Assembly (NCBI RefSeq): GCF_000744185.1
Contig: NZ_JQLL01000001.1
Coordinates: forward strand, 1,951,001-2,015,000
Length of the DNA: 64,000 nt
From: Carnobacterium funditum DSM 5970
GTDB lineage: Bacteria; Bacillota; Bacilli; Lactobacillales; Carnobacteriaceae
Direction of reading: 5' to 3'
The position numbers and the translations under genes are program-made. Shown one piece after another: positions 1-64,000 of this stretch. Under the pieces are notes generated by a model, which was given only the letters and a program-made list of their open reading frames with translations, searched no databases and had not been told where the DNA came from. Position 1 is the stretch's first letter; each line of letters begins with the position of its first letter.

Positions 1-345
1 TTTTTAGGAGATCGTGATAAAATCATTCAAATTTTAATAAACATTGTTAACAATGCTTTACAATATACACCCCCAGGAAAGAAAGTTTCTATTTATGGAG
101 AAGAAAAAGATAATCAAATTATTTTCGTCGTAAAAGACGAAGGGGAAGGGATAAGCGAAGATGATCTTCCTTTATTATTTCAAAGATTTTATAGAGGGGA
201 TAAATCACGTGATAGAAAAACGGGTGGGGTTGGAATTGGATTATCTATTGTAAAGGCATTTGTAGAAGCACATCGAGGAGAAATAAAAATACGTAGTCAA
301 TTAAATGTTGGTACAACGATAGAATTAAAATTTCCCAAAAAATAA
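1..345 (+). CDS. Sensor histidine kinase, C-terminal part (5' end outside window)
   Basis: The frame is open from base 1 to the TAA at 343-345 and encodes the last 114 residues of a histidine kinase. Seen in order: the N box (NNALQYT), the G1 box (DEGEGI), the F box (FQRFYRGD) and the G2 box (GVGIGLSIVKA), which together form the HATPase_c ATP-binding lid. The dimerisation, sensor and membrane parts lie upstream of the window. The family phosphorylates a partner response regulator, which would be expected just upstream as well. Downstream lie two promoters with 11-bp repeat arrays and the SHOCT gene cluster. I infer, but cannot show, that this kinase controls them. The signal sensed is unknown. 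Confidence 0.9.
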   Translation, partial: FLGDRDKIIQILINIVNNALQYTPPGKKVSIYGEEKDNQIIFVVKDEGEGISEDDLPLLFQRFYRGDKSRDRKTGGVGIGLSIVKAFVEAHRGEIKIRSQLNVGTTIELKFPKK

Positions 346-1041
346 AGATAAGGACATTCCCTTGTTTGATAGAAATCTATTTATTTGCGTATAAGTAGAT
401 TACGAAATAGTTAATTATGAAACTAGTATAGAAGTAAGATAAAAGATGAAGCTACTAAATTAAAGTTCTTTTCCTATGATTAGTCAGGCTAAACAAGGAT
501 TAAACTAATAAATATGGGGAAAGCTAATGAAACTTTCTTTTTCAGAGATTCGTTCTATACTACCAATAGATTAATGGTTCTAGATACCGTGTACACGTAG
601 GCTCACATCGTATGGTGCCTCATCATGGAATGTGTGTATTTTAGGAGCTTATCCATATAGACAGCGTTGGCAACTTTACCCTTATTTGGGGAGGGGTTGC
701 TTTTTTTAGTTTATAGTAATAATCAATAATCTGATTTGTGGCAGCTCTCTGTTAAGGAATCATGCTTTGTATAGTAAAATAGTTTCTCTTTTTCAAGTGT
801 CTATTTTTATTAATATCATCTTGCCCAAAGTATTTTCCAGATGGATATCTTCTTCTCCTTCTTGATAAAAATGATGGTTTTCTGAAAGGTTTTACATTTC
901 ATTGAAAAGGTGGTCGAAACCGGTCAGTGTCTGTTCAAATATTCATTCTAGATCATCACAGAGAACAAAAAAATCTTTTCCATGAAGTATCTACCTATTA
1001 ATCTTAGAATATTTTTTAATCGCTGTATGTTTAATAATTCT
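346..1041. other. Decayed intergenic stretch with relic coding signals
   Basis: No intact gene is visible. The plus strand at about 590-660 gives a short frame containing GSHRM, reminiscent of a sortase core, interrupted by stops. The minus strand at about 1030-790 gives a longer reading with stops at intervals that looks like the remains of a gene I cannot name. A terminator-like hairpin lies at 668-707. Read as the wreck of one or two genes. Confidence 0.4.
668..707 (+). terminator. Rho-independent terminator
   Basis: The arm GCAAC at 670-674 pairs with GTTGC at 696-700. Inner G-U pairs and a CCC/GGG segment continue the stem, and seven T follow at 701-707. It lies about 320 bases after the histidine kinase and probably served a gene now lost. 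Confidence 0.6.
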
Positions 1042-1094
1042 ACATAATTTCCACATAACTTATCCATCAGATACATATAACTTTTAATTATAAT
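1042..1094 (+). promoter_or_regulatory. Promoter with four 11-bp direct repeats (response-regulator box array)
   Basis: The hexamers ACATAA, ACATAA, CCATCA and ATATAA begin at 1042, 1053, 1064 and 1075, exactly 11 bases apart. They are followed, after 8 bases, by a -10 box TATAAT at 1089-1094. Arrays with 11-bp spacing are typical of OmpR/PhoB-family response regulators. The same arrangement recurs at 1765-1817. Downstream there is a strong ribosome site (AGGAGGTG, 1140-1147) and an ATG at 1151, but only three codons before a stop, so this promoter now seems to drive a dead or non-coding transcript. Confidence 0.6.
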
Positions 1095-1561
1095 AAGAGT
1101 AAGTAAAGAAAATAAACTACTTTACGAGTAAAAAAGCAGGAGGTGTTGAAATGTTCCGTTAGACTGTTTAAGTAAAAAGGCAATTAGTCAGATTATTCAT
1201 TATTTAGAATAGAAATCATTAAAAGGAAAATAGGATAGTTTTTGAAGCTGCAATAGATAAAAGAAATTAAACAAAAAAGGTAACACACAAAGTAAGTTTA
1301 TTATGTATGTAGAAAAGGGAACGCTTTCTAAGTGAAGGTGTTACTATCGATTACAAGTTAGGTTGGGTATTTATTACCATGAAAAATTATAAAACAGAAA
1401 GAAAACCAACAAATCATGGGAGTAAAGGTTAGATCTACTAAATTAATAGGTATCTTGTAAGGTTCCAGCCTTGATAATAGATTGACTGAAATCGAATAAT
1501 AACTTAACGTATGTATCGATAAAATAAAACAAATGAAGGAGGGTTTTCTATTTTTAATAAA
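1095..1561. other. Transcribed-looking stretch without an intact gene
   Basis: The ATG at 1151 has an excellent ribosome site but reads only Met-Phe-Arg-stop. All frames downstream are broken at short intervals until the small ORF near 1550. It may be a degenerate member of the small-protein cluster or an untranslated leader. I recognise no RNA family. Confidence 0.35.
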
Positions 1562-1744
1562 ATGAATCAAAGTTTAGTTAGTGAATACCAAGAGTTTCTC
1601 AATAAAAAACCTTTTCTTACAGGATCTTGCAGTTCCTGGAAATTAGAAGAAGGAGTTTTTTGGTATACAGGCGAGAATATAACGCTAGTAAGAGTGGATG
1701 GAAATGGAAACTATCAGTGCTACAGTATGGAGATTCAAAAGTAA
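1550..1744 (+). CDS. Small hypothetical protein (60-64 aa)
   Basis: Unrecognised small soluble protein. The first ATG is at 1562, but the only ribosome site (AAGGAGGG, 1536-1543) is 18 bases away from it. An in-frame ATT codon at 1550 sits 6 bases after that site and would add Met-Phe-Asn-Lys. Either an AUU start is used or the original start codon has been lost. Two Cys residues are visible and there is no membrane segment. It lies between the two repeat-array promoters and may belong to the same regulon. It could also be a decaying gene. Confidence 0.35.
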   Translation: MFNKMNQSLVSEYQEFLNKKPFLTGSCSSWKLEEGVFWYTGENITLVRVDGNGNYQCYSMEIQK

Positions 1745-1764
1745 TAATTATGGAAGTCATATCT

Positions 1765-1817
1765 CCATAAATTACACATAACTTACCCATAAAATCTCCA
1801 TGAGTAAGAGGTATGAT
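1765..1817 (+). promoter_or_regulatory. Second promoter with four 11-bp direct repeats
   Basis: The hexamers CCATAA, ACATAA, CCATAA and CCATGA begin at 1765, 1776, 1787 and 1798, again at 11-bp intervals. After 8 bases comes TATGAT at 1812-1817 as the -10 box. The repeats cover the place where a -35 box would be, and no good -35 hexamer is present, as expected for a promoter that needs an activator. It directly precedes the SHOCT gene cluster. Confidence 0.65.
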
Positions 1818-1896
1818 TGAATTAAGAAAGAGAGATAAAGCAATGTCGGAATTATGATGTTGTTTTGGAATAGGTCGTTTTGGAGGTGGATTATTT

Positions 1897-2091
1897 ATGA
1901 TGTTATTGATATTTTTGCCCATCGGGTACCTAGTCTATTTAGAAATAAATGGACGGAATTCGTTTGGTACAAAGGGAAACCAATCAGGTGAGAGCCCAGA
2001 TGCATCGGAAATCGCGAAGTTTAGACTTGCAAAAGGCGAAATATCTTTTTCAGACTTTGAGCAAATTAATAAAAATATAATGCAAGAATAA
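1897..2091 (+). CDS. Small membrane protein with C-terminal SHOCT domain (1 of 4)
   Basis: A 64-residue peptide with one N-terminal membrane segment (MLLIFLPIGYLVYL) and a C-terminal SHOCT-like helix pair ending AKFRLAKGEISFSDFEQ. SHOCT is a short domain of about 30 residues found at the C-termini of small membrane or exported proteins, with no settled function. The start at 1897 has a ribosome site GGAGGTGG at 1882-1889. The same frame continues upstream to an ATG at 1843 but is broken by one TGA, so the protein may once have begun there with a Cys/Gly-rich extension. It is the first gene after the repeat-array promoter and heads a run of five small genes. Confidence 0.75.
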   Translation: MMLLIFLPIGYLVYLEINGRNSFGTKGNQSGESPDASEIAKFRLAKGEISFSDFEQINKNIMQE

Positions 2092-2134
2092 TGAATGCTT
2101 AATAAAAAAATGATTAAAAGGAGATTGAATAAAT

Positions 2135-2515
2135 ATGAGTATAATTAATGGAATGCTAGCTGCAACTTTAGCTGTTGCAAGCGGAACAGGGTTATCGTTT
2201 TATGCTGGAAATGATACATTAAATCAAAATACGGTAATCCAAGAGCAAGGCGTTAGATATAATGAAGTGACAGAAATGATGGAAACAACTAATTTAGAGA
2301 GTATGCAACTATTCATGGAACATACTACCATTCAATTTGATGAAATGCAGAAGTTTATGGAAGGAGATAATAGGAACTTTGGGCAAATGAAACCGTATAT
2401 GAGTGAAATGCATCCTAACCTAGATAACTCGAATTTAAAAGAAATTTACAAGGGAATGCATGGAACAGGTGGTTCATCTCAAAGTAGTAATTTTGAGATC
2501 ATGAATAATATGTGA
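2135..2515 (+). CDS. Methionine-rich exported small protein
   Basis: A 126-residue protein with a hydrophobic N-terminus (residues about 5-24, LAATLAVASGTGLSFYAG) that could be a signal peptide or anchor. The hydrophilic remainder is unusually rich in Met: 14 Met in 126 residues, often in pairs such as EMME, SEMH and KGMH. Met-rich exported proteins often bind Cu(I), but that role is an inference here; no named family is recognised. It has a good ribosome site (AAGGAGA) and is enclosed by SHOCT genes. Together with the upstream histidine kinase, this suggests an envelope or metal stress response. Confidence 0.7.
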   Translation: MSIINGMLAATLAVASGTGLSFYAGNDTLNQNTVIQEQGVRYNEVTEMMETTNLESMQLFMEHTTIQFDEMQKFMEGDNRNFGQMKPYMSEMHPNLDNSNLKEIYKGMHGTGGSSQSSNFEIMNNM

Positions 2516-2588
2516 AAATGATTATCGAGTCAATTAATTCAGGATTTAGGGCTACTATAAAAAATAGGAATGATAGAGGAGTGAAGGT

Positions 2589-2777
2589 ATGTTTTTATTG
2601 CTTATTTTAATTTTTGGTTTTTACTTGTATAAAACAGGTGAATTACAAAAGTTACTTGGAAATAATGAAAAAAATGCTAATAATAGTACAAATGAACTGA
2701 AAGAAGTAATCGATTATAGATATGCATCTGGTGAAATTTCTACAGATGAATACAACAAGCTAAAAGCATTGTTATGA
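2589..2777 (+). CDS. Small membrane protein with SHOCT domain (2 of 4)
   Basis: A 62-residue peptide starting directly with a membrane segment (MFLLLILIFGFYLYKTGEL). A short Asn-rich linker follows, then the SHOCT pattern DYRYASGEISTDEYNKLKALL, which reaches the C-terminus. A ribosome site (GAGGAGTGAAGG) precedes the ATG. The layout resembles the 76-residue protein at 3139-3369, and both share a TGDLFK/TGELQK-like turn after the membrane helix, so the two are probably duplicates of one ancestor. Confidence 0.75.
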   Translation: MFLLLILIFGFYLYKTGELQKLLGNNEKNANNSTNELKEVIDYRYASGEISTDEYNKLKALL

Positions 2778-2814
2778 GATTATAATACGATGAAAAAAGA
2801 AGGGAGAAATTAGG

Positions 2815-3123
2815 ATGATGAACGGAGGATATATGGGTAACTTTTCGAATGGTGGGTATAATGGATATAGTGGTATGCAGCAAGGGTTTAACTCATTTGA
2901 TAGGATGGGAGGTAGCAATCTAATACCAATGCTTATGGTTGGACTTATTGCATTAATGGTTTATTTCCTTTTTAAGGACAAGAAAAAACAAGAACCAACA
3001 CTATCATTAAATAAAGAAACGTCTTCAGTTATTAATGCTGAAGAAGTTGCAAAATTGCGCTATGCTCGTGGTGAAATATCCCATGAAGAATTTCAATATA
3101 TTTTAAAGATAATAAAAGCATAA
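2815..3123 (+). CDS. Gly/Asn/Met-rich membrane protein with SHOCT domain (3 of 4)
   Basis: A 102-residue protein. Residues 1-35 are a low-complexity Gly/Asn/Tyr/Met segment (GGYMGNFSNGGYNGYSGMQQ). A membrane helix follows at about 37-55 (IPMLMVGLIALMVYFLF), then a charged linker and a C-terminal SHOCT domain (KLRYARGEISHEEFQYILK). A single-pass topology with the Gly-rich tail outside is plausible. The ATG at 2815 (or the adjacent ATG at 2818) follows AGAAGGGAG. The Gly/Met-rich head echoes the Met-rich protein two genes upstream. Function unknown. Confidence 0.75.
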   Translation: MMNGGYMGNFSNGGYNGYSGMQQGFNSFDRMGGSNLIPMLMVGLIALMVYFLFKDKKKQEPTLSLNKETSSVINAEEVAKLRYARGEISHEEFQYILKIIKA

Positions 3124-3138
3124 TGAGGGGATGAAATC

Positions 3139-3369
3139 GTGTTAAACTTAATTCTTTCAATAATAATCATGTATTATCTAGTCAGAACTGGCGACTTGTT
3201 CAAATTAATAAGGATTGGTAAAAAAATATTCCGCGACTTTCTTATTAGCTTTAATAAAGAGAAATCGGGTCCGAAAACAGGGGGGAATCTTATACAGATG
3301 CTAAATATGCGCTACGTACAAGGTGAAATAAATAAAGCAGAATACGAACAAATTTTAAAAAACTTGTAA
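3139..3369 (+). CDS. Small membrane protein with SHOCT domain (4 of 4)
   Basis: A 76-residue peptide with an N-terminal membrane segment (LILSIIIMYYLVRTGDLFK), a basic linker and a C-terminal SHOCT motif (LNMRYVQGEINKAEYEQILK). The start is GTG at 3139, 15 bases after the previous stop, with a GAGGGG ribosome site, so it is translated from the same mRNA. It is the last of the cluster and is followed by a hairpin at 3434. Its sequence is closest, by eye, to the 62-residue paralogue at 2589. Confidence 0.72.
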   Translation: MLNLILSIIIMYYLVRTGDLFKLIRIGKKIFRDFLISFNKEKSGPKTGGNLIQMLNMRYVQGEINKAEYEQILKNL

Positions 3370-3433
3370 TATGAAAATAGTCAACAATATAATTTTATAG
3401 TTTAGTAATGCTACTACTTTTTAGTACAAAAAA

Positions 3434-3490
3434 TAACCCGGAAACGAAAGATTCTTTTTTGAGGATTTCGTCCCCGGGTTAAATTTTATT
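3434..3490 (+). terminator. Strong hairpin ending the SHOCT cluster
   Basis: AACCCGG at 3435-3441 pairs perfectly with CCGGGTT at 3474-3480, and ACGAAA/TTTCGT extends the stem inside. The tail is AAATTTTATT rather than a pure T run, so termination may be imperfect. Confidence 0.6.
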
Positions 3491-3721
3491 CGTTCATTTA
3501 TCAAAGCAAGCTAGATATTTTCCGAGTTAGTACACTTCTGGTACATTTTCAGAAAGAACAGCTAAAAAAAATTGTCTGAAAGTTTACTAGTAATGTGTTT
3601 CTTTTGATAGCAGCAGTTGAGCTGACTAAATGTAATACACCAGCAGCTTCTTATCTGAAGGGCTATTGATTCTATCAGCGAACTATCTATTGTATAATAA
3701 AGTGAAAAAAAGGAGTTAGAT

Positions 3722-4252
3722 ATGATTATTATTCTAATAGGTGCACCAGGTTCTGGTAAGGGAACCATTGCTGAATTAATCCATAAGAAATATCAATTTC
3801 CAATTGTATCTTCAGGAGAAATACTACGTACTGAAATGAATAAAGGAACGGAAATAGGCAAACAAGTCTCTCGTTTCATCTTATCAGGGGAATTAGTCCC
3901 CGATGAAATCATTCATGCATTGATTGAAAAGAGAATGAAAAAACTTCCGCATGAAAAATCAGTTGTTTTAGACGGTTATCCTCGTAATCAAAATCAAGCT
4001 CTTGCATTGAATGAAGGATTGAAGTCAGAACTGGTTGTTTTTTATTTAGATCTACCAAAAAATGTTTTGGTTGATCGGCTCTTACATCGTGGTAGAATAG
4101 ACGATACTGAAAAAATTATTGAACGACGTTTTGGGGTGTACTTAAAAGAGACTCAACCTCTTATAAACTATTACACACGAAAAAAAGTCTTAGTAAAAAT
4201 AAATGAAGAATCTTCATTGAAGATGTTTCGGAAAATAGAAACAATTTTATAA
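3722..4252 (+). CDS. Adenylate kinase-like nucleoside monophosphate kinase without LID domain
   Basis: A 176-residue P-loop kinase of the adenylate kinase family. Seen: the Walker A loop GAPGSGKGT near residue 7, the NMP-binding region, DGYPRNQNQ (the family's DGFPRT motif) and RIDDTEKIIERR near the C-terminus. Bacterial Adk proteins are usually about 215 residues and carry a LID, often Zn-binding. Here the LID is reduced to a few residues (LHRGRIDD), as in short UMP/CMP or eukaryotic AK1-type enzymes. The housekeeping adk normally sits in the ribosomal protein operon, so this is probably a second enzyme whose nucleotide preference cannot be read from sequence. Ribosome site AAGGAG; it stands alone. 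Confidence 0.85.
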   Translation: MIIILIGAPGSGKGTIAELIHKKYQFPIVSSGEILRTEMNKGTEIGKQVSRFILSGELVPDEIIHALIEKRMKKLPHEKSVVLDGYPRNQNQALALNEGLKSELVVFYLDLPKNVLVDRLLHRGRIDDTEKIIERRFGVYLKETQPLINYYTRKKVLVKINEESSLKMFRKIETIL

Positions 4253-4785
4253 GACTCGCTCTATATTGCTAGTGGCTAAAGCTAAAGAAAGCTACATGTC
4301 TATTTTAATAGAAAAAAATGCTAGTGTTTTTTACTCATTAACGTTGTTTCCTTCGTAGAACTAAAAAAATCAGAAACTAAATCCAAAAAAAATTTGAGGT
4401 TTAGACGACTTTAGAACTGTTTATGAGTTTATCATTGAATGGAAACTATCTCTGGTTAAATTTAACAATTGTTGGTTAAAAAAAATTCAAATTGTACTTA
4501 AGAATTACAAGATTGGTTTAATCTTATAAGTTTACCGATGCACAGTAGTGAACGGATAGAGAATGAAACAAGGTAGTAAGGTCTAGTGGTAGTTCACCTA
4601 TTCTAATGGTCGAGGTGATACAATTAGGAATAACGCATGGAATATGAAAGAGTGGTTAATGAAATGGAAATAATCAAACTTAAAAAAAGAGTTTGATATC
4701 ATAATCCTGGATAAAACAAAGAAGCTAACTTCTCTAGTTTAGTCTAAAAAATATGCTGTGATTTTTAATAAAGGAGACGATATAA
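4253..4785. other. Intergenic stretch, probably decayed
   Basis: No intact gene. One short frame near 4590-4650 reads TYSNGRGDTIRNN, faintly like the end of an ISL3-type transposase, but it is flanked by stops and too short to name. Nothing else is seen. Confidence 0.3.
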
Positions 4786-5412
4786 ATGAGCGATGAAACT
4801 AAAAAAATTAAAAACCGCTATAATCGTGTTTCTAAAATTTATGATGTTTTAGAAGGACCGATGGAAGCTATGACAATGAGTACATGGAGAGAAAAGTTGG
4901 TTACAACTATTGAAGGAAAGCAAGTTTTGGAAGTCGGAGTTGGTACTGGGAAAAATTTGGTTCTCTATCCGGAAGATTTGGAAATAACTGGTATAGATTT
5001 TAGTGAAAAGATGTTGGAAAAGGCCATCCAAAAAACAAAAGGAAAAGAGAATATTAGGTTAATCGAAATGGACGCCCAGGACATGAGTTTTGCGGATGAT
5101 ACCTTTGATACGGTCGTTACTTCTTGCGTATTTTGTTCGGTGCCGGATCCTGTAAAAGGACTAAAAGAAATAAGAAGAGTCTGTAAAGCTAACGGTAAAA
5201 TTGTTATGTTGGAGCACATGAGAAGTCATCATAATGTCGCCGGGAAATTTATGGATAGGGTGAATTTCATTCCTTTACATACCTGGGGAGCTAATATCAA
5301 TAGAGAGACAATTGCTAATCTTTTGAAGGCTGGATTCAAAGAAGAAGATATAGTAACCCAAGATTTATGGAGTGATATTGTAAAATTAATAGAAATAAGA
5401 AATAAGAAATAA
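4786..5412 (+). CDS. Class I SAM-dependent methyltransferase (UbiE/PmtA-like)
   Basis: A 208-residue methyltransferase of the Rossmann class. Motif I is VLEVGVGTGKN near residue 46; motif II is the GIDFSEKML acidic loop; DAQDMSF and FDTVVTSCVFCSVPDP follow; then EIRRVCKANGKIVMLEHMRS. The EHMRS plus NINRETIANLLKAGF pattern resembles phospholipid and UbiE-type methyltransferases, but the substrate cannot be assigned. The ribosome site AAAGGAG precedes the ATG. The stop codon lies inside a five-copy 7-base repeat. A hairpin terminator follows at once, so it is a single-gene transcript. Confidence 0.88.
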   Translation: MSDETKKIKNRYNRVSKIYDVLEGPMEAMTMSTWREKLVTTIEGKQVLEVGVGTGKNLVLYPEDLEITGIDFSEKMLEKAIQKTKGKENIRLIEMDAQDMSFADDTFDTVVTSCVFCSVPDPVKGLKEIRRVCKANGKIVMLEHMRSHHNVAGKFMDRVNFIPLHTWGANINRETIANLLKAGFKEEDIVTQDLWSDIVKLIEIRNKK

Positions 5413-5425
5413 GAAATAAGAAATA
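5391..5425 (+). repeat. Five tandem copies of AGAAATA across the stop codon
   Basis: Units start at 5391, 5398, 5405, 5412 and 5419. The methyltransferase tail (Arg-Asn-Lys-Lys-stop) is read from the repeat. Because the unit is 7 bases, a change in copy number shifts the frame, but every frame meets TAA inside the array, so only the last few residues would alter. Confidence 0.85.
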
Positions 5426-5426
5426 A

Positions 5427-5472
5427 ACATGGAGCGTCCATCTTTTAAAAATGAACGCTGCATGTTTTCTTT
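5427..5472 (+). terminator. Terminator of the methyltransferase gene
   Basis: ACATG and AGCG on the left arm pair with CGCT and CATGT on the right, followed by TTTTCTTT. It starts just after the heptamer repeat. Confidence 0.75.
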
Positions 5473-5983
5473 ACAAATAGTGGGTTATACAGACCAAATT
5501 TTTTCAATAAATAGGTTAACCATATTTTTAATGTGTTCTTTATCGCTTATTCTGATACGGTGGGAAAGCTAAAATTGCTACAAGATAATGTAAGGGTAAC
5601 TAGTTTCTATCCGAATAAGCTGTTATAAACTAGCTCTATTTGTTATCGTTTACAAGGGTCTTGTAGTATAATAAAAGTACATAAGGCCAGATAAAAGGCT
5701 CAAAGAACAAGGGGATTTGGCAATCTTTTTCGTGATAGTCCTGTTTATTTTGTTAGGATAGGAGCATTTATACTAGCCAATTTCGCTTAGAGTTGGTCAA
5801 AATTGAATAGTGTCCTTAATGAATGAATAACAATTAAAGATAAGAAGATTACAGTTTAAAAAAAATTGAATGGAACGGTCGAGTGTTTTTGATAATGGAG
5901 TTGACTAATTTTTAGGATACTTAACTTGCAATGGGTAGTTTAGCTTAAATAGGTTTTCAAAACAATTAAAGGAGTGGGATATT
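5473..5983. other. Intergenic stretch without an intact gene
   Basis: A TATAAT near 5668-5673 and a short hydrophobic reading (GDLAIFFVIVLFILLG) near 5714-5761 suggest a relic of a small membrane protein, but no ORF survives. The last 15 bases hold the ribosome site of the next gene. Confidence 0.3.
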
Positions 5984-7129
5984 ATGCTAAAGTTTAAACG
6001 TAATAGAAAACTGAAAGCCTTACTTCTGTCGTTGCTCTTGGTGGCTTTATTAGTGGTTCCTTCTGTAAGCGTTCTGGCTGAAAGTATTTCTAGGGATAAT
6101 ATTATTATAGAGTCAGGTGAAACATTAGAAAAAACGAGTTTTCTCTCAGGTTCAAATGTTCGTGTCGATGGGAATATAAATGGAACGACATTTATCGCTG
6201 CTAGTAATATAGAAGTAAATGGGACCATTGAGGGTGATCTTTTTATAGCGGGTCAAAGTGCTACTATAAGTGGAACCGTCAGAGGAAGTGTGTTTTTTGT
6301 AGGACAAGATATTATAATCAATGGTACTGTTGAAAACACTATTTATTTAGCTGGAGCGACACTGAAAGTGCAAGCTCAAACGAATGGGAGTGCTTTTCTA
6401 GCCGGGCAAACAATCTATCTAGAAGAGGAATCAGTTATCAAAAAAGATGCTTTTATGGGGGCATCAACTATTTATCAAAATGGTACAATCAATGGTGACT
6501 TGTCTAGTTCAAGTGAATCAATATCTATACGTGGCAAAATTGGTGGGGATTTAAATTATAGCAGTCAACAAAAGGCTGATTTTTTAAATGGGTCTGAAGT
6601 TGTAGGTGAAACCACTTGGGAAAAACTGGATTCTGAGACGGTTGCATTCTCCGAGTCTATGTATACTATTTCAATCTTTGTCAGAGTTCTGCTAAGCATA
6701 GCAGCCTCTTTAATTGTATGGTTATTTGTTAAATGGATTAGACCAACTTTTTGGCCTGTATTAGCTAAAAAAATAGGGCTGAATCCAATTAGAACAGGAG
6801 GTTTTGGAGCCTTAGCAGTGGTAGTGATTCCAATAGTTTCTATACTATTAATGGTTACAATTATAGGGATACCTTTAAGTTTTATTATGTTATCACTATA
6901 TGGAATGTCACTTTATGTCTCAAAGATTATTCTTTCAGTATTTATCGGTCTTTGGTTCCAAAAAAGATTTGACTGGTCTAATGCGCAATCTTTTTGGCTA
7001 TTTTTACTAGGATTGATAATTTTAACAGCTTTAGGGGTTGTTCCTATAGTGGGTATGGTCACAGGTCTCGTTATCGCATCTTTTGGAGTAGGGTCGATTG
7101 TATTATCGATACTAGACCATAGAGCTTAA
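5984..7129 (+). CDS. Exported polymer-forming (bactofilin-like) domain fused to membrane helices
   Basis: A 381-residue protein. Residues about 8-28 form a signal peptide (LLLSLLLVALLVVPSVSVLA). Residues about 35-205 consist of repeats of 18-20 residues with the pattern V-x-G-x-I-x-G-[TD]-L/F-F-I-A-G, the beta-helix repeat of bactofilin-type polymer-forming proteins. Residues about 225-375 contain four or more hydrophobic segments, so the C-terminal half is a membrane domain. The repeat domain should therefore face outwards, unlike cytosolic bactofilins. A role in the envelope or in secretion is an inference. Ribosome site AAAGGAG; it is a single gene closed by the terminator at 7285. Confidence 0.85.
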   Translation: MLKFKRNRKLKALLLSLLLVALLVVPSVSVLAESISRDNIIIESGETLEKTSFLSGSNVRVDGNINGTTFIAASNIEVNGTIEGDLFIAGQSATISGTVRGSVFFVGQDIIINGTVENTIYLAGATLKVQAQTNGSAFLAGQTIYLEEESVIKKDAFMGASTIYQNGTINGDLSSSSESISIRGKIGGDLNYSSQQKADFLNGSEVVGETTWEKLDSETVAFSESMYTISIFVRVLLSIAASLIVWLFVKWIRPTFWPVLAKKIGLNPIRTGGFGALAVVVIPIVSILLMVTIIGIPLSFIMLSLYGMSLYVSKIILSVFIGLWFQKRFDWSNAQSFWLFLLGLIILTALGVVPIVGMVTGLVIASFGVGSIVLSILDHRA

Positions 7130-7284
7130 ACTGGAAATCGTTAGTTTCAGATAGCAGATAAAAAAGTCTAACTAGCTGAATATTATAAAAGATTGGATTA
7201 TTATGAACGACACAAGTCTGTTCTCGAAATCTTGGATGTTTTATTCAAATGGGTAAACATTCGGATGTTTTTTAAGAGTAAATA

Positions 7285-7326
7285 AAAGATAGTAGCCACT
7301 TATTTTTAGTTGCTACTATCTTTTTT
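7285..7326. terminator. Terminator between convergent genes
   Basis: AAGATAGTAGC and GCTACTATCTT form an 11-bp stem with a 13-base loop, and T residues follow. It lies between the plus-strand bactofilin-like gene and the minus-strand degV and could serve both. Confidence 0.85.
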
Positions 7327-7400
7327 GAATAAGCTAATGTATTTAAACAAACGTATACATTTTATGGTTTTCTATTCTGCATTCAATACTAAAATAGTTA

Positions 7401-8255
7401 TTATTTCTTTTCAATTCCAATGATTCCAAAAGCTCCAGGACCGCCATGACTAGAGATAACTGCACCTGCTGAAAACCATTGAGGGTTCTCATAACCGTTC
7501 TTGTTTAAAGTAGATGCTCCTAATTGCTTATAGTCCTCAGTTAAACCGGGGGTTCCTCCAATAGTCAATGTTTCTGGGTCAATATTGTAATTTGTCACAA
7601 AGTCTTTAACAGTATTTTTCAAACAGCGCTCATAAGACCCACGGTATTTTTTAGAAGCGACTAAATAACCATTCTCTAAAATAATAGTTGGATGCAGTCT
7701 TAGTAAAGATGCGCCGAGGTAAGCAGTATTTGAAACTCGTCCTCCAGCTTTAAGATAAAGAAGGGATTGTGGAAGAAAGACGAAGCGAGTCCGTTCTCTG
7801 ACATCTTCTACAAAGGCTACTATTTCTTCAGGGGTAGCCTTGGGATTGTGTTTAATAAATTTAGCTGTTGCGACAACTATAGCCGTTAATCCTCCTGAGA
7901 CATTTTTACTATCGACAATATGGATGTTTTCTAATTCTCGAGCTGCAATAACGCAAGAATTGTAAGAAACAGTTGTCACTGCTGAATAAGCAACGTGGAT
8001 AATATGAGCTTCAGGGTGCTCTGCAAAGATGCGCTCGAACACAACGGTACAGTCTTGAGGCGTTGAACCAGAAGTTTTTGGTAAGGTTCCTGTTTTATCG
8101 TAGAAATGATAAATATCTTCAACATCAAAGCTGCCATCATCGTAGGTTTCTGATCCCATAGTCACATGCATCGGAATAACGTGAATACCATAGCGCTCAA
8201 CAAGCTGAGGAGAAATATCAGATCCGCTTTCAGTAGTAATAATATATTTTGTCAT
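7401..8255 (-). CDS. DegV family fatty acid-binding protein
   Basis: A 284-residue DegV/FakB-type protein. These bind a fatty acid and present it to the kinase FakA for phosphorylation and phospholipid synthesis. Seen: the N-terminal TESGSDIS (family T-x-S-x-D-L/I motif), the SGSTPQDC loop that contacts the carboxylate, the SKNVSGG segment and the basic GRVSNTAYLGA region. Length is typical. The ribosome site GGAGG precedes the ATG on the minus strand. It stands alone. The lipid preferred is not evident. Confidence 0.9.
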   Translation of the reverse strand: MTKYIITTESGSDISPQLVERYGIHVIPMHVTMGSETYDDGSFDVEDIYHFYDKTGTLPKTSGSTPQDCTVVFERIFAEHPEAHIIHVAYSAVTTVSYNSCVIAARELENIHIVDSKNVSGGLTAIVVATAKFIKHNPKATPEEIVAFVEDVRERTRFVFLPQSLLYLKAGGRVSNTAYLGASLLRLHPTIILENGYLVASKKYRGSYERCLKNTVKDFVTNYNIDPETLTIGGTPGLTEDYKQLGASTLNKNGYENPQWFSAGAVISSHGGPGAFGIIGIEKK

Positions 8256-8610
8256 AGTGACCTCCCTAACTCAATTGTGTAACAAGTAGTCACGGTAATC
8301 ATATCACATGTAGGCGAAGATGTCCTGTAGAGATTAGGCGTTTTATAATTAATAAACACCCTATTAATGTAGTCCTGAATCATTCACGATTTTTCTCGAA
8401 ATTTACTAAATGGCTGCCTTAATCCAGATAGCCCATTTTCATTATTTGGTGAACAATTTTAGTACTACATTTTATCAGATGGAAAAGTAAAAGGTGAAAA
8501 ATAGTTAACTCGTCTATTTTTTAGTCGGGTGCGACAAGTTAGAAAGAATTTTTTTGAAATATGTCTATGTTCATGAATGAGCTAACCAGCACTACCTCTT
8601 ACCGATCAAA
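8256..8610. other. Intergenic region with one copy of a diverged repeat
   Basis: No gene is seen. Bases about 8438-8465 (ATTATTTGGTGAAC followed by AATTTTAGTA) match 21389-21416 with two differences, and further similar blocks follow. See the repeat finding. Confidence 0.5.
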
Positions 8611-8658
8611 AAAAACCGTTATAACTGTCTTTTAAACAAAGACTTTATAACGGTTTTT
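8611..8658 (-). terminator. Terminator of deoD
   Basis: AAAACCGTTATAA and TTATAACGGTTTT form a long stem. On the minus strand it ends in a run of eight T, just after the deoD stop. Confidence 0.85.
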
Positions 8659-8673
8659 CTTGTTCTATTTAAT

Positions 8674-9378
8674 TTATTTAATGGCTGCTTCTAAAGCAAC
8701 TTCAATCATTTCACTAAAGCTTGTTTGACGTTCTTCAGCTGTTGTTTGCTCGCCAGTGATTAAGTGATCGCTAACGGTTAAGATGCTAAGAGCCCGTACA
8801 TGGAATTTAGAAGCTAAGTAATAAAGACCAGCTGTTTCCATGTCTACACCAAAGACATCCAGTTTTGTCATGCTGTTCATGGTATCTTTTGTATCATGAT
8901 AGAACGTATCAGAAGAAAAAACATTTCCAACATGAACAGTCATATTTTTTTCAGCCCCAATATTAAAAGCGTTACTGATTAAGCTGTAATTGCCAATTGG
9001 TGGGAAGTAAATTGGAGCTAGGTCGTTAAAGATAAGTGAAGAGTCTGTTGCTGCAGCTTGAGCAATAATAACGTCGCGAATGTGTACGTCTTCTTGAATA
9101 GCGCCACATGTTCCAACGCGTATCAATGTTTTAACACCATAATCATTGATTAATTCATGAATATACAAGACTGCAGAAGGCATTCCCATTCCAGTACCTT
9201 GAACAGAAACTTTTTTACCTTTGTATGTGCCTGTATAACCAAGCATATTTCTAACGGTATTGTAACAAACTGTATCTTCTAAAAATGTTTCGGCGATATA
9301 CTTTGCACGAAGCGGATCTCCTGGTAATAAAACAATATCAGCAATTTGACCCTCTTGTGCACTAATGTGAATACTCAT
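8674..9378 (-). CDS. deoD: Purine nucleoside phosphorylase DeoD-type
   Basis: A 234-residue hexameric-type purine nucleoside phosphorylase. It splits purine (deoxy)nucleosides with phosphate into base and (deoxy)ribose 1-phosphate. Seen: [14 protein letters not shown] near the N-terminus with the phosphate-binding Arg, [18 protein letters not shown] and the catalytic SDH near residue 203. Length and motifs are complete. The product is handled by DeoB encoded just upstream, and substrates are supplied by the BmpA-NupABC importer. The ribosome site GGAGG is clear. A cre-like palindrome lies about 125 bases upstream of the start, suggesting CcpA control. Confidence 0.97.
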
Positions 9379-9501
9379 AAATAAATTCCTCCTCTTAAGT
9401 GGTTACTACCCATGATAAAGGATATAAAGGATAAGCGTTATGAGAGCGTTATCTATAAAGGGGTAATCATGTTCACACTAATGCTGTTAGACAGTTCATC
9501 G

Positions 9502-9519
9502 CCAGAAAGCGCTTTCTGG
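9502..9519. promoter_or_regulatory. 18-bp palindrome, cre-like (CcpA operator candidate)
   Basis: CCAGAAAGCGCTTTCTGG is perfectly self-complementary. Its centre fits the cre consensus TGWNANCGNTNWCA at 12 of 14 positions (9504-9517), failing only at the symmetric outer bases. It lies in the deoD leader, just after the end of the Crp/Fnr gene, so it could also act as a terminator hairpin for that gene. Confidence 0.5.
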
Positions 9520-9547
9520 TTTATTATAAAGACAAGCCGTTAGAAGA

Positions 9548-10207
9548 TTAATGGAAATTTGCATATTCTCGTAACTTATCTCTATTAAGGACCGTTATCG
9601 TCTTCGGTTGTAGCGAAAGGATATGTTCATCTTGTAAATCTTTAAACGCTTTAGAAACTGATTCGCGGGTTACACCAATCATACTAGCAATTGTACTTTG
9701 ATTGATATTTTTTATCGTTAAATTATTGGGTTCTTCATTTTTCTCAATAAAATCAAACAAAACACGGCAAACGCGAGTGTGGACACTGTAGAAAGTCAAA
9801 TTTCTTATTTGCTTATTCAATGTTTCAAAACGTTGATGGTGGATCCGAAAAATATTTTCTAAAATAATGTTATTTTTATAGATTAAAGCAATAAAATCAG
9901 CCTGAGAGAGATGATAAATTTCAGCATCTTCAGTGACTTCAACAGAAGATAGGGCAGGACTTTTGGAAAAAAGCTCAACTTCCCCTATGACTTCATGTTT
10001 TCTGATAAAGTCAAGGATGATTTCTTTATCTTCATAAGTTCGATAAATTTTTAAAGCACCGCTTTTAATAATATAGACTCGGTCAATAGGATCTTCTTCA
10101 AAAATGAGGATATGATTTTTTTTATATTTTCTAACTGGAATGGAGGTCAAGATATCCTTAACTTGTTTATCTGAAAGACCATCAAACAATCGAACACTTT
10201 TACTCAT
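9548..10207 (-). CDS. Crp/Fnr family transcriptional regulator
   Basis: A 219-residue regulator. Residues about 8-125 form a cyclic-nucleotide-type beta barrel (HILIFEEDPIDRVYIIKSGALK, FIRKHEVIGEVELFSKSP), and about 150-215 a winged HTH (TIASMIGVTRESVSKAFKDL). No N-terminal Cys cluster is present, so it is not an oxygen-sensing Fnr. The Arg/Ser pair typical of cAMP-binding Crp is not obvious, so the ligand is unknown, as for ArcR or Flp proteins of lactic acid bacteria. It is divergent from deoB and upstream of deoD, so control of nucleoside catabolism is likely. Ribosome site GAGGTG. Confidence 0.9.
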   Translation of the reverse strand: MSKSVRLFDGLSDKQVKDILTSIPVRKYKKNHILIFEEDPIDRVYIIKSGALKIYRTYEDKEIILDFIRKHEVIGEVELFSKSPALSSVEVTEDAEIYHLSQADFIALIYKNNIILENIFRIHHQRFETLNKQIRNLTFYSVHTRVCRVLFDFIEKNEEPNNLTIKNINQSTIASMIGVTRESVSKAFKDLQDEHILSLQPKTITVLNRDKLREYANFH

Positions 10208-10273
10208 GATTTCACCTCAACAAAAATTTTAATAGTACTAGGATTGTAACACTAAATGAGGAGGAAAGGTAAT

Positions 10274-11446
10274 ATGAAAAGTAAACGAATACACTTAGTT
10301 GTTTTAGATTCAGTAGGAATTGGAGAAGCTTTAGATGCTGCATCGTTTAATGATACAGGTTCACATACGCTAGGACATATCGCTGAATCAATGGAATTAA
10401 TGTTACCAAATCTAGCAAAAATGGGATTAGGTAACATTGAAGATTTGAAAGGTATTGAAAAAGTTTCGACAAGTGAAGCTTATTGGACAAAACTAGCTGA
10501 AAAAAGTGTCGGAAAAGACACCATGACGGGACATTGGGAAATAGCCGGTTTACAGATTGACACACCCTTTAGAGTTTTTCCAAATGGCTTCCCAAAGGAG
10601 TTGCTAGAAAAGATTACAGCGTATTCAGGAAGAAAAATTATTGGCAATAAACCAGCCTCTGGAACCGGTATTCTAGATGAACTTGGTGAGGAACAAATGA
10701 AGACCGGTGCTTTAATCGTTTACACATCAGCAGATCCCGTTCTTCAAATTGCAGCTCATGAAGAAGTTATTCCATTAGAAGAGTTATACGATATCTGTGC
10801 GTATGTTCGAGAGATTACAAAAGAAGATCCGTATATGATTGGGCGAATCATCGCACGGCCTTACCTTGGCGAACCTGGTGCTTTTAAACGCACCGTTAAC
10901 CGCCACGATTACGCGCTGAGTCCATTTGGACCAACAGTGTTAGATAAGTTGAAAAATAACGGAAAAGACGTTATTGCAGTTGGTAAGATTAGTGATATTT
11001 TTAATGGACACGGCATTACCCAAGCGGTTCGAACGAAAAGCAATAGGGATGGTGTCGATCAATTATTAAAAGTGATGGAAAAACCTTTTGAAGGGTTATC
11101 TTTTACTAACTTAGTTGATTTTGATGCTCTTTATGGACACCGGAGAGATACAAAGGGTTACGGCGATGCACTAATGGATTTTGACAAACGTTTACCAGAA
11201 ATTTTGGAAAGACTTGAAGAGGACGACTTGTTAATGATTACAGCAGATCATGGAAATGATCCAACTGCTCCAGGAACAGATCATACCCGCGAATACGTTC
11301 CCTTACTTGTTTACTCAAAACAATTTAAACAACCAAAAGAATTGAAAACAGCAAACTATTTTGCGGATATTGGTGCAACAATCGCTGCAAACTTTGATTT
11401 GCCTGCAATAGAAAATGGCGAAAGCTTCTTATCAGAATTAAATTAA
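10274..11446 (+). CDS. deoB: Phosphopentomutase
   Basis: A 390-residue enzyme interconverting (deoxy)ribose 1- and 5-phosphate, linking nucleoside breakdown to central metabolism. Seen: [12 protein letters not shown] with the metal-binding Asp, KDTMTGHWE with the catalytic Thr, DHGND and [12 protein letters not shown] of the alkaline-phosphatase-type metal site. An ATG at 10256 is in frame, but AGGAGG at 10259-10264 lies 9 bases before the ATG at 10274, which I take as the start. It heads the deoB-bmpA-nupABC-purine permease run, with gaps or overlaps under 40 bases. Confidence 0.96.
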
Positions 11447-11480
11447 AGGATAAAACTAAAAAACTACAGGAGTGATACAA

Positions 11481-12506
11481 ATGAAAAAATCAACGATTAA
11501 AACTATGGGGTTCGCTTTACTATCAATGACACTATTAGCCGCTTGTGGAAATAGCAACGCCAGTGAAGGCGAAGATAAAGAGAGCCAATCAAATTTTAAA
11601 TTAGGTATGGTAACCGATTTAGGTAGTGTAAATGATAAGTCATTTAACCAAAGTGCATGGGAAGGATTGCAAAAATTAGAAAAAGATAAAGGGTATGAAG
11701 TAAAATACCTTGAACCTAAAGCGGATTCAGAAGTAGAACCAAGCTTGCTTCAATTTGTTAATAGCAAAACAGATTTAACTTGGGCTACAGCAGCAACTTT
11801 AGCTGATGCTGTGACAACGATTGCTACTAACAATCCAGATGCAAAATTAGGAATTGTGGATGCAGAAGTAGAAGGAATTGAAAACATTGTCTCAGTTTCA
11901 TTCAAAGAAAACGAGGGAGCATTCTTAGCAGGAGTTGTTGCAGCTAGTATGACTGAAACAGATAAAATTGGTTTTGTTGGTGGGATGGAAATTCCAGTCA
12001 TCCAACGTTTCCACGCAGGTTTTGAAGCAGGGGTTAAAGCGGTTAACCCAGACGCAACCGTTGTTGTAAACTATGTTGGTGTGTTTAACCGTGTAGATAT
12101 GGGGAAATCAGCTGCTGCTACAATGTATAATGATGGCGTAGATATTATTTTCCATGCTGCAGGTGGTACTGGGAACGGTGTCTTTAATGAAGCACAAGAA
12201 CGCTTTGATAATGGAGAAAAAGTTTGGGTTATCGGAGTAGATAAGGACCAATCACTAGAATTCGGCGATGATATTACGTTAACGTCTATGATGAAAAATG
12301 TAGACAATGCTGTTTATGAAATTTCTGAAAAAACAGCTGAAGGAGACTTCCCAGGTGGAGAAGTTGTTCGCTTAGGTTTAGCTGAGGATGGCGTTGGCTT
12401 AGCAACGACATCAGATAAAAATGTGCCAAAAGACGTATTAGATCTTGTAGAAGACTACAAAACAAAAATTATTTCTGGAGAGATTACTGTTCCTGAAAAA
12501 CCATAA
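11481..12506 (+). CDS. bmpA: Nucleoside-binding lipoprotein (BMP family)
   Basis: A 341-residue exported solute-binding protein of the BMP/PnrA family that captures nucleosides for the NupABC transporter. The signal peptide ends in the lipobox LLAAC (Cys about residue 22), so it is lipid-anchored on the outer face. The body begins KLGMVTDLGSVNDKSFNQSAWEG, a clear BMP family start with the ligand-binding Asp, Asn and Phe. I prefer the ATG at 11481 because AGGAG ends 8 bases before it; an upstream GTG at 11472 overlaps that site. It is followed within 14 bases by nupA. Confidence 0.95.
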   Translation: MKKSTIKTMGFALLSMTLLAACGNSNASEGEDKESQSNFKLGMVTDLGSVNDKSFNQSAWEGLQKLEKDKGYEVKYLEPKADSEVEPSLLQFVNSKTDLTWATAATLADAVTTIATNNPDAKLGIVDAEVEGIENIVSVSFKENEGAFLAGVVAASMTETDKIGFVGGMEIPVIQRFHAGFEAGVKAVNPDATVVVNYVGVFNRVDMGKSAAATMYNDGVDIIFHAAGGTGNGVFNEAQERFDNGEKVWVIGVDKDQSLEFGDDITLTSMMKNVDNAVYEISEKTAEGDFPGGEVVRLGLAEDGVGLATTSDKNVPKDVLDLVEDYKTKIISGEITVPEKP

Positions 12507-12520
12507 AGGAGAGTCATACT

Positions 12521-14053
12521 ATGGAACAAAAACGAGTTGAAAAAGTATTAGAGCTTAAACACATTACAAAAAAATTCGGTAATTTTGTTGCTAATGATGA
12601 CGTTTCACTGACTGTAAGACGTGGAGAAATTCACGCCTTGCTTGGTGAAAATGGCGCAGGGAAATCCACTTTAATGAATGTCGTTTTCGGGATGTATCAA
12701 CCTGAAGAGGGCAGTATTTCGGTCTACGAAAATGAAACAAAAATTGAAAATCCAAATCATGCTATCCATTTAGGAATTGGAATGGTTCATCAACATTTTA
12801 AATTAATTGAAAATTTCACGGTTACAGAAAATATTATCATTGGTATGGAGCCAAAAGATGGTATTCGCTTAAATATGAAAGCGGCTGTTAAAGAAGTTAA
12901 AAATATTTCTGAAAAATACGGTTTAAAAGTAGACCCGAATAGTAAAATCGAAGATTTACCAGTTGGCATGCAGCAAAAAGTTGAAATTTTGAAATGTTTG
13001 TACCGTGGCGCAAACTTATTGATATTTGATGAGCCCACAGCGGTATTAACACCTGATGAAATTAGCGAGTTGTTACAAGTGATGCAAACATTAGTAGCAG
13101 AAGGCAAGTCCATTATTTTGATTACACATAAATTAAATGAAATTATGAAAGTAGCCGACAAATGTACCGTTATTCGTAAAGGGAAATACATTGCTACGGT
13201 TGATATAAAAGATTCGAATAAAGAAGAACTCGCAGAAATGATGATTGGTAAAAATATTTCGCGCGAGATTGATAAAGAAGCCTATAATCCTAAGCAAAAT
13301 GTGTTAGAAATTAAAAATTTAACGATGTTAAGTCCAAGTAAAAAGAAAGTGTTAAACAACATTAATTTATCTGTTGCCGCTGGAGAAATTGTGGGGATTG
13401 CTGGTGTAGACGGAAATGGACAGATGGAAATAGCTGAAGCCATTGTAAAAATGCGTGGCTTTCAAGAAGGCGAAATACTAATTAATGGTGTATCTCAAAA
13501 AGATAAATCAACTCGTGAAATTTATGAATTGGGTGTCAGTTATGTACCAGCTGACAGACATAAACATGGGTTAGTATTGGATAATGATATTGCAGAGAAT
13601 TTAATTTTAATTGAATACTACAAAGAAAAATACAATCAAGGAATTAAATTAAACAAAGCACTAATGTACGAAGAAGCAAGAGTAGCTATGGAAAATTATG
13701 ATGTTCGTGCCGAAAATGAACGTACGATTGTGCGTGGAATGTCCGGTGGAAACCAACAAAAAGTCATTTTATCAAGAGAAATTAGTCGCGATCCAGAACT
13801 CTTAATTATTGTACAGCCAACGCGTGGACTGGATATTGGAGCGATTGACTTTATTCACCGTCAAGTTGTTCGTTTACGGGATAAAGGTGTCGCTATCTTA
13901 CTTATTTCTTTTGAATTAGAAGAAATATTAACCTTATCAGATAGAATAGACATTATTTTTGATGGTCAAATCGTTGGACAAACAAAACCAACTGAAACAA
14001 ATGATAGAGAATTAGGGCTAATGATGGCTGGTAAAGGATCGGGTGATGAATGA
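12521..14053 (+). CDS. nupA: Nucleoside ABC transporter, ATP-binding protein with two ATPase domains
   Basis: A 510-residue tandem ATPase. Domain 1 has Walker A GENGAGKST, a signature region at LPVGMQQKVEI and Walker B LLIFDEPTAVLT. Domain 2 has a degenerate Walker A (GVDGNGQ), signature SGGNQQK and LLIIVQPTRGLDIGA, where Gln replaces the catalytic Glu. This asymmetry is usual for RbsA/YufO-type subunits of BMP-dependent importers. The ribosome site AAAGGAG precedes the ATG. It overlaps the next gene and forms one operon with bmpA and both permeases. Confidence 0.95.
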   Translation: MEQKRVEKVLELKHITKKFGNFVANDDVSLTVRRGEIHALLGENGAGKSTLMNVVFGMYQPEEGSISVYENETKIENPNHAIHLGIGMVHQHFKLIENFTVTENIIIGMEPKDGIRLNMKAAVKEVKNISEKYGLKVDPNSKIEDLPVGMQQKVEILKCLYRGANLLIFDEPTAVLTPDEISELLQVMQTLVAEGKSIILITHKLNEIMKVADKCTVIRKGKYIATVDIKDSNKEELAEMMIGKNISREIDKEAYNPKQNVLEIKNLTMLSPSKKKVLNNINLSVAAGEIVGIAGVDGNGQMEIAEAIVKMRGFQEGEILINGVSQKDKSTREIYELGVSYVPADRHKHGLVLDNDIAENLILIEYYKEKYNQGIKLNKALMYEEARVAMENYDVRAENERTIVRGMSGGNQQKVILSREISRDPELLIIVQPTRGLDIGAIDFIHRQVVRLRDKGVAILLISFELEEILTLSDRIDIIFDGQIVGQTKPTETNDRELGLMMAGKGSGDE

Positions 14054-15128
14054 GACTATGGAAAAAATCAGAAAGAATTTAAAGAATAGTAAAGCAACTA
14101 TTCCATTAATCGCTATTCTCATTGCACTTATTATCGGAGCAATCGTTATGTTGATTGGTGGGTATAACCCAATAGTGGCATATGAATCATTAGTCTTAAA
14201 GATATTTGGTTCTGTCTACGATATGGGTGAGACCGTTCGTGCTATTATTCCTCTTCTTTTAAGTGGATTTGCAGTTGCGGTAGCTAGTAAAGCTGGTATT
14301 TTTAACATTGGGGTTGACGGACAGATTATTATGGGGGCGGTTAGCTCTCTCTTAGTAGGCACGTTAATTGATTTGCCTCCTATCATACATGGGATTGTAG
14401 CCATTGTTGTTGGTGTTATCGCAGGAGGTTTATGGGGAATTCTGATCGCTAGCCTTAAAACGAAGTTCGGAATTAATGAGGTTATTAGTTCAATTATGTT
14501 GAACTATATTGCGTTATATCTGAGCCATATGTTAATCAAGAGTTTTGCAGCACAAGAAGGAACAGCACGTTCATCACTTATTAAAGAATCTGCAAGCATC
14601 GGTTTCCCCTCGTTAAATAATTTTTTTAGTGGGGCACGTATCCACTGGGGTTTTATTATTATCCCATTCATTATTTTTGGATTTTATTATTTCTTTGAAA
14701 AAACTCGCTGGGGTTATGAAACGAAAACAGTTGGATTAAATCCAGATGCAGCCAATTATTCAGGAATGCACGTTAACGGTATTTTAATACGAACAATGTT
14801 TATCTCGGGGGCACTGGGTGGTTTAATTGGTGCTTTAGATACATTAGGTGTATATGGATATGTAGCCATTGTATCTTCTACAAGTGGCATAGGGTTTGAT
14901 GGTATCGCAGTTGCTCTACTAGGTGGTAATTCAACCTTAGGAACAACTTTGTCAGGTATTTTAATTGGAGCATTAGATTATGGGTCACAAGGAATGCAAT
15001 TTGGTGCGGGAGTCCCAAGTGAAATTATTGGAATCGTTATTTCACTCATTATTTTCTTTGTAGCAGCTCCTGGGATTGTTAAAGCGTTATTACCAAAAAA
15101 AAAGACGCTTAAAAAGGAGGTGAAGTAA
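14046..15128 (+). CDS. nupB: Nucleoside ABC transporter permease 1
   Basis: A 360-residue membrane protein of the BPD_transp_2 family, with about ten hydrophobic segments. It has the family patch GVDGQIIMGAVSSL and a C-terminal GALDYGSQGMQ segment. It pairs with nupC to form the pore of the nucleoside importer. The ATG at 14046 overlaps the end of nupA by 8 bases, giving translational coupling; a GTG at 14043 and an ATG at 14058 are alternatives. A Shine-Dalgarno-like AAAGGATCGGG lies just upstream. The basic tail ends KKKTLKKEVK. Confidence 0.95.
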   Translation: MNETMEKIRKNLKNSKATIPLIAILIALIIGAIVMLIGGYNPIVAYESLVLKIFGSVYDMGETVRAIIPLLLSGFAVAVASKAGIFNIGVDGQIIMGAVSSLLVGTLIDLPPIIHGIVAIVVGVIAGGLWGILIASLKTKFGINEVISSIMLNYIALYLSHMLIKSFAAQEGTARSSLIKESASIGFPSLNNFFSGARIHWGFIIIPFIIFGFYYFFEKTRWGYETKTVGLNPDAANYSGMHVNGILIRTMFISGALGGLIGALDTLGVYGYVAIVSSTSGIGFDGIAVALLGGNSTLGTTLSGILIGALDYGSQGMQFGAGVPSEIIGIVISLIIFFVAAPGIVKALLPKKKTLKKEVK

Positions 15129-15129
15129 G

Positions 15130-16077
15130 ATGACGGCCAATATTATAAGCGGAAGTTTAATTTTTGCAGCAGCCTTATTATTTGGTGGCTTAGGTGGTAT
15201 GTTGAGTGAGAGGGCAGGAGTAATCAACTTAGGGATCGAAGGATTTATGATTTCTGGAGCGTTTTTTTCAGCAATTGGTGCTTATTACGCTGAATCAGCT
15301 GGTATGGGAGGACTGAGTCCTTTCATTGGCTTGTTAACAGCATTTATCTGTACGGCAATATTCTCAGGAATGCATGCTTTAGCGACACTGAAATATAAAG
15401 CGAATCATGTCATTAGTGGTGTCGTTATCAATTTATTAGCAGCAAACGTTACTTTTTTCTTAGTTAAACTTCTATTTGATGGTGCGGCAGAAACACCTCG
15501 TTTAAAAAATATGTTTTCAAAAATTTCTATCCCGTTTTTATCGGATATTCCAATAGTGGGTAAAGCACTTTTTAGGTCTTATCCTACGACCTATATTGCA
15601 TTTGCAGCCGTTCTTTTAATCGGATTTATTTTCTTTAAGACTTCTTTAGGATTGCGGTTAAGAGGTGTTGGAGAAAATCCAGGGTCTATTGATACAGCAG
15701 GAATTAATGTGATGAAGATTAAATTTTGGGCCGTTATGTTGAGTGGTTCGATTGCTGCATTAGGTGGAGCGACCATCGTCTTAACAACCAATGGCAACTT
15801 CTCTTTTAATACGATTGCTGGACAAGGTTATATTGCGATTGCAGCGGTTATCCTAGGACGTTGGAATCCATATGGTGTCTTATCCGGAGCCTTATTATTT
15901 GGATTTGCACAAGCGATTAAAGATCAAATTCAAATTCTAGACTTCGCAAGTTCTATTCCAACAGAAGTATTCTATATGTTGCCTTACCTTGTTACTTTAT
16001 TAGCTCTTATCTTTACTGGTAGAAAAACTCGTGCACCAAAAGCACTAGGAATTCACTATGATGCGAGTGTGAGATAA
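15130..16077 (+). CDS. nupC: Nucleoside ABC transporter permease 2
   Basis: A 315-residue membrane protein of the same permease family, beginning at once with a hydrophobic segment. It contains SERAGVINLGIEGFMISGAF, the conserved cytoplasmic loop of this family. It starts one base after the nupB stop, and its ribosome site AAAAGGAGGTG lies inside the end of nupB. Substrate range (pyrimidine and purine nucleosides) is inferred from the Lactococcus lactis BmpA-NupABC system with the same gene order. Confidence 0.95.
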   Translation: MTANIISGSLIFAAALLFGGLGGMLSERAGVINLGIEGFMISGAFFSAIGAYYAESAGMGGLSPFIGLLTAFICTAIFSGMHALATLKYKANHVISGVVINLLAANVTFFLVKLLFDGAAETPRLKNMFSKISIPFLSDIPIVGKALFRSYPTTYIAFAAVLLIGFIFFKTSLGLRLRGVGENPGSIDTAGINVMKIKFWAVMLSGSIAALGGATIVLTTNGNFSFNTIAGQGYIAIAAVILGRWNPYGVLSGALLFGFAQAIKDQIQILDFASSIPTEVFYMLPYLVTLLALIFTGRKTRAPKALGIHYDASVR

Positions 16078-17369
16078 TGACGATAGTGCAACAATTCTTT
16101 AAAGTAAAAGAAAGTGGCAGTACTCTACAAACGGAAGTAGAAGCTAGTATTACTTCCTTTGTTTCTATTGTTTATATAGTAGCAGTGAATGCTTTAATCT
16201 TATCTCAAACAGGGATGAATTATAATGCGGTTATGATTGCAACCATCTTGACAACGGCTTTTAGTAATATATTAATGGGATTGTATGCTAAATCCCCATT
16301 AATATTAGCTCCAGGAATGAGCGACAATGCATTCTTTACTTATATCTTAGTAGGAGCTTTTGCCTTTACTTGGCAAGAAAGTTTATCGATTGTTTTTATT
16401 GTTGGGATGATTTTTTTCCTATTGACGTATTTTAAAGTAACTGGTCTGCTTTTACGTGCAATACCAGCGACGATGATTAAAGGTATGAGTGCTGGGGTTG
16501 GTTTCTTCTTGATCTTCCTAGGTTTGAAAAACAGTGAGATAATTGTTTCTTCGCCAGATACGATTGTAGCGTTAAACAATATTTTTCAACCGATTCCTTT
16601 AACGATGTTGCTTACTTTATTAATGGGATTATTCTTATTTGTTAAAAACGTAAGAGGAAACTTTTTACTAACGATTATATTTGGAGTAATTGTTTCTATC
16701 TTTTTAGGTGTCACAGATATCAGTTCATTTTCTTATTCGTTGATTGATACTCAATCGCTCGAACCGTTTATTTTGCAGTTTGATTTCTCTAGTGTTCTGT
16801 CTATTAATTACTGGATTGCAGTCTTTTCGTTGTTGATTCTAGTAGTCTTTCAAAATTTAGGGACACAAATTAGTTTCTTGAATTCTGAAGATCCAGCTGT
16901 TTTGAAGAAAACATTGGAAGCAAATGGCTTATCTGTCGTTATGGCAAGTGTTTTGGGCTGTAGTTCTACCTGTACAAGTGCAGAAGGCGCAACGGGAATA
17001 GCTGTGGGAGCAAAGACAGGATTAACCTCATTTTTAGTTGGGATTTATTTCCTTTTCACTATTTTTTTGATTCCTTTCATTGCTCTTATTCCATTAGCTG
17101 TTATCTCTGCTTTACTTGTAATCGTAGGCTCACTGTTAGTAGCAGGTAATTTAAAAGATATTGATTTTATGGATTTCACAGAATACTTTCCAGCTATCTT
17201 GATGGTTTTAATGATGGTTTTAACGTTTAATATAGCTGATGGAATTGGATGGGGATTTTCCTTCTATACATTCCTTAAAATAAGTACTGGAAAATATAAA
17301 TCCGTCTCTAAAATGATGTATGTTTTGACAGGAGTATTCATTTTGTATTTTGTATTAAAGTTTATTTAA
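16077..17369 (+). CDS. NCS2 (AzgA-type) purine base permease
   Basis: A 430-residue proton-coupled permease with 12 or more membrane segments. The N-terminal TEVEASITSFVSIVYIVAVNA and the APGMSDNAFFTY loop mark the AzgA/PbuG branch of NCS2, which carries guanine, hypoxanthine or adenine. The start ATG overlaps the nupC stop by one base (TAATG), so it belongs to the nucleoside operon. It may import free bases or export those released by DeoD. Which purine it prefers cannot be told. A strong terminator follows. Confidence 0.92.
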   Translation: MTIVQQFFKVKESGSTLQTEVEASITSFVSIVYIVAVNALILSQTGMNYNAVMIATILTTAFSNILMGLYAKSPLILAPGMSDNAFFTYILVGAFAFTWQESLSIVFIVGMIFFLLTYFKVTGLLLRAIPATMIKGMSAGVGFFLIFLGLKNSEIIVSSPDTIVALNNIFQPIPLTMLLTLLMGLFLFVKNVRGNFLLTIIFGVIVSIFLGVTDISSFSYSLIDTQSLEPFILQFDFSSVLSINYWIAVFSLLILVVFQNLGTQISFLNSEDPAVLKKTLEANGLSVVMASVLGCSSTCTSAEGATGIAVGAKTGLTSFLVGIYFLFTIFLIPFIALIPLAVISALLVIVGSLLVAGNLKDIDFMDFTEYFPAILMVLMMVLTFNIADGIGWGFSFYTFLKISTGKYKSVSKMMYVLTGVFILYFVLKFI

Positions 17370-17379
17370 ATGATTAAAA

Positions 17380-17451
17380 GGTTTGAACAACGTCACATAC
17401 TACCCTCCAAGCTTAGAGCGGAGGAGCGTGATACTGTTCAACCCTTTTTTT
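17380..17451 (+). terminator. Terminator of the deoB-nup-permease operon
   Basis: GGTTTGAACA and TGTTCAACC pair at the base and CCTCC with GGAGG at the top of a long stem. T7 follows at 17445-17451. Confidence 0.8.
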
Positions 17452-17456
17452 CTACA

Positions 17457-17657
17457 TTAATTTAAAAAATATACATAATAAGCACCTTGGAAAAGTAAAA
17501 TCAAATCGCCAAAAATCCCGATACAAAAAAACAGGAAATAGTAGGTTGATTTAGATATTTCTTTATTAAACAATTCCTTGAAAGCTTGGATAACAAGTTG
17601 TTCGAATTTAAATAAACTTAGAATCCAGCCAATAAGAACAAAAGCAACAATAGCCAT
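17457..17657 (-). CDS. Small two-helix membrane protein, unknown function
   Basis: A 66-residue protein with two hydrophobic segments (MAIVAFVLIGWILSLF and YFLFFCIGIFGDLILLFQGA) separated by a charged loop. The ribosome site GGGGG lies 9 bases before the ATG on the minus strand. No family is recognised. It is convergent with the nucleoside operon and lies just after the sulfurtransferase on the same strand, 33 bases apart, so they may share an mRNA. Confidence 0.65.
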   Translation of the reverse strand: MAIVAFVLIGWILSLFKFEQLVIQAFKELFNKEISKSTYYFLFFCIGIFGDLILLFQGAYYVYFLN

Positions 17658-17690
17658 AGTGTTTAACCCCCTTTTAAATTGTTTTTAAAA

Positions 17691-18524
17691 TTAGTTTTTT
17701 GTTTCTACTTTATTATCTGCGTAACTAACCCAATCGCTATAACCGCCTAAGTAAAGTTTGGGATTTAAACCGACTTCTTTCATGAAAAGAATATTTACTG
17801 TGCCAGTTATGCCGGATCCACAATGAACAATCACTTCTTTATAATTTTGAAGGGGTTCAAACCTTTCTTCCAGTTCTTTTTTATTCATTAACTGTCCATT
17901 ATTAACTAAGTCTGTCCAAGGATAATTAAGCGCATTTGGAATGTGCCCTGGTCTAGTATCTAAAGGTTCCACTTGACCAGCGTATCGTTCATAAGCTCTC
18001 GAATCGATTATCGCCGTATCAGTTGATCGAACAGCTCTCTTTACTTCATGAACATCAACAAGTAGAGCAGTCTTTATATTTAGACTTAGAGAATTAGATG
18101 TCACAGGTTCTTTTAAAACGTTCGTTACTTCTAATTTGTTCTCAAGCCACTTTTTCATGCCGCCTTCTAATAGATAGACGTTATCTTTACCAGCGTACTT
18201 TAATAGCCACCATAATCTTCCCGCCATTGCTAAATTCCCGTCGTCATAAATAACAACCATAGAAGAATCATTCATCCCCACTTTTTTCATAGCTGTAATG
18301 AAATTTTCCATATTTGGCAAAGGATGTCGGCCACCATGCGTCCTAATTTTTCCAGTCAGGGTGTCTTCCATAGAAACAAATTGAGCACTTTTGATATGAC
18401 TTGTTTTATATTGGTTCCATCCCGCAGATGAATCCATTAATTCTGCACGAGCATCTAGTACGACTAAGTTATTATCAGTGGATATTTTCGTTGCTAACTC
18501 CGTTTGCGTTATAAAATGGTTCAT
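17691..18524 (-). CDS. Sulfurtransferase with two rhodanese domains
   Basis: A 277-residue protein with an inactive N-terminal rhodanese domain (residues about 5-130) and an active C-terminal one. The active-site loop is CGSGIT near residue 237. That six-residue loop is typical of 3-mercaptopyruvate sulfurtransferases, whereas thiosulfate enzymes usually have CRKGVT. Other marks are the DAR/DSR pair (LDARAELMDSSAGW, IIDSRAYERYAG) and RPGHIPNALNYPW. It probably moves sulfane sulfur to cyanide or thiols in the cytosol. The ribosome site GGGGG is just before the ATG. Confidence 0.92.
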   Translation of the reverse strand: MNHFITQTELATKISTDNNLVVLDARAELMDSSAGWNQYKTSHIKSAQFVSMEDTLTGKIRTHGGRHPLPNMENFITAMKKVGMNDSSMVVIYDDGNLAMAGRLWWLLKYAGKDNVYLLEGGMKKWLENKLEVTNVLKEPVTSNSLSLNIKTALLVDVHEVKRAVRSTDTAIIDSRAYERYAGQVEPLDTRPGHIPNALNYPWTDLVNNGQLMNKKELEERFEPLQNYKEVIVHCGSGITGTVNILFMKEVGLNPKLYLGGYSDWVSYADNKVETKN

Positions 18525-18576
18525 ATGTCCCCCTAAGTCAATAATCTACTAGAATGATACAGTCAATAGCGTATTT

Positions 18577-18981
18577 TTACGTTTTTTTAACAAAGCTTTC
18601 TTTACAATGTGGGCAAGTAATTTTTATCGATCCTTTTTTTCGAGGAACTCGTAATTTCTTTTTACAATTAGGGCAAGCATAGTATTTGTACTGTTTGCGC
18701 TGATAAAATTTATTGCGCAACTGATTAAATTTTTGTTTTCCACGGCGACTAAGGGCTAAATATTTTTGGTTCTCTATATAACGTTTTGTGCGGTTGCGAG
18801 ATAATGCACGAAAATAACTGATTATAATCGCTACCCATCCGACTAAACCACCGAATGGTAGGTTCAATAGATTAAATAAAAAAATGAAAGCTAGTCCTAC
18901 ATATAATAAAATAGTTGAAAGTTTGTCCATCCCGTATCTTCCGACCATAAATTTTTGAATTTTCAATCGAATAGTTTTCAT
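18577..18981 (-). CDS. Membrane protein with C-terminal zinc ribbon
   Basis: A 134-residue protein with a basic N-terminus and two adjoining membrane segments (residues about 20-55: LSTILLYVGLAFIFLFNLLNL, GGLVGWVAIIISYF). A basic linker follows, then a zinc ribbon with two Cys pairs (CPNCKKKLRVPRKKGS, CPHCKESF). The ribbon must be cytosolic. The function is not known; similar ribbons occur in nucleic-acid or membrane scaffold proteins. Ribosome site AGAGG. It is a monocistronic gene on the same strand as the sulfurtransferase, 52 bases upstream of it. Confidence 0.75.
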   Translation of the reverse strand: MKTIRLKIQKFMVGRYGMDKLSTILLYVGLAFIFLFNLLNLPFGGLVGWVAIIISYFRALSRNRTKRYIENQKYLALSRRGKQKFNQLRNKFYQRKQYKYYACPNCKKKLRVPRKKGSIKITCPHCKESFVKKT

Positions 18982-19103
18982 TTTATTTTTCGCCTCTTTC
19001 TCTTTCTATGTCTTTGTATTCTCGGTAATTAGTATACCATTTCCAAATAAATTTTCTACCGGCTTTAGTCTGATTTTTAATGAATTCGTACAAATCAAGC
19101 AAG

Positions 19104-19132
19104 TTGTCGCAATAGAAGGGACATGTTATGAT
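19104..19132 (+). promoter_or_regulatory. Promoter of the formaldehyde detoxification operon
   Basis: TTGTCG at 19104-19109 and TATGAT at 19127-19132 are 17 bases apart, about 90 bases before the start of the dehydrogenase gene. Confidence 0.6.
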
Positions 19133-19187
19133 TTATCTATAAGGTGCTTTTTTAACAGAAGGGTTAAATACGAAACAGATTAAATGA

Positions 19188-20333
<1,146 letters not shown>

Positions 20334-20369
20334 CTCGTTTTAATGAAGTAATTTGGGGAGGAACAAATA

Positions 20370-21218
20370 ATGCAGGAATTAGAACGACTTGAAGAACACG
20401 TTAGTTTTGATGGAGTACAATACAAATACCGTCATGACTCAACTACTCTAGGCTGTCCAATGACCTTTAGTTTATTTTTACCGGACAAAGAAAAATTTCC
20501 TGACCCACCTTTATTTTGGTGGTTATCAGGCTTAACGTGTACAGATGATAATTTCACACATAAAGCGGGTGCGCAAAAAGCAGCTGCAAGATTAGGTGTC
20601 GCCATGATTATGCCAGATACAAGCCCACGAGGGAAAGATATCTCCGATTCAAAAGATTATGATTTAGGACAAGGGGCAGGTTTTTATCTTAATGCCACCC
20701 AACAACCTTGGGCAAAAAACTATAAAATGTACGATTATATTACTGAAGAATTATCAGTCATTGCTCATAAACAGTTTAAGTTGACTGGAAAAGAGTTTAT
20801 CTCAGGACATTCAATGGGAGGACATGGTGCGTTGGTTATTGGGTTGCGCAATCCTGAGCGATTCCAAGCGATATCAGCTTTTGCCCCAATTGTAAATCCA
20901 AGTCAAGTTCCGTGGGGCATAAAGGCTTTTGAAGAATATTTAGGTGACGATAAAAAAGATTGGCTTGAATGGGATGCGTTAGAATTAATGAAAAACTACA
21001 ATGGCAAAAAAGTTCCAATTCTAATTGATCAAGGAAATGCCGACCCATTTTATGAAAAACAACTGCAACCATCTAAAATAGGTGCAGTCGCAAATGAGAA
21101 AGATTACCCGTTGACGCTTCGAATGCAAAAAGGGCATGACCATAGTTACTATACGATAGCGACCTTTATCGGAGAACATTTGGAATTCCATTTATCTCAT
21201 TTGGCTAATACTCACTAG
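20370..21218 (+). CDS. frmB: S-formylglutathione hydrolase
   Basis: A 282-residue alpha/beta hydrolase of the esterase D family that releases formate and glutathione from S-formylglutathione. Seen: WWLSGLTCTDDNFTHKAGAQ near residue 50 with the oxyanion-hole region, the nucleophile elbow GHSMGGHGA near residue 148, the acid DQGNADPF and the catalytic His in KGHDHSYY. Ribosome site GGGGAGGA. Together with frmA it completes formaldehyde oxidation to formate. Formate could then feed the formate-tetrahydrofolate ligase at 29976, but that link is speculative. Confidence 0.95.
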   Translation: MQELERLEEHVSFDGVQYKYRHDSTTLGCPMTFSLFLPDKEKFPDPPLFWWLSGLTCTDDNFTHKAGAQKAAARLGVAMIMPDTSPRGKDISDSKDYDLGQGAGFYLNATQQPWAKNYKMYDYITEELSVIAHKQFKLTGKEFISGHSMGGHGALVIGLRNPERFQAISAFAPIVNPSQVPWGIKAFEEYLGDDKKDWLEWDALELMKNYNGKKVPILIDQGNADPFYEKQLQPSKIGAVANEKDYPLTLRMQKGHDHSYYTIATFIGEHLEFHLSHLANTH

Positions 21219-21234
21219 TGTGAGCTATATCTGA

Positions 21235-21281
21235 AAAACAGTCAATAATACCGTTTCGTTGGTGTTGCTGACTGTTTTTTT
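21235..21281 (+). terminator. Terminator of the frmAB operon
   Basis: AAACAGTCA and TGACTGTTT enclose AATACC/GGTGTT, and seven T follow. Confidence 0.85.
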
Positions 21282-21747
21282 ATTGCAATTATTTTGAAAA
21301 CAAGAATAAAAGTTGAATCTGTACATCATACCTGGAAAATGTATAGATTTTCTCAAAGATTACTACCTGTCTATTGTGATGCTACTTTTTATTATTTGGT
21401 GAATAATTTCAGTAGCTTATTAGAATAGATAAGTCGGGAATTTTTTTTTGAAACGTATCCATTTTAGTGAATAAGATCCCCACGTCTATCAATTTGGAGT
21501 CATCATAGGTTGCTCCAACCCGCCATATGTCGAATAGAGTTTTTGTTCGTATGCTGCTTTGAATTTTTTTGAAAAATAACGATTATCATACCTAAAAGAA
21601 CCAGAAAAGTGGTAATATAGTAACTTGTAAGAACTGTATAGGTTGGACGTAACTGAGCAATTATTATACGGTCTCTAGAACTAAAACGAGTAGCAACTAA
21701 AAAGGAAAGGGTTATAAAGAAAATAAAGTAAGGGAGATTGATAAGTA
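21282..21747. other. Intergenic region with second copy of the diverged repeat
   Basis: No gene seen. The block ATTATTTGGTGAAT at 21389-21402, with its flanks to about 21480, matches 8438-8580 in several pieces. The last bases carry the ribosome site (AGGGAG) of topB. Confidence 0.45.
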
Positions 21748-23880
21748 ATGGGACTTACATTGATCCTTGCAGAGAAACCGTCTCAAGCGCAAGCGTATGC
21801 TGAATCTTTTGGGAACTTTTCAAAAAAAGATGGATACATTATTTTAAATCCGTCCAATGATATCATTACTTGGGGTTTTGGACACTTGATTGAATTGGCT
21901 TCTCCAGAAGACTACAAAGAGGAATGGAAAAAATGGAGTATGAAAGAATTGCCGATTCTTCCAGAGGCCTTTAAATTCAAAGTAGGACAAGGAAAAGCCA
22001 AACAATTTAATGTGGTGAAAAAATTACTCAAAGAAGCTGACCGAATTGTGATCGCCACTGATAGCGATCGAGAAGGAGAACATATTGCTCGTTCGATTAT
22101 TAACCAAGCACAAGTTGGCAACAAAGAAATCAAACGCCTATGGATCAATTCACTTGAACCAGATGAAATACAAAAAGGATTTTCCAACTTAAGAGATGGA
22201 AAAGAGTTCTACTCTACTTATATTGAAGCCCAAACAAGACAAATAAGTGACTGGTTAGTGGGTATCAATTTATCCCGCATGTACACACTTTCTTTGCAGA
22301 AAAAAGGCATTAATGAAGGGGTGTTTAGTGTAGGACGTGTCCAAACACCAACCCTTTATCTCATTCATACGCGGCAAAAAGAAATTGACAATTTTATTCC
22401 AGAACCATTTTTTGAAATGCAGGCACTGGTAAAAACTGAAAATGGCATGTTTAAAGCTAAATACAATAAAAAATTTCCGACAAAAAAAGAATTACTAAAT
22501 TTAATAAAAAAACATCAACTTCTGGCCAGCAATCCAGCAGTGATTTCTAATGTTGAAATGAAACACGTATCACAACTTTCACCGTTACTCTTTTCTTTAA
22601 GTGACTTGCAGAGTTTCATAAATAAGAAGTACAAAGTAAGTCCATCAGATACATTGAAACACGTCCAGTCCCTTTATGAAGCAAAACTATTAAGTTATCC
22701 GCGAAGTGACTGCCGTCATATTACCGATTCAGAGTTTCATTACTTGGTAGAAAGAATGGAAGGTTACCAAGGTCTATTGAACTATACCATTAAACAGCCG
22801 AATACAAGTAAACGAAAACGCTATGTAGACGGTTCAAAAGTTCAAGAGCATTATGCACTTATTCCAACTAAAAAGATACCGACACAAAAAGATTTAGATA
22901 AGTTGCTGTCGATTCAAAAAGACATCTATTTTACCGTTTTAAAGCGTACACTGGCGATGTTTGAAACAAACTTTAAGTATGATGAAACAATAATCACAGT
23001 GGATATTAAAGGACTTCCGTTTACTAGTAAAGGAAGAACGATTATAGAAAAAGGCTGGCGAAACTTAGAATATTCAGCTAGCAAAAATTCAGATAAAAAA
23101 GAAAGCTCAGAGCTACCTTTAGTACAAAAAAATGAAGCGGTTGAAGCAGATTTGTCTACTTCAGAAGGTTTTACTTCGCCGCCAAAAGCTTACACAGAAG
23201 GTACCTTAATCACAGCAATGAAGACATGCGGCAAAGAATTGGAAAATGAGGAAGAAAAAGAAATTCTAAAAGCAACAGAAGGAATTGGAACAGAAGCGAC
23301 TAGAGCCAATGTTCTTGAAACACTCAAAAAGCAAAAATATATAGATATACAAAAAAATAATGTAACTGTTACCCAAAAAGGCACGATACTCTGTCAAGCA
23401 GTAGAAAACACTTTATTAAGCAGTCCTGAGATGACAGCCAAGTGGGAGACTTATTTAAAAAAAATAAAAAATGAGGAAGGCACTCAGCAAGCCTTCTTAG
23501 CCAATATCCAAAAGTTTATTCACCATACGTTAGTTTCAAGCACAGAAGTGATTGAAAAAAACGATTGGTCTACTCATGTAAGTAGCAACTATAATACTAA
23601 ACAGATGATTGTAAAATGTCCTGCATGTGGACAGTCAATAATAAATAAAGGTAAATTGTATGGCTGCAGCGGCTACAGTAATGGATGTACCTTTACACTG
23701 CCAAAACGTTATGTAGGAAAAACCCTATCTGAAGCTATGATCAAAAATTTGATCCATACGAAAGAAACGCAAGTATTAAAAGGCTTTAAGAGCAAAGAGG
23801 GAAAACCATTTTCAGCGGCCCTGATGTTGACTGAGGATTATAAGTTACTGTTTAAACCTTACGAAAAAGTAACGAAATAA
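21748..23880 (+). CDS. topB: DNA topoisomerase III (type IA)
   Basis: A 710-residue type IA topoisomerase that relaxes and decatenates DNA through a 5'-phosphotyrosine link. Seen: the N-terminal Toprim domain (LILAEKPSQAQAY; acidic TDSDREGEHIA near residue 105), the strand-passage core with the catalytic Tyr in SYPRSDCRH near residue 311, GIGTEATRANVLETL, and one C-terminal zinc ribbon (CPACGQSI, CSGYSNGCTF). TopA usually has three or more such ribbons, so TopB fits better. It is of ordinary length and chromosomal in style; conjugative-element copies exist, but no mobile genes adjoin it. Confidence 0.94.
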   Translation: MGLTLILAEKPSQAQAYAESFGNFSKKDGYIILNPSNDIITWGFGHLIELASPEDYKEEWKKWSMKELPILPEAFKFKVGQGKAKQFNVVKKLLKEADRIVIATDSDREGEHIARSIINQAQVGNKEIKRLWINSLEPDEIQKGFSNLRDGKEFYSTYIEAQTRQISDWLVGINLSRMYTLSLQKKGINEGVFSVGRVQTPTLYLIHTRQKEIDNFIPEPFFEMQALVKTENGMFKAKYNKKFPTKKELLNLIKKHQLLASNPAVISNVEMKHVSQLSPLLFSLSDLQSFINKKYKVSPSDTLKHVQSLYEAKLLSYPRSDCRHITDSEFHYLVERMEGYQGLLNYTIKQPNTSKRKRYVDGSKVQEHYALIPTKKIPTQKDLDKLLSIQKDIYFTVLKRTLAMFETNFKYDETIITVDIKGLPFTSKGRTIIEKGWRNLEYSASKNSDKKESSELPLVQKNEAVEADLSTSEGFTSPPKAYTEGTLITAMKTCGKELENEEEKEILKATEGIGTEATRANVLETLKKQKYIDIQKNNVTVTQKGTILCQAVENTLLSSPEMTAKWETYLKKIKNEEGTQQAFLANIQKFIHHTLVSSTEVIEKNDWSTHVSSNYNTKQMIVKCPACGQSIINKGKLYGCSGYSNGCTFTLPKRYVGKTLSEAMIKNLIHTKETQVLKGFKSKEGKPFSAALMLTEDYKLLFKPYEKVTK

Positions 23881-23899
23881 AGATAAGAGAATTTTATAA

Positions 23900-23963
23900 A
23901 AAAAATCATAATTGAGAAGTGATCTGTATTAGGATAGACTACTTTTTTAAGTATGATTTTTTT
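23900..23963 (+). terminator. Terminator of topB
   Basis: AAAAATCATA at 23901-23910 pairs with TATGATTTTT at 23952 onwards, and T residues follow; the loop is long (about 40 bases). Confidence 0.55.
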
Positions 23964-24046
23964 ATAGTTGAAAAAAAAAGTTGCGCATAGATAGGATTTC
24001 ATCTATATTAGTAAGGGAGCAAAATGAAGAGAAAAGAGGTCTAAGT

Positions 24047-24355
24047 ATGGACTACGAGTCTTATGCAAATGTGATGAAAGCTTTATCTGATCCTAAGCGT
24101 GTTAAAATAGTAGAGATGCTTTCTTATAAAGCATTATGTGCTTGCGATATTCTGGAGCAATTTGATTTTACACAGCCTACTTTATCCCATCATATAAAAG
24201 TACTTGTAGCTGCGGGTTTAGTGACAGTAGAAAAAACGGGAACTTGGCATCATTATTCTTTAAATGAGAACAAAATAAATCAACTCATATTGGATACGAT
24301 AAAACTCACTTCACTAAATAGGACTGTCATTCATGAAGAAGTTGAAAAAGGATGA
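24047..24355 (+). CDS. ArsR/SmtB family regulator with CxC motif
   Basis: A 102-residue winged-helix repressor. The metal-site helix reads ALCACDILEQF, close to the ELCVCDL of arsenic-sensing ArsR, with Cys at about positions 30 and 32. The recognition helix is QPTLSHHIKVL, and the wing ends GTWHHYSLNE. This suggests control by As(III), Sb(III), Cd(II) or a thiol signal. I take the ATG at 24047, preceded by AGAGG; an in-frame TTG at 23981 would add 22 residues unlike the family. No arsenic genes adjoin it; the next gene, 142 bases on, is an ABC exporter that it may control. Confidence 0.88.
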   Translation: MDYESYANVMKALSDPKRVKIVEMLSYKALCACDILEQFDFTQPTLSHHIKVLVAAGLVTVEKTGTWHHYSLNENKINQLILDTIKLTSLNRTVIHEEVEKG

Positions 24356-24497
24356 AATGTATTGTTCTAGTTACAGGTGTAAACGTACTTTTAACGACAA
24401 AACGAAGGGAAGAATAAAAAAAGTTTCCACTAACTCTTATTTATTATGAAAAAGAGGCCGTTCAACTTAAAAGGATAAAATGAAAGGAATGAAATAA

Positions 24498-26252
24498 ATG
24501 TTTGATACGTTAAAAAAATATGGTTGGTTTTTTAAATTACGCTGGAAAAGCTATACTTTTGGTGTAGTTGCTTTAATAGTTTGTGCCATTTTACAAGTTT
24601 TGAATCCAATCATTATTGGTAATATTATTGACCACTTTATAGCGGGAACGCTAAATTGGGAAATTTTACTTTTTTTTGTTGCACTAATACTTATTTTTTC
24701 ATTGGTTATGTATGCTTTACGATACGGTTGGAGGATGGCGTTATTTGGGAATTCAACATTGATCGAGTCCATATTACGTAATCGCTTGTTTTCATTTTTC
24801 ACACGTATGGATGCTGGTTTTTTTCAAAGATACCGTACAGGAGATTTAATGGCTCATGCAACAAATGATTTAGCAGCGATACGATTCGTTGCTGCCGATG
24901 GTGTCTTAACGTTAACGGACGCTTTATCTTTAGGTGGAATAACATTATTTTCAATGTTTTTTTTCATTGATTGGAAGCTGACACTTTTATCTATTTTACC
25001 GTTGCCGATTTTAATTATTGTTTCCACTTATTTGGGGAAAATGATTCATGCACGTTACCGTGGCGCTTTACAAGCTTTTTCTTCGATGAATAACCACGTT
25101 CAAGAAAGTGTGACAGGCATGAAAGTCCTCAAAACATTTGGTGAAGAAGAAGAAGATTTTTCTGCATTTAAAGAAGAGACACAAAAAGTAGTAGATAAAA
25201 ATCAACGTGTTTACAAATTAAAAGCAGCTTTAAGTCCAAGTATCGAAATCATTATGGGGTCAACGTATGTAATTGCCTTATTGGTTGGTGGGAATTATGT
25301 TCAAATTGGACGCATTTCAATCGGAGATTTAGTGGCTTTTATTAGTTATATTGGCATGATGCAGTGGCCTTTATTAGCTGTAGGTGGGCTTATCAACACA
25401 CTTGAACGTGGAGGTGCTGCTTATGATAGGGTGGAACTTCTACTAGCAAATAAGACTTCTATTGTGGAAGCGGAAAATCCTTATCGTCAATCTTTAGATG
25501 GGGATATTGACTTTAATATTCAATCATTTACTTATCCAGATGATGTGCATCCCGCTTTAACCAATGTTTCTTTTCAATTAGAAAAAGGAAAAATGTTGGG
25601 AGTGGTTGGTAGAACAGGTTCTGGTAAGAGCACGCTGTATAAATTATTGCTACGTGATTATGATCAATATGAAGGAACGATTTCATATAATGGTATTGAT
25701 ATAAAAGAGTATGCATTAGAATCATTAAAAAAAGGGATTGCTATTGTTCCGCAAGAAAACTTTTTATTTTCAACAACTATTCGTGAAAATATTCGATTTG
25801 GAAATCCGACATTATCTCAAGAAAAAGTAGAAAAGTATGCACACTTAGCTAATATCCATGAAGATATTCTACAATTTCCTGAAGGGTATGATACAAAAGT
25901 TGGGGAACGAGGTGTCTCTTTATCTGGCGGACAAAAACAACGAATCGCAATTGCTCGAGCGTTAGCTGTAGAACCAGAATGTTTGATTCTAGACGATTCT
26001 TTGTCAGCTGTAGATGCACAAACAGAAGAAACCATTTTAAGTTTATTAAAACAAGAACGACGTCACAAAACAACGATTATTTCTGCTCATCGTATCAGTT
26101 CAATCATGCATGCAGATGAAATCATTGTAATGGAAAAAGGTAAGATGAGCGAACGCGGCTCTCATCAACAATTAATTGGAATAGACGGTTGGTATAACGA
26201 TATGTACCATAAGCAACAGCTTGAGAAAAAATTAGATGGGGAGGGAATGTAA
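24498..26252 (+). CDS. Heterodimeric ABC multidrug exporter, subunit 1 (degenerate catalytic site)
   Basis: A 584-residue half transporter: six membrane helices (residues about 15-300) followed by an ATPase domain. Walker A is GRTGSGKST, the signature is the canonical LSGGQ, and Walker B is CLILDDSLSAVD, with Asp where the catalytic Glu should be. The H-loop His is in ISAHRIS. This pattern marks the non-consensus-site partner of heterodimeric exporters such as BmrCD, LmrCD and EfrCD. The downstream gene, overlapping by one base, supplies the active Glu. Drug, peptide or lipid export is possible; no substrate can be read from sequence. Confidence 0.93.
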   Translation: MFDTLKKYGWFFKLRWKSYTFGVVALIVCAILQVLNPIIIGNIIDHFIAGTLNWEILLFFVALILIFSLVMYALRYGWRMALFGNSTLIESILRNRLFSFFTRMDAGFFQRYRTGDLMAHATNDLAAIRFVAADGVLTLTDALSLGGITLFSMFFFIDWKLTLLSILPLPILIIVSTYLGKMIHARYRGALQAFSSMNNHVQESVTGMKVLKTFGEEEEDFSAFKEETQKVVDKNQRVYKLKAALSPSIEIIMGSTYVIALLVGGNYVQIGRISIGDLVAFISYIGMMQWPLLAVGGLINTLERGGAAYDRVELLLANKTSIVEAENPYRQSLDGDIDFNIQSFTYPDDVHPALTNVSFQLEKGKMLGVVGRTGSGKSTLYKLLLRDYDQYEGTISYNGIDIKEYALESLKKGIAIVPQENFLFSTTIRENIRFGNPTLSQEKVEKYAHLANIHEDILQFPEGYDTKVGERGVSLSGGQKQRIAIARALAVEPECLILDDSLSAVDAQTEETILSLLKQERRHKTTIISAHRISSIMHADEIIVMEKGKMSERGSHQQLIGIDGWYNDMYHKQQLEKKLDGEGM

Positions 26253-28042
26253 TGGCCGAACAGAAACAAACAGCCTTTTCCACTAGAGAATCAGGTCGGA
26301 TATTGCTAACCCTGATGCGGTTTGCAAAACCGCATAAATTTCTTTTTATTATTTCTTTTGTGTTCCTGGCACTAAGCTCAGCAATTGCTGCCTATTTACC
26401 TATCATTATTCAACGTTACATTGATACGTATCTAACAAATGGTACAGCAACAATGGATATTACTATTCGTGTGGTAACCTTTTATGGAGTATTAACTGTT
26501 CTTAAAGCAGTATTTTCTTATGGGAAAGACTTTCTCTTTAATACGGCTTCAGAAAGAACGGTAGGAAACATTCGAAATCGATTATACGAAAAAGTTGGTT
26601 CACTGGGAATGAGGTATTTTGACCAAACACCTGCGGGTACAGTTGTTTCTAGAGTGACAAATGACACGGAGACTATTAAAGAGTTTTGGACAGTTTTTTT
26701 AAATATGTCTAATGGATTATTTAGTGTTATTTCAATTACGATCGCTATGTTTGCGTTGAATTGGCGTATGGCGTTAGTCTTTCTTTTCTTTATTCCTTTC
26801 ATTATTTGGATGGCTGGAGTCTATCGAAAGAAAAGTACTCTTGTTTACAGTCGTATGAGAAGTGTATTAAGTCAATTGAATGCTAGTTTAAGCGAATCTA
26901 TCAGTGGAATGAGTATTATTCAAAAATACCATCAAGAAGATAATTTTATAGAAGAGTTTGACGAAATCAATCAAGAGTATGTGGCCTCTCGTCGTTCGAT
27001 GTACAGTATGAACGCTTTATTATTAGCACCAGCTATCAATGTGATTGAATCTATCGCTTTAGTAGCCGTCCTGCTCATTTTTGGGTATCAAGATTGGAGT
27101 CAAAATGCGGTTGATATTGGATTGGTGTATGCATTTACCGCGTATTCTCGTTCATTCTTTCAACCCATTAGTCAAATGATGAATAGTTTAAGTTCTTTAC
27201 AAGATGGAATCGTTGCTGGACACCGCGTTCAAGAATTGCTGAAAAGTGATGAACTCGCTCCTCAATCCACAAAAGAAGAAAAGGGCCAGATTACAAATGG
27301 ACACATTCAAGTAAGCAATTTAAATTTTTCGTATGATGGCGAGAAACAAGTTTTGCGTAACATCAGCTTTGAAGTGAAACCAGGTCAAACAGTTGCTTTA
27401 GTAGGTCAAACTGGATCAGGGAAAAGTTCAATCATCAATGTATTGATGCGCTTTTACGAGTATCATGAAGGAGCGATAACCATCGATGGTTATTCCTTGA
27501 AGGATATGCCAATAGAAGTGCTTCGAAATGAAATGGGATTAGTTTTGCAAGATAGTTTCTTGTTTTATGGAAATATTGCGGATAATATCCGTATGTACAA
27601 TACCTCCTATACTGAAGAAGAAATTAAGAAAGCAGCTGAATTTGTTTATGCAGATGATTTTATATCTGAAATGGAAAATGGCTATGCATCAAAGGTCATT
27701 GAACGAGGGGCAAGTTTATCTGCCGGCGAAAAGCAGTTGATTAGTTTTGCTAGAACAATTCTACGTTCTCCGCGTATTCTAATTTTAGATGAAGCGACAG
27801 CCAATATTGATACCGAAACAGAAGGTAAAATCCAAAAAGGTTTGGCCAATATGCGTAAAAATCGGACTTCATTAATTATCGCTCATCGATTGTCCACTGT
27901 TAAAGATGCCGATAAAATCTTAGTCTTGAACAAGGGTGAAATCGTTGAACAAGGCAGTCATGATGAATTAATCAACAAAAAAGGGACCTACTTTGATATG
28001 TATCAATTGCAGACATATCAAGAAAGAACTGGCGATTATTAA
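26252..28042 (+). CDS. Heterodimeric ABC multidrug exporter, subunit 2 (active Walker B)
   Basis: A 596-residue half transporter with six membrane helices and an ATPase domain. Walker A is GQTGSGKSS and Walker B is ILILDEATANID with the catalytic Glu, but the signature is LSAGE instead of LSGGQ. It complements subunit 1: the hydrolysing site forms from this Glu and the canonical signature of the partner. The start overlaps the subunit 1 stop (TAATG). The gene ends 18 bases before a terminator hairpin that is split by an insertion sequence. Confidence 0.93.
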   Translation: MAEQKQTAFSTRESGRILLTLMRFAKPHKFLFIISFVFLALSSAIAAYLPIIIQRYIDTYLTNGTATMDITIRVVTFYGVLTVLKAVFSYGKDFLFNTASERTVGNIRNRLYEKVGSLGMRYFDQTPAGTVVSRVTNDTETIKEFWTVFLNMSNGLFSVISITIAMFALNWRMALVFLFFIPFIIWMAGVYRKKSTLVYSRMRSVLSQLNASLSESISGMSIIQKYHQEDNFIEEFDEINQEYVASRRSMYSMNALLLAPAINVIESIALVAVLLIFGYQDWSQNAVDIGLVYAFTAYSRSFFQPISQMMNSLSSLQDGIVAGHRVQELLKSDELAPQSTKEEKGQITNGHIQVSNLNFSYDGEKQVLRNISFEVKPGQTVALVGQTGSGKSSIINVLMRFYEYHEGAITIDGYSLKDMPIEVLRNEMGLVLQDSFLFYGNIADNIRMYNTSYTEEEIKKAAEFVYADDFISEMENGYASKVIERGASLSAGEKQLISFARTILRSPRILILDEATANIDTETEGKIQKGLANMRKNRTSLIIAHRLSTVKDADKILVLNKGEIVEQGSHDELINKKGTYFDMYQLQTYQERTGDY

Positions 28043-28059
28043 ATAAATTAGCGCAACTT

Positions 28060-28077
28060 AACCATAAAAAAGACTGA
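28060..28077 (+). terminator. Left arm of ABC-exporter terminator, separated from its partner by an IS
   Basis: AACCATAAAAAAGACTGA here is complementary, with one G-U pair, to 29572-29589 (TCGGTCTTTTTTATGGTT), 1.5 kb away on the other side of the IS. Before insertion the two arms formed an 18-bp hairpin with a short loop. Confidence 0.8.
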
Positions 28078-28122
28078 ATCACACATTAGTGGGTGCTGAC
28101 CCCTAAAAGTTAGAGTTTAATA

Positions 28123-28989
28123 TTATGCAGCCAACTGGCTGGTTTGAGTTCGGTATTCTACTGGACTTAAGCCAGCCAGTTTTTGTTTTGTGCGAATAGT
28201 ATTATACCAATCGATATACTCTTCTATCTGTTTCTTAAGTTGATCGTAGGTAACTAGAGGCTCGCCGTGATACATTTCTTGTTTCATAATCCCAAAGAAA
28301 TTCTCCATTGAGGCATTATCAGAACAGGTGGCTTTGCGAGACATACTCTGAAAGAGCTTATTCTTTTTTAAATGGTGTCTCCATTTATTATGCTGATAAT
28401 GCCAGCCTTGATCAGAGTGAATCGTAGTGCGAACTGTCCCGTTCTCTTTTACAATTTGAATGGCTTCTACTAGAGGACGTAATACTAAATCTAATGTTGG
28501 TCGTTTACTAATACCAAACGAGATGATTTCTCCATTATATAAATCATAAATTGGGTTAAGATAAAGTTTCTGATCATCAAGACATTTGAACTCAGTTATA
28601 TCTGTCACTAATTTTTGCAATGCAAGCGGAGTAGAAAACCGTCGGTTTAGTAGATTTTTTGCAGTTTTTCCAACGGTTCCTTTGTAAGAGTTATACTTTC
28701 GAGTCTTACGAGTAAATTTAATACACTTCAGATCTAACTCTTTCATCAGCCGATAAATTTTTTTATGATTGATCACTAGTCCAGTTTTATTTAATTCATT
28801 CGTGATCCGTTTGTATCCATAGCGTTCTTTGAAGCGATAAAATAGCTCTGAAATCTTATTTTTTAGAGCTATATCTTGTTCGTCTGTGTTCAATCGCTTT
28901 AAATGATAATGATACGTCGCTTCGGGAATATCTACAACTACAAGGACATCCTTTAATTTGTATCCTTCTTCTTTGAGCTCGAATGCCAA
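28123..28989 (-). CDS. IS3-family transposase OrfB (DDE integrase core)
   Basis: A 288-residue catalytic half. The N-terminal HTH_21 segment includes ATYHYHLKRL. The rve core follows with its acidic residues in TDITEFKC (first Asp), TIHSDQGWHYQ (second Asp) and DNASMENFFGIMKQEMYHG (Glu). It is in the -1 frame relative to OrfA and overlaps it by 37 bases. It has only a TTG near its beginning and no clear ribosome site, so it is expected to be made as an OrfAB fusion by programmed -1 frameshifting, as in the rest of the family. Confidence 0.92.
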   Translation of the reverse strand: MAFELKEEGYKLKDVLVVVDIPEATYHYHLKRLNTDEQDIALKNKISELFYRFKERYGYKRITNELNKTGLVINHKKIYRLMKELDLKCIKFTRKTRKYNSYKGTVGKTAKNLLNRRFSTPLALQKLVTDITEFKCLDDQKLYLNPIYDLYNGEIISFGISKRPTLDLVLRPLVEAIQIVKENGTVRTTIHSDQGWHYQHNKWRHHLKKNKLFQSMSRKATCSDNASMENFFGIMKQEMYHGEPLVTYDQLKKQIEEYIDWYNTIRTKQKLAGLSPVEYRTQTSQLAA

Positions 28990-29513
28990 CGCCGCTTGTG
29001 CTTTTCGAGGTAGGCATCCGGATTCTCCTCGTAAGCTTTTAACTTTTTTAAGTAAGCATTCTCTAAGCGTAGAAGCTCATTCTCATGCTTAAGTTCTTGC
29101 TCTTTAGACATAGTTTCTTCACTTTCTATTTTTTTCTTTGGATGTTTAGACATAGGAGGTCGCCCCTTTGGTTGAAATTTCAGGCCTTCTATACCTTTTT
29201 TATTAAATGCACGATTCCAGTTCGCAATGATAGAGAATTCTCTGATTCCGAAGGAATTAGCCGTTTCTTGATAAGAAGCACCTGTTCGTTTCATAAATTG
29301 TAATACATCTAGTTTGAAATGAACAGAATAGACTTCTTTTGTTTTTTTTCGGATTAGCCCTTCTTTTCCATAATGAGTATAAAGATTGACCCATTGTTTT
29401 ATAGGTGATGAACTTGGCATACCATATTTTTTTGCCAATAGATCATATGTCAACGTTCCATTTTGATACTCCTTTACAATTTTTAATTTTAAATCAGCAT
29501 GATATTTAGCCAT
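28953..29513 (-). CDS. IS3-family transposase OrfA (HTH and leucine zipper)
   Basis: A 186-residue DNA-binding half, IS150-like, with two helix-turn-helix units (residues about 5-55, YDLLAKKYGMPSSSPIKQWV; about 65-110, ETANSFGIREFSIIANWNRAF). A basic linker and a leucine-zipper helix (KEQELKHENELLRLENAYLKK) follow. It binds the terminal repeats and joins OrfB by frameshift. The ATG is preceded by GGGGGTC, which can pair with GACCCCC of the terminal repeat (see finding). Confidence 0.92.
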   Translation of the reverse strand: MAKYHADLKLKIVKEYQNGTLTYDLLAKKYGMPSSSPIKQWVNLYTHYGKEGLIRKKTKEVYSVHFKLDVLQFMKRTGASYQETANSFGIREFSIIANWNRAFNKKGIEGLKFQPKGRPPMSKHPKKKIESEETMSKEQELKHENELLRLENAYLKKLKAYEENPDAYLEKHKRRWHSSSKKKDTN

Positions 29514-29628
29514 ACAAAAAGACCCCCAAAAATTAGATTATTTACTCTAACTTTTGGGGGTCGGTACCGTGTCGGTCTTTTTTATGGTTCGTTTTTTAAT
29601 TAGTAGAACCATATATCTAGAAAATACA

Positions 29629-29845
29629 ATGAGTGAATATAAAAACCAGTTAAACAAAATCATCTAGAGGCTGCCAATCTTTATTGGCTAGTAGGATTGC
29701 AGCATTCACAATTGGCAAACCAAAGTATGCAGAGTATAATGATAAAATGGTACTGATTTTTGAAGAAACGAAAGCAGGCAACAAAAACTTACCGAAATTC
29801 ATTTTAAAAGATATTCATTTGGTGGTTAAAGCATTTAGTAAATAG
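29629..29845 (+). pseudogene. Frameshifted gene fragment
   Basis: The ATG at 29629 opens 12 codons (MSEYKNQLNKII) to a TAG. In another frame, 29654-29845 codes for 63 residues ending KAGNKNLPKFILKDIHLVVKAFSK and a TAG. The two pieces look like parts of one small gene broken by a frameshift. I do not recognise the family. It lies 40 bases after the split terminator, next to the IS. Confidence 0.45.
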
Positions 29846-29975
29846 AATGTGACTAGCGACTTAGAGTTGCTACAAAAACAATGAAAATAGGTCTGTAGGA
29901 TACTTAGTTGGATGTACGCATTAATTTGAATTGTAATAAATTAAGCAGAAGAAAATTTTATAGGGGGCAGCGTAG

Positions 29976-31652
29976 ATGACTTTTTTAAGTGATATCGAAA
30001 TTGCAAAAAAAAATACAATGAAGCCAATTGTTGAAATAGCAGAAAAATTAGGAATCAATTCAGATTCATTAGATAGGTATGGAAAGTATAAAGCTAAGTT
30101 AGACATTAATGAATTGGAAAGATTAAAAGACGAACCAGATGGGAAGTTGATTTTGGTGACAGCGATGACTCCCACAACAGCTGGAGAAGGAAAAACAACG
30201 ACATCTGTTGGATTAGCCGATGCTTTGAATAAACAAGGAGAAAAAGTGGTTGTTGCATTAAGAGAACCTTCACTTGGACCTGTATTTGGAATGAAAGGCG
30301 GAGCTGCTGGTGGCGGTTATGCTCAAGTTGTGCCGATGGAAGACATTAACTTACATTTTACTGGCGATTTCCACGCAATTGGAGCAGCTAACAACTTACT
30401 TGCTGCTTTAATAGATAATCATATTTTCCATGGCAATGCTTTGGATATTGATAGCAGAAGAATTACTTGGAAACGAGTTGTTGACATGAATGATCGTCAA
30501 TTACGTTATATTGTTGATGGCTTAAACGGCAAAGCAAATGGTGTCCCAAGAGAAGACGGATATGATATTACCGTAGCTTCAGAAATCATGGCGATTCTTT
30601 GTTTGGCCGATAGCTTAGCCGATTTAAAAACTAGAATTAAACGAGTGGTTATTGGGTATTCAATAACCGGGAAACAAGTTACAGCGGGTGAGCTAAAAGC
30701 TGAGGGTGCAATGACGGCCTTATTGAAAGATGCTATTCGTCCTAATATTGTTCAAACATTAGAGCATACACCAGCAATTATTCATGGTGGCCCATTTGCT
30801 AACATTGCTCATGGTTGTAATAGTGTACTTGCAACGAAAACAGCTTTGAAATATGCTGATTATGTTGTTACAGAAGCAGGATTTGGTGCGGACTTAGGTG
30901 CTGAAAAATTTATTGATATCAAATGCAGGAATGCCAATTTGGAACCAGATGCAGTTGTTTTGGTAGCTACTATTCGGGCATTGAAAATGCATGGTGGCGT
31001 AAAAAAACAGCAGCTATCAGAAGAAAATATAGAAGCCGTTAAAGAAGGTTTACCTAATCTATTGAAACACATCAGTAATATTAGAGATGTGTTTGGATTG
31101 CCACTAGTCGTTTCAATTAATAAATTCCCAACTGATACACAAAATGAAAGTGATGTAGTATTGAAAGCTTGCCAAGAAATCAATGTACCAGCGGTCTTAT
31201 CTGACGTATGGGCAAAAGGTGGCGAAGGCGGCTTAGAAATGGCAGATAAGGTCAAAGAATTAGCAGATAGAGAAAACAATTTTAAATTCGTTTATGAATC
31301 TGAAGACTCTATCGAAGATAAGTTGCACAAGATCACAACAAAAGTATACGGGGGTGACGGAGTAGAATATTCAGTTGAAGCTAAAAAAGAGTTAAAACTG
31401 TTAACTGAAAATGGTTACGGTCACTTGCCTATATGTGTAGCTAAAACACAATACTCTTTATCAGATAATAAAGATTTATTAGGTAGCCCAGAAGGGTTTA
31501 CAATGACTATCAAAAACTTGAAAGTATCTGCTGGTGCCGGATTTATCGTAGCACTAACAGGAGCCATTATGACAATGCCAGGATTACCAAAAGTTCCTGC
31601 AGCCGAAAATATCGATATAGATGAATCTGGTGAGATTATAGGACTCTTTTAA
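29976..31652 (+). CDS. fhs: Formate-tetrahydrofolate ligase
   Basis: A 558-residue enzyme making 10-formyl-tetrahydrofolate from formate, THF and ATP for purine and formyl-Met synthesis. Seen: the P-loop [15 protein letters not shown] near residue 68, [22 protein letters not shown], and [15 protein letters not shown]. Length is standard (about 556). The ribosome site AGGGGG lies 8 bases before the ATG. It is monocistronic, with a hairpin just after the stop. The formate could come from pyruvate formate-lyase or from FrmAB. Confidence 0.97.
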
Positions 31653-31673
31653 ACGAAAGAATAAAAAGACAAG

Positions 31674-31720
31674 CAAGATTGTGAAGGATAAAATTTTCTT
31701 TGCAACCTTGTTCGTTTATT
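31674..31720 (+). terminator. Terminator of fhs
   Basis: CAAGATTGTGAAG pairs with CTTTGCAACCTTG with one mismatch and two G-U pairs; TTCGTTTATTT follows. The tail is moderately T-rich. Confidence 0.55.
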
Positions 31721-32173
31721 TAATTAAAAAATAGTTAAAAACTCAAGACTAAGAGGAAGGGCTCCGTATTGTTGTCTTTATGTCTTCTCTTGTTTACGTA
31801 ACGGTAAGTTGCATTGTTTTAGCAAGTTCTCATTTGGAAAAATCAAAAATTTGATTTATATCTTATCTTGTACAGAAATCATTTTTAAAATCGTACTTAA
31901 GACCGATTAATTATAAATGAGAGGCTACTATACTATGAATAGAGTAACTTATTTTACCGAAATAAAGCTCTAACTTGTAAGGTTAGTCAACTAAACAGCA
32001 GTTAGCTTCATTTCTTAGTTATAGGAAGAAGGAAGTCATTCATGTATTTCTTCTTCGCTATGGCGCTAATCTTATCATACCGACCGGTTAGTTTATCGTA
32101 TCTTATTCATGCTTATCCATTCTAGTATAATAATGGGCAGACTTGCTATTAACCAATAAAGGAGGATGGAAAA
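31721..32173. other. Intergenic stretch, nothing clear
   Basis: No ORF or RNA family is recognised. A TATAAT at 32126-32131 lies 42 bases before the next gene and is probably its -10 box. Confidence 0.35.
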
Positions 32174-32455
32174 ATGAAAGCAATTCAAAAAAAAAATAAA
32201 AGACCCGTGGGACAAGTGGAAAAATTGATTCTTTCGCTTTTCAGTAAAAAAATAAGTAGGAAAAAGAAACTAATGGCAGCAGCTATAGTCTTATATATCA
32301 TTAGTCCTTTTGACTTCATTCCAGATTTCATTCCCTTAGTAGGTTATGCGGATGATGTGATTCTTCCAATCTTACTAATGATTACAGATAAGCTACTTTC
32401 AGAAAATAAAGAATCAACAAGAAATCAACCCATCAAAGAAGCAGAAAAGATTTAA
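32174..32455 (+). CDS. YkvA-like DUF1232 membrane protein
   Basis: A 93-residue protein containing the DUF1232 core: a basic stretch, then AAAIVLYIISPFDFIPDFIPLVGYADD, where the SPFD-x-IPD-x-IP-x-xG-x-xDD signature is plain. One or two membrane segments follow (ILPILLMI). Family members are small membrane proteins of unknown function, common in Firmicutes. Ribosome site AAAGGAGG. It stands alone and a terminator follows at 32502. Confidence 0.88.
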   Translation: MKAIQKKNKRPVGQVEKLILSLFSKKISRKKKLMAAAIVLYIISPFDFIPDFIPLVGYADDVILPILLMITDKLLSENKESTRNQPIKEAEKI

Positions 32456-32501
32456 TTTTACTGAATGAGTGAATTAGATTTAAAACGAAATAAACAAATA
32501 G

Positions 32502-32540
32502 ACAATAGAGGCCGGATGTTTCCTTAACCTCTATTTTTTA
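32502..32540 (+). terminator. Terminator of the DUF1232 gene
   Basis: AATAGAGG at 32504-32511 and CCTCTATT at 32528-32535 form the stem, and T residues follow. Confidence 0.8.
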
Positions 32541-32774
32541 TTGTACTAGATGCAACAGGCTATCGGAAATATCTGTCTAAAATGAGGCGGTGAATGGGCC
32601 ACAATAAACAGGTTTAAATAAGAATAAGCCTATCGAATCAAGCATTTCTTTAGTTTTATAAAAAGATTTGAAAAGCATTGTAGTTGCTTATTGTTTTTAC
32701 TATAAGGATAGATAAAGTATACTGAAATTAACAATGTGTGCAATTCAATAAATTACATAAAAGAAGGTGATAGA
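32541..32774. other. Intergenic stretch
   Basis: No gene is seen. About 32570-32604, read on the minus strand, begins CCTGTTTATTGTG and resembles the flank of the 21.4-kb repeat, a possible third, very diverged copy. Confidence 0.25.
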
Positions 32775-33668
32775 ATGTTTACCAATAGACGCTTAACAGA
32801 AGCCTATAAGCATGCTAGAGTGGAATATTTTGATGAGAACTCGAAATACATCTTTTTTAGTGATGTCCATAGAGGAAATGGAAGCATGTCAGATGAATTT
32901 GCGCGAAATAGAAATATCTATCATCATGCACTAAAATATTATTACAAAAATGGCTTTACTTATGTTGAAGCAGGCGATGGCGATGAATTGCTAGAGTATC
33001 CAGATTTTAAATACACCAAAAATGCGCATCGAGAAATATTTGATGTGATTAAAGATTTTTTTGATGAAAATCGTTTGATACGCCTATATGGCAACCATGA
33101 TTTGTTATTAAAGAATAAAAAATATGTAAAAGAAAATTATTATACGAATTATGATGAATACAATGAAGTCTTTTTTGATTTTCTTAAAGGATTGAAACCG
33201 ATAGAAGCCTTGGTATTAAGAAACTTAGAAACGGGACAAGAAATACTAACCGTACACGGCCATCAAGGAGATGCAGCCAATGATCAATTTGCATTTTTCA
33301 CAAGGCTTTCAATAAGATATTTTTGGAAATTCTTGCACGGATTTGGCATGAGAAACCCATCCAGTCCTATAAAGAACATTACAAAACGACACAAAATTGA
33401 AAAAAACTTTAATAAATGGATTAAGGAAAATAAAATGGCCTTAATTTGCGGACATACGCATAGATTTAAATACCCTAAAAGTGCAGATCTTCCTTATTTT
33501 AATTCAGGCTGTTGTGTTTATCCCAGTATTATTACGTGTATTGAATTGACTGAAGGACAAATTCAATTGGTAAGATGGAAAATTAAAGTGAATACAGATG
33601 GTGTACTGGCAATTGAAAGAGATGTAGTGAGAGGCCCTGATCCAATTGAAACATTTGATATTAGGTAA
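32775..33668 (+). CDS. Calcineurin-like metallophosphoesterase
   Basis: A 297-residue metal-dependent phosphoesterase. The five metal-binding blocks are present in order: FSDVHRG (D, H), AGDGDELLEY (GD), YGNHDLLL (GNHD), VHGHQGD (H) and CGHTHRFKYP (GHTH). The general plan resembles LpxH-like phosphatases, but Gram-positives lack lipid A, so the substrate is unknown. I choose the ATG at 32775, preceded by AAGAAGGTG; an ATG at 32736 would add 13 residues without a ribosome site. No operon partners. Confidence 0.88.
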   Translation: MFTNRRLTEAYKHARVEYFDENSKYIFFSDVHRGNGSMSDEFARNRNIYHHALKYYYKNGFTYVEAGDGDELLEYPDFKYTKNAHREIFDVIKDFFDENRLIRLYGNHDLLLKNKKYVKENYYTNYDEYNEVFFDFLKGLKPIEALVLRNLETGQEILTVHGHQGDAANDQFAFFTRLSIRYFWKFLHGFGMRNPSSPIKNITKRHKIEKNFNKWIKENKMALICGHTHRFKYPKSADLPYFNSGCCVYPSIITCIELTEGQIQLVRWKIKVNTDGVLAIERDVVRGPDPIETFDIR

Positions 33669-33754
33669 GTGACAACATTATATGAATCGTTGATTGAGAA
33701 AGCAGGCATGCACTTATCCACGTTGGAAGAACATGATAATAAAGTTAAAACAAC

Positions 33755-33810
33755 CTGTTAATGAAAATCACTTGAAAAGAGAAAAAGAGTAAAGAAATTT
33801 TCATTAACAG
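33755..33810. repeat. Perfect 14-bp inverted repeat
   Basis: CTGTTAATGAAAAT at 33755-33768 is complementary to ATTTTCATTAACAG at 33797-33810, with a 28-base purine-rich loop. No T run follows directly, so it is not a standard terminator; it may stabilise the 3' end of the upstream mRNA. Confidence 0.6.
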
Positions 33811-33890
33811 TCTGAGTGTATGGTTCATGTCGTTTTTTTTTATTTTATAATGGATTCAATTTAGTTATACTATTCTTAAAAAGCGCATTC

Positions 33891-33919
33891 TTGACCGTAT
33901 TATTTCGCATGCTTATACC
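33891..33919 (+). promoter_or_regulatory. Promoter of the DrrAB-type ABC operon
   Basis: TTGACC at 33891-33896 and TATACC at 33914-33919 with a 17-base spacer, 100 bases before the first gene. Confidence 0.6.
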
Positions 33920-34019
33920 AATGTTGAAAGTTACACATTAGTAACTTTTTTTAATATCGCTCTTTATATAGTGGCCTATTCTGAGCTAGTATTCAAGAGA
34001 ATAAAAAGGAGTAGAAACT

Positions 34020-34952
34020 ATGAACCCAATGATTGAAGTTAAAAACTACACTAAAAAATATGGAGAGTTTACTGCAGTTGACAATGTTTCTTTCAATGTA
34101 AAAGAAGGAAGTATCTTCGCCTTTCTTGGACCAAATGGAGCTGGGAAAAGCACAACAATCAATACCTTAGTGACGATGATGGAAAAAACATCTGGTACAT
34201 TGACGATTGATGGAAAAGACGTTTCAACTGAAAAAGATGAAGTGCGAAAAGCGATAGGGGTAGTTTTTCAGTCCCCAACATTAGATGAAAAAATGACAAT
34301 CACCGAGAACTTGAATATGCATTGCGTTTTTTATGACATTCCTAAAAAAGAAGTCAAAGAGCGCATCCATTTTGTATTGGATTTGGTTGATTTGCTTGAA
34401 TGGAAAGATAAAATTGCAGCGACTCTATCTGGTGGAATGAAAAGACGAGTGGAGATTGCTCGTGCACTTTTACATTATCCAAAAGTTTTATTCTTAGATG
34501 AACCAACATCTGGTTTAGATCCTCAAACAAGAAATAAAATGTGGGAATACATCACAAGACTTCAAAAAGAAAAAAATATTACAATTTTTTTAACGACACA
34601 TTATATGGACGAAGCAGAAATTTGCGATCATGTTGCAATCATGGATAATGGGAAAATTATGGTAGATGATACACCGGCAAACTTGAAACGTCGTTACACA
34701 AAAGATAAAGCGATTGTACAAGTGAAAAATTCAGATTCTTTTGAGAAAGAATTAGCAAAAGAAAAATTCACGTATAAAAAAGAAAAAGAATTTTTTTATG
34801 TAGATGTTGATATAGATGACATACAACAGTTTTTAGATGTTATACAAGAATTTAAAAATGAAGTAATAGATTTAGAAATCAAAAAAGGAACATTAAATGA
34901 TGTGTTTTTAGAAATTACAGGTAAAGAAATAAGAGAGGAGACTTCAGAATGA
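34020..34952 (+). CDS. ABC-2 transporter ATP-binding protein (daunorubicin resistance type)
   Basis: A 310-residue ATPase. Walker A is GPNGAGKSTT, the Q-loop GVVFQSPTLDEKMT, signature LSGGMKRRVEI, Walker B VLFLDEPTSGLDPQTR and H-loop FLTTHYMDEAE. The C-terminal 80 residues are the extra domain of DrrA-like exporters (IEVIDLEIKKGTLNDVFLEITG region). With the next gene it forms a two-part exporter of an amphipathic compound or polymer; the substrate is unknown. The start follows AAAAAGGAG. Its stop overlaps the permease start by four bases (ATGA). Confidence 0.93.
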   Translation: MNPMIEVKNYTKKYGEFTAVDNVSFNVKEGSIFAFLGPNGAGKSTTINTLVTMMEKTSGTLTIDGKDVSTEKDEVRKAIGVVFQSPTLDEKMTITENLNMHCVFYDIPKKEVKERIHFVLDLVDLLEWKDKIAATLSGGMKRRVEIARALLHYPKVLFLDEPTSGLDPQTRNKMWEYITRLQKEKNITIFLTTHYMDEAEICDHVAIMDNGKIMVDDTPANLKRRYTKDKAIVQVKNSDSFEKELAKEKFTYKKEKEFFYVDVDIDDIQQFLDVIQEFKNEVIDLEIKKGTLNDVFLEITGKEIREETSE

Positions 34953-35773
34953 GAACCATTACAGCCCTTTGGTTGAGAAATATTCGAGGATTCGTTCGTG
35001 ATCGAGTAAAATTAATAACTTCACTAGTTATTCCGTTTTTTTTCCTTTACATTTTTAAATCAGTTTTTAAAATGGATCAAGTAGAAGATCCAACAGCTTT
35101 TTTATTAGCAGGAATTGTTACAGCAACAGTTTTCCAAACATCGTTAAATATTGCGACATCTACAATTGATGATACGGTTTCCGGTTTTATGAAAGAAATA
35201 TTAGTTAGTCCTACTAGTCGTTTTAAAGTAGCGTTAGGACAAATATTTTCAGCAGCTACTATTGCGACTACTCAAGGCATTCTTATTTTAATTATTGGCT
35301 TATTTACGGGATTGAGATTTGACCATTGGGCAACAATCATTTATGTTCTACTAGCGTTAATTTTGGTAGGTTTGGTTTTTTCAGGGTTAGGTTTGTTTTT
35401 AGCTTCAATGGTAAAAAGTTCTTCTACTTTCCAAGTCGTACAGCAAGCAGTTGTATTGCCTTTTACATTTTTATCAGGAGCCTATATTCCACTCGCTTTT
35501 TTGCCTGATGTTCTTAGATATGTTGCCTATTTTAATCCTATGACGTATACGACAGCTTTTTTTAGAACCATCATGTTAGAAAAAGGTAATTTAACCCAAG
35601 CAGGTTGGTTGGAGCTTGGTTTAGCATTTGATTTTAATGGTGTTATAGTGACACCTTGGATGAGTGGATTTATTATCGCTGCTTTTGGAACTTTATTCTT
35701 ATTATTGGCTACAAATTCTTTTGTCCGTGCAGACTTTAATAAGATATCTCGCAATCCATTAGCTCGAAAATAA
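34949..35773 (+). CDS. ABC-2 type permease
   Basis: A 274-residue membrane protein with six hydrophobic segments and the ABC-2 family layout. The N-terminal half-helix WLRNIRGFVRDRVKLITSLVIPFFFLY is followed by the TVSGFMKEILVSPTSRFKVALGQ loop, then by FLSGAYIPLAFLPDVLRYVAYFNPMTYTT near the end. It is translationally coupled to the ATPase. The C-terminal tail is cytosolic and basic. A perfect terminator follows within 25 bases. Confidence 0.92.
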   Translation: MRTITALWLRNIRGFVRDRVKLITSLVIPFFFLYIFKSVFKMDQVEDPTAFLLAGIVTATVFQTSLNIATSTIDDTVSGFMKEILVSPTSRFKVALGQIFSAATIATTQGILILIIGLFTGLRFDHWATIIYVLLALILVGLVFSGLGLFLASMVKSSSTFQVVQQAVVLPFTFLSGAYIPLAFLPDVLRYVAYFNPMTYTTAFFRTIMLEKGNLTQAGWLELGLAFDFNGVIVTPWMSGFIIAAFGTLFLLLATNSFVRADFNKISRNPLARK

Positions 35774-35793
35774 TGAAGAGTTAGAACAACTTA

Positions 35794-35834
35794 AAAAGGA
35801 ATCTTTAGCTAGATTAGCTAAAGATTCCTTTTTG
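35794..35834 (+). terminator. Terminator of the DrrAB-type operon
   Basis: GGAATCTTTAGCTA and TAGCTAAAGATTCC form a perfect 14-bp stem with a three-base loop, followed by TTTTT. Confidence 0.92.
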
Positions 35835-36237
35835 TTTATCTGATTTAAAGGATTCTATTATCGTAGATTAAAAGCCAAAGAATAGTCAACAATACCTTAC
35901 AAAAGCAAGGGGATTATAATACGGTACGTTAATAATGTTCATTAACTATTGAAAACGTGAAATAGAGATTCATGCAGGCATCAAGCTGACACAGTTTCAT
36001 AAAAGGCAAGATTATCATAAATCCAGCCTAGCTGTTCTTGTATAGCTAAAGGATACAAGAACAACAAAAGGAAATTAGTACGAATTAGACGTATTTTAAT
36101 AACTGTGTACACTTTTCTACACTTTAGTGAACTAGTCGTTATTATTAAATAACTAGAGTATAATGAGAAGAATACTCTAATTGGGTAAGGATATTTAATA
36201 AACGAATAGACAGATAGATAAAAAAGGAGAGATGTCA
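35835..36237. other. Intergenic region upstream of the diguanylate cyclase gene
   Basis: No gene is seen. It holds the -10 box and the operator-like inverted repeat at 36154-36179. Confidence 0.5.
36154..36179 (+). promoter_or_regulatory. Inverted repeat overlapping a -10 box
   Basis: TAGAGTAT at 36154-36161 is mirrored by ATACTCTA at 36172-36179, and the -10 box TATAAT (36159-36164) is partly inside the left arm. It could be an operator for the cyclase gene 58 bases downstream. The -35 region is weak. Confidence 0.4.
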
Positions 36238-37344
36238 ATGTTGTCAATTTATGAAGGCTTTTTTCTAAATCTTTGTGTGTTGATTGCTTCTCTATTCATT
36301 TACAAACAATTATTCAAAAAAATGACTAAAGAATACCAAACCAACTGTTCATCAATCATTACTGGGATACTAGGTGGTCTGTTAGGTGCTATTTTGATGC
36401 ATTTTAGTATCGTAAGTGGGACAAATTCAATCATTGATCTTCGAATTATTCCATTGATGTTAGTTGTTCTTTACGCGAATGGGTTGTCAGTATCTATAAC
36501 AGCTCTTCTGATTATCTTAACTAGGTTCATGGTAGGCATTAGCTTGCATTCATTCTTAAATATACTTTTTATCATTACATCATGGGCGCTTTTCTCTATT
36601 TGTTTTCAAAAAATTAAAAATCGTTGGGTCTCCATAGTGGTTATGTTGGCTTTGAGCAATGTAGTTTATACAATACTCATTATTTTGTTTCCAACTAATA
36701 AGTATCTTAACCTGCCTTTAATGATAAACTACTGGATTATTTGTATAGCGGGTGGGGTTGTTGCTGTTTACATCATGGATTATTTAACAGAAAGTGAGTT
36801 TCTATTTAAACAACATAAAAATTTTGCTTTTACAGATCCATTAACGGGTCTAAACAATGTTCGCAGTTTTGATCTAGCCTTTAATAAAGCAAAAAAAAGA
36901 CAAATAGAAACTAATGAAACTATTTCTATTATACTCCTAGATATTGATCGCTTTAAACAAGTCAATGATACTTATGGACACACAGAAGGCGATGTTGTAT
37001 TAAAAAAGTTAGCAGCTATTTTAAAAATGAATCAAGGTTCGTATGATGTTGTTTCTAGAAATGGAGGAGAAGAGTTTTCGATTTTGCTTCATGACTATAG
37101 CCTTAAAGAAGTACATGAGCGAGCGGAGTCATTAAGAAAAATAGTCGAAAATTCATTTTTTGTTATAAAAAATAAAACATTAGCAATCCATATAACGATT
37201 TCAGTAGGGATTACAACATACAGTGATACTACAAAAGAAATTGATCAACTGTATGATAATGCTGATCAGGCATTATATGCAGCGAAAAAAAGTGGCAGAA
37301 ATAAGGTTTGTTTCTATACACAGGTTCCTTCAGTCTCACATTAA
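36238..37344 (+). CDS. Membrane diguanylate cyclase (5TMR_LYT + GGDEF)
   Basis: A 368-residue protein. Residues about 1-180 contain five to six membrane helices of the 5TMR-LYT sensor type. Residues about 200-365 form a GGDEF domain with DPLTGLNNVRSFD, the metal-binding LLDIDRFKQVNDTYGH and the active-site signature NGGEEF. The allosteric I-site RxxD five residues before GGEEF is absent (GSYD there). It should make c-di-GMP from two GTP. I choose the ATG at 36238 because AGGAGA ends only one base before the ATG at 36232 but 7 before this one. No phosphodiesterase or PilZ gene lies in the window. Confidence 0.9.
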   Translation: MLSIYEGFFLNLCVLIASLFIYKQLFKKMTKEYQTNCSSIITGILGGLLGAILMHFSIVSGTNSIIDLRIIPLMLVVLYANGLSVSITALLIILTRFMVGISLHSFLNILFIITSWALFSICFQKIKNRWVSIVVMLALSNVVYTILIILFPTNKYLNLPLMINYWIICIAGGVVAVYIMDYLTESEFLFKQHKNFAFTDPLTGLNNVRSFDLAFNKAKKRQIETNETISIILLDIDRFKQVNDTYGHTEGDVVLKKLAAILKMNQGSYDVVSRNGGEEFSILLHDYSLKEVHERAESLRKIVENSFFVIKNKTLAIHITISVGITTYSDTTKEIDQLYDNADQALYAAKKSGRNKVCFYTQVPSVSH

Positions 37345-37351
37345 AAAATTC

Positions 37352-37389
37352 GAAGAACACTATATAATAAAATAGGGTTCTTTTTTTTG
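37352..37389 (+). terminator. Terminator of the diguanylate cyclase gene
   Basis: AAGAAC-CTAT on the left pairs with ATAG-GTTCTT on the right, followed by a run of T. Confidence 0.75.
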
Positions 37390-37791
37390 GGGAATAGTTC
37401 CATTTTTTTTAAACGATACCTACGAAAACGAAGTGAAGTTGCAGGTTTGTTTCTTTAGCTTTCTTTAACTTAATTTATATTAGTGGTTGCACATCGTATA
37501 GGGACTATATGAAATGAAATAAAAAAGTGGGGAAATAAATTTGTACTTATCGTTAGTAAAAATTGAACGATAGCTAATGCAATCTATTCAGTTAATGGTG
37601 ATGATAAAAGGTACATAGCAGATAAAGGTTAGATCTGTCAGGATGTGTAGATTATTAAGTTTAATCAATGTAAACACAATTAATCTCCGTTTTTTGTCTG
37701 TTAGCAGATATAATGGTAGTTTTTCTCGTATATTAGGTTAAAACAAGTCATTTTTTATTCGAGTATGCGTTTATTGCTCCGTATGGATGGA
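37390..37791. other. Intergenic stretch between convergent genes
   Basis: No gene, repeat or RNA motif recognised. Confidence 0.3.
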
Positions 37792-38859
37792 TTATTTTTC
37801 GTGATAAGCATGGTACGCATGCAATAGATGAGTACGTTTATTTACATGAACTTTCTGATAAATGTTATGCATATGAGTTTTTACTGTTCCGATAGAGATA
37901 AACAAAATAGCACTAATCTCATCATTACTTTTATCTGCTAAAATTTCATGAAAAATATCTTGTTCTCTTGTAGTTAAATGGTAGGTTTGACAAAAGGAGT
38001 TAAAGGTATTATTGGCTTGTTCAAATTCTTCTTCGTTAGTACTTAACTCTTCTTTATCATGATTAGGTAAAAAAATATTGTGAGTATTTGAACTAACAGG
38101 TGTATAAGAAATTTCAGGTATTGTATTATTTTCTCTAAGAGTAGGGAAGGTGTGTTTTGTTTCTAAATTAAACGAACTATTATTTAGATAGTTAGAGGTA
38201 TGCTTGATAGCAGCAATGCTATAGATGATGCTTAGGATATCTTCTCCAATATTTCGATTATTTATTTTTAGTAATAAAGTGGAATAGATATCAAAATTAA
38301 AAATGACAATGGTATCTTCAATCAAAATGAACAAAGAGAACCATAATGAAATTTTGAGGAGCTTTGTATAACGATTAAAAAAAGAATCTTTATATAAAAC
38401 AGGGTATTTTTTCACATGATACAATCCTGTACTAGCAAGATAAGCTAGATAAAGTTGGGCGGGTAGATAATAAAGCCAAACTTTTAATGCATTGTCATTC
38501 ATCATAGGGATAAATAATAAGTACACAGCATAAGCAATCAAGATAAAAGAATCAATGTAATTTCTTTTTAGCTGTAAAATATAATAATTGATTATATAGT
38601 ATGAAAAAGCAGTACCTAGAACAATAATTGTCTTAAAGGCAGGAACGTCCATGAATTGCATGTTGTAAGAATGACCAAAGCCGCTTAAAAACTCAGTCAT
38701 ATAAATAACCGTGTTATCAAATATAAAGAGCAAAAACATAATAGCAGTATACAGGTAGATTGGTTTCTTAGTTTTTATATAAATAGCAGAAATAGAAGTC
38801 AAAGAAATAGAATACAAAACAATTAAAATAATATTGTACAAAAAAGTGAGTTCTTTCAT
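37792..38859 (-). CDS. aguR: Membrane LuxR-family regulator of agmatine catabolism
   Basis: A 355-residue protein. The first 235 residues hold about seven membrane helices. A charged linker follows, and the last 65 residues are a LuxR-type HTH (LTTREQDIFHEILADKSNDE, SIGTVKTHMHNIYQKV). This layout and its position, divergent from ptcA-aguD-aguA, match AguR of Enterococcus faecalis, a one-component membrane activator that senses extracellular agmatine. Agmatine sensing here is inferred from that system. GAGGAG ribosome site on the minus strand. The 263-base divergent region carries two cre-like sites and a hairpin. Confidence 0.87.
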   Translation of the reverse strand: MKELTFLYNIILIVLYSISLTSISAIYIKTKKPIYLYTAIMFLLFIFDNTVIYMTEFLSGFGHSYNMQFMDVPAFKTIIVLGTAFSYYIINYYILQLKRNYIDSFILIAYAVYLLFIPMMNDNALKVWLYYLPAQLYLAYLASTGLYHVKKYPVLYKDSFFNRYTKLLKISLWFSLFILIEDTIVIFNFDIYSTLLLKINNRNIGEDILSIIYSIAAIKHTSNYLNNSSFNLETKHTFPTLRENNTIPEISYTPVSSNTHNIFLPNHDKEELSTNEEEFEQANNTFNSFCQTYHLTTREQDIFHEILADKSNDEISAILFISIGTVKTHMHNIYQKVHVNKRTHLLHAYHAYHEK

Positions 38860-38920
38860 AATAAAACTCCTCTACTTATGGAATGACCGTACTTGAATTT
38901 AAGTTTAGTATACAAGAAAA

Positions 38921-38934
38921 TGAAAACACTTTCA
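38921..38934. promoter_or_regulatory. cre-like site near aguR
   Basis: TGAAAACACTTTCA is palindromic except at the centre and fits the CcpA cre consensus TGWNANCGNTNWCA at 13 of 14 positions (CA for CG). It lies 62 bases upstream of the aguR start. Confidence 0.5.
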
Positions 38935-39007
38935 ATGCTTCTGGGGAAACTTAATGTTGTAAAAAAGGAAGATGAAAAGACGGGTTTAGAGGAGTTTAGA
39001 AAAGTTT

Positions 39008-39041
39008 AGTTGATAATCTACCTTTAGATAGATTATCAACT
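39008..39041. repeat. 13-bp inverted repeat in the aguR-ptcA divergent region
   Basis: AGTTGATAATCTA at 39008-39020 is mirrored by TAGATTATCAACT at 39029-39041 with an 8-base loop. It could be a LuxR-type operator for AguR or a leader hairpin; the tail is only weakly T-rich. Confidence 0.55.
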
Positions 39042-39074
39042 TTGAGAATGAGTGTTAAATTAAGGACGTCAAAT

Positions 39075-39088
39075 TGAGAACGTTCTCA
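39075..39088 (+). promoter_or_regulatory. Perfect cre site upstream of ptcA
   Basis: TGAGAACGTTCTCA fits all 14 positions of the cre consensus and is the heart of a 16-bp perfect palindrome (39074-39089). It ends 34 bases before the ptcA ATG, where bound CcpA would block transcription. Confidence 0.75.
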
Positions 39089-39122
39089 ACGGACGCAATA
39101 TTATTATATAGGAGGAGAAAAA

Positions 39123-40169
39123 ATGACATACGTAAAAGATTTTATCACAACGAAAGATTATACAAAAGAAGAATTGATGGATATTATTCACTTATCTCTG
39201 AAAATTAAACAAGCGATTAAGGCAGGGTATTATCCACAATTATTAAAAAATAAAACATTAGGTATGATTTTCCAGCAATCCTCTACTCGCACAAGGGTTT
39301 CTTTTGAAACAGCAATGGAACAACTTGGTGGACATGCTCAATATCTAGCTCCTGGACAAATTCAATTAGGTGGACATGAAACAATCGAAGATACTAGCGT
39401 CGTTCTTTCTAAATTAGTCGATATTTTAATGGCACGGGTAGACAGGCATGAGAGCGTTTATGATTTAGCAAATAATGCAACGATTCCCGTTATTAATGGA
39501 ATGTCTGATTACAATCATCCTACTCAAGAAATGGGAGATATCTGTACAATGGTTGAGTTTTTACCAGAAGGAAAGAAACTGGAAGACTGTAAGATTGTTT
39601 TTGTGGGAGATGCTACTCAAGTATGTACTTCTTTGATGATGATTACGACTAAATTAGGTATGGATTTTGTCCAATATGGACCGAAAAAATTCCAATTGAA
39701 TGAACAGCTGCAACAACTTGCAAATAAAAATTGTGAATTATCCGGTGGATCATTTATGTTAACAGAAGACGAAGATGAAGCCATGAAAGATGCAGATTTT
39801 GTTTATACGGATGTTTGGTATGGTTTATATGATGCAGAACTTTCGGAAAAAGAAAGAATGGCAACTTTTTATCCTAAATATCAAGTGACTGATGCAATGA
39901 TGAAAAAAGCATCTCCTCATGCTAAGTTTATGCATTGTTTACCAGCTTCAAGAGGAGAAGAAGTAACAGATGAAGTGCTAGATTCTGACTATTCTATTGC
40001 TTTTGAAGAAGCCGGTAACCGTTTGACAGCTATGAGGGGTCTTTTAGTTTACTTAATGGGAAAAGCTGGAAAACAACAGAAGTTTGATGAAGATAAAAAG
40101 GTAAAGTCAAAAGAAGAATTAAACGAAGTGCTTAAAGATCTTGACTTAGACTTCTTGTATCAAAGATAA
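39123..40169 (+). CDS. ptcA: Putrescine carbamoyltransferase
   Basis: A 348-residue transcarbamylase. It phosphorolyses N-carbamoylputrescine to putrescine and carbamoyl phosphate, the energy-yielding step of the agmatine deiminase pathway. Seen: the carbamoyl-phosphate loop [20 protein letters not shown] near residue 55, HPTQEMGD near 139 and [16 protein letters not shown] near 270. The extended C-terminal helix ([19 protein letters not shown]) is typical of PTC and separates it from ornithine transcarbamylase, as does the gene neighbourhood. Ribosome site AGGAGG. First gene of ptcA-aguD-aguA. Confidence 0.94.
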
Positions 40170-40262
40170 AAATAGTGAATGTCGATAGGACTTACTTGTG
40201 GCTAGATTCAATCTAAAATAGCCACAAAAAGTTCTAATCACAAAAAAAGAGAGGTGCTTGTT

Positions 40263-41624
40263 TTGGATAAACCTAAAGAAAAGAAAAAGTTTAGAATGAT
40301 AGATGCTGTTTTGTCCGTGATTTGTGTTGTATTTGTTGCAGAAGCTGCAGCTCCAGTGGCGGCTATTGGGAATTCTCAATATTTCTGGTGGATATTCTTA
40401 ATGATTGGTTTTTTAGTACCGTATGGCTTGATTGCTTCTGAATTAGGAACAACCTACAACGGAGAGGGCGGATTATATGATTGGGTAAGGAAAGCATTTG
40501 GTCGAAAGATGGGAGCTCGGGTATCTTGGTATTATTGGATCAATTTCCCGTTATGGATGGCTTCTTTAGCTATTATTTTTCCAGAAATGATTTCCTTAAT
40601 TAGCGGATGGGAAATTAATACAATTGTAGGTATTATGATTGAATTAATCTTTATTTGGATTGTTACAGTCATTGCTTTTTTTCCTATTAGTGATAGTGTC
40701 TGGATTTTAAATGGTGCAGCAGTGATTAAAGTGCTGCTGGCTTTAATAGTTGGAATACTTGGTATTTACGGAGCGATAACGTATGGCGTTGCTAATGAAT
40801 ATACCGTGCAATCTTTATTGCCATCGTTTGATGTTAAAAGCTTATCCTTTGTTTCTGTTATTCTCTTTAATTTTTTAGGCTTTGAAGTGATTACTACAAT
40901 GGCTGACGATATGGAGAATCCTAAAAAACAAATACCGCAAGCGATTATTATAGGTGGATTAGTGATAGCAGCAATTTATATATTCTCAGCATTTGGTATT
41001 GGTGTAGCTATTCCGACAGAAGAAATTAGTACTAGCAGTGGATTAATTGAAAGTTTACAACTCCTAACTGGTAACCCAACAGGAATTTTTATTTCAGTTA
41101 TGGGCATTTTATTTTTACTAACACTTTTTGGAAATATGATTTCTTGGTCGATGGGCGTAAATAGCGTAGCAGCATACGCAGCAGATAACGGAGATATGCC
41201 AAGTATATTTAAAAAAAGAAGAAAGAATGGTATACCCTTTGGAGCACCTATAATGAATGGGCTTGTTGCTTCATTTGTTGTGATTATCGCACCATTTATT
41301 CCGAATGAAGATCTATTCTGGAGTTTCTTTGCCCTTAATTTAGTAATGTTTTTATTGTCATACGTGCCAGTTTTTCCAGCATTTCTAAAGTTACGCAAGA
41401 TAGATCCAAATACAGAGAGGCCGTTTAAAGTAGTTGGCAATAAAAATTTTTTAAGGCTATTAGCCTATACTCCAATGTCGTTAATAATCATTGCGCTTAT
41501 TTTTATAGCTATTCCAATGGATAGCAGTTCAAGTACTCTAGAAGCAACTTTGCCAATTACAATAGGAGCGGTTGTTTTTATAGTGATTGGTGAGCTTATT
41601 ATCAAAGTAAAGAAAATTGGTTGA
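40263..41624 (+). CDS. aguD: Agmatine/putrescine antiporter
   Basis: A 453-residue APC-superfamily transporter with about 12 membrane segments. It exchanges external agmatine for internal putrescine, inferred from its place between ptcA and aguA. The early motif EAAAPVAAIGNSQYFWW and the FLGFEVITTMADDMENPKKQIPQA stretch are those of amino acid/polyamine antiporters. There is no ATG at the start. GAGAGG at 40249-40254 lies 8 bases before the TTG at 40263, which I take as the start (Met-Asp-Lys-Pro-Lys-Glu); the in-frame GTG at 40254 overlaps the ribosome site. Confidence 0.92.
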   Translation: MDKPKEKKKFRMIDAVLSVICVVFVAEAAAPVAAIGNSQYFWWIFLMIGFLVPYGLIASELGTTYNGEGGLYDWVRKAFGRKMGARVSWYYWINFPLWMASLAIIFPEMISLISGWEINTIVGIMIELIFIWIVTVIAFFPISDSVWILNGAAVIKVLLALIVGILGIYGAITYGVANEYTVQSLLPSFDVKSLSFVSVILFNFLGFEVITTMADDMENPKKQIPQAIIIGGLVIAAIYIFSAFGIGVAIPTEEISTSSGLIESLQLLTGNPTGIFISVMGILFLLTLFGNMISWSMGVNSVAAYAADNGDMPSIFKKRRKNGIPFGAPIMNGLVASFVVIIAPFIPNEDLFWSFFALNLVMFLLSYVPVFPAFLKLRKIDPNTERPFKVVGNKNFLRLLAYTPMSLIIIALIFIAIPMDSSSSTLEATLPITIGAVVFIVIGELIIKVKKIG

Positions 41625-41649
41625 TCAAATTTAAAGGAAGAAGGTATGA

Positions 41650-42765
41650 ATGATGAAAATAGTAAAAACAACTCCCAAAACAGATGGATATAGAATGCCA
41701 GGGGAATTCGAAAAACATGATGGTTGCTGGATGATTTGGCCTGAAAGACCTGATAATTGGAGATTAGGGGGGAAACCTGCTCAGAAAGTTTTTACGGAAG
41801 TGGCTGTTGCAATTAGTCAATTCGAACCGGTAACTATGTGTGTGAGCAACGAGCAATATGAAAATGCTAGAAATATGTTACCTGAACAAATTCGTGTCAT
41901 TGAAATGTCCAATAATGATTCATGGATGCGCGATGTGGGAGCCACTTTTGTAATAAATGAAAAAGAAGTTAGAGGCATTGACTGGGCTTTCAATTCTTGG
42001 GGCGGTTTAGTAGATGGGCTTTATTTTCCATGGGATAAAGATGATCAAATAGCAGGTAAAATGTGTGATATAGAAAGATTAGATTGTTATCGGTTGGATG
42101 ATTTTATTTTAGAAGGTGGATCCATTCATGTGGATGGAGAAGGAACAGTAATCGTTACTGAAGAATGTTTATTGAGTGAAGGGCGCAATTCCAGACTAAC
42201 AAAAGAAGAAATTGAAGAGAGATTGAAAGAAAATTTGAATTTAGAGAAAATCATTTGGATTCCCCGTGGTATTTATAACGATGAAACGAATGGACATGTA
42301 GATAATATTCTCCACTTTGTGGCCCCTGGGAAAGTCGTTTTAGCCTGGACAGAAGATGAAGAGGATCCTCAATACGAGATTTGTCAAGAAGCCTATTCAA
42401 TATTAAGTCAAACAGTAGATGCGAAGGGAAGAAAATTAGAAATCATTACATTAGATTTACCAGCTAATGTTTTAATTACAAAAGAAGAAAGTGAAGGAGT
42501 GGATGCTGTTAATGGAACACTTCCACGGGAAGAAGGAGATCGTTTAGCAGCTTCTTATGCCAATTTTTATATTGCTAATGGCGGTGTTCTCGTTCCACAA
42601 TTTAACGATTCAAATGATAAGAAGGCTATTGAAACTATTCAAAAGGCATTTCCAAACTATAAGATAACTGGCATTTACGCAAGAGAAATTCTTTTGGGAG
42701 GAGGCAATATTCACTGCATCACTCAACAACAACCGAGTGTAAGTGAAAAAATAAGGTATGAATAA
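41650..42765 (+). CDS. aguA: Agmatine deiminase
   Basis: A 371-residue guanidine-modifying enzyme converting agmatine to N-carbamoylputrescine and ammonia. Seen: [23 protein letters not shown] at the N-terminus, [13 protein letters not shown], the catalytic acid/His pair [14 protein letters not shown] and ETNGHVDN, and the nucleophile Cys in [13 protein letters not shown] near residue 357. Complete and of usual length. Two ATG codons are adjacent (41650, 41653). A terminator follows, and the carbamate kinase gene (aguC), usual at this point, is missing. Confidence 0.96.
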
Positions 42766-42785
42766 AAAATAATCAGATAGTTAAT

Positions 42786-42821
42786 GAGGCTTGGACTGAC
42801 TGACGTCCCAGTCTCTATTTT
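42786..42821 (+). terminator. Terminator of the ptcA-aguD-aguA operon
   Basis: GAGGCT pairs with AGTCTC (one G-U) and GGAC with GTCC in one hairpin, then TATTTT follows. Confidence 0.6.
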
Positions 42822-42838
42822 ACGTTGGCTTGCGGAAG

Positions 42839-42873
42839 GATCCCTTTTTAGTGTAGACACTTAAAAAGGGATC
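42839..42873. repeat. Second hairpin after aguA
   Basis: GATCCCTTTTTA and TAAAAAGGGATC are perfectly complementary, and GTG/CAC with one bulge continues the stem. No T tail follows; it may be a backup terminator or a leader element of the next gene. Confidence 0.5.
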
Positions 42874-43022
42874 ATGAACGTTTATAAGGATTTTTTTTAA
42901 AACTATTTGACTTCTCTAAACTATGTGATAAAATGAATTAGTAAGTAATTCTTGTGAAGCGAATCACATACAAAAAATAACTATTTCATCATTAGATGAA
43001 ATATGAGAGGTTGAGTTTAGTA

Positions 43023-44069
43023 ATGGAAAGTAGAGTTGCGTATACAGGAAAAGATTATTTAAATAAAGTCTTAGCAGGTACAGCTTCAGGAATCGTTATT
43101 GGGTTGATTGCAAATGCGATATTGGGTTCAATCTTCAAGTCTCTTATACCCTATGGATCTGTATTCGAATTATTAGCCAATGTCGTGATGGTCATGCAGT
43201 TTATCACACCAGCAATTATTGGAGTTCTAGTAGCACTGCAATTTAAATTAAGCGGAATAGAAAGTGTCGTTATAGGGGCAGCTACCTTTTTAGGTTCAGG
43301 TGCTTACAAAGTTACTGAAACAGGAGTACAATTAGTTGGTATCGGAGACTTAATCAATGTTATGCTTGTCTCTGCTATTGCAGTATTTGTTACACGGCTT
43401 TTGCAAGGACGTTTAGGATCATTAACACTCATTTTAATGCCGATTATCGTTAGTGCTGGAGTAGGTACGTTAGGTTTGATTATGCTTCCGTATGTTGGAC
43501 TGATTACTTCTTCAATTGGAAACGTAATCAACAGCTTTACTACTTTACAACCATTACTAATGACTATTTTAATTTCTATTGCTTTTTCAATCATCATTAT
43601 TTCACCAATTTCAACTGTTGCGATAGGAATTGCTATTGGAGTTACCGGATTAGGAGCTGGAGCGGCGGCAGTAGGGATTACGGCATGTACTGCAATTTTA
43701 GTAATAGGTTCTTTACGAATTAATAAAACAGGGACAACATTAGCCATCTTGTTGGGAGCTATGAAAATGATGATTCCTAATTTAATTAAACACCCTAAAA
43801 TTGTAATTCCAGTAGTTATGAATGCCTTTATTTCGGGAATCGGTGTCTATTTGCTGACAATTCAAGGCACACCACAATCAGCTGGTTTTGGAATCGTTGG
43901 TTTAGTTGGACCTATCCAAGCATTTAATATGGGAACAAGTATAATTAGTGTTCTTTTAGCTTACTTTGTGATACCTTTTGTAGGTGGTTATCTTATTGAT
44001 TTTGTTTGTAGTAAAGTTTTGCATATTTACGAACATGATATCTTTGAATTTATACCAATTTCAAATTAA
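43023..44069 (+). CDS. PTS EIIC_2-type membrane protein
   Basis: A 348-residue, highly hydrophobic protein with eight or more membrane helices. It resembles the PTS_EIIC_2 family, a branch of sugar-PTS IIC-like proteins that lack fused IIA/IIB domains and mostly have no known substrate. Gly-rich helices such as GIAIGVTGLGAGAAAVGITA are evident. An in-frame ATG lies at 42996, but only AGAGG near 43006-43010 looks like a ribosome site, so I prefer 43023. The ketopantoate reductase gene follows after 40 bases. That pairing suggests transport linked to pantothenate or a related acid, which is only an inference. Confidence 0.8.
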   Translation: MESRVAYTGKDYLNKVLAGTASGIVIGLIANAILGSIFKSLIPYGSVFELLANVVMVMQFITPAIIGVLVALQFKLSGIESVVIGAATFLGSGAYKVTETGVQLVGIGDLINVMLVSAIAVFVTRLLQGRLGSLTLILMPIIVSAGVGTLGLIMLPYVGLITSSIGNVINSFTTLQPLLMTILISIAFSIIIISPISTVAIGIAIGVTGLGAGAAAVGITACTAILVIGSLRINKTGTTLAILLGAMKMMIPNLIKHPKIVIPVVMNAFISGIGVYLLTIQGTPQSAGFGIVGLVGPIQAFNMGTSIISVLLAYFVIPFVGGYLIDFVCSKVLHIYEHDIFEFIPISN

Positions 44070-44109
44070 GTAAAATAAAATAGATAAACTAGATGGAGGA
44101 ATAGTAAAA

Positions 44110-45036
44110 ATGAAAATAGCAATTGCAGGTTCTGGAGCTTTAGGCTGTGGATTTGGTTACATGATGCAAAAAAATGGGAATGACGTTACCTTGATAGATT
44201 TTTGGGATGATCACATCAAAGCCATTCAAGACAATGGTTTGACAATAACGGTAAATGGAAAAGAAGATAACATGGTTATTCCAATAGGAAAACCTGTTGA
44301 AATTAAAGACACATTTGATGCTGTTTTTATTTTCACCAAATCAATGGGATTACGCCATATGTTAGAAGAAATCAAACATATCTTAACAGAAGATACTAAA
44401 GTTATCTGTTTACTAAATGGATTAGGACACGCCAAGACAATTTCTGAATACATTCCAGAAAAAAACATTATTATGGGAACAACACTCTGGACTGGTGGCT
44501 TAGATGCTCCTGGAAAAACGCATTTCATGGGTGAAGGCCCTGTGGAAGTTCAAAATGCTGATATCAACGAAAAAGAGGGTACACTTCAAATAGTGAAAAT
44601 GATGGCTGACAGTGGGTTGAATGGTGTCTATAGTGAGGATGTTCATTTCACAACATGGAGAAAAGCTTGTGTCAATGGAACAATGAATGCTTTATGTTCA
44701 TTATTGGACTGCAATATTAAAGAGTTATTCGAAACGACTGAAATTGATGATTTACTAAAAGGCATCGTTAATGAATTTTCAATTGTGGCTGAAACTGAAG
44801 GAGCTCGTTTAGACGTAGAAGAAACCATTAACTATTTAAAAGCGACTGCAGAAAAAGTTGGAGCACACTATCCTTCTATGTACCAAGATTTGAAAAATAG
44901 ACGTTTAACTGAAATTGACTTTTTAAATGGCACGGTTGCAAAAGAGGCAGAGGATAAAGGCTTAGAAGCTCCCTATAGTAAGCAAATCACTCAATTAATT
45001 CATGCTAAAGAAGATATTTTGGGAATCAAACGTTAA
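44110..45036 (+). CDS. panE: 2-dehydropantoate 2-reductase (ketopantoate reductase family)
   Basis: A 308-residue NADPH-dependent reductase that would turn ketopantoate to pantoate in pantothenate and CoA synthesis. The N-terminal Rossmann motif is GSGALGCGFG. The C-terminal ApbA_C helical domain includes RKACVNGTMNALCSLLD with the catalytic Lys, and PSMYQDLKNRRLTEIDFLNG. Ribosome site TGGAGGA. No other pan genes are nearby, so a related 2-oxoacid could be the true substrate. It shares a transcript with the EIIC_2 gene and ends in a very strong terminator. Confidence 0.88.
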   Translation: MKIAIAGSGALGCGFGYMMQKNGNDVTLIDFWDDHIKAIQDNGLTITVNGKEDNMVIPIGKPVEIKDTFDAVFIFTKSMGLRHMLEEIKHILTEDTKVICLLNGLGHAKTISEYIPEKNIIMGTTLWTGGLDAPGKTHFMGEGPVEVQNADINEKEGTLQIVKMMADSGLNGVYSEDVHFTTWRKACVNGTMNALCSLLDCNIKELFETTEIDDLLKGIVNEFSIVAETEGARLDVEETINYLKATAEKVGAHYPSMYQDLKNRRLTEIDFLNGTVAKEAEDKGLEAPYSKQITQLIHAKEDILGIKR

Positions 45037-45110
45037 GGTAAATAGTTATTTTTTTAAAATGGAAAGAGCAGCATAAAATTATATGAGTTGTTTAGTAAGA
45101 AAAAATTAAA

Positions 45111-45158
45111 AAATAAAGAGCTAGCACAGTATATACTGTGCTAGCTCTTTATTTTTTT
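45111..45158. terminator. 44-bp perfect palindrome terminator
   Basis: Bases 45111-45154 are fully self-complementary around TATA (outer AAATAAAGAGC..., inner CTAGCACAGT), and more T follow. It ends the panE transcript and could stop traffic in both directions. Confidence 0.92.
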
Positions 45159-45225
45159 TGATTCTTAGATAGTTTGTTTTCACAACCTATTAGATATTAA
45201 AATGACCCAATAGCGTAGTTATAAG

Positions 45226-45264
45226 TTGACAACAACTCAAATGTGTCATACTATATGTTTTATA
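45226..45264 (+). promoter_or_regulatory. Promoter of the ccpN operon with two CcpN-type operators
   Basis: TTGACA at 45226-45231 and TACTAT at 45249-45254 have a 17-base spacer. Over and after the -10 box lie TGTGTCATACT (45242-45252), matching the B. subtilis CcpN consensus TRTGHYATAYW at all positions, and TATGTTTTATA (45254-45264), matching at 10 of 11. This suggests autoregulation. Confidence 0.55.
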
Positions 45265-45291
45265 TGATGCACTATCGAAAGGAGTTACATG

Positions 45292-45927
45292 ATGGACTTA
45301 AGCGAACGACAAAAAGACATTATTGAAATTGTTAAAAAAAATGAACCCATTTCGGGAGAAAAAATTGCTGCGTTACTAGGGTTCTCTCGTTCCACTTTGA
45401 GACCTGATTTATCACTCATGACATTGAGTGAATTATTAATTGCAAAACCTAAAGTAGGTTATTTCTATAATGCACATAGAGTAGAGCCGTTTATAATCAA
45501 GGATATAAAAGAAAAAAAAGTAGAAGATGTTATGAGTATCCCTGTAATAGTAAGCTCTGACACGTCCATCCAAGATACGATAATAAAAATGTTTTTAGAA
45601 GATGTAGGTTCAATCTACATTACAGAGCGCCATCATCTTGTCGGACTTGTCTCTAGAAAAGACTTATTAAAGACTGTGATTGGAAAAATGAATATCGAGG
45701 AAATGCCAATCAGTATGGCAATGACTAGAGTGCCCAATGTTGCCTACGCATTTAGTAACGATTCCGTTGAAAGTGCAACAAAAAAACTTGTAGAACATGA
45801 AGTTGACAGTCTTCCGGTCATAGAATTCGCTGGCGGAGAAGGGCCTAGACAGTTAAAAGTAGTTGGGAAATTTTCAAAAACATTAATTAGTCGCTTGTTT
45901 TTGAACATTATTAAAAATGAAATGTAG
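45292..45927 (+). CDS. ccpN: CcpN-like regulator (HTH plus two CBS domains)
   Basis: A 211-residue regulator. The N-terminal winged HTH (SGEKIAALLGFSRSTLRPDLSLMT) is followed by two CBS domains (VMSIPVIVSSDTSIQDTIIKM..., MAMTRVPNVAYAFSNDSVESA...), which bind nucleotides such as ATP and ADP. In B. subtilis CcpN represses gluconeogenic genes (gapB, pckA) on glycolytic carbon, and ccpN lies beside yqfL, as here. ATG codons at 45289 and 45292 are adjacent; AAAGGAG spacing favours the second. The targets here probably include ppdK, two genes downstream, and its own promoter. Confidence 0.92.
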   Translation: MDLSERQKDIIEIVKKNEPISGEKIAALLGFSRSTLRPDLSLMTLSELLIAKPKVGYFYNAHRVEPFIIKDIKEKKVEDVMSIPVIVSSDTSIQDTIIKMFLEDVGSIYITERHHLVGLVSRKDLLKTVIGKMNIEEMPISMAMTRVPNVAYAFSNDSVESATKKLVEHEVDSLPVIEFAGGEGPRQLKVVGKFSKTLISRLFLNIIKNEM

Positions 45928-45936
45928 GAGGATTAT

Positions 45937-46767
45937 ATGAAACCTGTGGCAATTTATCTTATTTCTGACTCAATTGGGGAAACCGGCGAGCAAGTCATAC
46001 ACTCCATACTTTCTCAGTATTCTTTAGAAGTGGAAGAAATCAAGAAATATACTCATGTATTAACTAAAAAAAGATTAGAGACAATCCTTATTAGCATTTC
46101 TCAAGAAGAAAATGCGGTTGTTTTTTATACATTGGTTCAAGAAGAATTAAGAAAGTATTTAACAGAATTCTCAAAGAAGCAGTCATTTTTTTTAGTAGAT
46201 ATTTTGGGGAACGGCTTAGCTGTCATCGAGCAGGCAACCTCTTTAAAGCCATTAGGAGAACCGGGTATTATTCGGAAAATGGACCAAGAATATTTTAATA
46301 GGATTGAAGCAATCGAGTTTTCTGTCCGATACGACGATGGGAAAGATCCAAGAGGGATACTAAAAGCAGATTTAGTCATCCTAGGGGTATCAAGGACTTC
46401 TAAAACACCTCTTTCCATGTATTTAGCAAATAAAAATATTCGGGTTGCAAATATTCCACTTTTTCCTGAATCTGAACCACCAAAAGAAATTTATCAAATT
46501 TCACCAACTAGAGTTATTGGTTTAACCAATGCTCCTGAAAAATTAAACAGCATAAGGAAAGAACGGTTGAAAAATTTAGGATTGCCACAAAATGCTAGTT
46601 ATGCTGAAATGAATCGTATTTTTGAAGAACTAGATTATGCTGAAAAAATTATGAAGAAAATTGGTTGTTTAATCATAGATGTTTCTGATAACGCTATAGA
46701 AGAAACAGCAAACTTAATTTTTGACTACATGAAAAAAACAGATACTACTCTATTCAATAACAATTAA
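45937..46767 (+). CDS. Pyruvate, phosphate dikinase regulatory protein (kinase/pyrophosphorylase)
   Basis: A 276-residue bifunctional DUF299 enzyme. It inactivates PPDK by ADP-dependent phosphorylation of a Thr and reactivates it by phosphate-dependent removal. Seen: SDSIGETGEQV at the N-terminus and the P-loop GVSRTSKTPLSMYLAN near residue 152, followed by NIPLFPE. Length is standard. It follows ccpN by 9 bases and precedes ppdK by 77, so regulator, modifier and target form one locus. AGGAGG ribosome site. Confidence 0.95.
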   Translation: MKPVAIYLISDSIGETGEQVIHSILSQYSLEVEEIKKYTHVLTKKRLETILISISQEENAVVFYTLVQEELRKYLTEFSKKQSFFLVDILGNGLAVIEQATSLKPLGEPGIIRKMDQEYFNRIEAIEFSVRYDDGKDPRGILKADLVILGVSRTSKTPLSMYLANKNIRVANIPLFPESEPPKEIYQISPTRVIGLTNAPEKLNSIRKERLKNLGLPQNASYAEMNRIFEELDYAEKIMKKIGCLIIDVSDNAIEETANLIFDYMKKTDTTLFNNN

Positions 46768-46844
46768 AGACAGGGATAATGTTGGATAGAAGAACGTAAC
46801 ACATTTGCCGACAAAATAATAAATAAAAGAAAGAGGTTGAAAAA

Positions 46845-49469
46845 ATGACTGAAAAATATGTTTATAACTTTAATGAAGGTAAAAAAGAAATGAAAGATTT
46901 ACTTGGCGGCAAAGGAGCAAACTTAGCTGAAATGACTAAGATATTACTTCCTGTTCCTCCAGGCTTTACATTAACTACAGAAAGTTGTAACCGTTTTTTT
47001 TCTGAAGATCAAACTATTTGGGCTGGTTTAGATAAAGAAATCAAAGATCACTTAAAAGATTTGGAACAGATGACAGAGAAAAAGTTTTCAGATTTAAAAA
47101 ACCCTTTGCTTTTATCTGTTCGATCAGGAGCAGCTCAATCTATGCCAGGTATGATGGATACTATTTTAAATTTAGGGTTGAATGATCGCTCAGTCATTGG
47201 CCTGGCTAATACGACCTCTAATGAGCGTTTTGCTTACGATAGTTATCGTCGCTTCATACAGATGTTCTCAGATGTCGTCCTAGAAATTCCTAAAGTACAA
47301 TTTGAATCTATATTAGAAAAAGCTAAAAAAGAAAAAGGAGTCAAATTAGACAAAGAACTTGATGGGGACGATTTAAAGAAGATTGTTAAAAAATATAAAG
47401 AAGTATACTTACAAGAAACGGGAGAAGACTTTCCACAAGAACCGATGGTACAGTTGATACTAGCTATTAAGGCGGTATTTGCATCATGGGATAATCCTAG
47501 AGCTGTTTTTTATAGAGACATGCATGCTATCTCTAAATTAAATGGGACTGCTGTCAATGTACAATCAATGGTATTTGGAAATAAAGGAGAATCTTCTGGT
47601 ACAGGAGTAGCGTTTACTAGAAATCCTGGAAATGGGGATAAAAAGTTATTTGGTGAGTTTTTATTAAATGCACAAGGAGAAGACGTTGTCGCAGGTGTTC
47701 GTACACCAAATGAGATAGCGGAACTAAAAACACTGATGCCCGAAGTCTATCAACAATTAGAAACAGCAGCAGAAAATCTTGAAAACCATTACAAAGATAT
47801 GCAAGACATTGAATTTACCATTGAAAATGATGAACTCTTTTTGTTGCAGACAAGAAATGGAAAAAGAACAGCACATGCTGCGATTGCCATTGCTGTTGAT
47901 TTACATCAAGAAGGGAAAATTACTAAAGAAGAAGCGATAGTGAGGATCAAACCTCAACAATTTGAACAATTGCTACACCCAAATTTTGATGCAAAAGCTA
48001 TCGATAAGGCAAAAGCTTTAGCAAAAGGACTTGCAGCTTCTCCTGGAGCAGCTTCAGGAAGAATATGTTTTACTGCTGAAGCAGTAGAAGCAGCTTTTGA
48101 AAAAGGCATAAAAACTATTTTGGTGAGACAAGAAACTTCTCCTGAAGATATCTCTGGAATGGTGAAATCAGAAGGGATTTTGACAGCTAGAGGAGGAATG
48201 ACCTCTCATGCTGCAGTAGTAGCCCGTGGAATGGGTAAATGTTGTGTTGCTGGTTGCTCAGAGGTGAGAATCAATGAAGATGAAAAAACGGTGCAATACA
48301 AAGGCGGAGTTTTAAATGAAGGAGCTATCATTTCCTTAGATGGAACAACAGGAATAGTTTATCTCGGTGATATAGAAAAAACTAATCCGACTTTAGGAGG
48401 GAAATTCACAGAGTTGATGGATTGGATTGATGAAATAAAAACAATGTCTGTTCGAGCCAACGCAGATACGCCAGAAGATGCGAAACAAGCATTAGAATTT
48501 AGTGCAGAAGGGATTGGACTAATCAGAACAGAGCATATGTTTTTTAAAGAAAATCGTATCTCTTCAGTCAGAAGAATGATTTTAGCTGGAACAATTGAAG
48601 AACGAGCAAAAGCGTTAAACGAACTATTGCCGATGCAAAAAAATGATTTTTACCAAATTTATCATGTTATGGGGGGACTGCCTGTAACCATTCGCCTGTT
48701 AGATCCGCCTTTGCATGAATTTATGCCTGTTAAAGAAGAGGAAATTCGTCATTTAGCTGAAACAATGTCTTTGAGCCAAGAGGAATTAAACGGACGTATT
48801 GATGAATTGCATGAAGTAAATCCTATGTTGGGACATCGAGGCGTTCGATTAGGAATAACTTATCCTGAAATTAGCAGAATGCAAGTAAGAGCCATTATGG
48901 AAGCTGCTTTAGAGTATCAGACGGATAAAAAAATCGAAATTCAACCAGAAATCATGATTCCTTTAATTAGTGATGTAAAGGAATTAGTCTATATTAAAGC
49001 AGAAATAGAAGATGAAATTAAAAAGATATTCACAGAGAAAGGCCAGACACTTAAGTATCATATCGGAACAATGATTGAAGTTCCGCGAGCTGCATTAACA
49101 GCTGATAAAATTGCAGAAGAAGCAGATTTCTTCAGCTTTGGAACCAATGATTTAACTCAAATGGGATTTGGTTTTTCAAGAGATGACTCAGGTCGTTTTA
49201 TTTCTGAATACATGGATAAAAATATTTTAGAAAAAGGACCATTTGATACTATTGATCAAGAAGGTATTGGCCAGCTAGTAAAAATCGCTATTGAGAAGGG
49301 TCGCCAGACCAAACCAAATTTAAAAATTGGTATTTGTGGCGAGCATGGTGGAGACCCTGCATCTATTGAGTTTTTCCAAAGACTAGGACTAAATTATGTC
49401 TCTTGCTCTCCGTTCCGTGTACCCATTGCTCGTTTAGCAGCTGCTCAAGCAGCGATAAAGTATCGTTAA
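46845..49469 (+). CDS. ppdK: Pyruvate, phosphate dikinase
   Basis: An 874-residue enzyme interconverting pyruvate, ATP and Pi with phosphoenolpyruvate, AMP and PPi. The N-terminal ATP-grasp domain begins GGKGANLAEM and includes SVRSGAAQSMPGMMDTILNLG. The swivelling domain carries TARGGMTSHAAVVARGMGKCC, with the catalytic His and, two residues before it, the Thr modified by PDRP. The C-terminal TIM barrel has LLDPPLHEFMP, GTNDLTQMGFGFSRDD and CGEHGG. Complete and of family length. With PDRP next door the direction can be switched; a gluconeogenic role is likely given CcpN. Confidence 0.97.
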   Translation: MTEKYVYNFNEGKKEMKDLLGGKGANLAEMTKILLPVPPGFTLTTESCNRFFSEDQTIWAGLDKEIKDHLKDLEQMTEKKFSDLKNPLLLSVRSGAAQSMPGMMDTILNLGLNDRSVIGLANTTSNERFAYDSYRRFIQMFSDVVLEIPKVQFESILEKAKKEKGVKLDKELDGDDLKKIVKKYKEVYLQETGEDFPQEPMVQLILAIKAVFASWDNPRAVFYRDMHAISKLNGTAVNVQSMVFGNKGESSGTGVAFTRNPGNGDKKLFGEFLLNAQGEDVVAGVRTPNEIAELKTLMPEVYQQLETAAENLENHYKDMQDIEFTIENDELFLLQTRNGKRTAHAAIAIAVDLHQEGKITKEEAIVRIKPQQFEQLLHPNFDAKAIDKAKALAKGLAASPGAASGRICFTAEAVEAAFEKGIKTILVRQETSPEDISGMVKSEGILTARGGMTSHAAVVARGMGKCCVAGCSEVRINEDEKTVQYKGGVLNEGAIISLDGTTGIVYLGDIEKTNPTLGGKFTELMDWIDEIKTMSVRANADTPEDAKQALEFSAEGIGLIRTEHMFFKENRISSVRRMILAGTIEERAKALNELLPMQKNDFYQIYHVMGGLPVTIRLLDPPLHEFMPVKEEEIRHLAETMSLSQEELNGRIDELHEVNPMLGHRGVRLGITYPEISRMQVRAIMEAALEYQTDKKIEIQPEIMIPLISDVKELVYIKAEIEDEIKKIFTEKGQTLKYHIGTMIEVPRAALTADKIAEEADFFSFGTNDLTQMGFGFSRDDSGRFISEYMDKNILEKGPFDTIDQEGIGQLVKIAIEKGRQTKPNLKIGICGEHGGDPASIEFFQRLGLNYVSCSPFRVPIARLAAAQAAIKYR

Positions 49470-49529
49470 TTTAAATAAAAATAGGATAAATGAGTTTTTT
49501 TATCAAAAAAATAGTGATGTAACTAGTGT

Positions 49530-49566
49530 AACAGGTTGGATTAAAAAAAATCTAACCTGTTTTTTC
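49530..49566 (+). terminator. Terminator of ppdK
   Basis: AACAGGTT-GATT and AATC-AACCTGTT form the stem, then TTTTTC follows. Confidence 0.88.
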
Positions 49567-49614
49567 TTTTTTCATTAACTAATATCAGCATTGTACAGGG
49601 AAATCTTATTTTAG

Positions 49615-49643
49615 TTACAGTTCTAAGCAGATTCCAGTATAAT
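49615..49643 (+). promoter_or_regulatory. Promoter of the CapA-like lipoprotein gene
   Basis: TTACAG at 49615-49620 and TATAAT at 49638-49643 with a 17-base spacer, 61 bases before the ATG. Confidence 0.6.
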
Positions 49644-49704
49644 ATGACTTAGAGATGAAACTTACTAAGAAGTCATTTATTTTTATAAAATAGGGGGGTT
49701 AAGT

Positions 49705-50901
49705 ATGAAGAAGATTGGAATGATACTAGCAGTAATGCTCTTAGGTGGTTGTGCGAATCAAGTTGTTGAAAATGAAGAGAATAGGTCATCAGTGGTAAAT
49801 GAACCCAGTTTATCATCATCGAAGGAATCATCCAGTTTACGAGACGATTCCAGTGAGGAAAAGAAGATTTCTTTTGTTGGAGTGGGAGATAATTTGATTC
49901 ATGATGTTATTTTTGAAGAAGCACAATTGAATAATGGCTCTTTTAATTTTAAACCAATGTTTGAAAATGTAGCGGAGGAAATCGAACAGGCAGACTTAGC
50001 CTTTATCAATCAAGAAACATTAATTGGCGGAGATGCATTTGGTTTTTCTGGTTACCCTGCATTTAATACACCAAGTGATATGGCTGATAATTTAAATGAG
50101 TTAGGGTTTGACTTAGTAAATGGAGCTTCGAATCATTCATTGGATAAAGGAAAACAAGGGGTTTTAAATACGATAGAAATATGGAACAAACAAGAAAACA
50201 TGATTTTTACAGGGGTATTTGCTTCTCAAGAGAAGCGTGATGCAATTCCTGTTATTAAACGAAATGGAGTAACGTTTTCATTTCTTGCGTATACTTATGG
50301 TACTAACGGGATTAAGCCGGATAGTCCTTATCGTTTAAATTACTTTGACGAAGCTTTGATTACTCAAGATGTGGAAAAGGCAAAAGAAGTGAGTGATTTC
50401 GTTATCGTATCGGCTCATTGGGGTGACGAACAGATGTTGAAACCTAATGCATTCCAAATAGACTATGCGCAACTATTTGCAGATTTAGCAGTAGATGTCG
50501 TTGTTGGAACACATCCTCATGTGATTCAACCGGTTGAATGGATAGAAGGCAAGGATGGCAATCAAACATTAGTTGTTTATTCTTTAGGAAATTTCCTTTC
50601 AGCCATGTCAACTGGAACAGAAAACAATATCTTAGGAGGAATGGTTTCTTTTGATTTTGTAGTAAATAAGGGGGAAAAAGTTATAGAAAATGTTAATTGG
50701 GATCCTACAGTGATGCATTATATAGGCGATCAAAGCAATTATGTTGAATCAAGAAAGAACTTTAGAATTTACAAGTTAGATGATTATACTGAGGGGCTTG
50801 CAAAACGACACGTTCTTAATGGGTACCAAGAGAATCAAGTATCTAAAGCATCTTTACAGGGGACAACAGAAAACGTTATCGATGCTGAATTTCTAAAATA
50901 G
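49705..50901 (+). CDS. CapA-family (PgsA-like) lipoprotein
   Basis: A 398-residue exported protein. The signal peptide ends in the lipobox LLGGC (Cys about residue 16), followed by a Ser-rich spacer. The body is a CapA metallophosphatase-like domain: FVGVGDNLIHD, INQETLIGG, NGASNHSLDKG, VIVSAHWGDE, VVVGTHPHVIQPVEW and VVYSLGNFLS. CapA/PgsA proteins take part in poly-gamma-glutamate synthesis, but no capB/capC genes are near, and many stand-alone homologues have no proven role. Ribosome site GGGGGG. It is monocistronic with its own promoter. Confidence 0.9.
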   Translation: MKKIGMILAVMLLGGCANQVVENEENRSSVVNEPSLSSSKESSSLRDDSSEEKKISFVGVGDNLIHDVIFEEAQLNNGSFNFKPMFENVAEEIEQADLAFINQETLIGGDAFGFSGYPAFNTPSDMADNLNELGFDLVNGASNHSLDKGKQGVLNTIEIWNKQENMIFTGVFASQEKRDAIPVIKRNGVTFSFLAYTYGTNGIKPDSPYRLNYFDEALITQDVEKAKEVSDFVIVSAHWGDEQMLKPNAFQIDYAQLFADLAVDVVVGTHPHVIQPVEWIEGKDGNQTLVVYSLGNFLSAMSTGTENNILGGMVSFDFVVNKGEKVIENVNWDPTVMHYIGDQSNYVESRKNFRIYKLDDYTEGLAKRHVLNGYQENQVSKASLQGTTENVIDAEFLK

Positions 50902-51211
50902 ACGTTCATAACCCATTAAATGAGCTAATTACCTGAATTATTCATAGCATTTTAGGGAACAAACTCATAAAAAGTATGTTTAAATCGTCTTTTCTTTTGT
51001 ACGACGATCTATAAGAAAGCAGTGCCTAAATTTGTTCATCAAATAAAGCAAATGCGAATTAGGAATGAAGAGTAGCACCAAGCCAACTCTGATCAAATTT
51101 ATCAAAAAAAATGACATAATAGACATTTGGTAGGTTTAGAGTAAGGAAATTAAGGTAGAATAGAAATAAAACTTGTTCTAAAAGAGTATTTTAAAAAGAA
51201 AGGTGAGAACT
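50902..51211. other. Intergenic stretch
   Basis: A small TCGTC/GACGA hairpin lies near 50987-51010; otherwise nothing is seen except the ribosome site (AAAGGTGAG) of the next gene. Confidence 0.3.
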
Positions 51212-51703
51212 ATGAACTATTACATCAAACAAAAAATTTTTTCTTGGAGCGATAAGTTTACAGTCAAAGACAGCCAAGGTAGAGATGTCTATTCAGTAGA
51301 AGGCGAGTTTCTTTCGTGGGTTAAGAAACTGCATGTGAGAGATATGAGCGGAAAAGAAGTGTTATATATTGAACAACAGTTATGGAAATTTTTGCCGACC
51401 TATTCACTGTATATTGACGATAAAGAACGAGCTAAAGTTAGCAAAGAATTCACATTTTTCAAACCGCGTTACACAATTGAAGGACCTGCGTGGCAAGTGG
51501 AAGGATCTATTTGGGAACACGATTATCAAATAATGAGCAATCAAAAAGTGATGGCAGATATTTCTAAAGAATGGCTAACATGGGGAGATACTTATGCCTT
51601 AGATATTAAAGACGAGGATCATGCATTATTAGCTTTAGGTGTCATCATTGTGATTGATTGTGTTATGGCAAGTCAACGAGCTGCTGCAAGCGGTGGATCT
51701 TAA
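51212..51703 (+). CDS. LURP-one-related (LOR/YxjI-like) protein
   Basis: A 163-residue protein with the tubby-like beta-barrel fold of the LOR family, judged from the pattern YYIKQKIFSWSDKFTVKDSQGRDVYSVEGEF, KLHVRDMSGKEVLYIEQQLWKFLPTYSLY and MADISKEWLTWGDTYALDI. A C-terminal hydrophobic helix (LLALGVIIVIDCVMA) fills the barrel as in other members. The biochemical function is unknown. A GTG at 51203 is in frame, but the AAAGGTG ribosome site overlaps it, so the ATG at 51212 is chosen. Single gene. Confidence 0.9.
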   Translation: MNYYIKQKIFSWSDKFTVKDSQGRDVYSVEGEFLSWVKKLHVRDMSGKEVLYIEQQLWKFLPTYSLYIDDKERAKVSKEFTFFKPRYTIEGPAWQVEGSIWEHDYQIMSNQKVMADISKEWLTWGDTYALDIKDEDHALLALGVIIVIDCVMASQRAAASGGS

Positions 51704-51875
51704 AAAAACTGACTATTTTAAAAAAGCGTTCATAAAAATAATGAATACAATCAGATTTTTTAGATAATAAAGACAGAGATAGTAGTATAATGCTAAAGGA
51801 TCTTTAAAAGATAAAAGAAAGCAAGTGTGTTTTCTCAATAAATTTGTGATTAAATTCACATGGAAAGAGGCGAAT

Positions 51876-52625
51876 ATGGGTTTCAATGTTTTAATGTACC
51901 ATGAGTTTCGCGAATATAATGATTTAGATAGGACAAAGTCTTCAGCTATATCAGTTGCACAACAGTACCAGGATGCTCTACCAAAGGTTCTTTTCAGTTA
52001 TTTGGATGATTTTAAAACACAGATGAATTATTTGAAAACAGAAGGTTACCATACCTTAACACTTCAAGAAATAAAAGATTTTTATGAAAAAGGAGTGAAG
52101 CTTCCCGAAAAATCAGTGTTGCTAACATTTGATGATGCTTTTCAATCAGTATACAAATACGCTTACCCTATTTTAAAAGAACAGCAATTCCATGCAGTCT
52201 GTTTTGTGGTATTAGGGTGGTTGTTTCAAGAAACAAAACCGTTTCAGATAGATCAATCCACCGTTATGAGCAAACAAGAACTTGAAAAAATGCGTGATGT
52301 TTTTGAATTGGCTAACCACACAACTAATTTACATATGAGGTATGAGGGTGGAAGAACTCAAATGCAGCGAGTTTCTCTTTCAGAACTGAAAGAAGATTTA
52401 ACGGAATGTGGTGAATATGTAGATAGTTCAGATATATTTGCTTATCCTTTTGGAATTTATCAATCGGATGATGTGAAACGTTTAGCTGAAATAGGTGTCC
52501 ACTATGCTTTTACTACTATCCCAGGTTTAAATACAAAGGAGACACCACTTTTAGAATTGCATCGCGATACGGTTACTTTGGGATGTACGCTAGAAGAATT
52601 TAAAAGGATAGTAGAAAGAAGCTGA
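51876..52625 (+). CDS. Polysaccharide deacetylase (NodB-type) family protein
   Basis: A 249-residue enzyme of carbohydrate esterase family 4. Seen: the start NVLMYHEFRE, motif 1 LTFDDAFQSVYKYAYPIL (TFDD, base and metal Asp), motif 2 ELANHTTNLHMRYEG (H-x3-H-like metal site) and FAYPFGIYQSDDV (motif 3). No signal peptide or anchor is present, so it may act in the cytosol or be exported by another route. Possible substrates are N-acetylated glycans of the wall. The ATG at 51876 follows GGAAAGAGGCG; the upstream in-frame start lacks a ribosome site. Confidence 0.85.
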   Translation: MGFNVLMYHEFREYNDLDRTKSSAISVAQQYQDALPKVLFSYLDDFKTQMNYLKTEGYHTLTLQEIKDFYEKGVKLPEKSVLLTFDDAFQSVYKYAYPILKEQQFHAVCFVVLGWLFQETKPFQIDQSTVMSKQELEKMRDVFELANHTTNLHMRYEGGRTQMQRVSLSELKEDLTECGEYVDSSDIFAYPFGIYQSDDVKRLAEIGVHYAFTTIPGLNTKETPLLELHRDTVTLGCTLEEFKRIVERS

Positions 52626-52654
52626 AATAGATAAAAAAGATGTTATGCTACGGT

Positions 52655-52903
52655 TAATAACTTCAGTTAGATGGACAGCTAGCTTGTTCAAGTGGAAAAG
52701 AGAGCGGGAAAACTAGGGAAACAAATTAAGGTGAAAAAGCTAAACCGGATGAAGCGCTCACATCAGGTTCGTTACCGGCAGAATCGGCTATTCCAAACAT
52801 TTTAGCGCAAGAAAATGGCTACTTTGAGAAGGAAGAAGTGACTGTAGAACGGACTTCTTTTAGCTCACTAAAAGATTGTATTGTAGCGATACAAAAAAAT
52901 TGA
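52655..52903 (+). pseudogene. Remnant of an ABC transporter substrate-binding lipoprotein
   Basis: One frame reads a lipobox-like QLACSSGKESGK, an in-frame TAA, then ALTSGSLPAESAIPNILAQE and NGYFEKEEVTVERTSFSSL before a final TGA at 52901. The S-x-PAESAIP...AQE-x-GYF-x-E-x-V pattern is that of NMT1/SsuA-like solute-binding proteins. Start codon, signal peptide and the C-terminal two thirds are gone, and no permease or ATPase remains. Clearly a dead fragment. Confidence 0.7.
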
Positions 52904-52981
52904 CAAGATAAAACAGGACTGTTAAACTAGTTTCACTTACATAAAAGAAACGAAATCAACAATTAAAAGGAGGAAGCTAAA

Positions 52982-53086
52982 ATGAAAAAGATGAACTGTA
53001 GGAATGAGGAAGACTGTCTATGTTGTGTGAATCACTCATGTGAACAGGTTCAGTCCTTTAAATTAGCTTCTGATATACTGTCTTAA
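52982..53086 (+). CDS. 34-residue cysteine-rich small ORF with strong ribosome site
   Basis: The ATG at 52982 is preceded by AAAAGGAGG with a spacing of 8, the best ribosome site in this region. The product begins MKKMNCRNEEDCLCCVNHSC, with five Cys in fifteen residues (6, 12, 14, 15, 20), followed by a mainly polar tail ending SDILS. It could be a small metal- or thiol-binding protein, a toxin-like peptide or a relic 5' end. No family recognised. A hairpin terminator follows at 53208. The pattern of Cys plus ribosome site argues against chance, but the length makes this uncertain. Confidence 0.45.
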   Translation: MKKMNCRNEEDCLCCVNHSCEQVQSFKLASDILS

Positions 53087-53398
53087 CTAGTCTAATTCAC
53101 TTATAGTAATCTTCTTTGTGTTTTTTGGAGAATTACATATTGTATTTGATAGTTGAAAGTGACTTCAGTATCATTGATTTGGTTGTATTTAAAGAGATGC
53201 TTTCTGTGTGCATGGGTTTTGAAGGCTCATGCACTTTTTCTGTACTTTTTTACCAACGAAGGGAGTTGAAAACATGTTATTTAAGTTAACTTTGTGTTGC
53301 AAACGATGTTAATATCTAGCCAATTAATTTATGGGATTTTTTTGATAGCAAACAAGGAATAGCATGTAAAAAAACAAGATAAAAGAGGGGTAAAATAG
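53087..53398. other. Intergenic region with terminator
   Basis: It contains the hairpin at 53208-53240 and, at its end, the AGAGGGG ribosome site of the next gene. No other gene is seen. Confidence 0.4.
53208..53240 (+). terminator. Terminator after the Cys-rich ORF
   Basis: GTGCATG and CATGCAC form the stem around a GGTTTTGAAGGCT loop, then TTTTTC follows. Confidence 0.8.
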
Positions 53399-55039
53399 AT
53401 GAATAAACATAAAAAAAAGAGTGCAATCATAGCAGCTTTATTCGTTGCGGTTATAAGTGGATGTGCAACAAATACGAACGAAGAGAAGACTGAAAGTCCT
53501 AAAGAAGAAAAACAAGTGTTACAAATAGCTGCAGAGTCAGAAATGGATACAATGGACACTACGATTTCAACGACTAATTTTACACCAATGAATAATGTCT
53601 TTGAAGGGCTAGTTGCATATGATCTATCGGGGGAAATAGTCCCAGCGGATGCAAAAGATATGCCGGAAATTTCGGAAGATGGATTAACCTATACATTTAA
53701 TATTCGTGAAGATGCTAACTGGTCGAACGACACACCGGTTACAGCAGCTGACTATCTATTTGCTTGGCAAAGAATGGTTGATCCTGCTAATGGCTCTGGA
53801 TATGCTTATTTATTTTCAGGAATCGTAAAGAATGCAGAGGCTATATTGAATGGCGAGAAGGAAGTTAATGAGTTAGGTGTTGAAGTGGTAGGGGATAAAT
53901 CATTTAAAGTTACTTTGGAACAACCGGTACCTTATTTTCTTGATATGTTAACAATTCCTCCTTATTTTCCACAAAGTGAAGCTTTTGTGACAGAACAAAG
54001 CGAAAATTATGGATTAAATGCCGAAACAACGATTTATAATGGGCCATTTGTCTTGTCTGATTGGACCGCAGCTAAAGGTGATTCTTGGAAATACGTTAAA
54101 AATGATGCGTATTGGGATAAAGACTCCGTCAAGCTTGATGAAATCAATACACAAATTGTAAAAGAGGTTGGAACGGGTATTAATTTATATGATTCAGGAC
54201 AATTAGACACTTTTTCTTTATCTGGAAACTTTGTTTCTCAATACAAAAATAATGATGATTTTAAAACAAATAATAAAGCTTGGATTTACTATTTGGAACT
54301 AAACCAAGAAGTACCGGAACTAGCAAATAAAAATATAAGAAAAGCATTAATGTTGTCTATCAACCGCCAAACGTTTACGGAAAATGTCTTGCAAGATGGA
54401 TCTGAACCTATATATGGTCATGTTCCTAAGGGGTTAGCTAAAAATCCGGAAACAGGCATAGATTTTCGTGAAGAAGCTGGAGATATAGCCAGTTTTGATG
54501 TTGAAGAAGCACAAAAAGCTTGGGCAGTAGGTTTAAAAGAGCTAGGTGAAACGAAGATAACACTAGAATTAACAACTTCTGACAGTGAAGACAGTAAGAA
54601 ATTAGCAGAATTCATTCAAAGCGAGTACCAAAAGAATCTGCCAGGTATAACCGTTAATATCCGTCAAATGCCTGATAACTCTAGACTGGACAATGTGAAA
54701 AAAGGCAATTATCAAATGGCTACCACATATTGGCTAGCAGATTTCGCCGATCCTATTAATTTTATTGAACGTTTTGATACAGCAATCAATCGAGGAAACT
54801 ATTCGTTTGAAGATGTTGATCAATTGATTGAAGAAAGCAACCAACAGTTCAATGACTTGTCAGCAAGATGGGAAACAATGATTCAAGCTGAGAAGATTGC
54901 TCTGGGAGAACATTATGTAGATATCCCTATTTACCAAACAGCTGAACCGTACCTTGAAAAACCGTATGTAAAAGATATTTACCGTCCCGTTTTCGGTAGT
55001 AAAAGTTATAAATATACGTATATAGATAGTTCACAATAA
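53399..55039 (+). CDS. Oligopeptide ABC transporter substrate-binding lipoprotein (OppA-like)
   Basis: A 546-residue SBP_bac_5 family lipoprotein. The lipobox is VISGC (Cys about residue 21). The body shows EMDTMDTTISTTNFTPMNNVFEGLV, LTYTFNIREDANWSNDTPVTAADYLFAWQR (the family signature) and ANKNIRKALMLSINRQTF. It binds peptides for import or for pheromone sensing. No opp permease or ATPase genes adjoin, so it must serve a transporter encoded elsewhere. Ribosome site AGAGGGG; a large terminator follows. Confidence 0.95.
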   Translation: MNKHKKKSAIIAALFVAVISGCATNTNEEKTESPKEEKQVLQIAAESEMDTMDTTISTTNFTPMNNVFEGLVAYDLSGEIVPADAKDMPEISEDGLTYTFNIREDANWSNDTPVTAADYLFAWQRMVDPANGSGYAYLFSGIVKNAEAILNGEKEVNELGVEVVGDKSFKVTLEQPVPYFLDMLTIPPYFPQSEAFVTEQSENYGLNAETTIYNGPFVLSDWTAAKGDSWKYVKNDAYWDKDSVKLDEINTQIVKEVGTGINLYDSGQLDTFSLSGNFVSQYKNNDDFKTNNKAWIYYLELNQEVPELANKNIRKALMLSINRQTFTENVLQDGSEPIYGHVPKGLAKNPETGIDFREEAGDIASFDVEEAQKAWAVGLKELGETKITLELTTSDSEDSKKLAEFIQSEYQKNLPGITVNIRQMPDNSRLDNVKKGNYQMATTYWLADFADPINFIERFDTAINRGNYSFEDVDQLIEESNQQFNDLSARWETMIQAEKIALGEHYVDIPIYQTAEPYLEKPYVKDIYRPVFGSKSYKYTYIDSSQ

Positions 55040-55474
55040 AGAGTAGGAAAGTTATTTTTCGTTAGATACTATTTATATCTAATAATTAGATCATTAATTC
55101 CTATTATTTTTTAATTTATTACGTTTTAATTAGTATTAACAGAACTTGTCTATGCACTCCGTAAGTTGATTTCAGTAAATTAACTTACCGTTGAGCATGT
55201 AGATAGGTTCTTTTTTTGTCGAAGAATTATAAAAAGTATTAGATATGGAATAGTGGTTTCACTTGATAAAAAGATAAAAACAAATACATTCACTCAAAAC
55301 CAGTTATTGTAGAGATTGCTAGCATTTAAGTAGACGGTAGAAATCAATCAGTAATATAGTTCTAATAATATTCGCTTTATTGATTCTTTATTATGGAAGT
55401 TTGTTACAATGAAAGCAATGATAGATAGTTTAGTATCAGATTACGGTTTAAAGATATTTGAGGAGGGGATACTG
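55040..55474. other. Intergenic region with terminator
   Basis: Only the oppA terminator (55142-55218) is recognised; the rest holds no visible gene. Confidence 0.4.
55142..55218 (+). terminator. Terminator of the oppA-like gene
   Basis: GAAC-T-TCTA-GC and CCGTAAGTT on the left pair with AACTTACGG-type and GC-TAGA-GTTC segments on the right in one long, slightly imperfect hairpin, then seven T. Confidence 0.8.
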
Positions 55475-56125
55475 ATGATTAAAGCTGTTATTTTTGATAT
55501 GGATGGTGTAATTGTTGACACAGAACCCATTTACTACGAAAGGCTGCATGAATTTTTCAAGGTCAATGGCATTCATCCCGCTCTTGAAGAGTTAGATAAA
55601 ATTGCAGGATCCAGTTCGACAGATACATGGGAGGCCATTCAACGTATTTGGGGTAAAACATTAGATAAAAATAAATATGAGCAGGATTACAATGATTATT
55701 TTAAGGATCGACCGGTTGCTAACAATGAAATACTAGACTCGGATATAAAAAAATTATTAGACTGGTTAACAAAGGAACAGTATCAGATTGCTTTAGCTTC
55801 ATCTTCATCGATGAAAGAAATTCAAAAGGTACTAGAGGAGTGTAAGTTGGAACAGTATTTTGAGTCCATTTTAAGTGGCGATAGGTTTGAACAGTCCAAA
55901 CCTAATCCTGAAATCTATTTTAAATCAGCTGCTCAGTTAAATGTAAAACCAGAAGAATGTCTCGTCATTGAAGATTCTACGTATGGTATTATAGCTGCAA
56001 AAGATGCAGGGATGTATGTTTTAGCTAAAAGGGATGACCGATTCAATTTCAATCAAAATCTTTCACATAAAATAATTGATCGTTTAACCGATGCAATAAC
56101 GGAGTTGCAAGAGTTAAATAGCTAA
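55475..56125 (+). CDS. HAD hydrolase, beta-phosphoglucomutase-like
   Basis: A 216-residue HAD-family phosphatase or mutase. Motif I is FDMDGVIVDTEP (nucleophile Asp about residue 8), motif II LASSSS near 110, the motif III Lys is in KPNPEIY near 144, and motif IV is VIEDSTYGI. The alpha-helical cap lies between residues 15 and 80. The substrate is unclear: beta-phosphoglucomutases, 2-deoxyglucose-6-phosphatases and phosphoglycolate-type enzymes share this plan. The ATG at 55475 has GAGGAGGGG before it; an in-frame ATG at 55409 lacks one. Confidence 0.9.
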   Translation: MIKAVIFDMDGVIVDTEPIYYERLHEFFKVNGIHPALEELDKIAGSSSTDTWEAIQRIWGKTLDKNKYEQDYNDYFKDRPVANNEILDSDIKKLLDWLTKEQYQIALASSSSMKEIQKVLEECKLEQYFESILSGDRFEQSKPNPEIYFKSAAQLNVKPEECLVIEDSTYGIIAAKDAGMYVLAKRDDRFNFNQNLSHKIIDRLTDAITELQELNS

Positions 56126-56131
56126 TGAACT

Positions 56132-56179
56132 AAAAAAATAGTAAAGAAGGCTATTGTGTTAGCTTTCTTTACTATTTTT
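56132..56179 (+). terminator. Terminator of the HAD gene
   Basis: AAAATAGTAAAGAA-GCT and AGC-TTCTTTACTATTTT form the stem, and T residues follow. Confidence 0.88.
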
Positions 56180-56229
56180 GCTTTTGCGGATTAGTTTTAT
56201 TAAAAATAATCTGCTAGCAAACAACGTTT

Positions 56230-56690
56230 GTTCATCATTTTTTTAATCTTAGGGATCTCTGGAGGGACTGCTAAACAACCAAGTTAATCCTAGGTTTGGT
56301 TATCGTGGATGGTGCAGTAACGAAGGTAAATCATTCGGTTGTTCATGTTAATCCAAAAGTAAGCTTCTTCTCGTTCACCAGATTTAAAGCCAACAAGAAT
56401 CATTTGAACCATGTGCATACTTTTGGAGGGAGACAATGGATAACTTCACGACCAATAATAGACTCCGTTCGTGCAAAAGCCCAATCTTTGTCTACTGAAT
56501 AGAATCGTACACGGTCATCTTTATCGACGAAAATCAGGTCGACAGGTTAGATACCAAAAACCCCTTTCCATTCTTTTAATTTTAGTATACCTGTCGGCAA
56601 TACAATTTTTCCCTCATTCAATACGCCATTTTACTAATCATAATACTCTGTTTGGTCAATAGGGGGATTTTCAGCGATTGAGTGTGTCAT
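56230..56690 (-). pseudogene. Dead PAS-domain (DUF438/PAS_10-like) protein gene
   Basis: The minus strand from the ATG at 56688-56690 (ribosome site AAAGGAT) reads MTHSIAENPPIDQTEYYD, then two stops, NEGKIVLPTGILKLKEWKGV, a stop, LIFVDKDDRVRFYSVDKDW and ARTESIIGREVIHC. It then continues in another frame with FKSGEREEAYFWINMNNRMI. The DLTFVDKDD...IGR-x-V-x-CHPP-x-S...FKSG-x-R...FWI pattern is that of the PAS_10 domain of DUF438-type proteins. At least three stops and one frameshift show the gene is inactive. Confidence 0.75.
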
Positions 56691-56855
56691 ACTATCCTTT
56701 ATCTCTTAGATTATACGACTTTTTTTTTTGATTATAGCACAAATTGGTAAGCGGTTTAAAAAAGAGAACAAAACAAATGAAAATAACCTGATAACCCAAA
56801 AAAGTCTTAGAGTAGAACAGGTAGGTTCAAGATAATAAATGAGAAAGGAGTTAAA

Positions 56856-56987
56856 GTGCTTTACACGCAATACCCCTATGCGTATACTCAGGTAATGGTG
56901 ATGAAAAACGAAAAAGTAAGTGAAGGAGTTTTTAGTTGTGTTGAATTTATTTTCGAATCCAGTTTTTATTCCTTTACTTTTAAGTAG
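56856..56987 (+). CDS. Possible 43-residue leader ORF
   Basis: The GTG at 56856 follows GAGAAAGGAG with a spacing of 5 and opens 43 codons (start LYTQYPYAYTQVMVMKNEKV). It overlaps the beginning of the next gene in another frame, which may reflect coupled translation or chance. No similarity is recognised. Confidence 0.25.
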   Translation: MLYTQYPYAYTQVMVMKNEKVSEGVFSCVEFIFESSFYSFTFK

Positions 56988-57576
56988 CATCGGAATTATT
57001 TTGTGGTGGATCCTCTCTTCAACAACAGTAAGTGAAAAAAAGAGCGTATTAAATTTGCTAGTTGACAGAGTAGTTTATTTTTTACTGGTGGCTTTTATAG
57101 TGAATGCTTTATTTAATTTTCCTGAAATTTTAGCTTTACCGTATCGGTCATTGATATTATCGACTAAAGCACTATCATTGAGCCTACTTATCATAATAGC
57201 TTATAGTTATTGGCACTATCTTAAAGAATCCCTAGCAGATAATAAAATGATTGTTTCTGTGTTTCAGTTAGTTTCCTTATTAGGATTAGTCAATCAAGTC
57301 TATTATTACTTCTTATATAAGAGCCCTTTAATTGTTGGACTAATTTTACTGTTTTCAGGTTTACTCTTATTTTCTTCTATTGTAACCTTAAAAGGAAATG
57401 GTTGGGTGTATGCGAGTATGCTGGGGCTAGTACTCCATCTGATGGTAACTAGAAATCAAGCAGTTTTATATTTTGGTTTCGTTATTACACCAGAACTAGT
57501 TGCATTAATTTTAGCAGAATGGGGTATATTTTTAGTCATATTATTAAGGAGGCAAAGACAATCGGAACGGACGTAA
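56938..57576 (+). CDS. Polytopic membrane protein of a thiol-redox operon, unknown function
   Basis: A 212-residue hydrophobic protein with six or seven membrane segments (for example FIPLLLSSIGIILWWILSS, VVYFLLVAFIVNALFNF, AVLYFGFVITPELVALILAE). No family is recognised. I take GTG at 56938 as the start, 9 bases after AAGGAG; the GTG at 56920 has no ribosome site. It is followed at once by ccdA, resA-like and thioredoxin genes, so a role in electron transfer across the membrane or in cytochrome/disulfide handling is likely by association only. Confidence 0.7.
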   Translation: MLNLFSNPVFIPLLLSSIGIILWWILSSTTVSEKKSVLNLLVDRVVYFLLVAFIVNALFNFPEILALPYRSLILSTKALSLSLLIIIAYSYWHYLKESLADNKMIVSVFQLVSLLGLVNQVYYYFLYKSPLIVGLILLFSGLLLFSSIVTLKGNGWVYASMLGLVLHLMVTRNQAVLYFGFVITPELVALILAEWGIFLVILLRRQRQSERT

Positions 57577-58298
57577 CTTCATGGGTAGCTTTTGGTGCGG
57601 GAGTTTTATCTTTTTTATCTCCATGTACGCTTCCGTTGCTGCCTTTATATATATCGTATATCACTGGCAAAAATGTTCAAGAAGTCAAAGAAAATCAATC
57701 ATTTGCATTTAGAAAAAATGTTTTTTTACATTCTCTGGTATTCTTACTAGGAGTATCCGTTGTCTATATTAGTTTAGGTTTAGGAATGAGTTATTTAGGA
57801 GATGCATTTAGTCAGTTAATGACTGGTTCAATTAGCAGTTTATTGCAAAGATTATCTGGCTTATTAATTATCTTTATGGGTCTTTTGACAACAGGATTGC
57901 TTAAAATCCCCGCTTTATCAGGAGATTATCGTTTTTTGAAAGCAAATAAAACGATTAATTTTTCATCAACTTTTTTAGTTGGGTTAGGCTTTGCAGCTGG
58001 TTGGACTCCTTGTATTGGCCCTGTTTTTTCTTCGATTCTATTACTAGGTAATGCGGTTGGATCTCCTCCGCTGTTGTATTTAGGGCTATATGTGCTTGGT
58101 TTTTCATTACCATTCTTACTGGTCTCTTTCTTTATTGGTAAAATCAAAAATATCTTAAAATATAGCGATGTAATAATGAAAACAGGGGGAATTATCCTAA
58201 TCTTGCTTGGAATGATGTTGCTTACGGGTACTTTGGAGAGTCTGTCTGAGTGGATGGCTCGCTTATTAGAAGGAACAAAATTTGAATTATTGGGATAA
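57561..58298 (+). CDS. ccdA: CcdA-type thiol-disulfide electron transporter
   Basis: A protein of about 245 residues with six membrane helices of the DsbD/CcdA family. It carries electrons from cytosolic thioredoxin to outer thiol proteins. The two redox Cys are in FLSPCTLPLLPLYISYITG and AGWTPCIGPVFSSILL. The start is unusual. AAGGAGG at 57546-57552 is followed after 8 bases by an ATC codon at 57561, which would give the expected N-terminus (Met)-Gly-Thr-Asp-Val-Thr-Ser-Trp. The only in-frame ATG, at 57519, overlaps the previous gene by 58 bases and lacks a ribosome site. Confidence 0.9.
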   Translation: MGTDVTSWVAFGAGVLSFLSPCTLPLLPLYISYITGKNVQEVKENQSFAFRKNVFLHSLVFLLGVSVVYISLGLGMSYLGDAFSQLMTGSISSLLQRLSGLLIIFMGLLTTGLLKIPALSGDYRFLKANKTINFSSTFLVGLGFAAGWTPCIGPVFSSILLLGNAVGSPPLLYLGLYVLGFSLPFLLVSFFIGKIKNILKYSDVIMKTGGIILILLGMMLLTGTLESLSEWMARLLEGTKFELLG

Positions 58299-58312
58299 AT
58301 GGGGTGCATGAC

Positions 58313-58891
58313 ATGAAAAAAATAATTTGGGCTATGTTAGCAATCGCCCTTGTATGGGTAATGGTTGATTTTGGAGTTAACATTAACCAAGAAAGACAAG
58401 ATAAAAAACAAGCGAAAGCAGATACGAAAATACAACAACAAGCAAGTCAAAAAGAAGAAGTAGTAGAAGAAGGAAACAATTCAGGGCAATTAGCTTACGA
58501 GTTTGAAGCAGAAGATATGGATGGAAACTTAGTTAAGTTATCAGACTATCGAGGAGAAAAAGTATTCTTGAATTTTTGGGCAAGTTGGTGTCCACCTTGT
58601 CGAGTCGAAATGCCTCATCTAAAAGAGTTTTCTGAGACACAAGATGATGTTGTTGTATTAGGAGTAAATGTTACAACTTCTGAAACCGATTTAACTAACG
58701 TGCAATCTTTTTTAAATGAGTTTGACGTGGAGTATAAAAATGTTTATGGCACACAAAAAATGTTTAATCTTTACCGTGTTCAATCGTTGCCAACGTCGTA
58801 CATCATTGACCGAGAAGGAGTTATTCAAGAACGAATAGTAGGACCTGTCACACAAGATATACTAGATACAAAGTTTAATTTAATAGAATAA
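58313..58891 (+). CDS. ResA/TlpA-like membrane-anchored thiol-disulfide oxidoreductase
   Basis: A 192-residue protein. An N-terminal anchor (IIWAMLAIALVWVMVDFGV) is followed by a polar coiled linker rich in Lys and Gln, then a thioredoxin-like AhpC-TSA/redoxin domain from about residue 55. The active site is NFWASWCPPCRVEMPHL and the cis-Pro is in VQSLPTSYIIDREG. It acts outside the membrane, reduced by CcdA. I choose the ATG at 58313, 6 bases after GGGGTG; the upstream GTG/ATG codons overlap this site. Third gene of the redox operon. Confidence 0.92.
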   Translation: MKKIIWAMLAIALVWVMVDFGVNINQERQDKKQAKADTKIQQQASQKEEVVEEGNNSGQLAYEFEAEDMDGNLVKLSDYRGEKVFLNFWASWCPPCRVEMPHLKEFSETQDDVVVLGVNVTTSETDLTNVQSFLNEFDVEYKNVYGTQKMFNLYRVQSLPTSYIIDREGVIQERIVGPVTQDILDTKFNLIE

Positions 58892-58922
58892 TAATGAATC
58901 ATCAATAGAAAGAAGGTAGAGT

Positions 58923-59252
58923 ATGAATACATTTCCTCAAGCTAAATCATTAGAAGAAGTTTTAGCTTTTATCAAAGAGCATCATTTTGCTTTCGTTTAC
59001 ATTTCAAGAGATAATTGTGGCGTTTGTCATGCTGTTCAACCGCAAGTTCAAGAAATGTTAAAAGAATTCCCAACAATTCACCCAATTCAAGTTAACGCAG
59101 ATCAAATCCCTGAAATAGCCGGTCAATTCACAGTTTTCACAGTTCCAGCACTCTTGTTGTTTGCGAAAGAAAAAGAAGTTCATAGAGAAGCACGTTTTGT
59201 CGTAATGGATGATTTACATGATAAATTTAGCCAGATTGTTGAATACAATTAA
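58923..59252 (+). CDS. Thioredoxin family protein (CGVC active site)
   Basis: A 109-residue thioredoxin-fold protein without signal peptide. The active site is CGVC near residue 36 (RDNCGVCHAVQPQVQ), unlike the CGPC of housekeeping thioredoxin, and the cis-Pro lies in FTVFTVPALLLFAKEKEV. The CGVC/CGVCH form is seen in YtpP-like proteins of Firmicutes. It may feed electrons to CcdA on the inner side. Ribosome site AGAAGGTAG. Last gene of the redox operon, closed by a strong terminator. Confidence 0.9.
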   Translation: MNTFPQAKSLEEVLAFIKEHHFAFVYISRDNCGVCHAVQPQVQEMLKEFPTIHPIQVNADQIPEIAGQFTVFTVPALLLFAKEKEVHREARFVVMDDLHDKFSQIVEYN

Positions 59253-59267
59253 GTTTTTTAAATAAAG

Positions 59268-59319
59268 TTAACCAATAAAAAGCCTTATCATTCATTTGAT
59301 AAGGCTTTTTATTGGTTAA
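59268..59319. terminator. Strong symmetrical terminator
   Basis: TTAACCAATAAAAAGCCTTATCA is mirrored on the right side, giving a stem of more than 20 bp with A and T runs on both flanks, so it can work in either direction. Confidence 0.95.
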
Positions 59320-59487
59320 ATCAAAATTAAATAAAAGAATGTTCTAACTAAGTCTCAATTGTGAACAAGGTTGACAAAAACAAAAGATAACAAGCTGAAA
59401 TAATTGAGAACAGTAGGATTTAAAAATGAGGTATGATATAAATAATGAGAGTAACGTAGTATAGTAGATACTAGAAAGGAGGTCTAT

Positions 59488-60261
59488 ATGGAAATGTCAA
59501 AAGGAACAACTTACTTATCATTATTTATCAGTTTATTACTAGCAGATTTTTTTATGCTATTCCGTTTCGCGACATCGGAGTATTTTTTTATTTATTTCTT
59601 TATTATCTTTGTAACAGCTTTATTAATGAACGTTTTATCAACATCTAAAAATTTTATCTTGGTTTTAACGATTATATTAGTCCTAGGATTTACATTAGTT
59701 TTCTTATCTGGCACAACCTTGATTTCTCAAGCTATTTTAATAAGAGAATACCTATTAATAATGGGTGCATTACTCTTGATGTGGTTACTTTTTACAGAAG
59801 TAAGGAAAAACGATAAAGAACTAAAAGAATTTAAAATAAAAGCAAAAGAATTAGAAAAATATGTCGGCTCATCTAATTTATTGACCATTTCAGAGTTTGA
59901 AAATCGCGTCAAATTTATTTCTACGGGTACACAAAGACGCAATGAAGAAAATTATTATGTGGTTTTTAAACCAAAAGAGGTTAATAATGCAACTGAGTCA
60001 CTTTCATTTTTGTTAAAAAAAACACTCTTAAAAACTGTTCGCTCAGATTTTGATTTAGTAACGAAATTAACTGATGGCTCTTATCTTATTTTTTTACAAA
60101 ATACAAAAGAAAAAGGCTGTTTAAAGGTCATAGAACGTTTATTTCAAACATTGAGAACGGAGCTGAACACGATTCAACTACCACTTAATTATGAAGTATT
60201 TGATCAAGAAAAAGGGTTAGCGTATTTTGAAAAAAATAAAGTTGAGGGATTGAAGAAATGA
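59488..60261 (+). CDS. Membrane protein with degenerate GGDEF-like domain
   Basis: A 257-residue protein. Residues 1-105 hold four hydrophobic segments, followed by a short coiled stretch (KNDKELKEFKIKAKELEKY). Residues about 130-250 have the size and pattern of a GGDEF fold (LLTISEFENRVKF, NYYVVFKPKEV, LVTKLTDGSYLIFLQNT), with LTDGSY standing where GGDEF would be, so it cannot be an active cyclase. Such proteins sit beside BcsA-type glycosyltransferases in Firmicute exopolysaccharide clusters and may bind or scaffold. It overlaps the next gene by 4 bases. Ribosome site AAAGGAGG. Confidence 0.72.
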   Translation: MEMSKGTTYLSLFISLLLADFFMLFRFATSEYFFIYFFIIFVTALLMNVLSTSKNFILVLTIILVLGFTLVFLSGTTLISQAILIREYLLIMGALLLMWLLFTEVRKNDKELKEFKIKAKELEKYVGSSNLLTISEFENRVKFISTGTQRRNEENYYVVFKPKEVNNATESLSFLLKKTLLKTVRSDFDLVTKLTDGSYLIFLQNTKEKGCLKVIERLFQTLRTELNTIQLPLNYEVFDQEKGLAYFEKNKVEGLKK

Positions 60262-60956
60262 GAATATTAATGATGGTAATCATCCTTTTTTTCTGGTTGA
60301 TGTTGATTTTTTATTCAATTTTGACACTGGCTGGGGTTATTCAGAGGCTAACGAGGAGCAAAAAAATAACATTAGACCATTACCCATCTGTCGCTGTTTT
60401 TATACCGGCTCACAATGAAGGAATTGTTATTAGTGACACATTGAATGCAATGGTAAAAATTGACTATCCTGGAGAACTAACGATTTATGTGTTAGATGAT
60501 AACTCAAAAGATGATACTGCTGAAATTACACGAGAGTTCAGTTACTTATTTTCTAAAATTTGTTATGTAAAAGTGCCACCTGGCGAGCCCACTGGAAAAT
60601 CACGCGTTTTAAATTATGGATTGTCTATTACTAAATCTGCTTATTTTCTTGTATACGATGCTGACAATCAACCAAATAGTGATGCAGTTATAGAATTGGT
60701 TCATGCAGCGGAGACGACTGAAAATGCAGCAGGAGCAGTAGGATATGTGCGAACGGTAAATGCCAATCAAAACTTATTAACACGTATGATTGCCATTGAA
60801 TTTCAAGTTTTTCAATTACTAATGCAAAGTGGCAGATGGAAACTGTTCAGAGCAGGCTCATTAGCGGGAACAAATATGTTGTTAAAAAGAACTATTATTG
60901 AAGAAGCTGGTGGGTATGATCCCTATCAGTCAACAAGATTTTTTCAAAGAAAATAG
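60258..60956 (+). pseudogene. BcsA/IcaA-like family 2 glycosyltransferase, truncated
   Basis: The 232 codons begin with a membrane helix (MVIILFFWLMLIFYSILTLAGV), then a GT2 domain: VAVFIPAHNEG, YVLDDNSKDDT, LVYDADNQPN (DxD-type metal site) and SLAGTNMLLKRTIIEEAGGYDPY. Full-length relatives have about 400 or more residues, with the TED/QxxRW part and more helices. Here the match stops after GGYDPY at about base 60925 and ten unrelated residues precede a TAG. The lost half coincides with the start of an RpiR fragment, so this is a deletion end. It was probably a c-di-GMP-linked polysaccharide synthase. Confidence 0.85.
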
Positions 60957-61422
60957 TAAAGAGGATATTGAACAATTTATTCAAAAAGTTTTGTACATGA
61001 AACAAAAATACCTTTTTATTTATGCAACGGGATTTTCTGCAATAGCGGCCGAGTATCTATATAAGAAGCTATTAGTTTTAGGTAAAAAAACGATTATCGC
61101 AACTGGAACAGATTCGATTGGTGTGTTTGAAAATAACTTGGAAGACATTGGAGCGCTTATCGTAATTTCAAAGTCAGGAGAAACGCAACTTGTAATCGAT
61201 AAATTACTTGTAGCGAAAGAACAAAATATATTTACCGTTACTTTTACAAAAGAAACGACAAATAGAGCAGCAACAGTATCTGATTTGAATTTTAAAATTG
61301 TTGATAACAATAAATTGGATGATCGAAATATGTTGCCGAATAGTTTCTTTCCTAGGTTATTGATGTTAATAGAGTATATGTTTAAAATGTACCTCGATGA
61401 GATGCAACAAGAAATTGAATAG
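60925..61422 (+). pseudogene. RpiR/MurR-family regulator, C-terminal SIS half only
   Basis: The frame from about 60925 encodes a linker (QQDFFKENSKEDIEQFIQKV) and a SIS domain (YLFIYATGFSAIAAEYLYKK, LIVISKSGETQLVIDKLLVA, FPRLLMLIEYMFKMY), as in sugar-phosphate-sensing RpiR proteins. The 75-residue N-terminal HTH is missing. The reading frame opens upstream only through glycosyltransferase DNA read in another frame. It lies directly before the alpha-glucoside PTS genes, where such a regulator is normal, so it was their regulator and is now disabled. Confidence 0.82.
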
Positions 61423-61429
61423 TAAACCG

Positions 61430-61462
61430 AAACGTGTTTCAAAACGATGAAACACGTTTTTT
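61430..61462 (+). terminator. Terminator after the RpiR fragment
   Basis: AAACGTGTTTCA and TGAAACACGTTT form a 12-bp stem with a six-base loop, then TTTTT. Confidence 0.9.
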
Positions 61463-61483
61463 ATGTGCCCGAAAGGGTATACA

Positions 61484-61497
61484 TTAAATCGCTTTCA
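61484..61497 (+). promoter_or_regulatory. cre-like site before the alpha-glucoside PTS gene
   Basis: TTAAATCGCTTTCA (minus strand TGAAAGCGATTTAA) fits the cre consensus at 13 of 14 positions. It lies 55 bases before the PTS start, between the terminator and the gene, so CcpA repression is likely. Confidence 0.6.
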
Positions 61498-61551
61498 AGA
61501 TATGCTAGGTTTATCAAAAGAAATGAAACAATAAAAGTTGGAGGTAAAGAT

Positions 61552-63159
61552 ATGAAAGATAGGTTAATGGATGGGATGCAGCGTTTTTCCAAAGCAATGT
61601 TTATACCAGTATTGATTTTACCAATTGCAGGTATTCTAATTGCACTCGGTAATTTGTTTACAAATGCAAAACTAATTGAAACCGTTCCCTTTTTAGATAA
61701 CCCTATTACAATGGGATTTGGATCTATTTTATCCGGATCATTGGTTTCAATCTTAAGTAATCTGGGGTTAATATTTTGTATGGGCTTAGCAGTCGGCTTA
61801 GCGAATAAGAAAAAATCAGAAGCAGGATTTACAGCAGTATTAGGCTACTTAGTTTTTGTTAACGCTATGAATAAATTTATGGAACTTAGCGGAGTATTGT
61901 TTGTAGGTGAATCACTGCAAGGTACCGGACAAACGATGGTTCTAGGTGTACAAATACTTGATATGGGTGTTTTTCTTGGTATTATATTAGGAATTGTAAC
62001 GGCATTAGTACACAACAAATTCTCTGATAAAGAATTTAATAATGCTTTTCAAATATATGGGGGTACACGATTTTCATTCATTATGTTAATTCCAGTAGTT
62101 GTTTTACTGGCTATTGCCTTTACTTATATTTGGCCATTTTTCCAAAATGGTATTAACAGTTTAGGAACACTAATAAATCAAAGTGGAAATTTTGGGATTT
62201 TCTTATATGGCTCATTAGAGCGTTTATTGATTCCAACTGGACTACATCACTTAGTCTATACGCCTTTCTTGTATACATCTCTAGGAGGAATTCAAGAAGT
62301 TGGAGGACAAATTTTTGAAGGAGCAAGAAATATTTATTTTGCAGAAATTGCAGATCCTTCTGTTAAAATCTTATCTTCAAGTGTTATCTGGGATGCACGT
62401 GGCATATCTAAAATGTTTGGATTAATTGGCGCATGTCTGGCTATGTATCATACAGCTAGCCCTGAAAATAAAGGGAAAGCAAGAGCAATATTAATTCCAG
62501 CAGTAGTTACTTCATTTGTAGCTGGTGTAACCGAGCCAATCGAATTTTCATTCATGTTTGTCGCACCGCTATTATTTGCGGTACATGCGGTATTAAGTGG
62601 GCTGAGCATGGTTGTATTAAATGTACTGAATGTAAGAGCCATTGGACCAAATGGTTTTATCGATTTCTTATTGTACAATGTACCGTTAGGAATTGAAAAA
62701 ACAGGATGGCCAATGTATGTTCTAGTAGGATTAGTATTCTTTGCTATTTATTACTTCACATTCCGATTCTTGATTACCAAATTTAAGTTTAAAACCATTG
62801 GACGTGAAGAGACAGGAAAAGAAACAAAATTATACTCTAAGAATGAATACAATGAAAGTAAAAGTAAAAAAGCAACCTCTAATGAAGCTCAACCTCAGGG
62901 AGGTACTGGGTTAGCCAGCACAATTGTTGCGGCACTAGGTGGACCAGACAATATCAATACAGTAACCAATTGTTATACGCGTTTAAGATTAACATTAGAT
63001 CAGCCAGATAAAATAGATGAGCTGGTATTAAAAAATGATACAGGAGCAAGTGGAGTCATTATTAAAGATCACAATGTACAAGTCGTTTATGGGTTACAAG
63101 TAGAAAGTGTCAGAAAAGCTGTTGATCAGTTTTTAGGAAGAGAAGCAGAAGAAGAATAA
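61552..63159 (+). CDS. PTS alpha-glucoside transporter, fused EIICB
   Basis: A 535-residue permease of the glucose/maltose superfamily of the phosphotransferase system. Residues about 1-420 form the EIIC domain (FSKAMFIPVLILPIAGILIALGN near the start, GLHHLVYTPF, VTEPIEFSFMFVAP). The C-terminal 80 residues form EIIB with the phosphorylated Cys in TNCYTRLRLTL. There is no EIIA domain, so a separate EIIA-Glc must serve it. The neighbouring GH4 gene suggests maltose or another alpha-glucoside as substrate. The ATG at 61552 follows GGAGG; an upstream in-frame ATG at 61447 is unlikely because it lies in the terminator. Confidence 0.93.
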   Translation: MKDRLMDGMQRFSKAMFIPVLILPIAGILIALGNLFTNAKLIETVPFLDNPITMGFGSILSGSLVSILSNLGLIFCMGLAVGLANKKKSEAGFTAVLGYLVFVNAMNKFMELSGVLFVGESLQGTGQTMVLGVQILDMGVFLGIILGIVTALVHNKFSDKEFNNAFQIYGGTRFSFIMLIPVVVLLAIAFTYIWPFFQNGINSLGTLINQSGNFGIFLYGSLERLLIPTGLHHLVYTPFLYTSLGGIQEVGGQIFEGARNIYFAEIADPSVKILSSSVIWDARGISKMFGLIGACLAMYHTASPENKGKARAILIPAVVTSFVAGVTEPIEFSFMFVAPLLFAVHAVLSGLSMVVLNVLNVRAIGPNGFIDFLLYNVPLGIEKTGWPMYVLVGLVFFAIYYFTFRFLITKFKFKTIGREETGKETKLYSKNEYNESKSKKATSNEAQPQGGTGLASTIVAALGGPDNINTVTNCYTRLRLTLDQPDKIDELVLKNDTGASGVIIKDHNVQVVYGLQVESVRKAVDQFLGREAEEE

Positions 63160-63187
63160 CTAAATGAGCTAATTTGAAAGGAAGTAA

Positions 63188-64000
<813 letters not shown>

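Follow-up and report, generated by a model that had tools for sequence, protein, structure and literature searches.

A PTS block, probably derived in large part from a neighbouring genus, joined to a truncated glycosyltransferase gene in Carnobacterium funditum

Introduction

In Carnobacterium funditum DSM 5970, the 5' part of a family 2 glycosyltransferase (GT2) gene is followed immediately by the 3' part of a gene for an RpiR-type regulator. How did half of a polysaccharide gene come to be joined to half of a sugar regulator gene, and what would the join mean for the two loci? The original prediction was that one deletion had joined an exopolysaccharide cluster to a maltose-type PTS locus. 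We have compared the junction and its surroundings with related genomes. The window is the whole stretch of DNA analysed, 64,000 nucleotides of contig NZ_JQLL01000001.1, and positions are numbered from its first base, including those that lie beyond its end, except where they are given as C1 or for another genome. Most comparisons involve G001 to G004, which belong to the same genus, and G006, G011, G013, G015, and G017, which belong to a neighbouring genus, g3.

Results

The match switches from GT2 to rpiR at positions 60924–60926 (+ strand) in a base-by-base comparison with five GT and six rpiR homologues; these three bases (TAT) are all that the two sides share. The sequence from 60258 to 60926 aligns without gaps with the GT genes of G002, G003, G006, G008, and G012, and the sequence from 60924 onward aligns without gaps with the rpiR genes of G011, G013, G015, G017, and G006; the BLAST match to the rpiR gene of G003 begins at 60931. 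Beyond the junction, the GT frame is closed by nine foreign codons and a stop (60927–60956, + strand; ORF list and alignment), resulting in an ORF of 232 residues made up of 223 native codons and nine foreign residues. The RpiR SIS fragment is open in a different frame, and no fusion protein is therefore encoded. Chance is excluded by the best non-self E-values, which are 2.1e-122 for the GT part and 5.6e-97 for the RpiR part. Thus, the junction between GT2 and rpiR sequence is real. The original prediction had followed the GT family match as far as GGYDPY near 60925, with the linker and SIS domain of an RpiR regulator straight after it in another frame, and the breakpoint in the base-by-base table and the start of the rpiR match bear out both statements.

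The GT remnant (60258–60926, + strand) comprises the first 223 codons of about 410 and retains a GT2 domain, PF00535 and PF13641 both scoring over cut-off (74.1 and 65.1 bits). Close copies were found in five other genomes among the 59 searched, own genome included (74–79% identity over residues 1–224), and the frame is open over 411–419 residues in each of the five, in agreement with the predicted loss of the C-terminus. In the G002 homologue, GGYDPY is followed directly by ED and QRTRW stretches, which line up with the bacterial cellulose synthase motifs TEDAE and QRGRW. ED and Q(R/Q)xRW are motifs of processive GT2 enzymes; the remnant ends before both, and both are absent. With this acceptor and catalytic half gone, the polysaccharide synthase would be dead, and polysaccharide synthesis via this operon should be abolished. 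As judged from the alignment with cellulose synthase, the enzyme is BcsA-like only in a distant sense. The intact G002 homologue scores below the NCBIfam cut-offs (TIGR03937, 103 versus 422 bits; TIGR03030, 75 versus 699 bits) and does not qualify on these scores as a PgaC/IcaA or CelA/BcsA equivalog.

The GT remnant is preceded by a gene for a membrane protein of 257 residues (59488–60261, + strand; 60–65% amino acid identity to G002, G003, and G006) that occupies the same position before the GT gene in these three genomes. Its frame is open, and its product has no Pfam match at an E-value of 0.001. In a comparison of 21 rows, some of them paralogues, this protein was 59% identical to its G006 counterpart, as against 72% for the G002 copy. 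The deficit of 12.3 points is the second largest, exceeded by that of one unrelated gene (15.3 points), and for the GT remnant the deficit is just 4.0 points. The membrane-protein gene may be decaying.

The G002 operon contains, in order, the genes for the membrane protein, the GT2, a protein of 342 residues with no Pfam match over cut-off, an EAL protein, and a GGDEF protein. The genes further behind the GT gene presumably encode a rhodanese, a CoA-disulfide reductase, and an ABC pair. From their order and type, we take the operon genes to be related to ydaJKLMN and the 257-residue membrane protein to be YdaK-like. The two operons share a membrane-protein gene before the GT2 gene. EAL and GGDEF genes come next in the G002 operon, which is likened by order and type, but no counterparts of YdaL or YdaN were seen in it. 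In Bacillus subtilis, ydaJKLMN is an exopolysaccharide operon (PMC13274460).

A DNA-level query with the 7,731 bases that G002 has after codon 223 did not locate the missing GT half in the own genome (14 of 102 candidates scored); it gave two short weak matches (66–67%), both outside the GT part. Two other GGDEF genes are retained, one of them at 36826–37305. The nearest genomes of the genus, G001 and G004, yielded no close GT copy, yet they contain sequence like that of the G002 stretch from EAL/GGDEF to ABC. Thus, the locus varies within the genus.

The rpiR remnant (60925–61422, + strand) encodes the linker and the SIS domain (PF01380, 35.4 bits, over cut-off), with possible starts at ATG 60916 or TTG 60898. 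It matches residues 88–254 of the 255-residue G011 protein, in which HTH_6 lies at residues 10–66 (PF01418, 44.6 bits). The remnant thus begins at about codon 88, and the N-terminal HTH_6, which had been predicted to be missing, was absent from it in the Pfam search. Among non-self RpiR matches, 13 reach 55% identity, and all of them have an open frame of 251–279 residues, against 178 here. Comparison with relatives, as proposed in the original prediction, finds both genes whole. Neither the missing 5' half of rpiR nor a second copy of the PTS was found elsewhere in the own genome, in which the RpiR query gave matches from residue 88 only and three paralogues at 23–24%. Lacking the HTH, the regulator beside the PTS genes cannot bind DNA on its own. 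Relaxed selection on the remnant was considered and rejected: in the own branch, with synonymous sites near saturation, pN was 0.020–0.031 for the SIS fragment, 0.023–0.028 for EIIBC, and 0.017–0.021 for GH4, that is, no excess of amino acid change. We regard it as very doubtful that a SIS-only protein is still made from ATG 60916 and acts as a free sugar-phosphate sensor modulating another RpiR protein.

The remnant is followed by genes for a PTS EIIBC of the glucose/maltose type (61555–63159, + strand; PF02378 and PF00367 over cut-off), a GH4 glycosidase (63194–64519, + strand, running beyond the window end at 64000; PF02056, PF11975), and, outside the window, an FGGY-family kinase (65036–66562; PF00370, PF02782). 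The best NCBIfam match of EIIBC is TIGR02004 (MalX), at 380 bits for a cut-off of 632. An EIIBC of the Glc family adjoining a GH4 gene fits the layout of a maltose-type PTS (MalX/GlvC) with a 6-phospho-alpha-glucosidase, and the predicted PTS/GH4 locus is present beside the junction.

The intergenic region before EIIBC is retained and conserved. It includes, behind rpiR, an inverted repeat, GAAACGTGTTTC...GAAACACGTTTTTT (61429–61462, + strand), identified in an alignment of seven genomes. The arms are identical in the seven and the loop is variable, which is beyond what a plain terminator needs. Of 12 genomes harboring the module, all except G042 have the pattern behind rpiR (11 genomes), and it is absent from all four genomes examined that lack the module; in all 16, it occurs 21 times, versus 9 for the backward control. 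The predicted hairpin has a folding energy of –16.3 kcal/mol (z –4.8), and the terminator scan did not call it, finding no terminator-like site. The repeat could serve as a terminator, as an operator, or in both roles. The promoter scan found 1 site versus 3.8 expected in shuffled sequences. A stretch near 61487–61500 may be cre-like; the original prediction was that the PTS genes would probably be left under CcpA alone.

Members of the same rpiR-EIIBC-GH4-kinase locus are present in G006, G011, G013, G015, and G017, in the same gene order and with 80–86% nucleotide identity to the own sequence over rpiR(3')-EIIBC-GH4. In these genomes rpiR is whole, and the locus lies beside rplY in G006 and G011, whereas the own block is located inside a polysaccharide locus. 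Against G011, the segment 60924–64580 is 85.6% identical at the nucleotide level, as compared to 68.5–75.4% for seven other blocks. Protein identity to G011 is 92% for the RpiR remnant, 91% for EIIBC, 94% for GH4, and 75% for the kinase, against 56–74% for five other genes after removal of three rows at 33–36% as paralogues. The values for G006 are 84, 89, 85, and 75%, respectively; two other genes reach 88–89%, so the comparison with G006 alone would not convince. The kinase, 75% identical to both G006 and G011, is no closer to g3 than other genes, so parts of the block may differ in origin. The own sequence groups in the EIIBC tree with the five g3 sequences (support of 97/99 with an outgroup and 98/99 without), and G003 lies outside. 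Forcing own and G003 EIIBC into a clade gave a p-AU of 0.029, a modest value for a clade named after inspection of the tree. GC content gave no foreign signal (0.357 versus 0.343 and 0.36). TrpS was unusable as a species marker, since a close homologue (E-value of 1e-60) was present in 28 of the 59 genomes, none of them of g3. Among GH4 sequences, pN places G013 with the own sequence and G011 (0.028 and 0.024), G015, G017, and G006 being at 0.085–0.098; two GH4 types would exist in otherwise similar operons, although the best match was taken per genome and a paralogue is possible.

The joined arrangement is found in the own genome only, among five genomes of the genus. G003 has both parts, located apart and with a whole rpiR; only the GT part is present in G002; and for the two parts G001 and G004 give nothing beyond short weak matches. 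Given the similarity to g3 and the EIIBC tree, the rpiR-EIIBC-GH4 part at a minimum is best explained by horizontal acquisition, probably from genus g3, which includes Carnobacterium jeotgali.

Homology of the block with g3 stops at about 66581. Further right, 66863–70938 is collinear with positions 17309–21428 of G002 (74%), starting with an aldolase-like gene, and at the position of the PTS block G002 has 7.7 kb of other genes. The right flank thus returns to the surroundings of the polysaccharide locus, so the PTS block is best read as a local replacement: as judged from this collinearity, the block (about 60924–66581, ~5.7 kb) lies inside the old polysaccharide locus. The sequence right of the block also follows, with breaks and exceptions, the G006 DNA located between its GT and PTS loci (27–96 kb in reversed coordinates). 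A gene for 546 residues on the other side (53399–55039) has its G006 counterpart on the opposite strand and across the GT operon, a local rearrangement.

Bases 66582–66806 are unplaced. About 186 of them have a copy (73%) at C1:1529150–1529334 that looks non-coding, sits between two other genes, and is interrupted by stops in the frames read. We considered an insertion sequence at the right edge and rejected it, since the 60-residue minus-strand ORF had no Pfam or NCBIfam match. Searches of the plasmid collection with the right-edge stretch, at protein and DNA level, were negative, and its one Rfam hit was at chance level (E-value of 0.77). We identified neither a transposase or integrase nor a direct repeat at the block edges, and no mobile-element gene was found at 59–68 kb in the ORF lists and in profile searches on part of the ORFs.

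Discussion

We consider it likely that a PTS piece of about 5.7 kb, derived from g3, replaces the 3' half of the membrane-protein/GT2 operon and the genes behind it. The originally predicted deletion, joining two old resident loci, accounts for the breakpoint and for both truncations. It also fits the three shared bases, as expected from an end-joining deletion, and the arrangement in G006, in which GT precedes rpiR on the same strand at a distance of 110 kb. It leaves the right side unexplained. The DNA right of the block is unlike the sequence behind the PTS in either G006 or G011 and returns instead to the sequence just behind the G002 polysaccharide locus, on which ground we rejected this form of the proposal. 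Moreover, rplY, the neighbour of the PTS in G006 and G011, is located 63 kb further in the own genome (C1:2075139) with no PTS beside it, and the PTS proteins show greater similarity to another genus. One deletion between resident loci is thus unlikely, and a deletion that followed an earlier insertion of the PTS is a possible source of the left join.

Translocation of a native PTS operon into the polysaccharide operon would be in keeping with G003, a member of the same genus that carries the module elsewhere with a whole rpiR. Since the own genome has neither a second PTS copy nor a left-over 5' half of rpiR, and since the block is closer to g3 than to G003, with the EIIBC tree pointing the same way, we find such a move quite unlikely. 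Resemblance to another genus is also what contamination or a chimeric assembly, put forward in the original prediction as the main alternative, would produce. A chimera could still be imagined, but it would require both edges of the block to be wrong, and the join lies inside a contig of 2,329,297 bases of a genome that is 100% complete and 0.11% contaminated. The region 60600–61300 matches the own genome only once, and within the 144 kb examined there is no recurrence of any 12-, 15-, or 18-mer that spans the join. An assembly or contamination artefact is therefore highly improbable.

In the replacement that we favour, the PTS piece (rpiR 3' part, EIIBC, GH4, and FGGY kinase) would have come from g3, and the left join would have formed by end-joining without homology. 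One replacement step, or insertion of the PTS nearby followed by a deletion, are equal candidates for the route. One established route is homology-facilitated illegitimate recombination. The three shared bases were discarded as proof of a microhomology mechanism, since we estimate that an overlap of this length would occur in about 5% of random joins.

The PTS genes retain the region before EIIBC, whereas the DNA-binding half of the adjacent regulator is lost. GlaR of Lactococcus lactis, which belongs to the same RpiR family as the truncated gene, is described as an activator (PMC6528599). Since RpiR regulators can be activators, the loss of the HTH may, by analogy, have led to lost induction of the PTS rather than to its free expression.

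What the locus shows is a recombination scar of an ordinary kind, together with a PTS operon probably gained by horizontal transfer; it reveals no new biological system and leaves general understanding unchanged. The reading by deletion alone is corrected, and the annotation benefits, as both remnants would otherwise carry the labels of working genes. For C. funditum, the locus offers a well-bounded case in which a horizontally gained sugar operon, lying inside another operon, would have ended a polysaccharide trait while the newcomer was left without its adjacent regulator.
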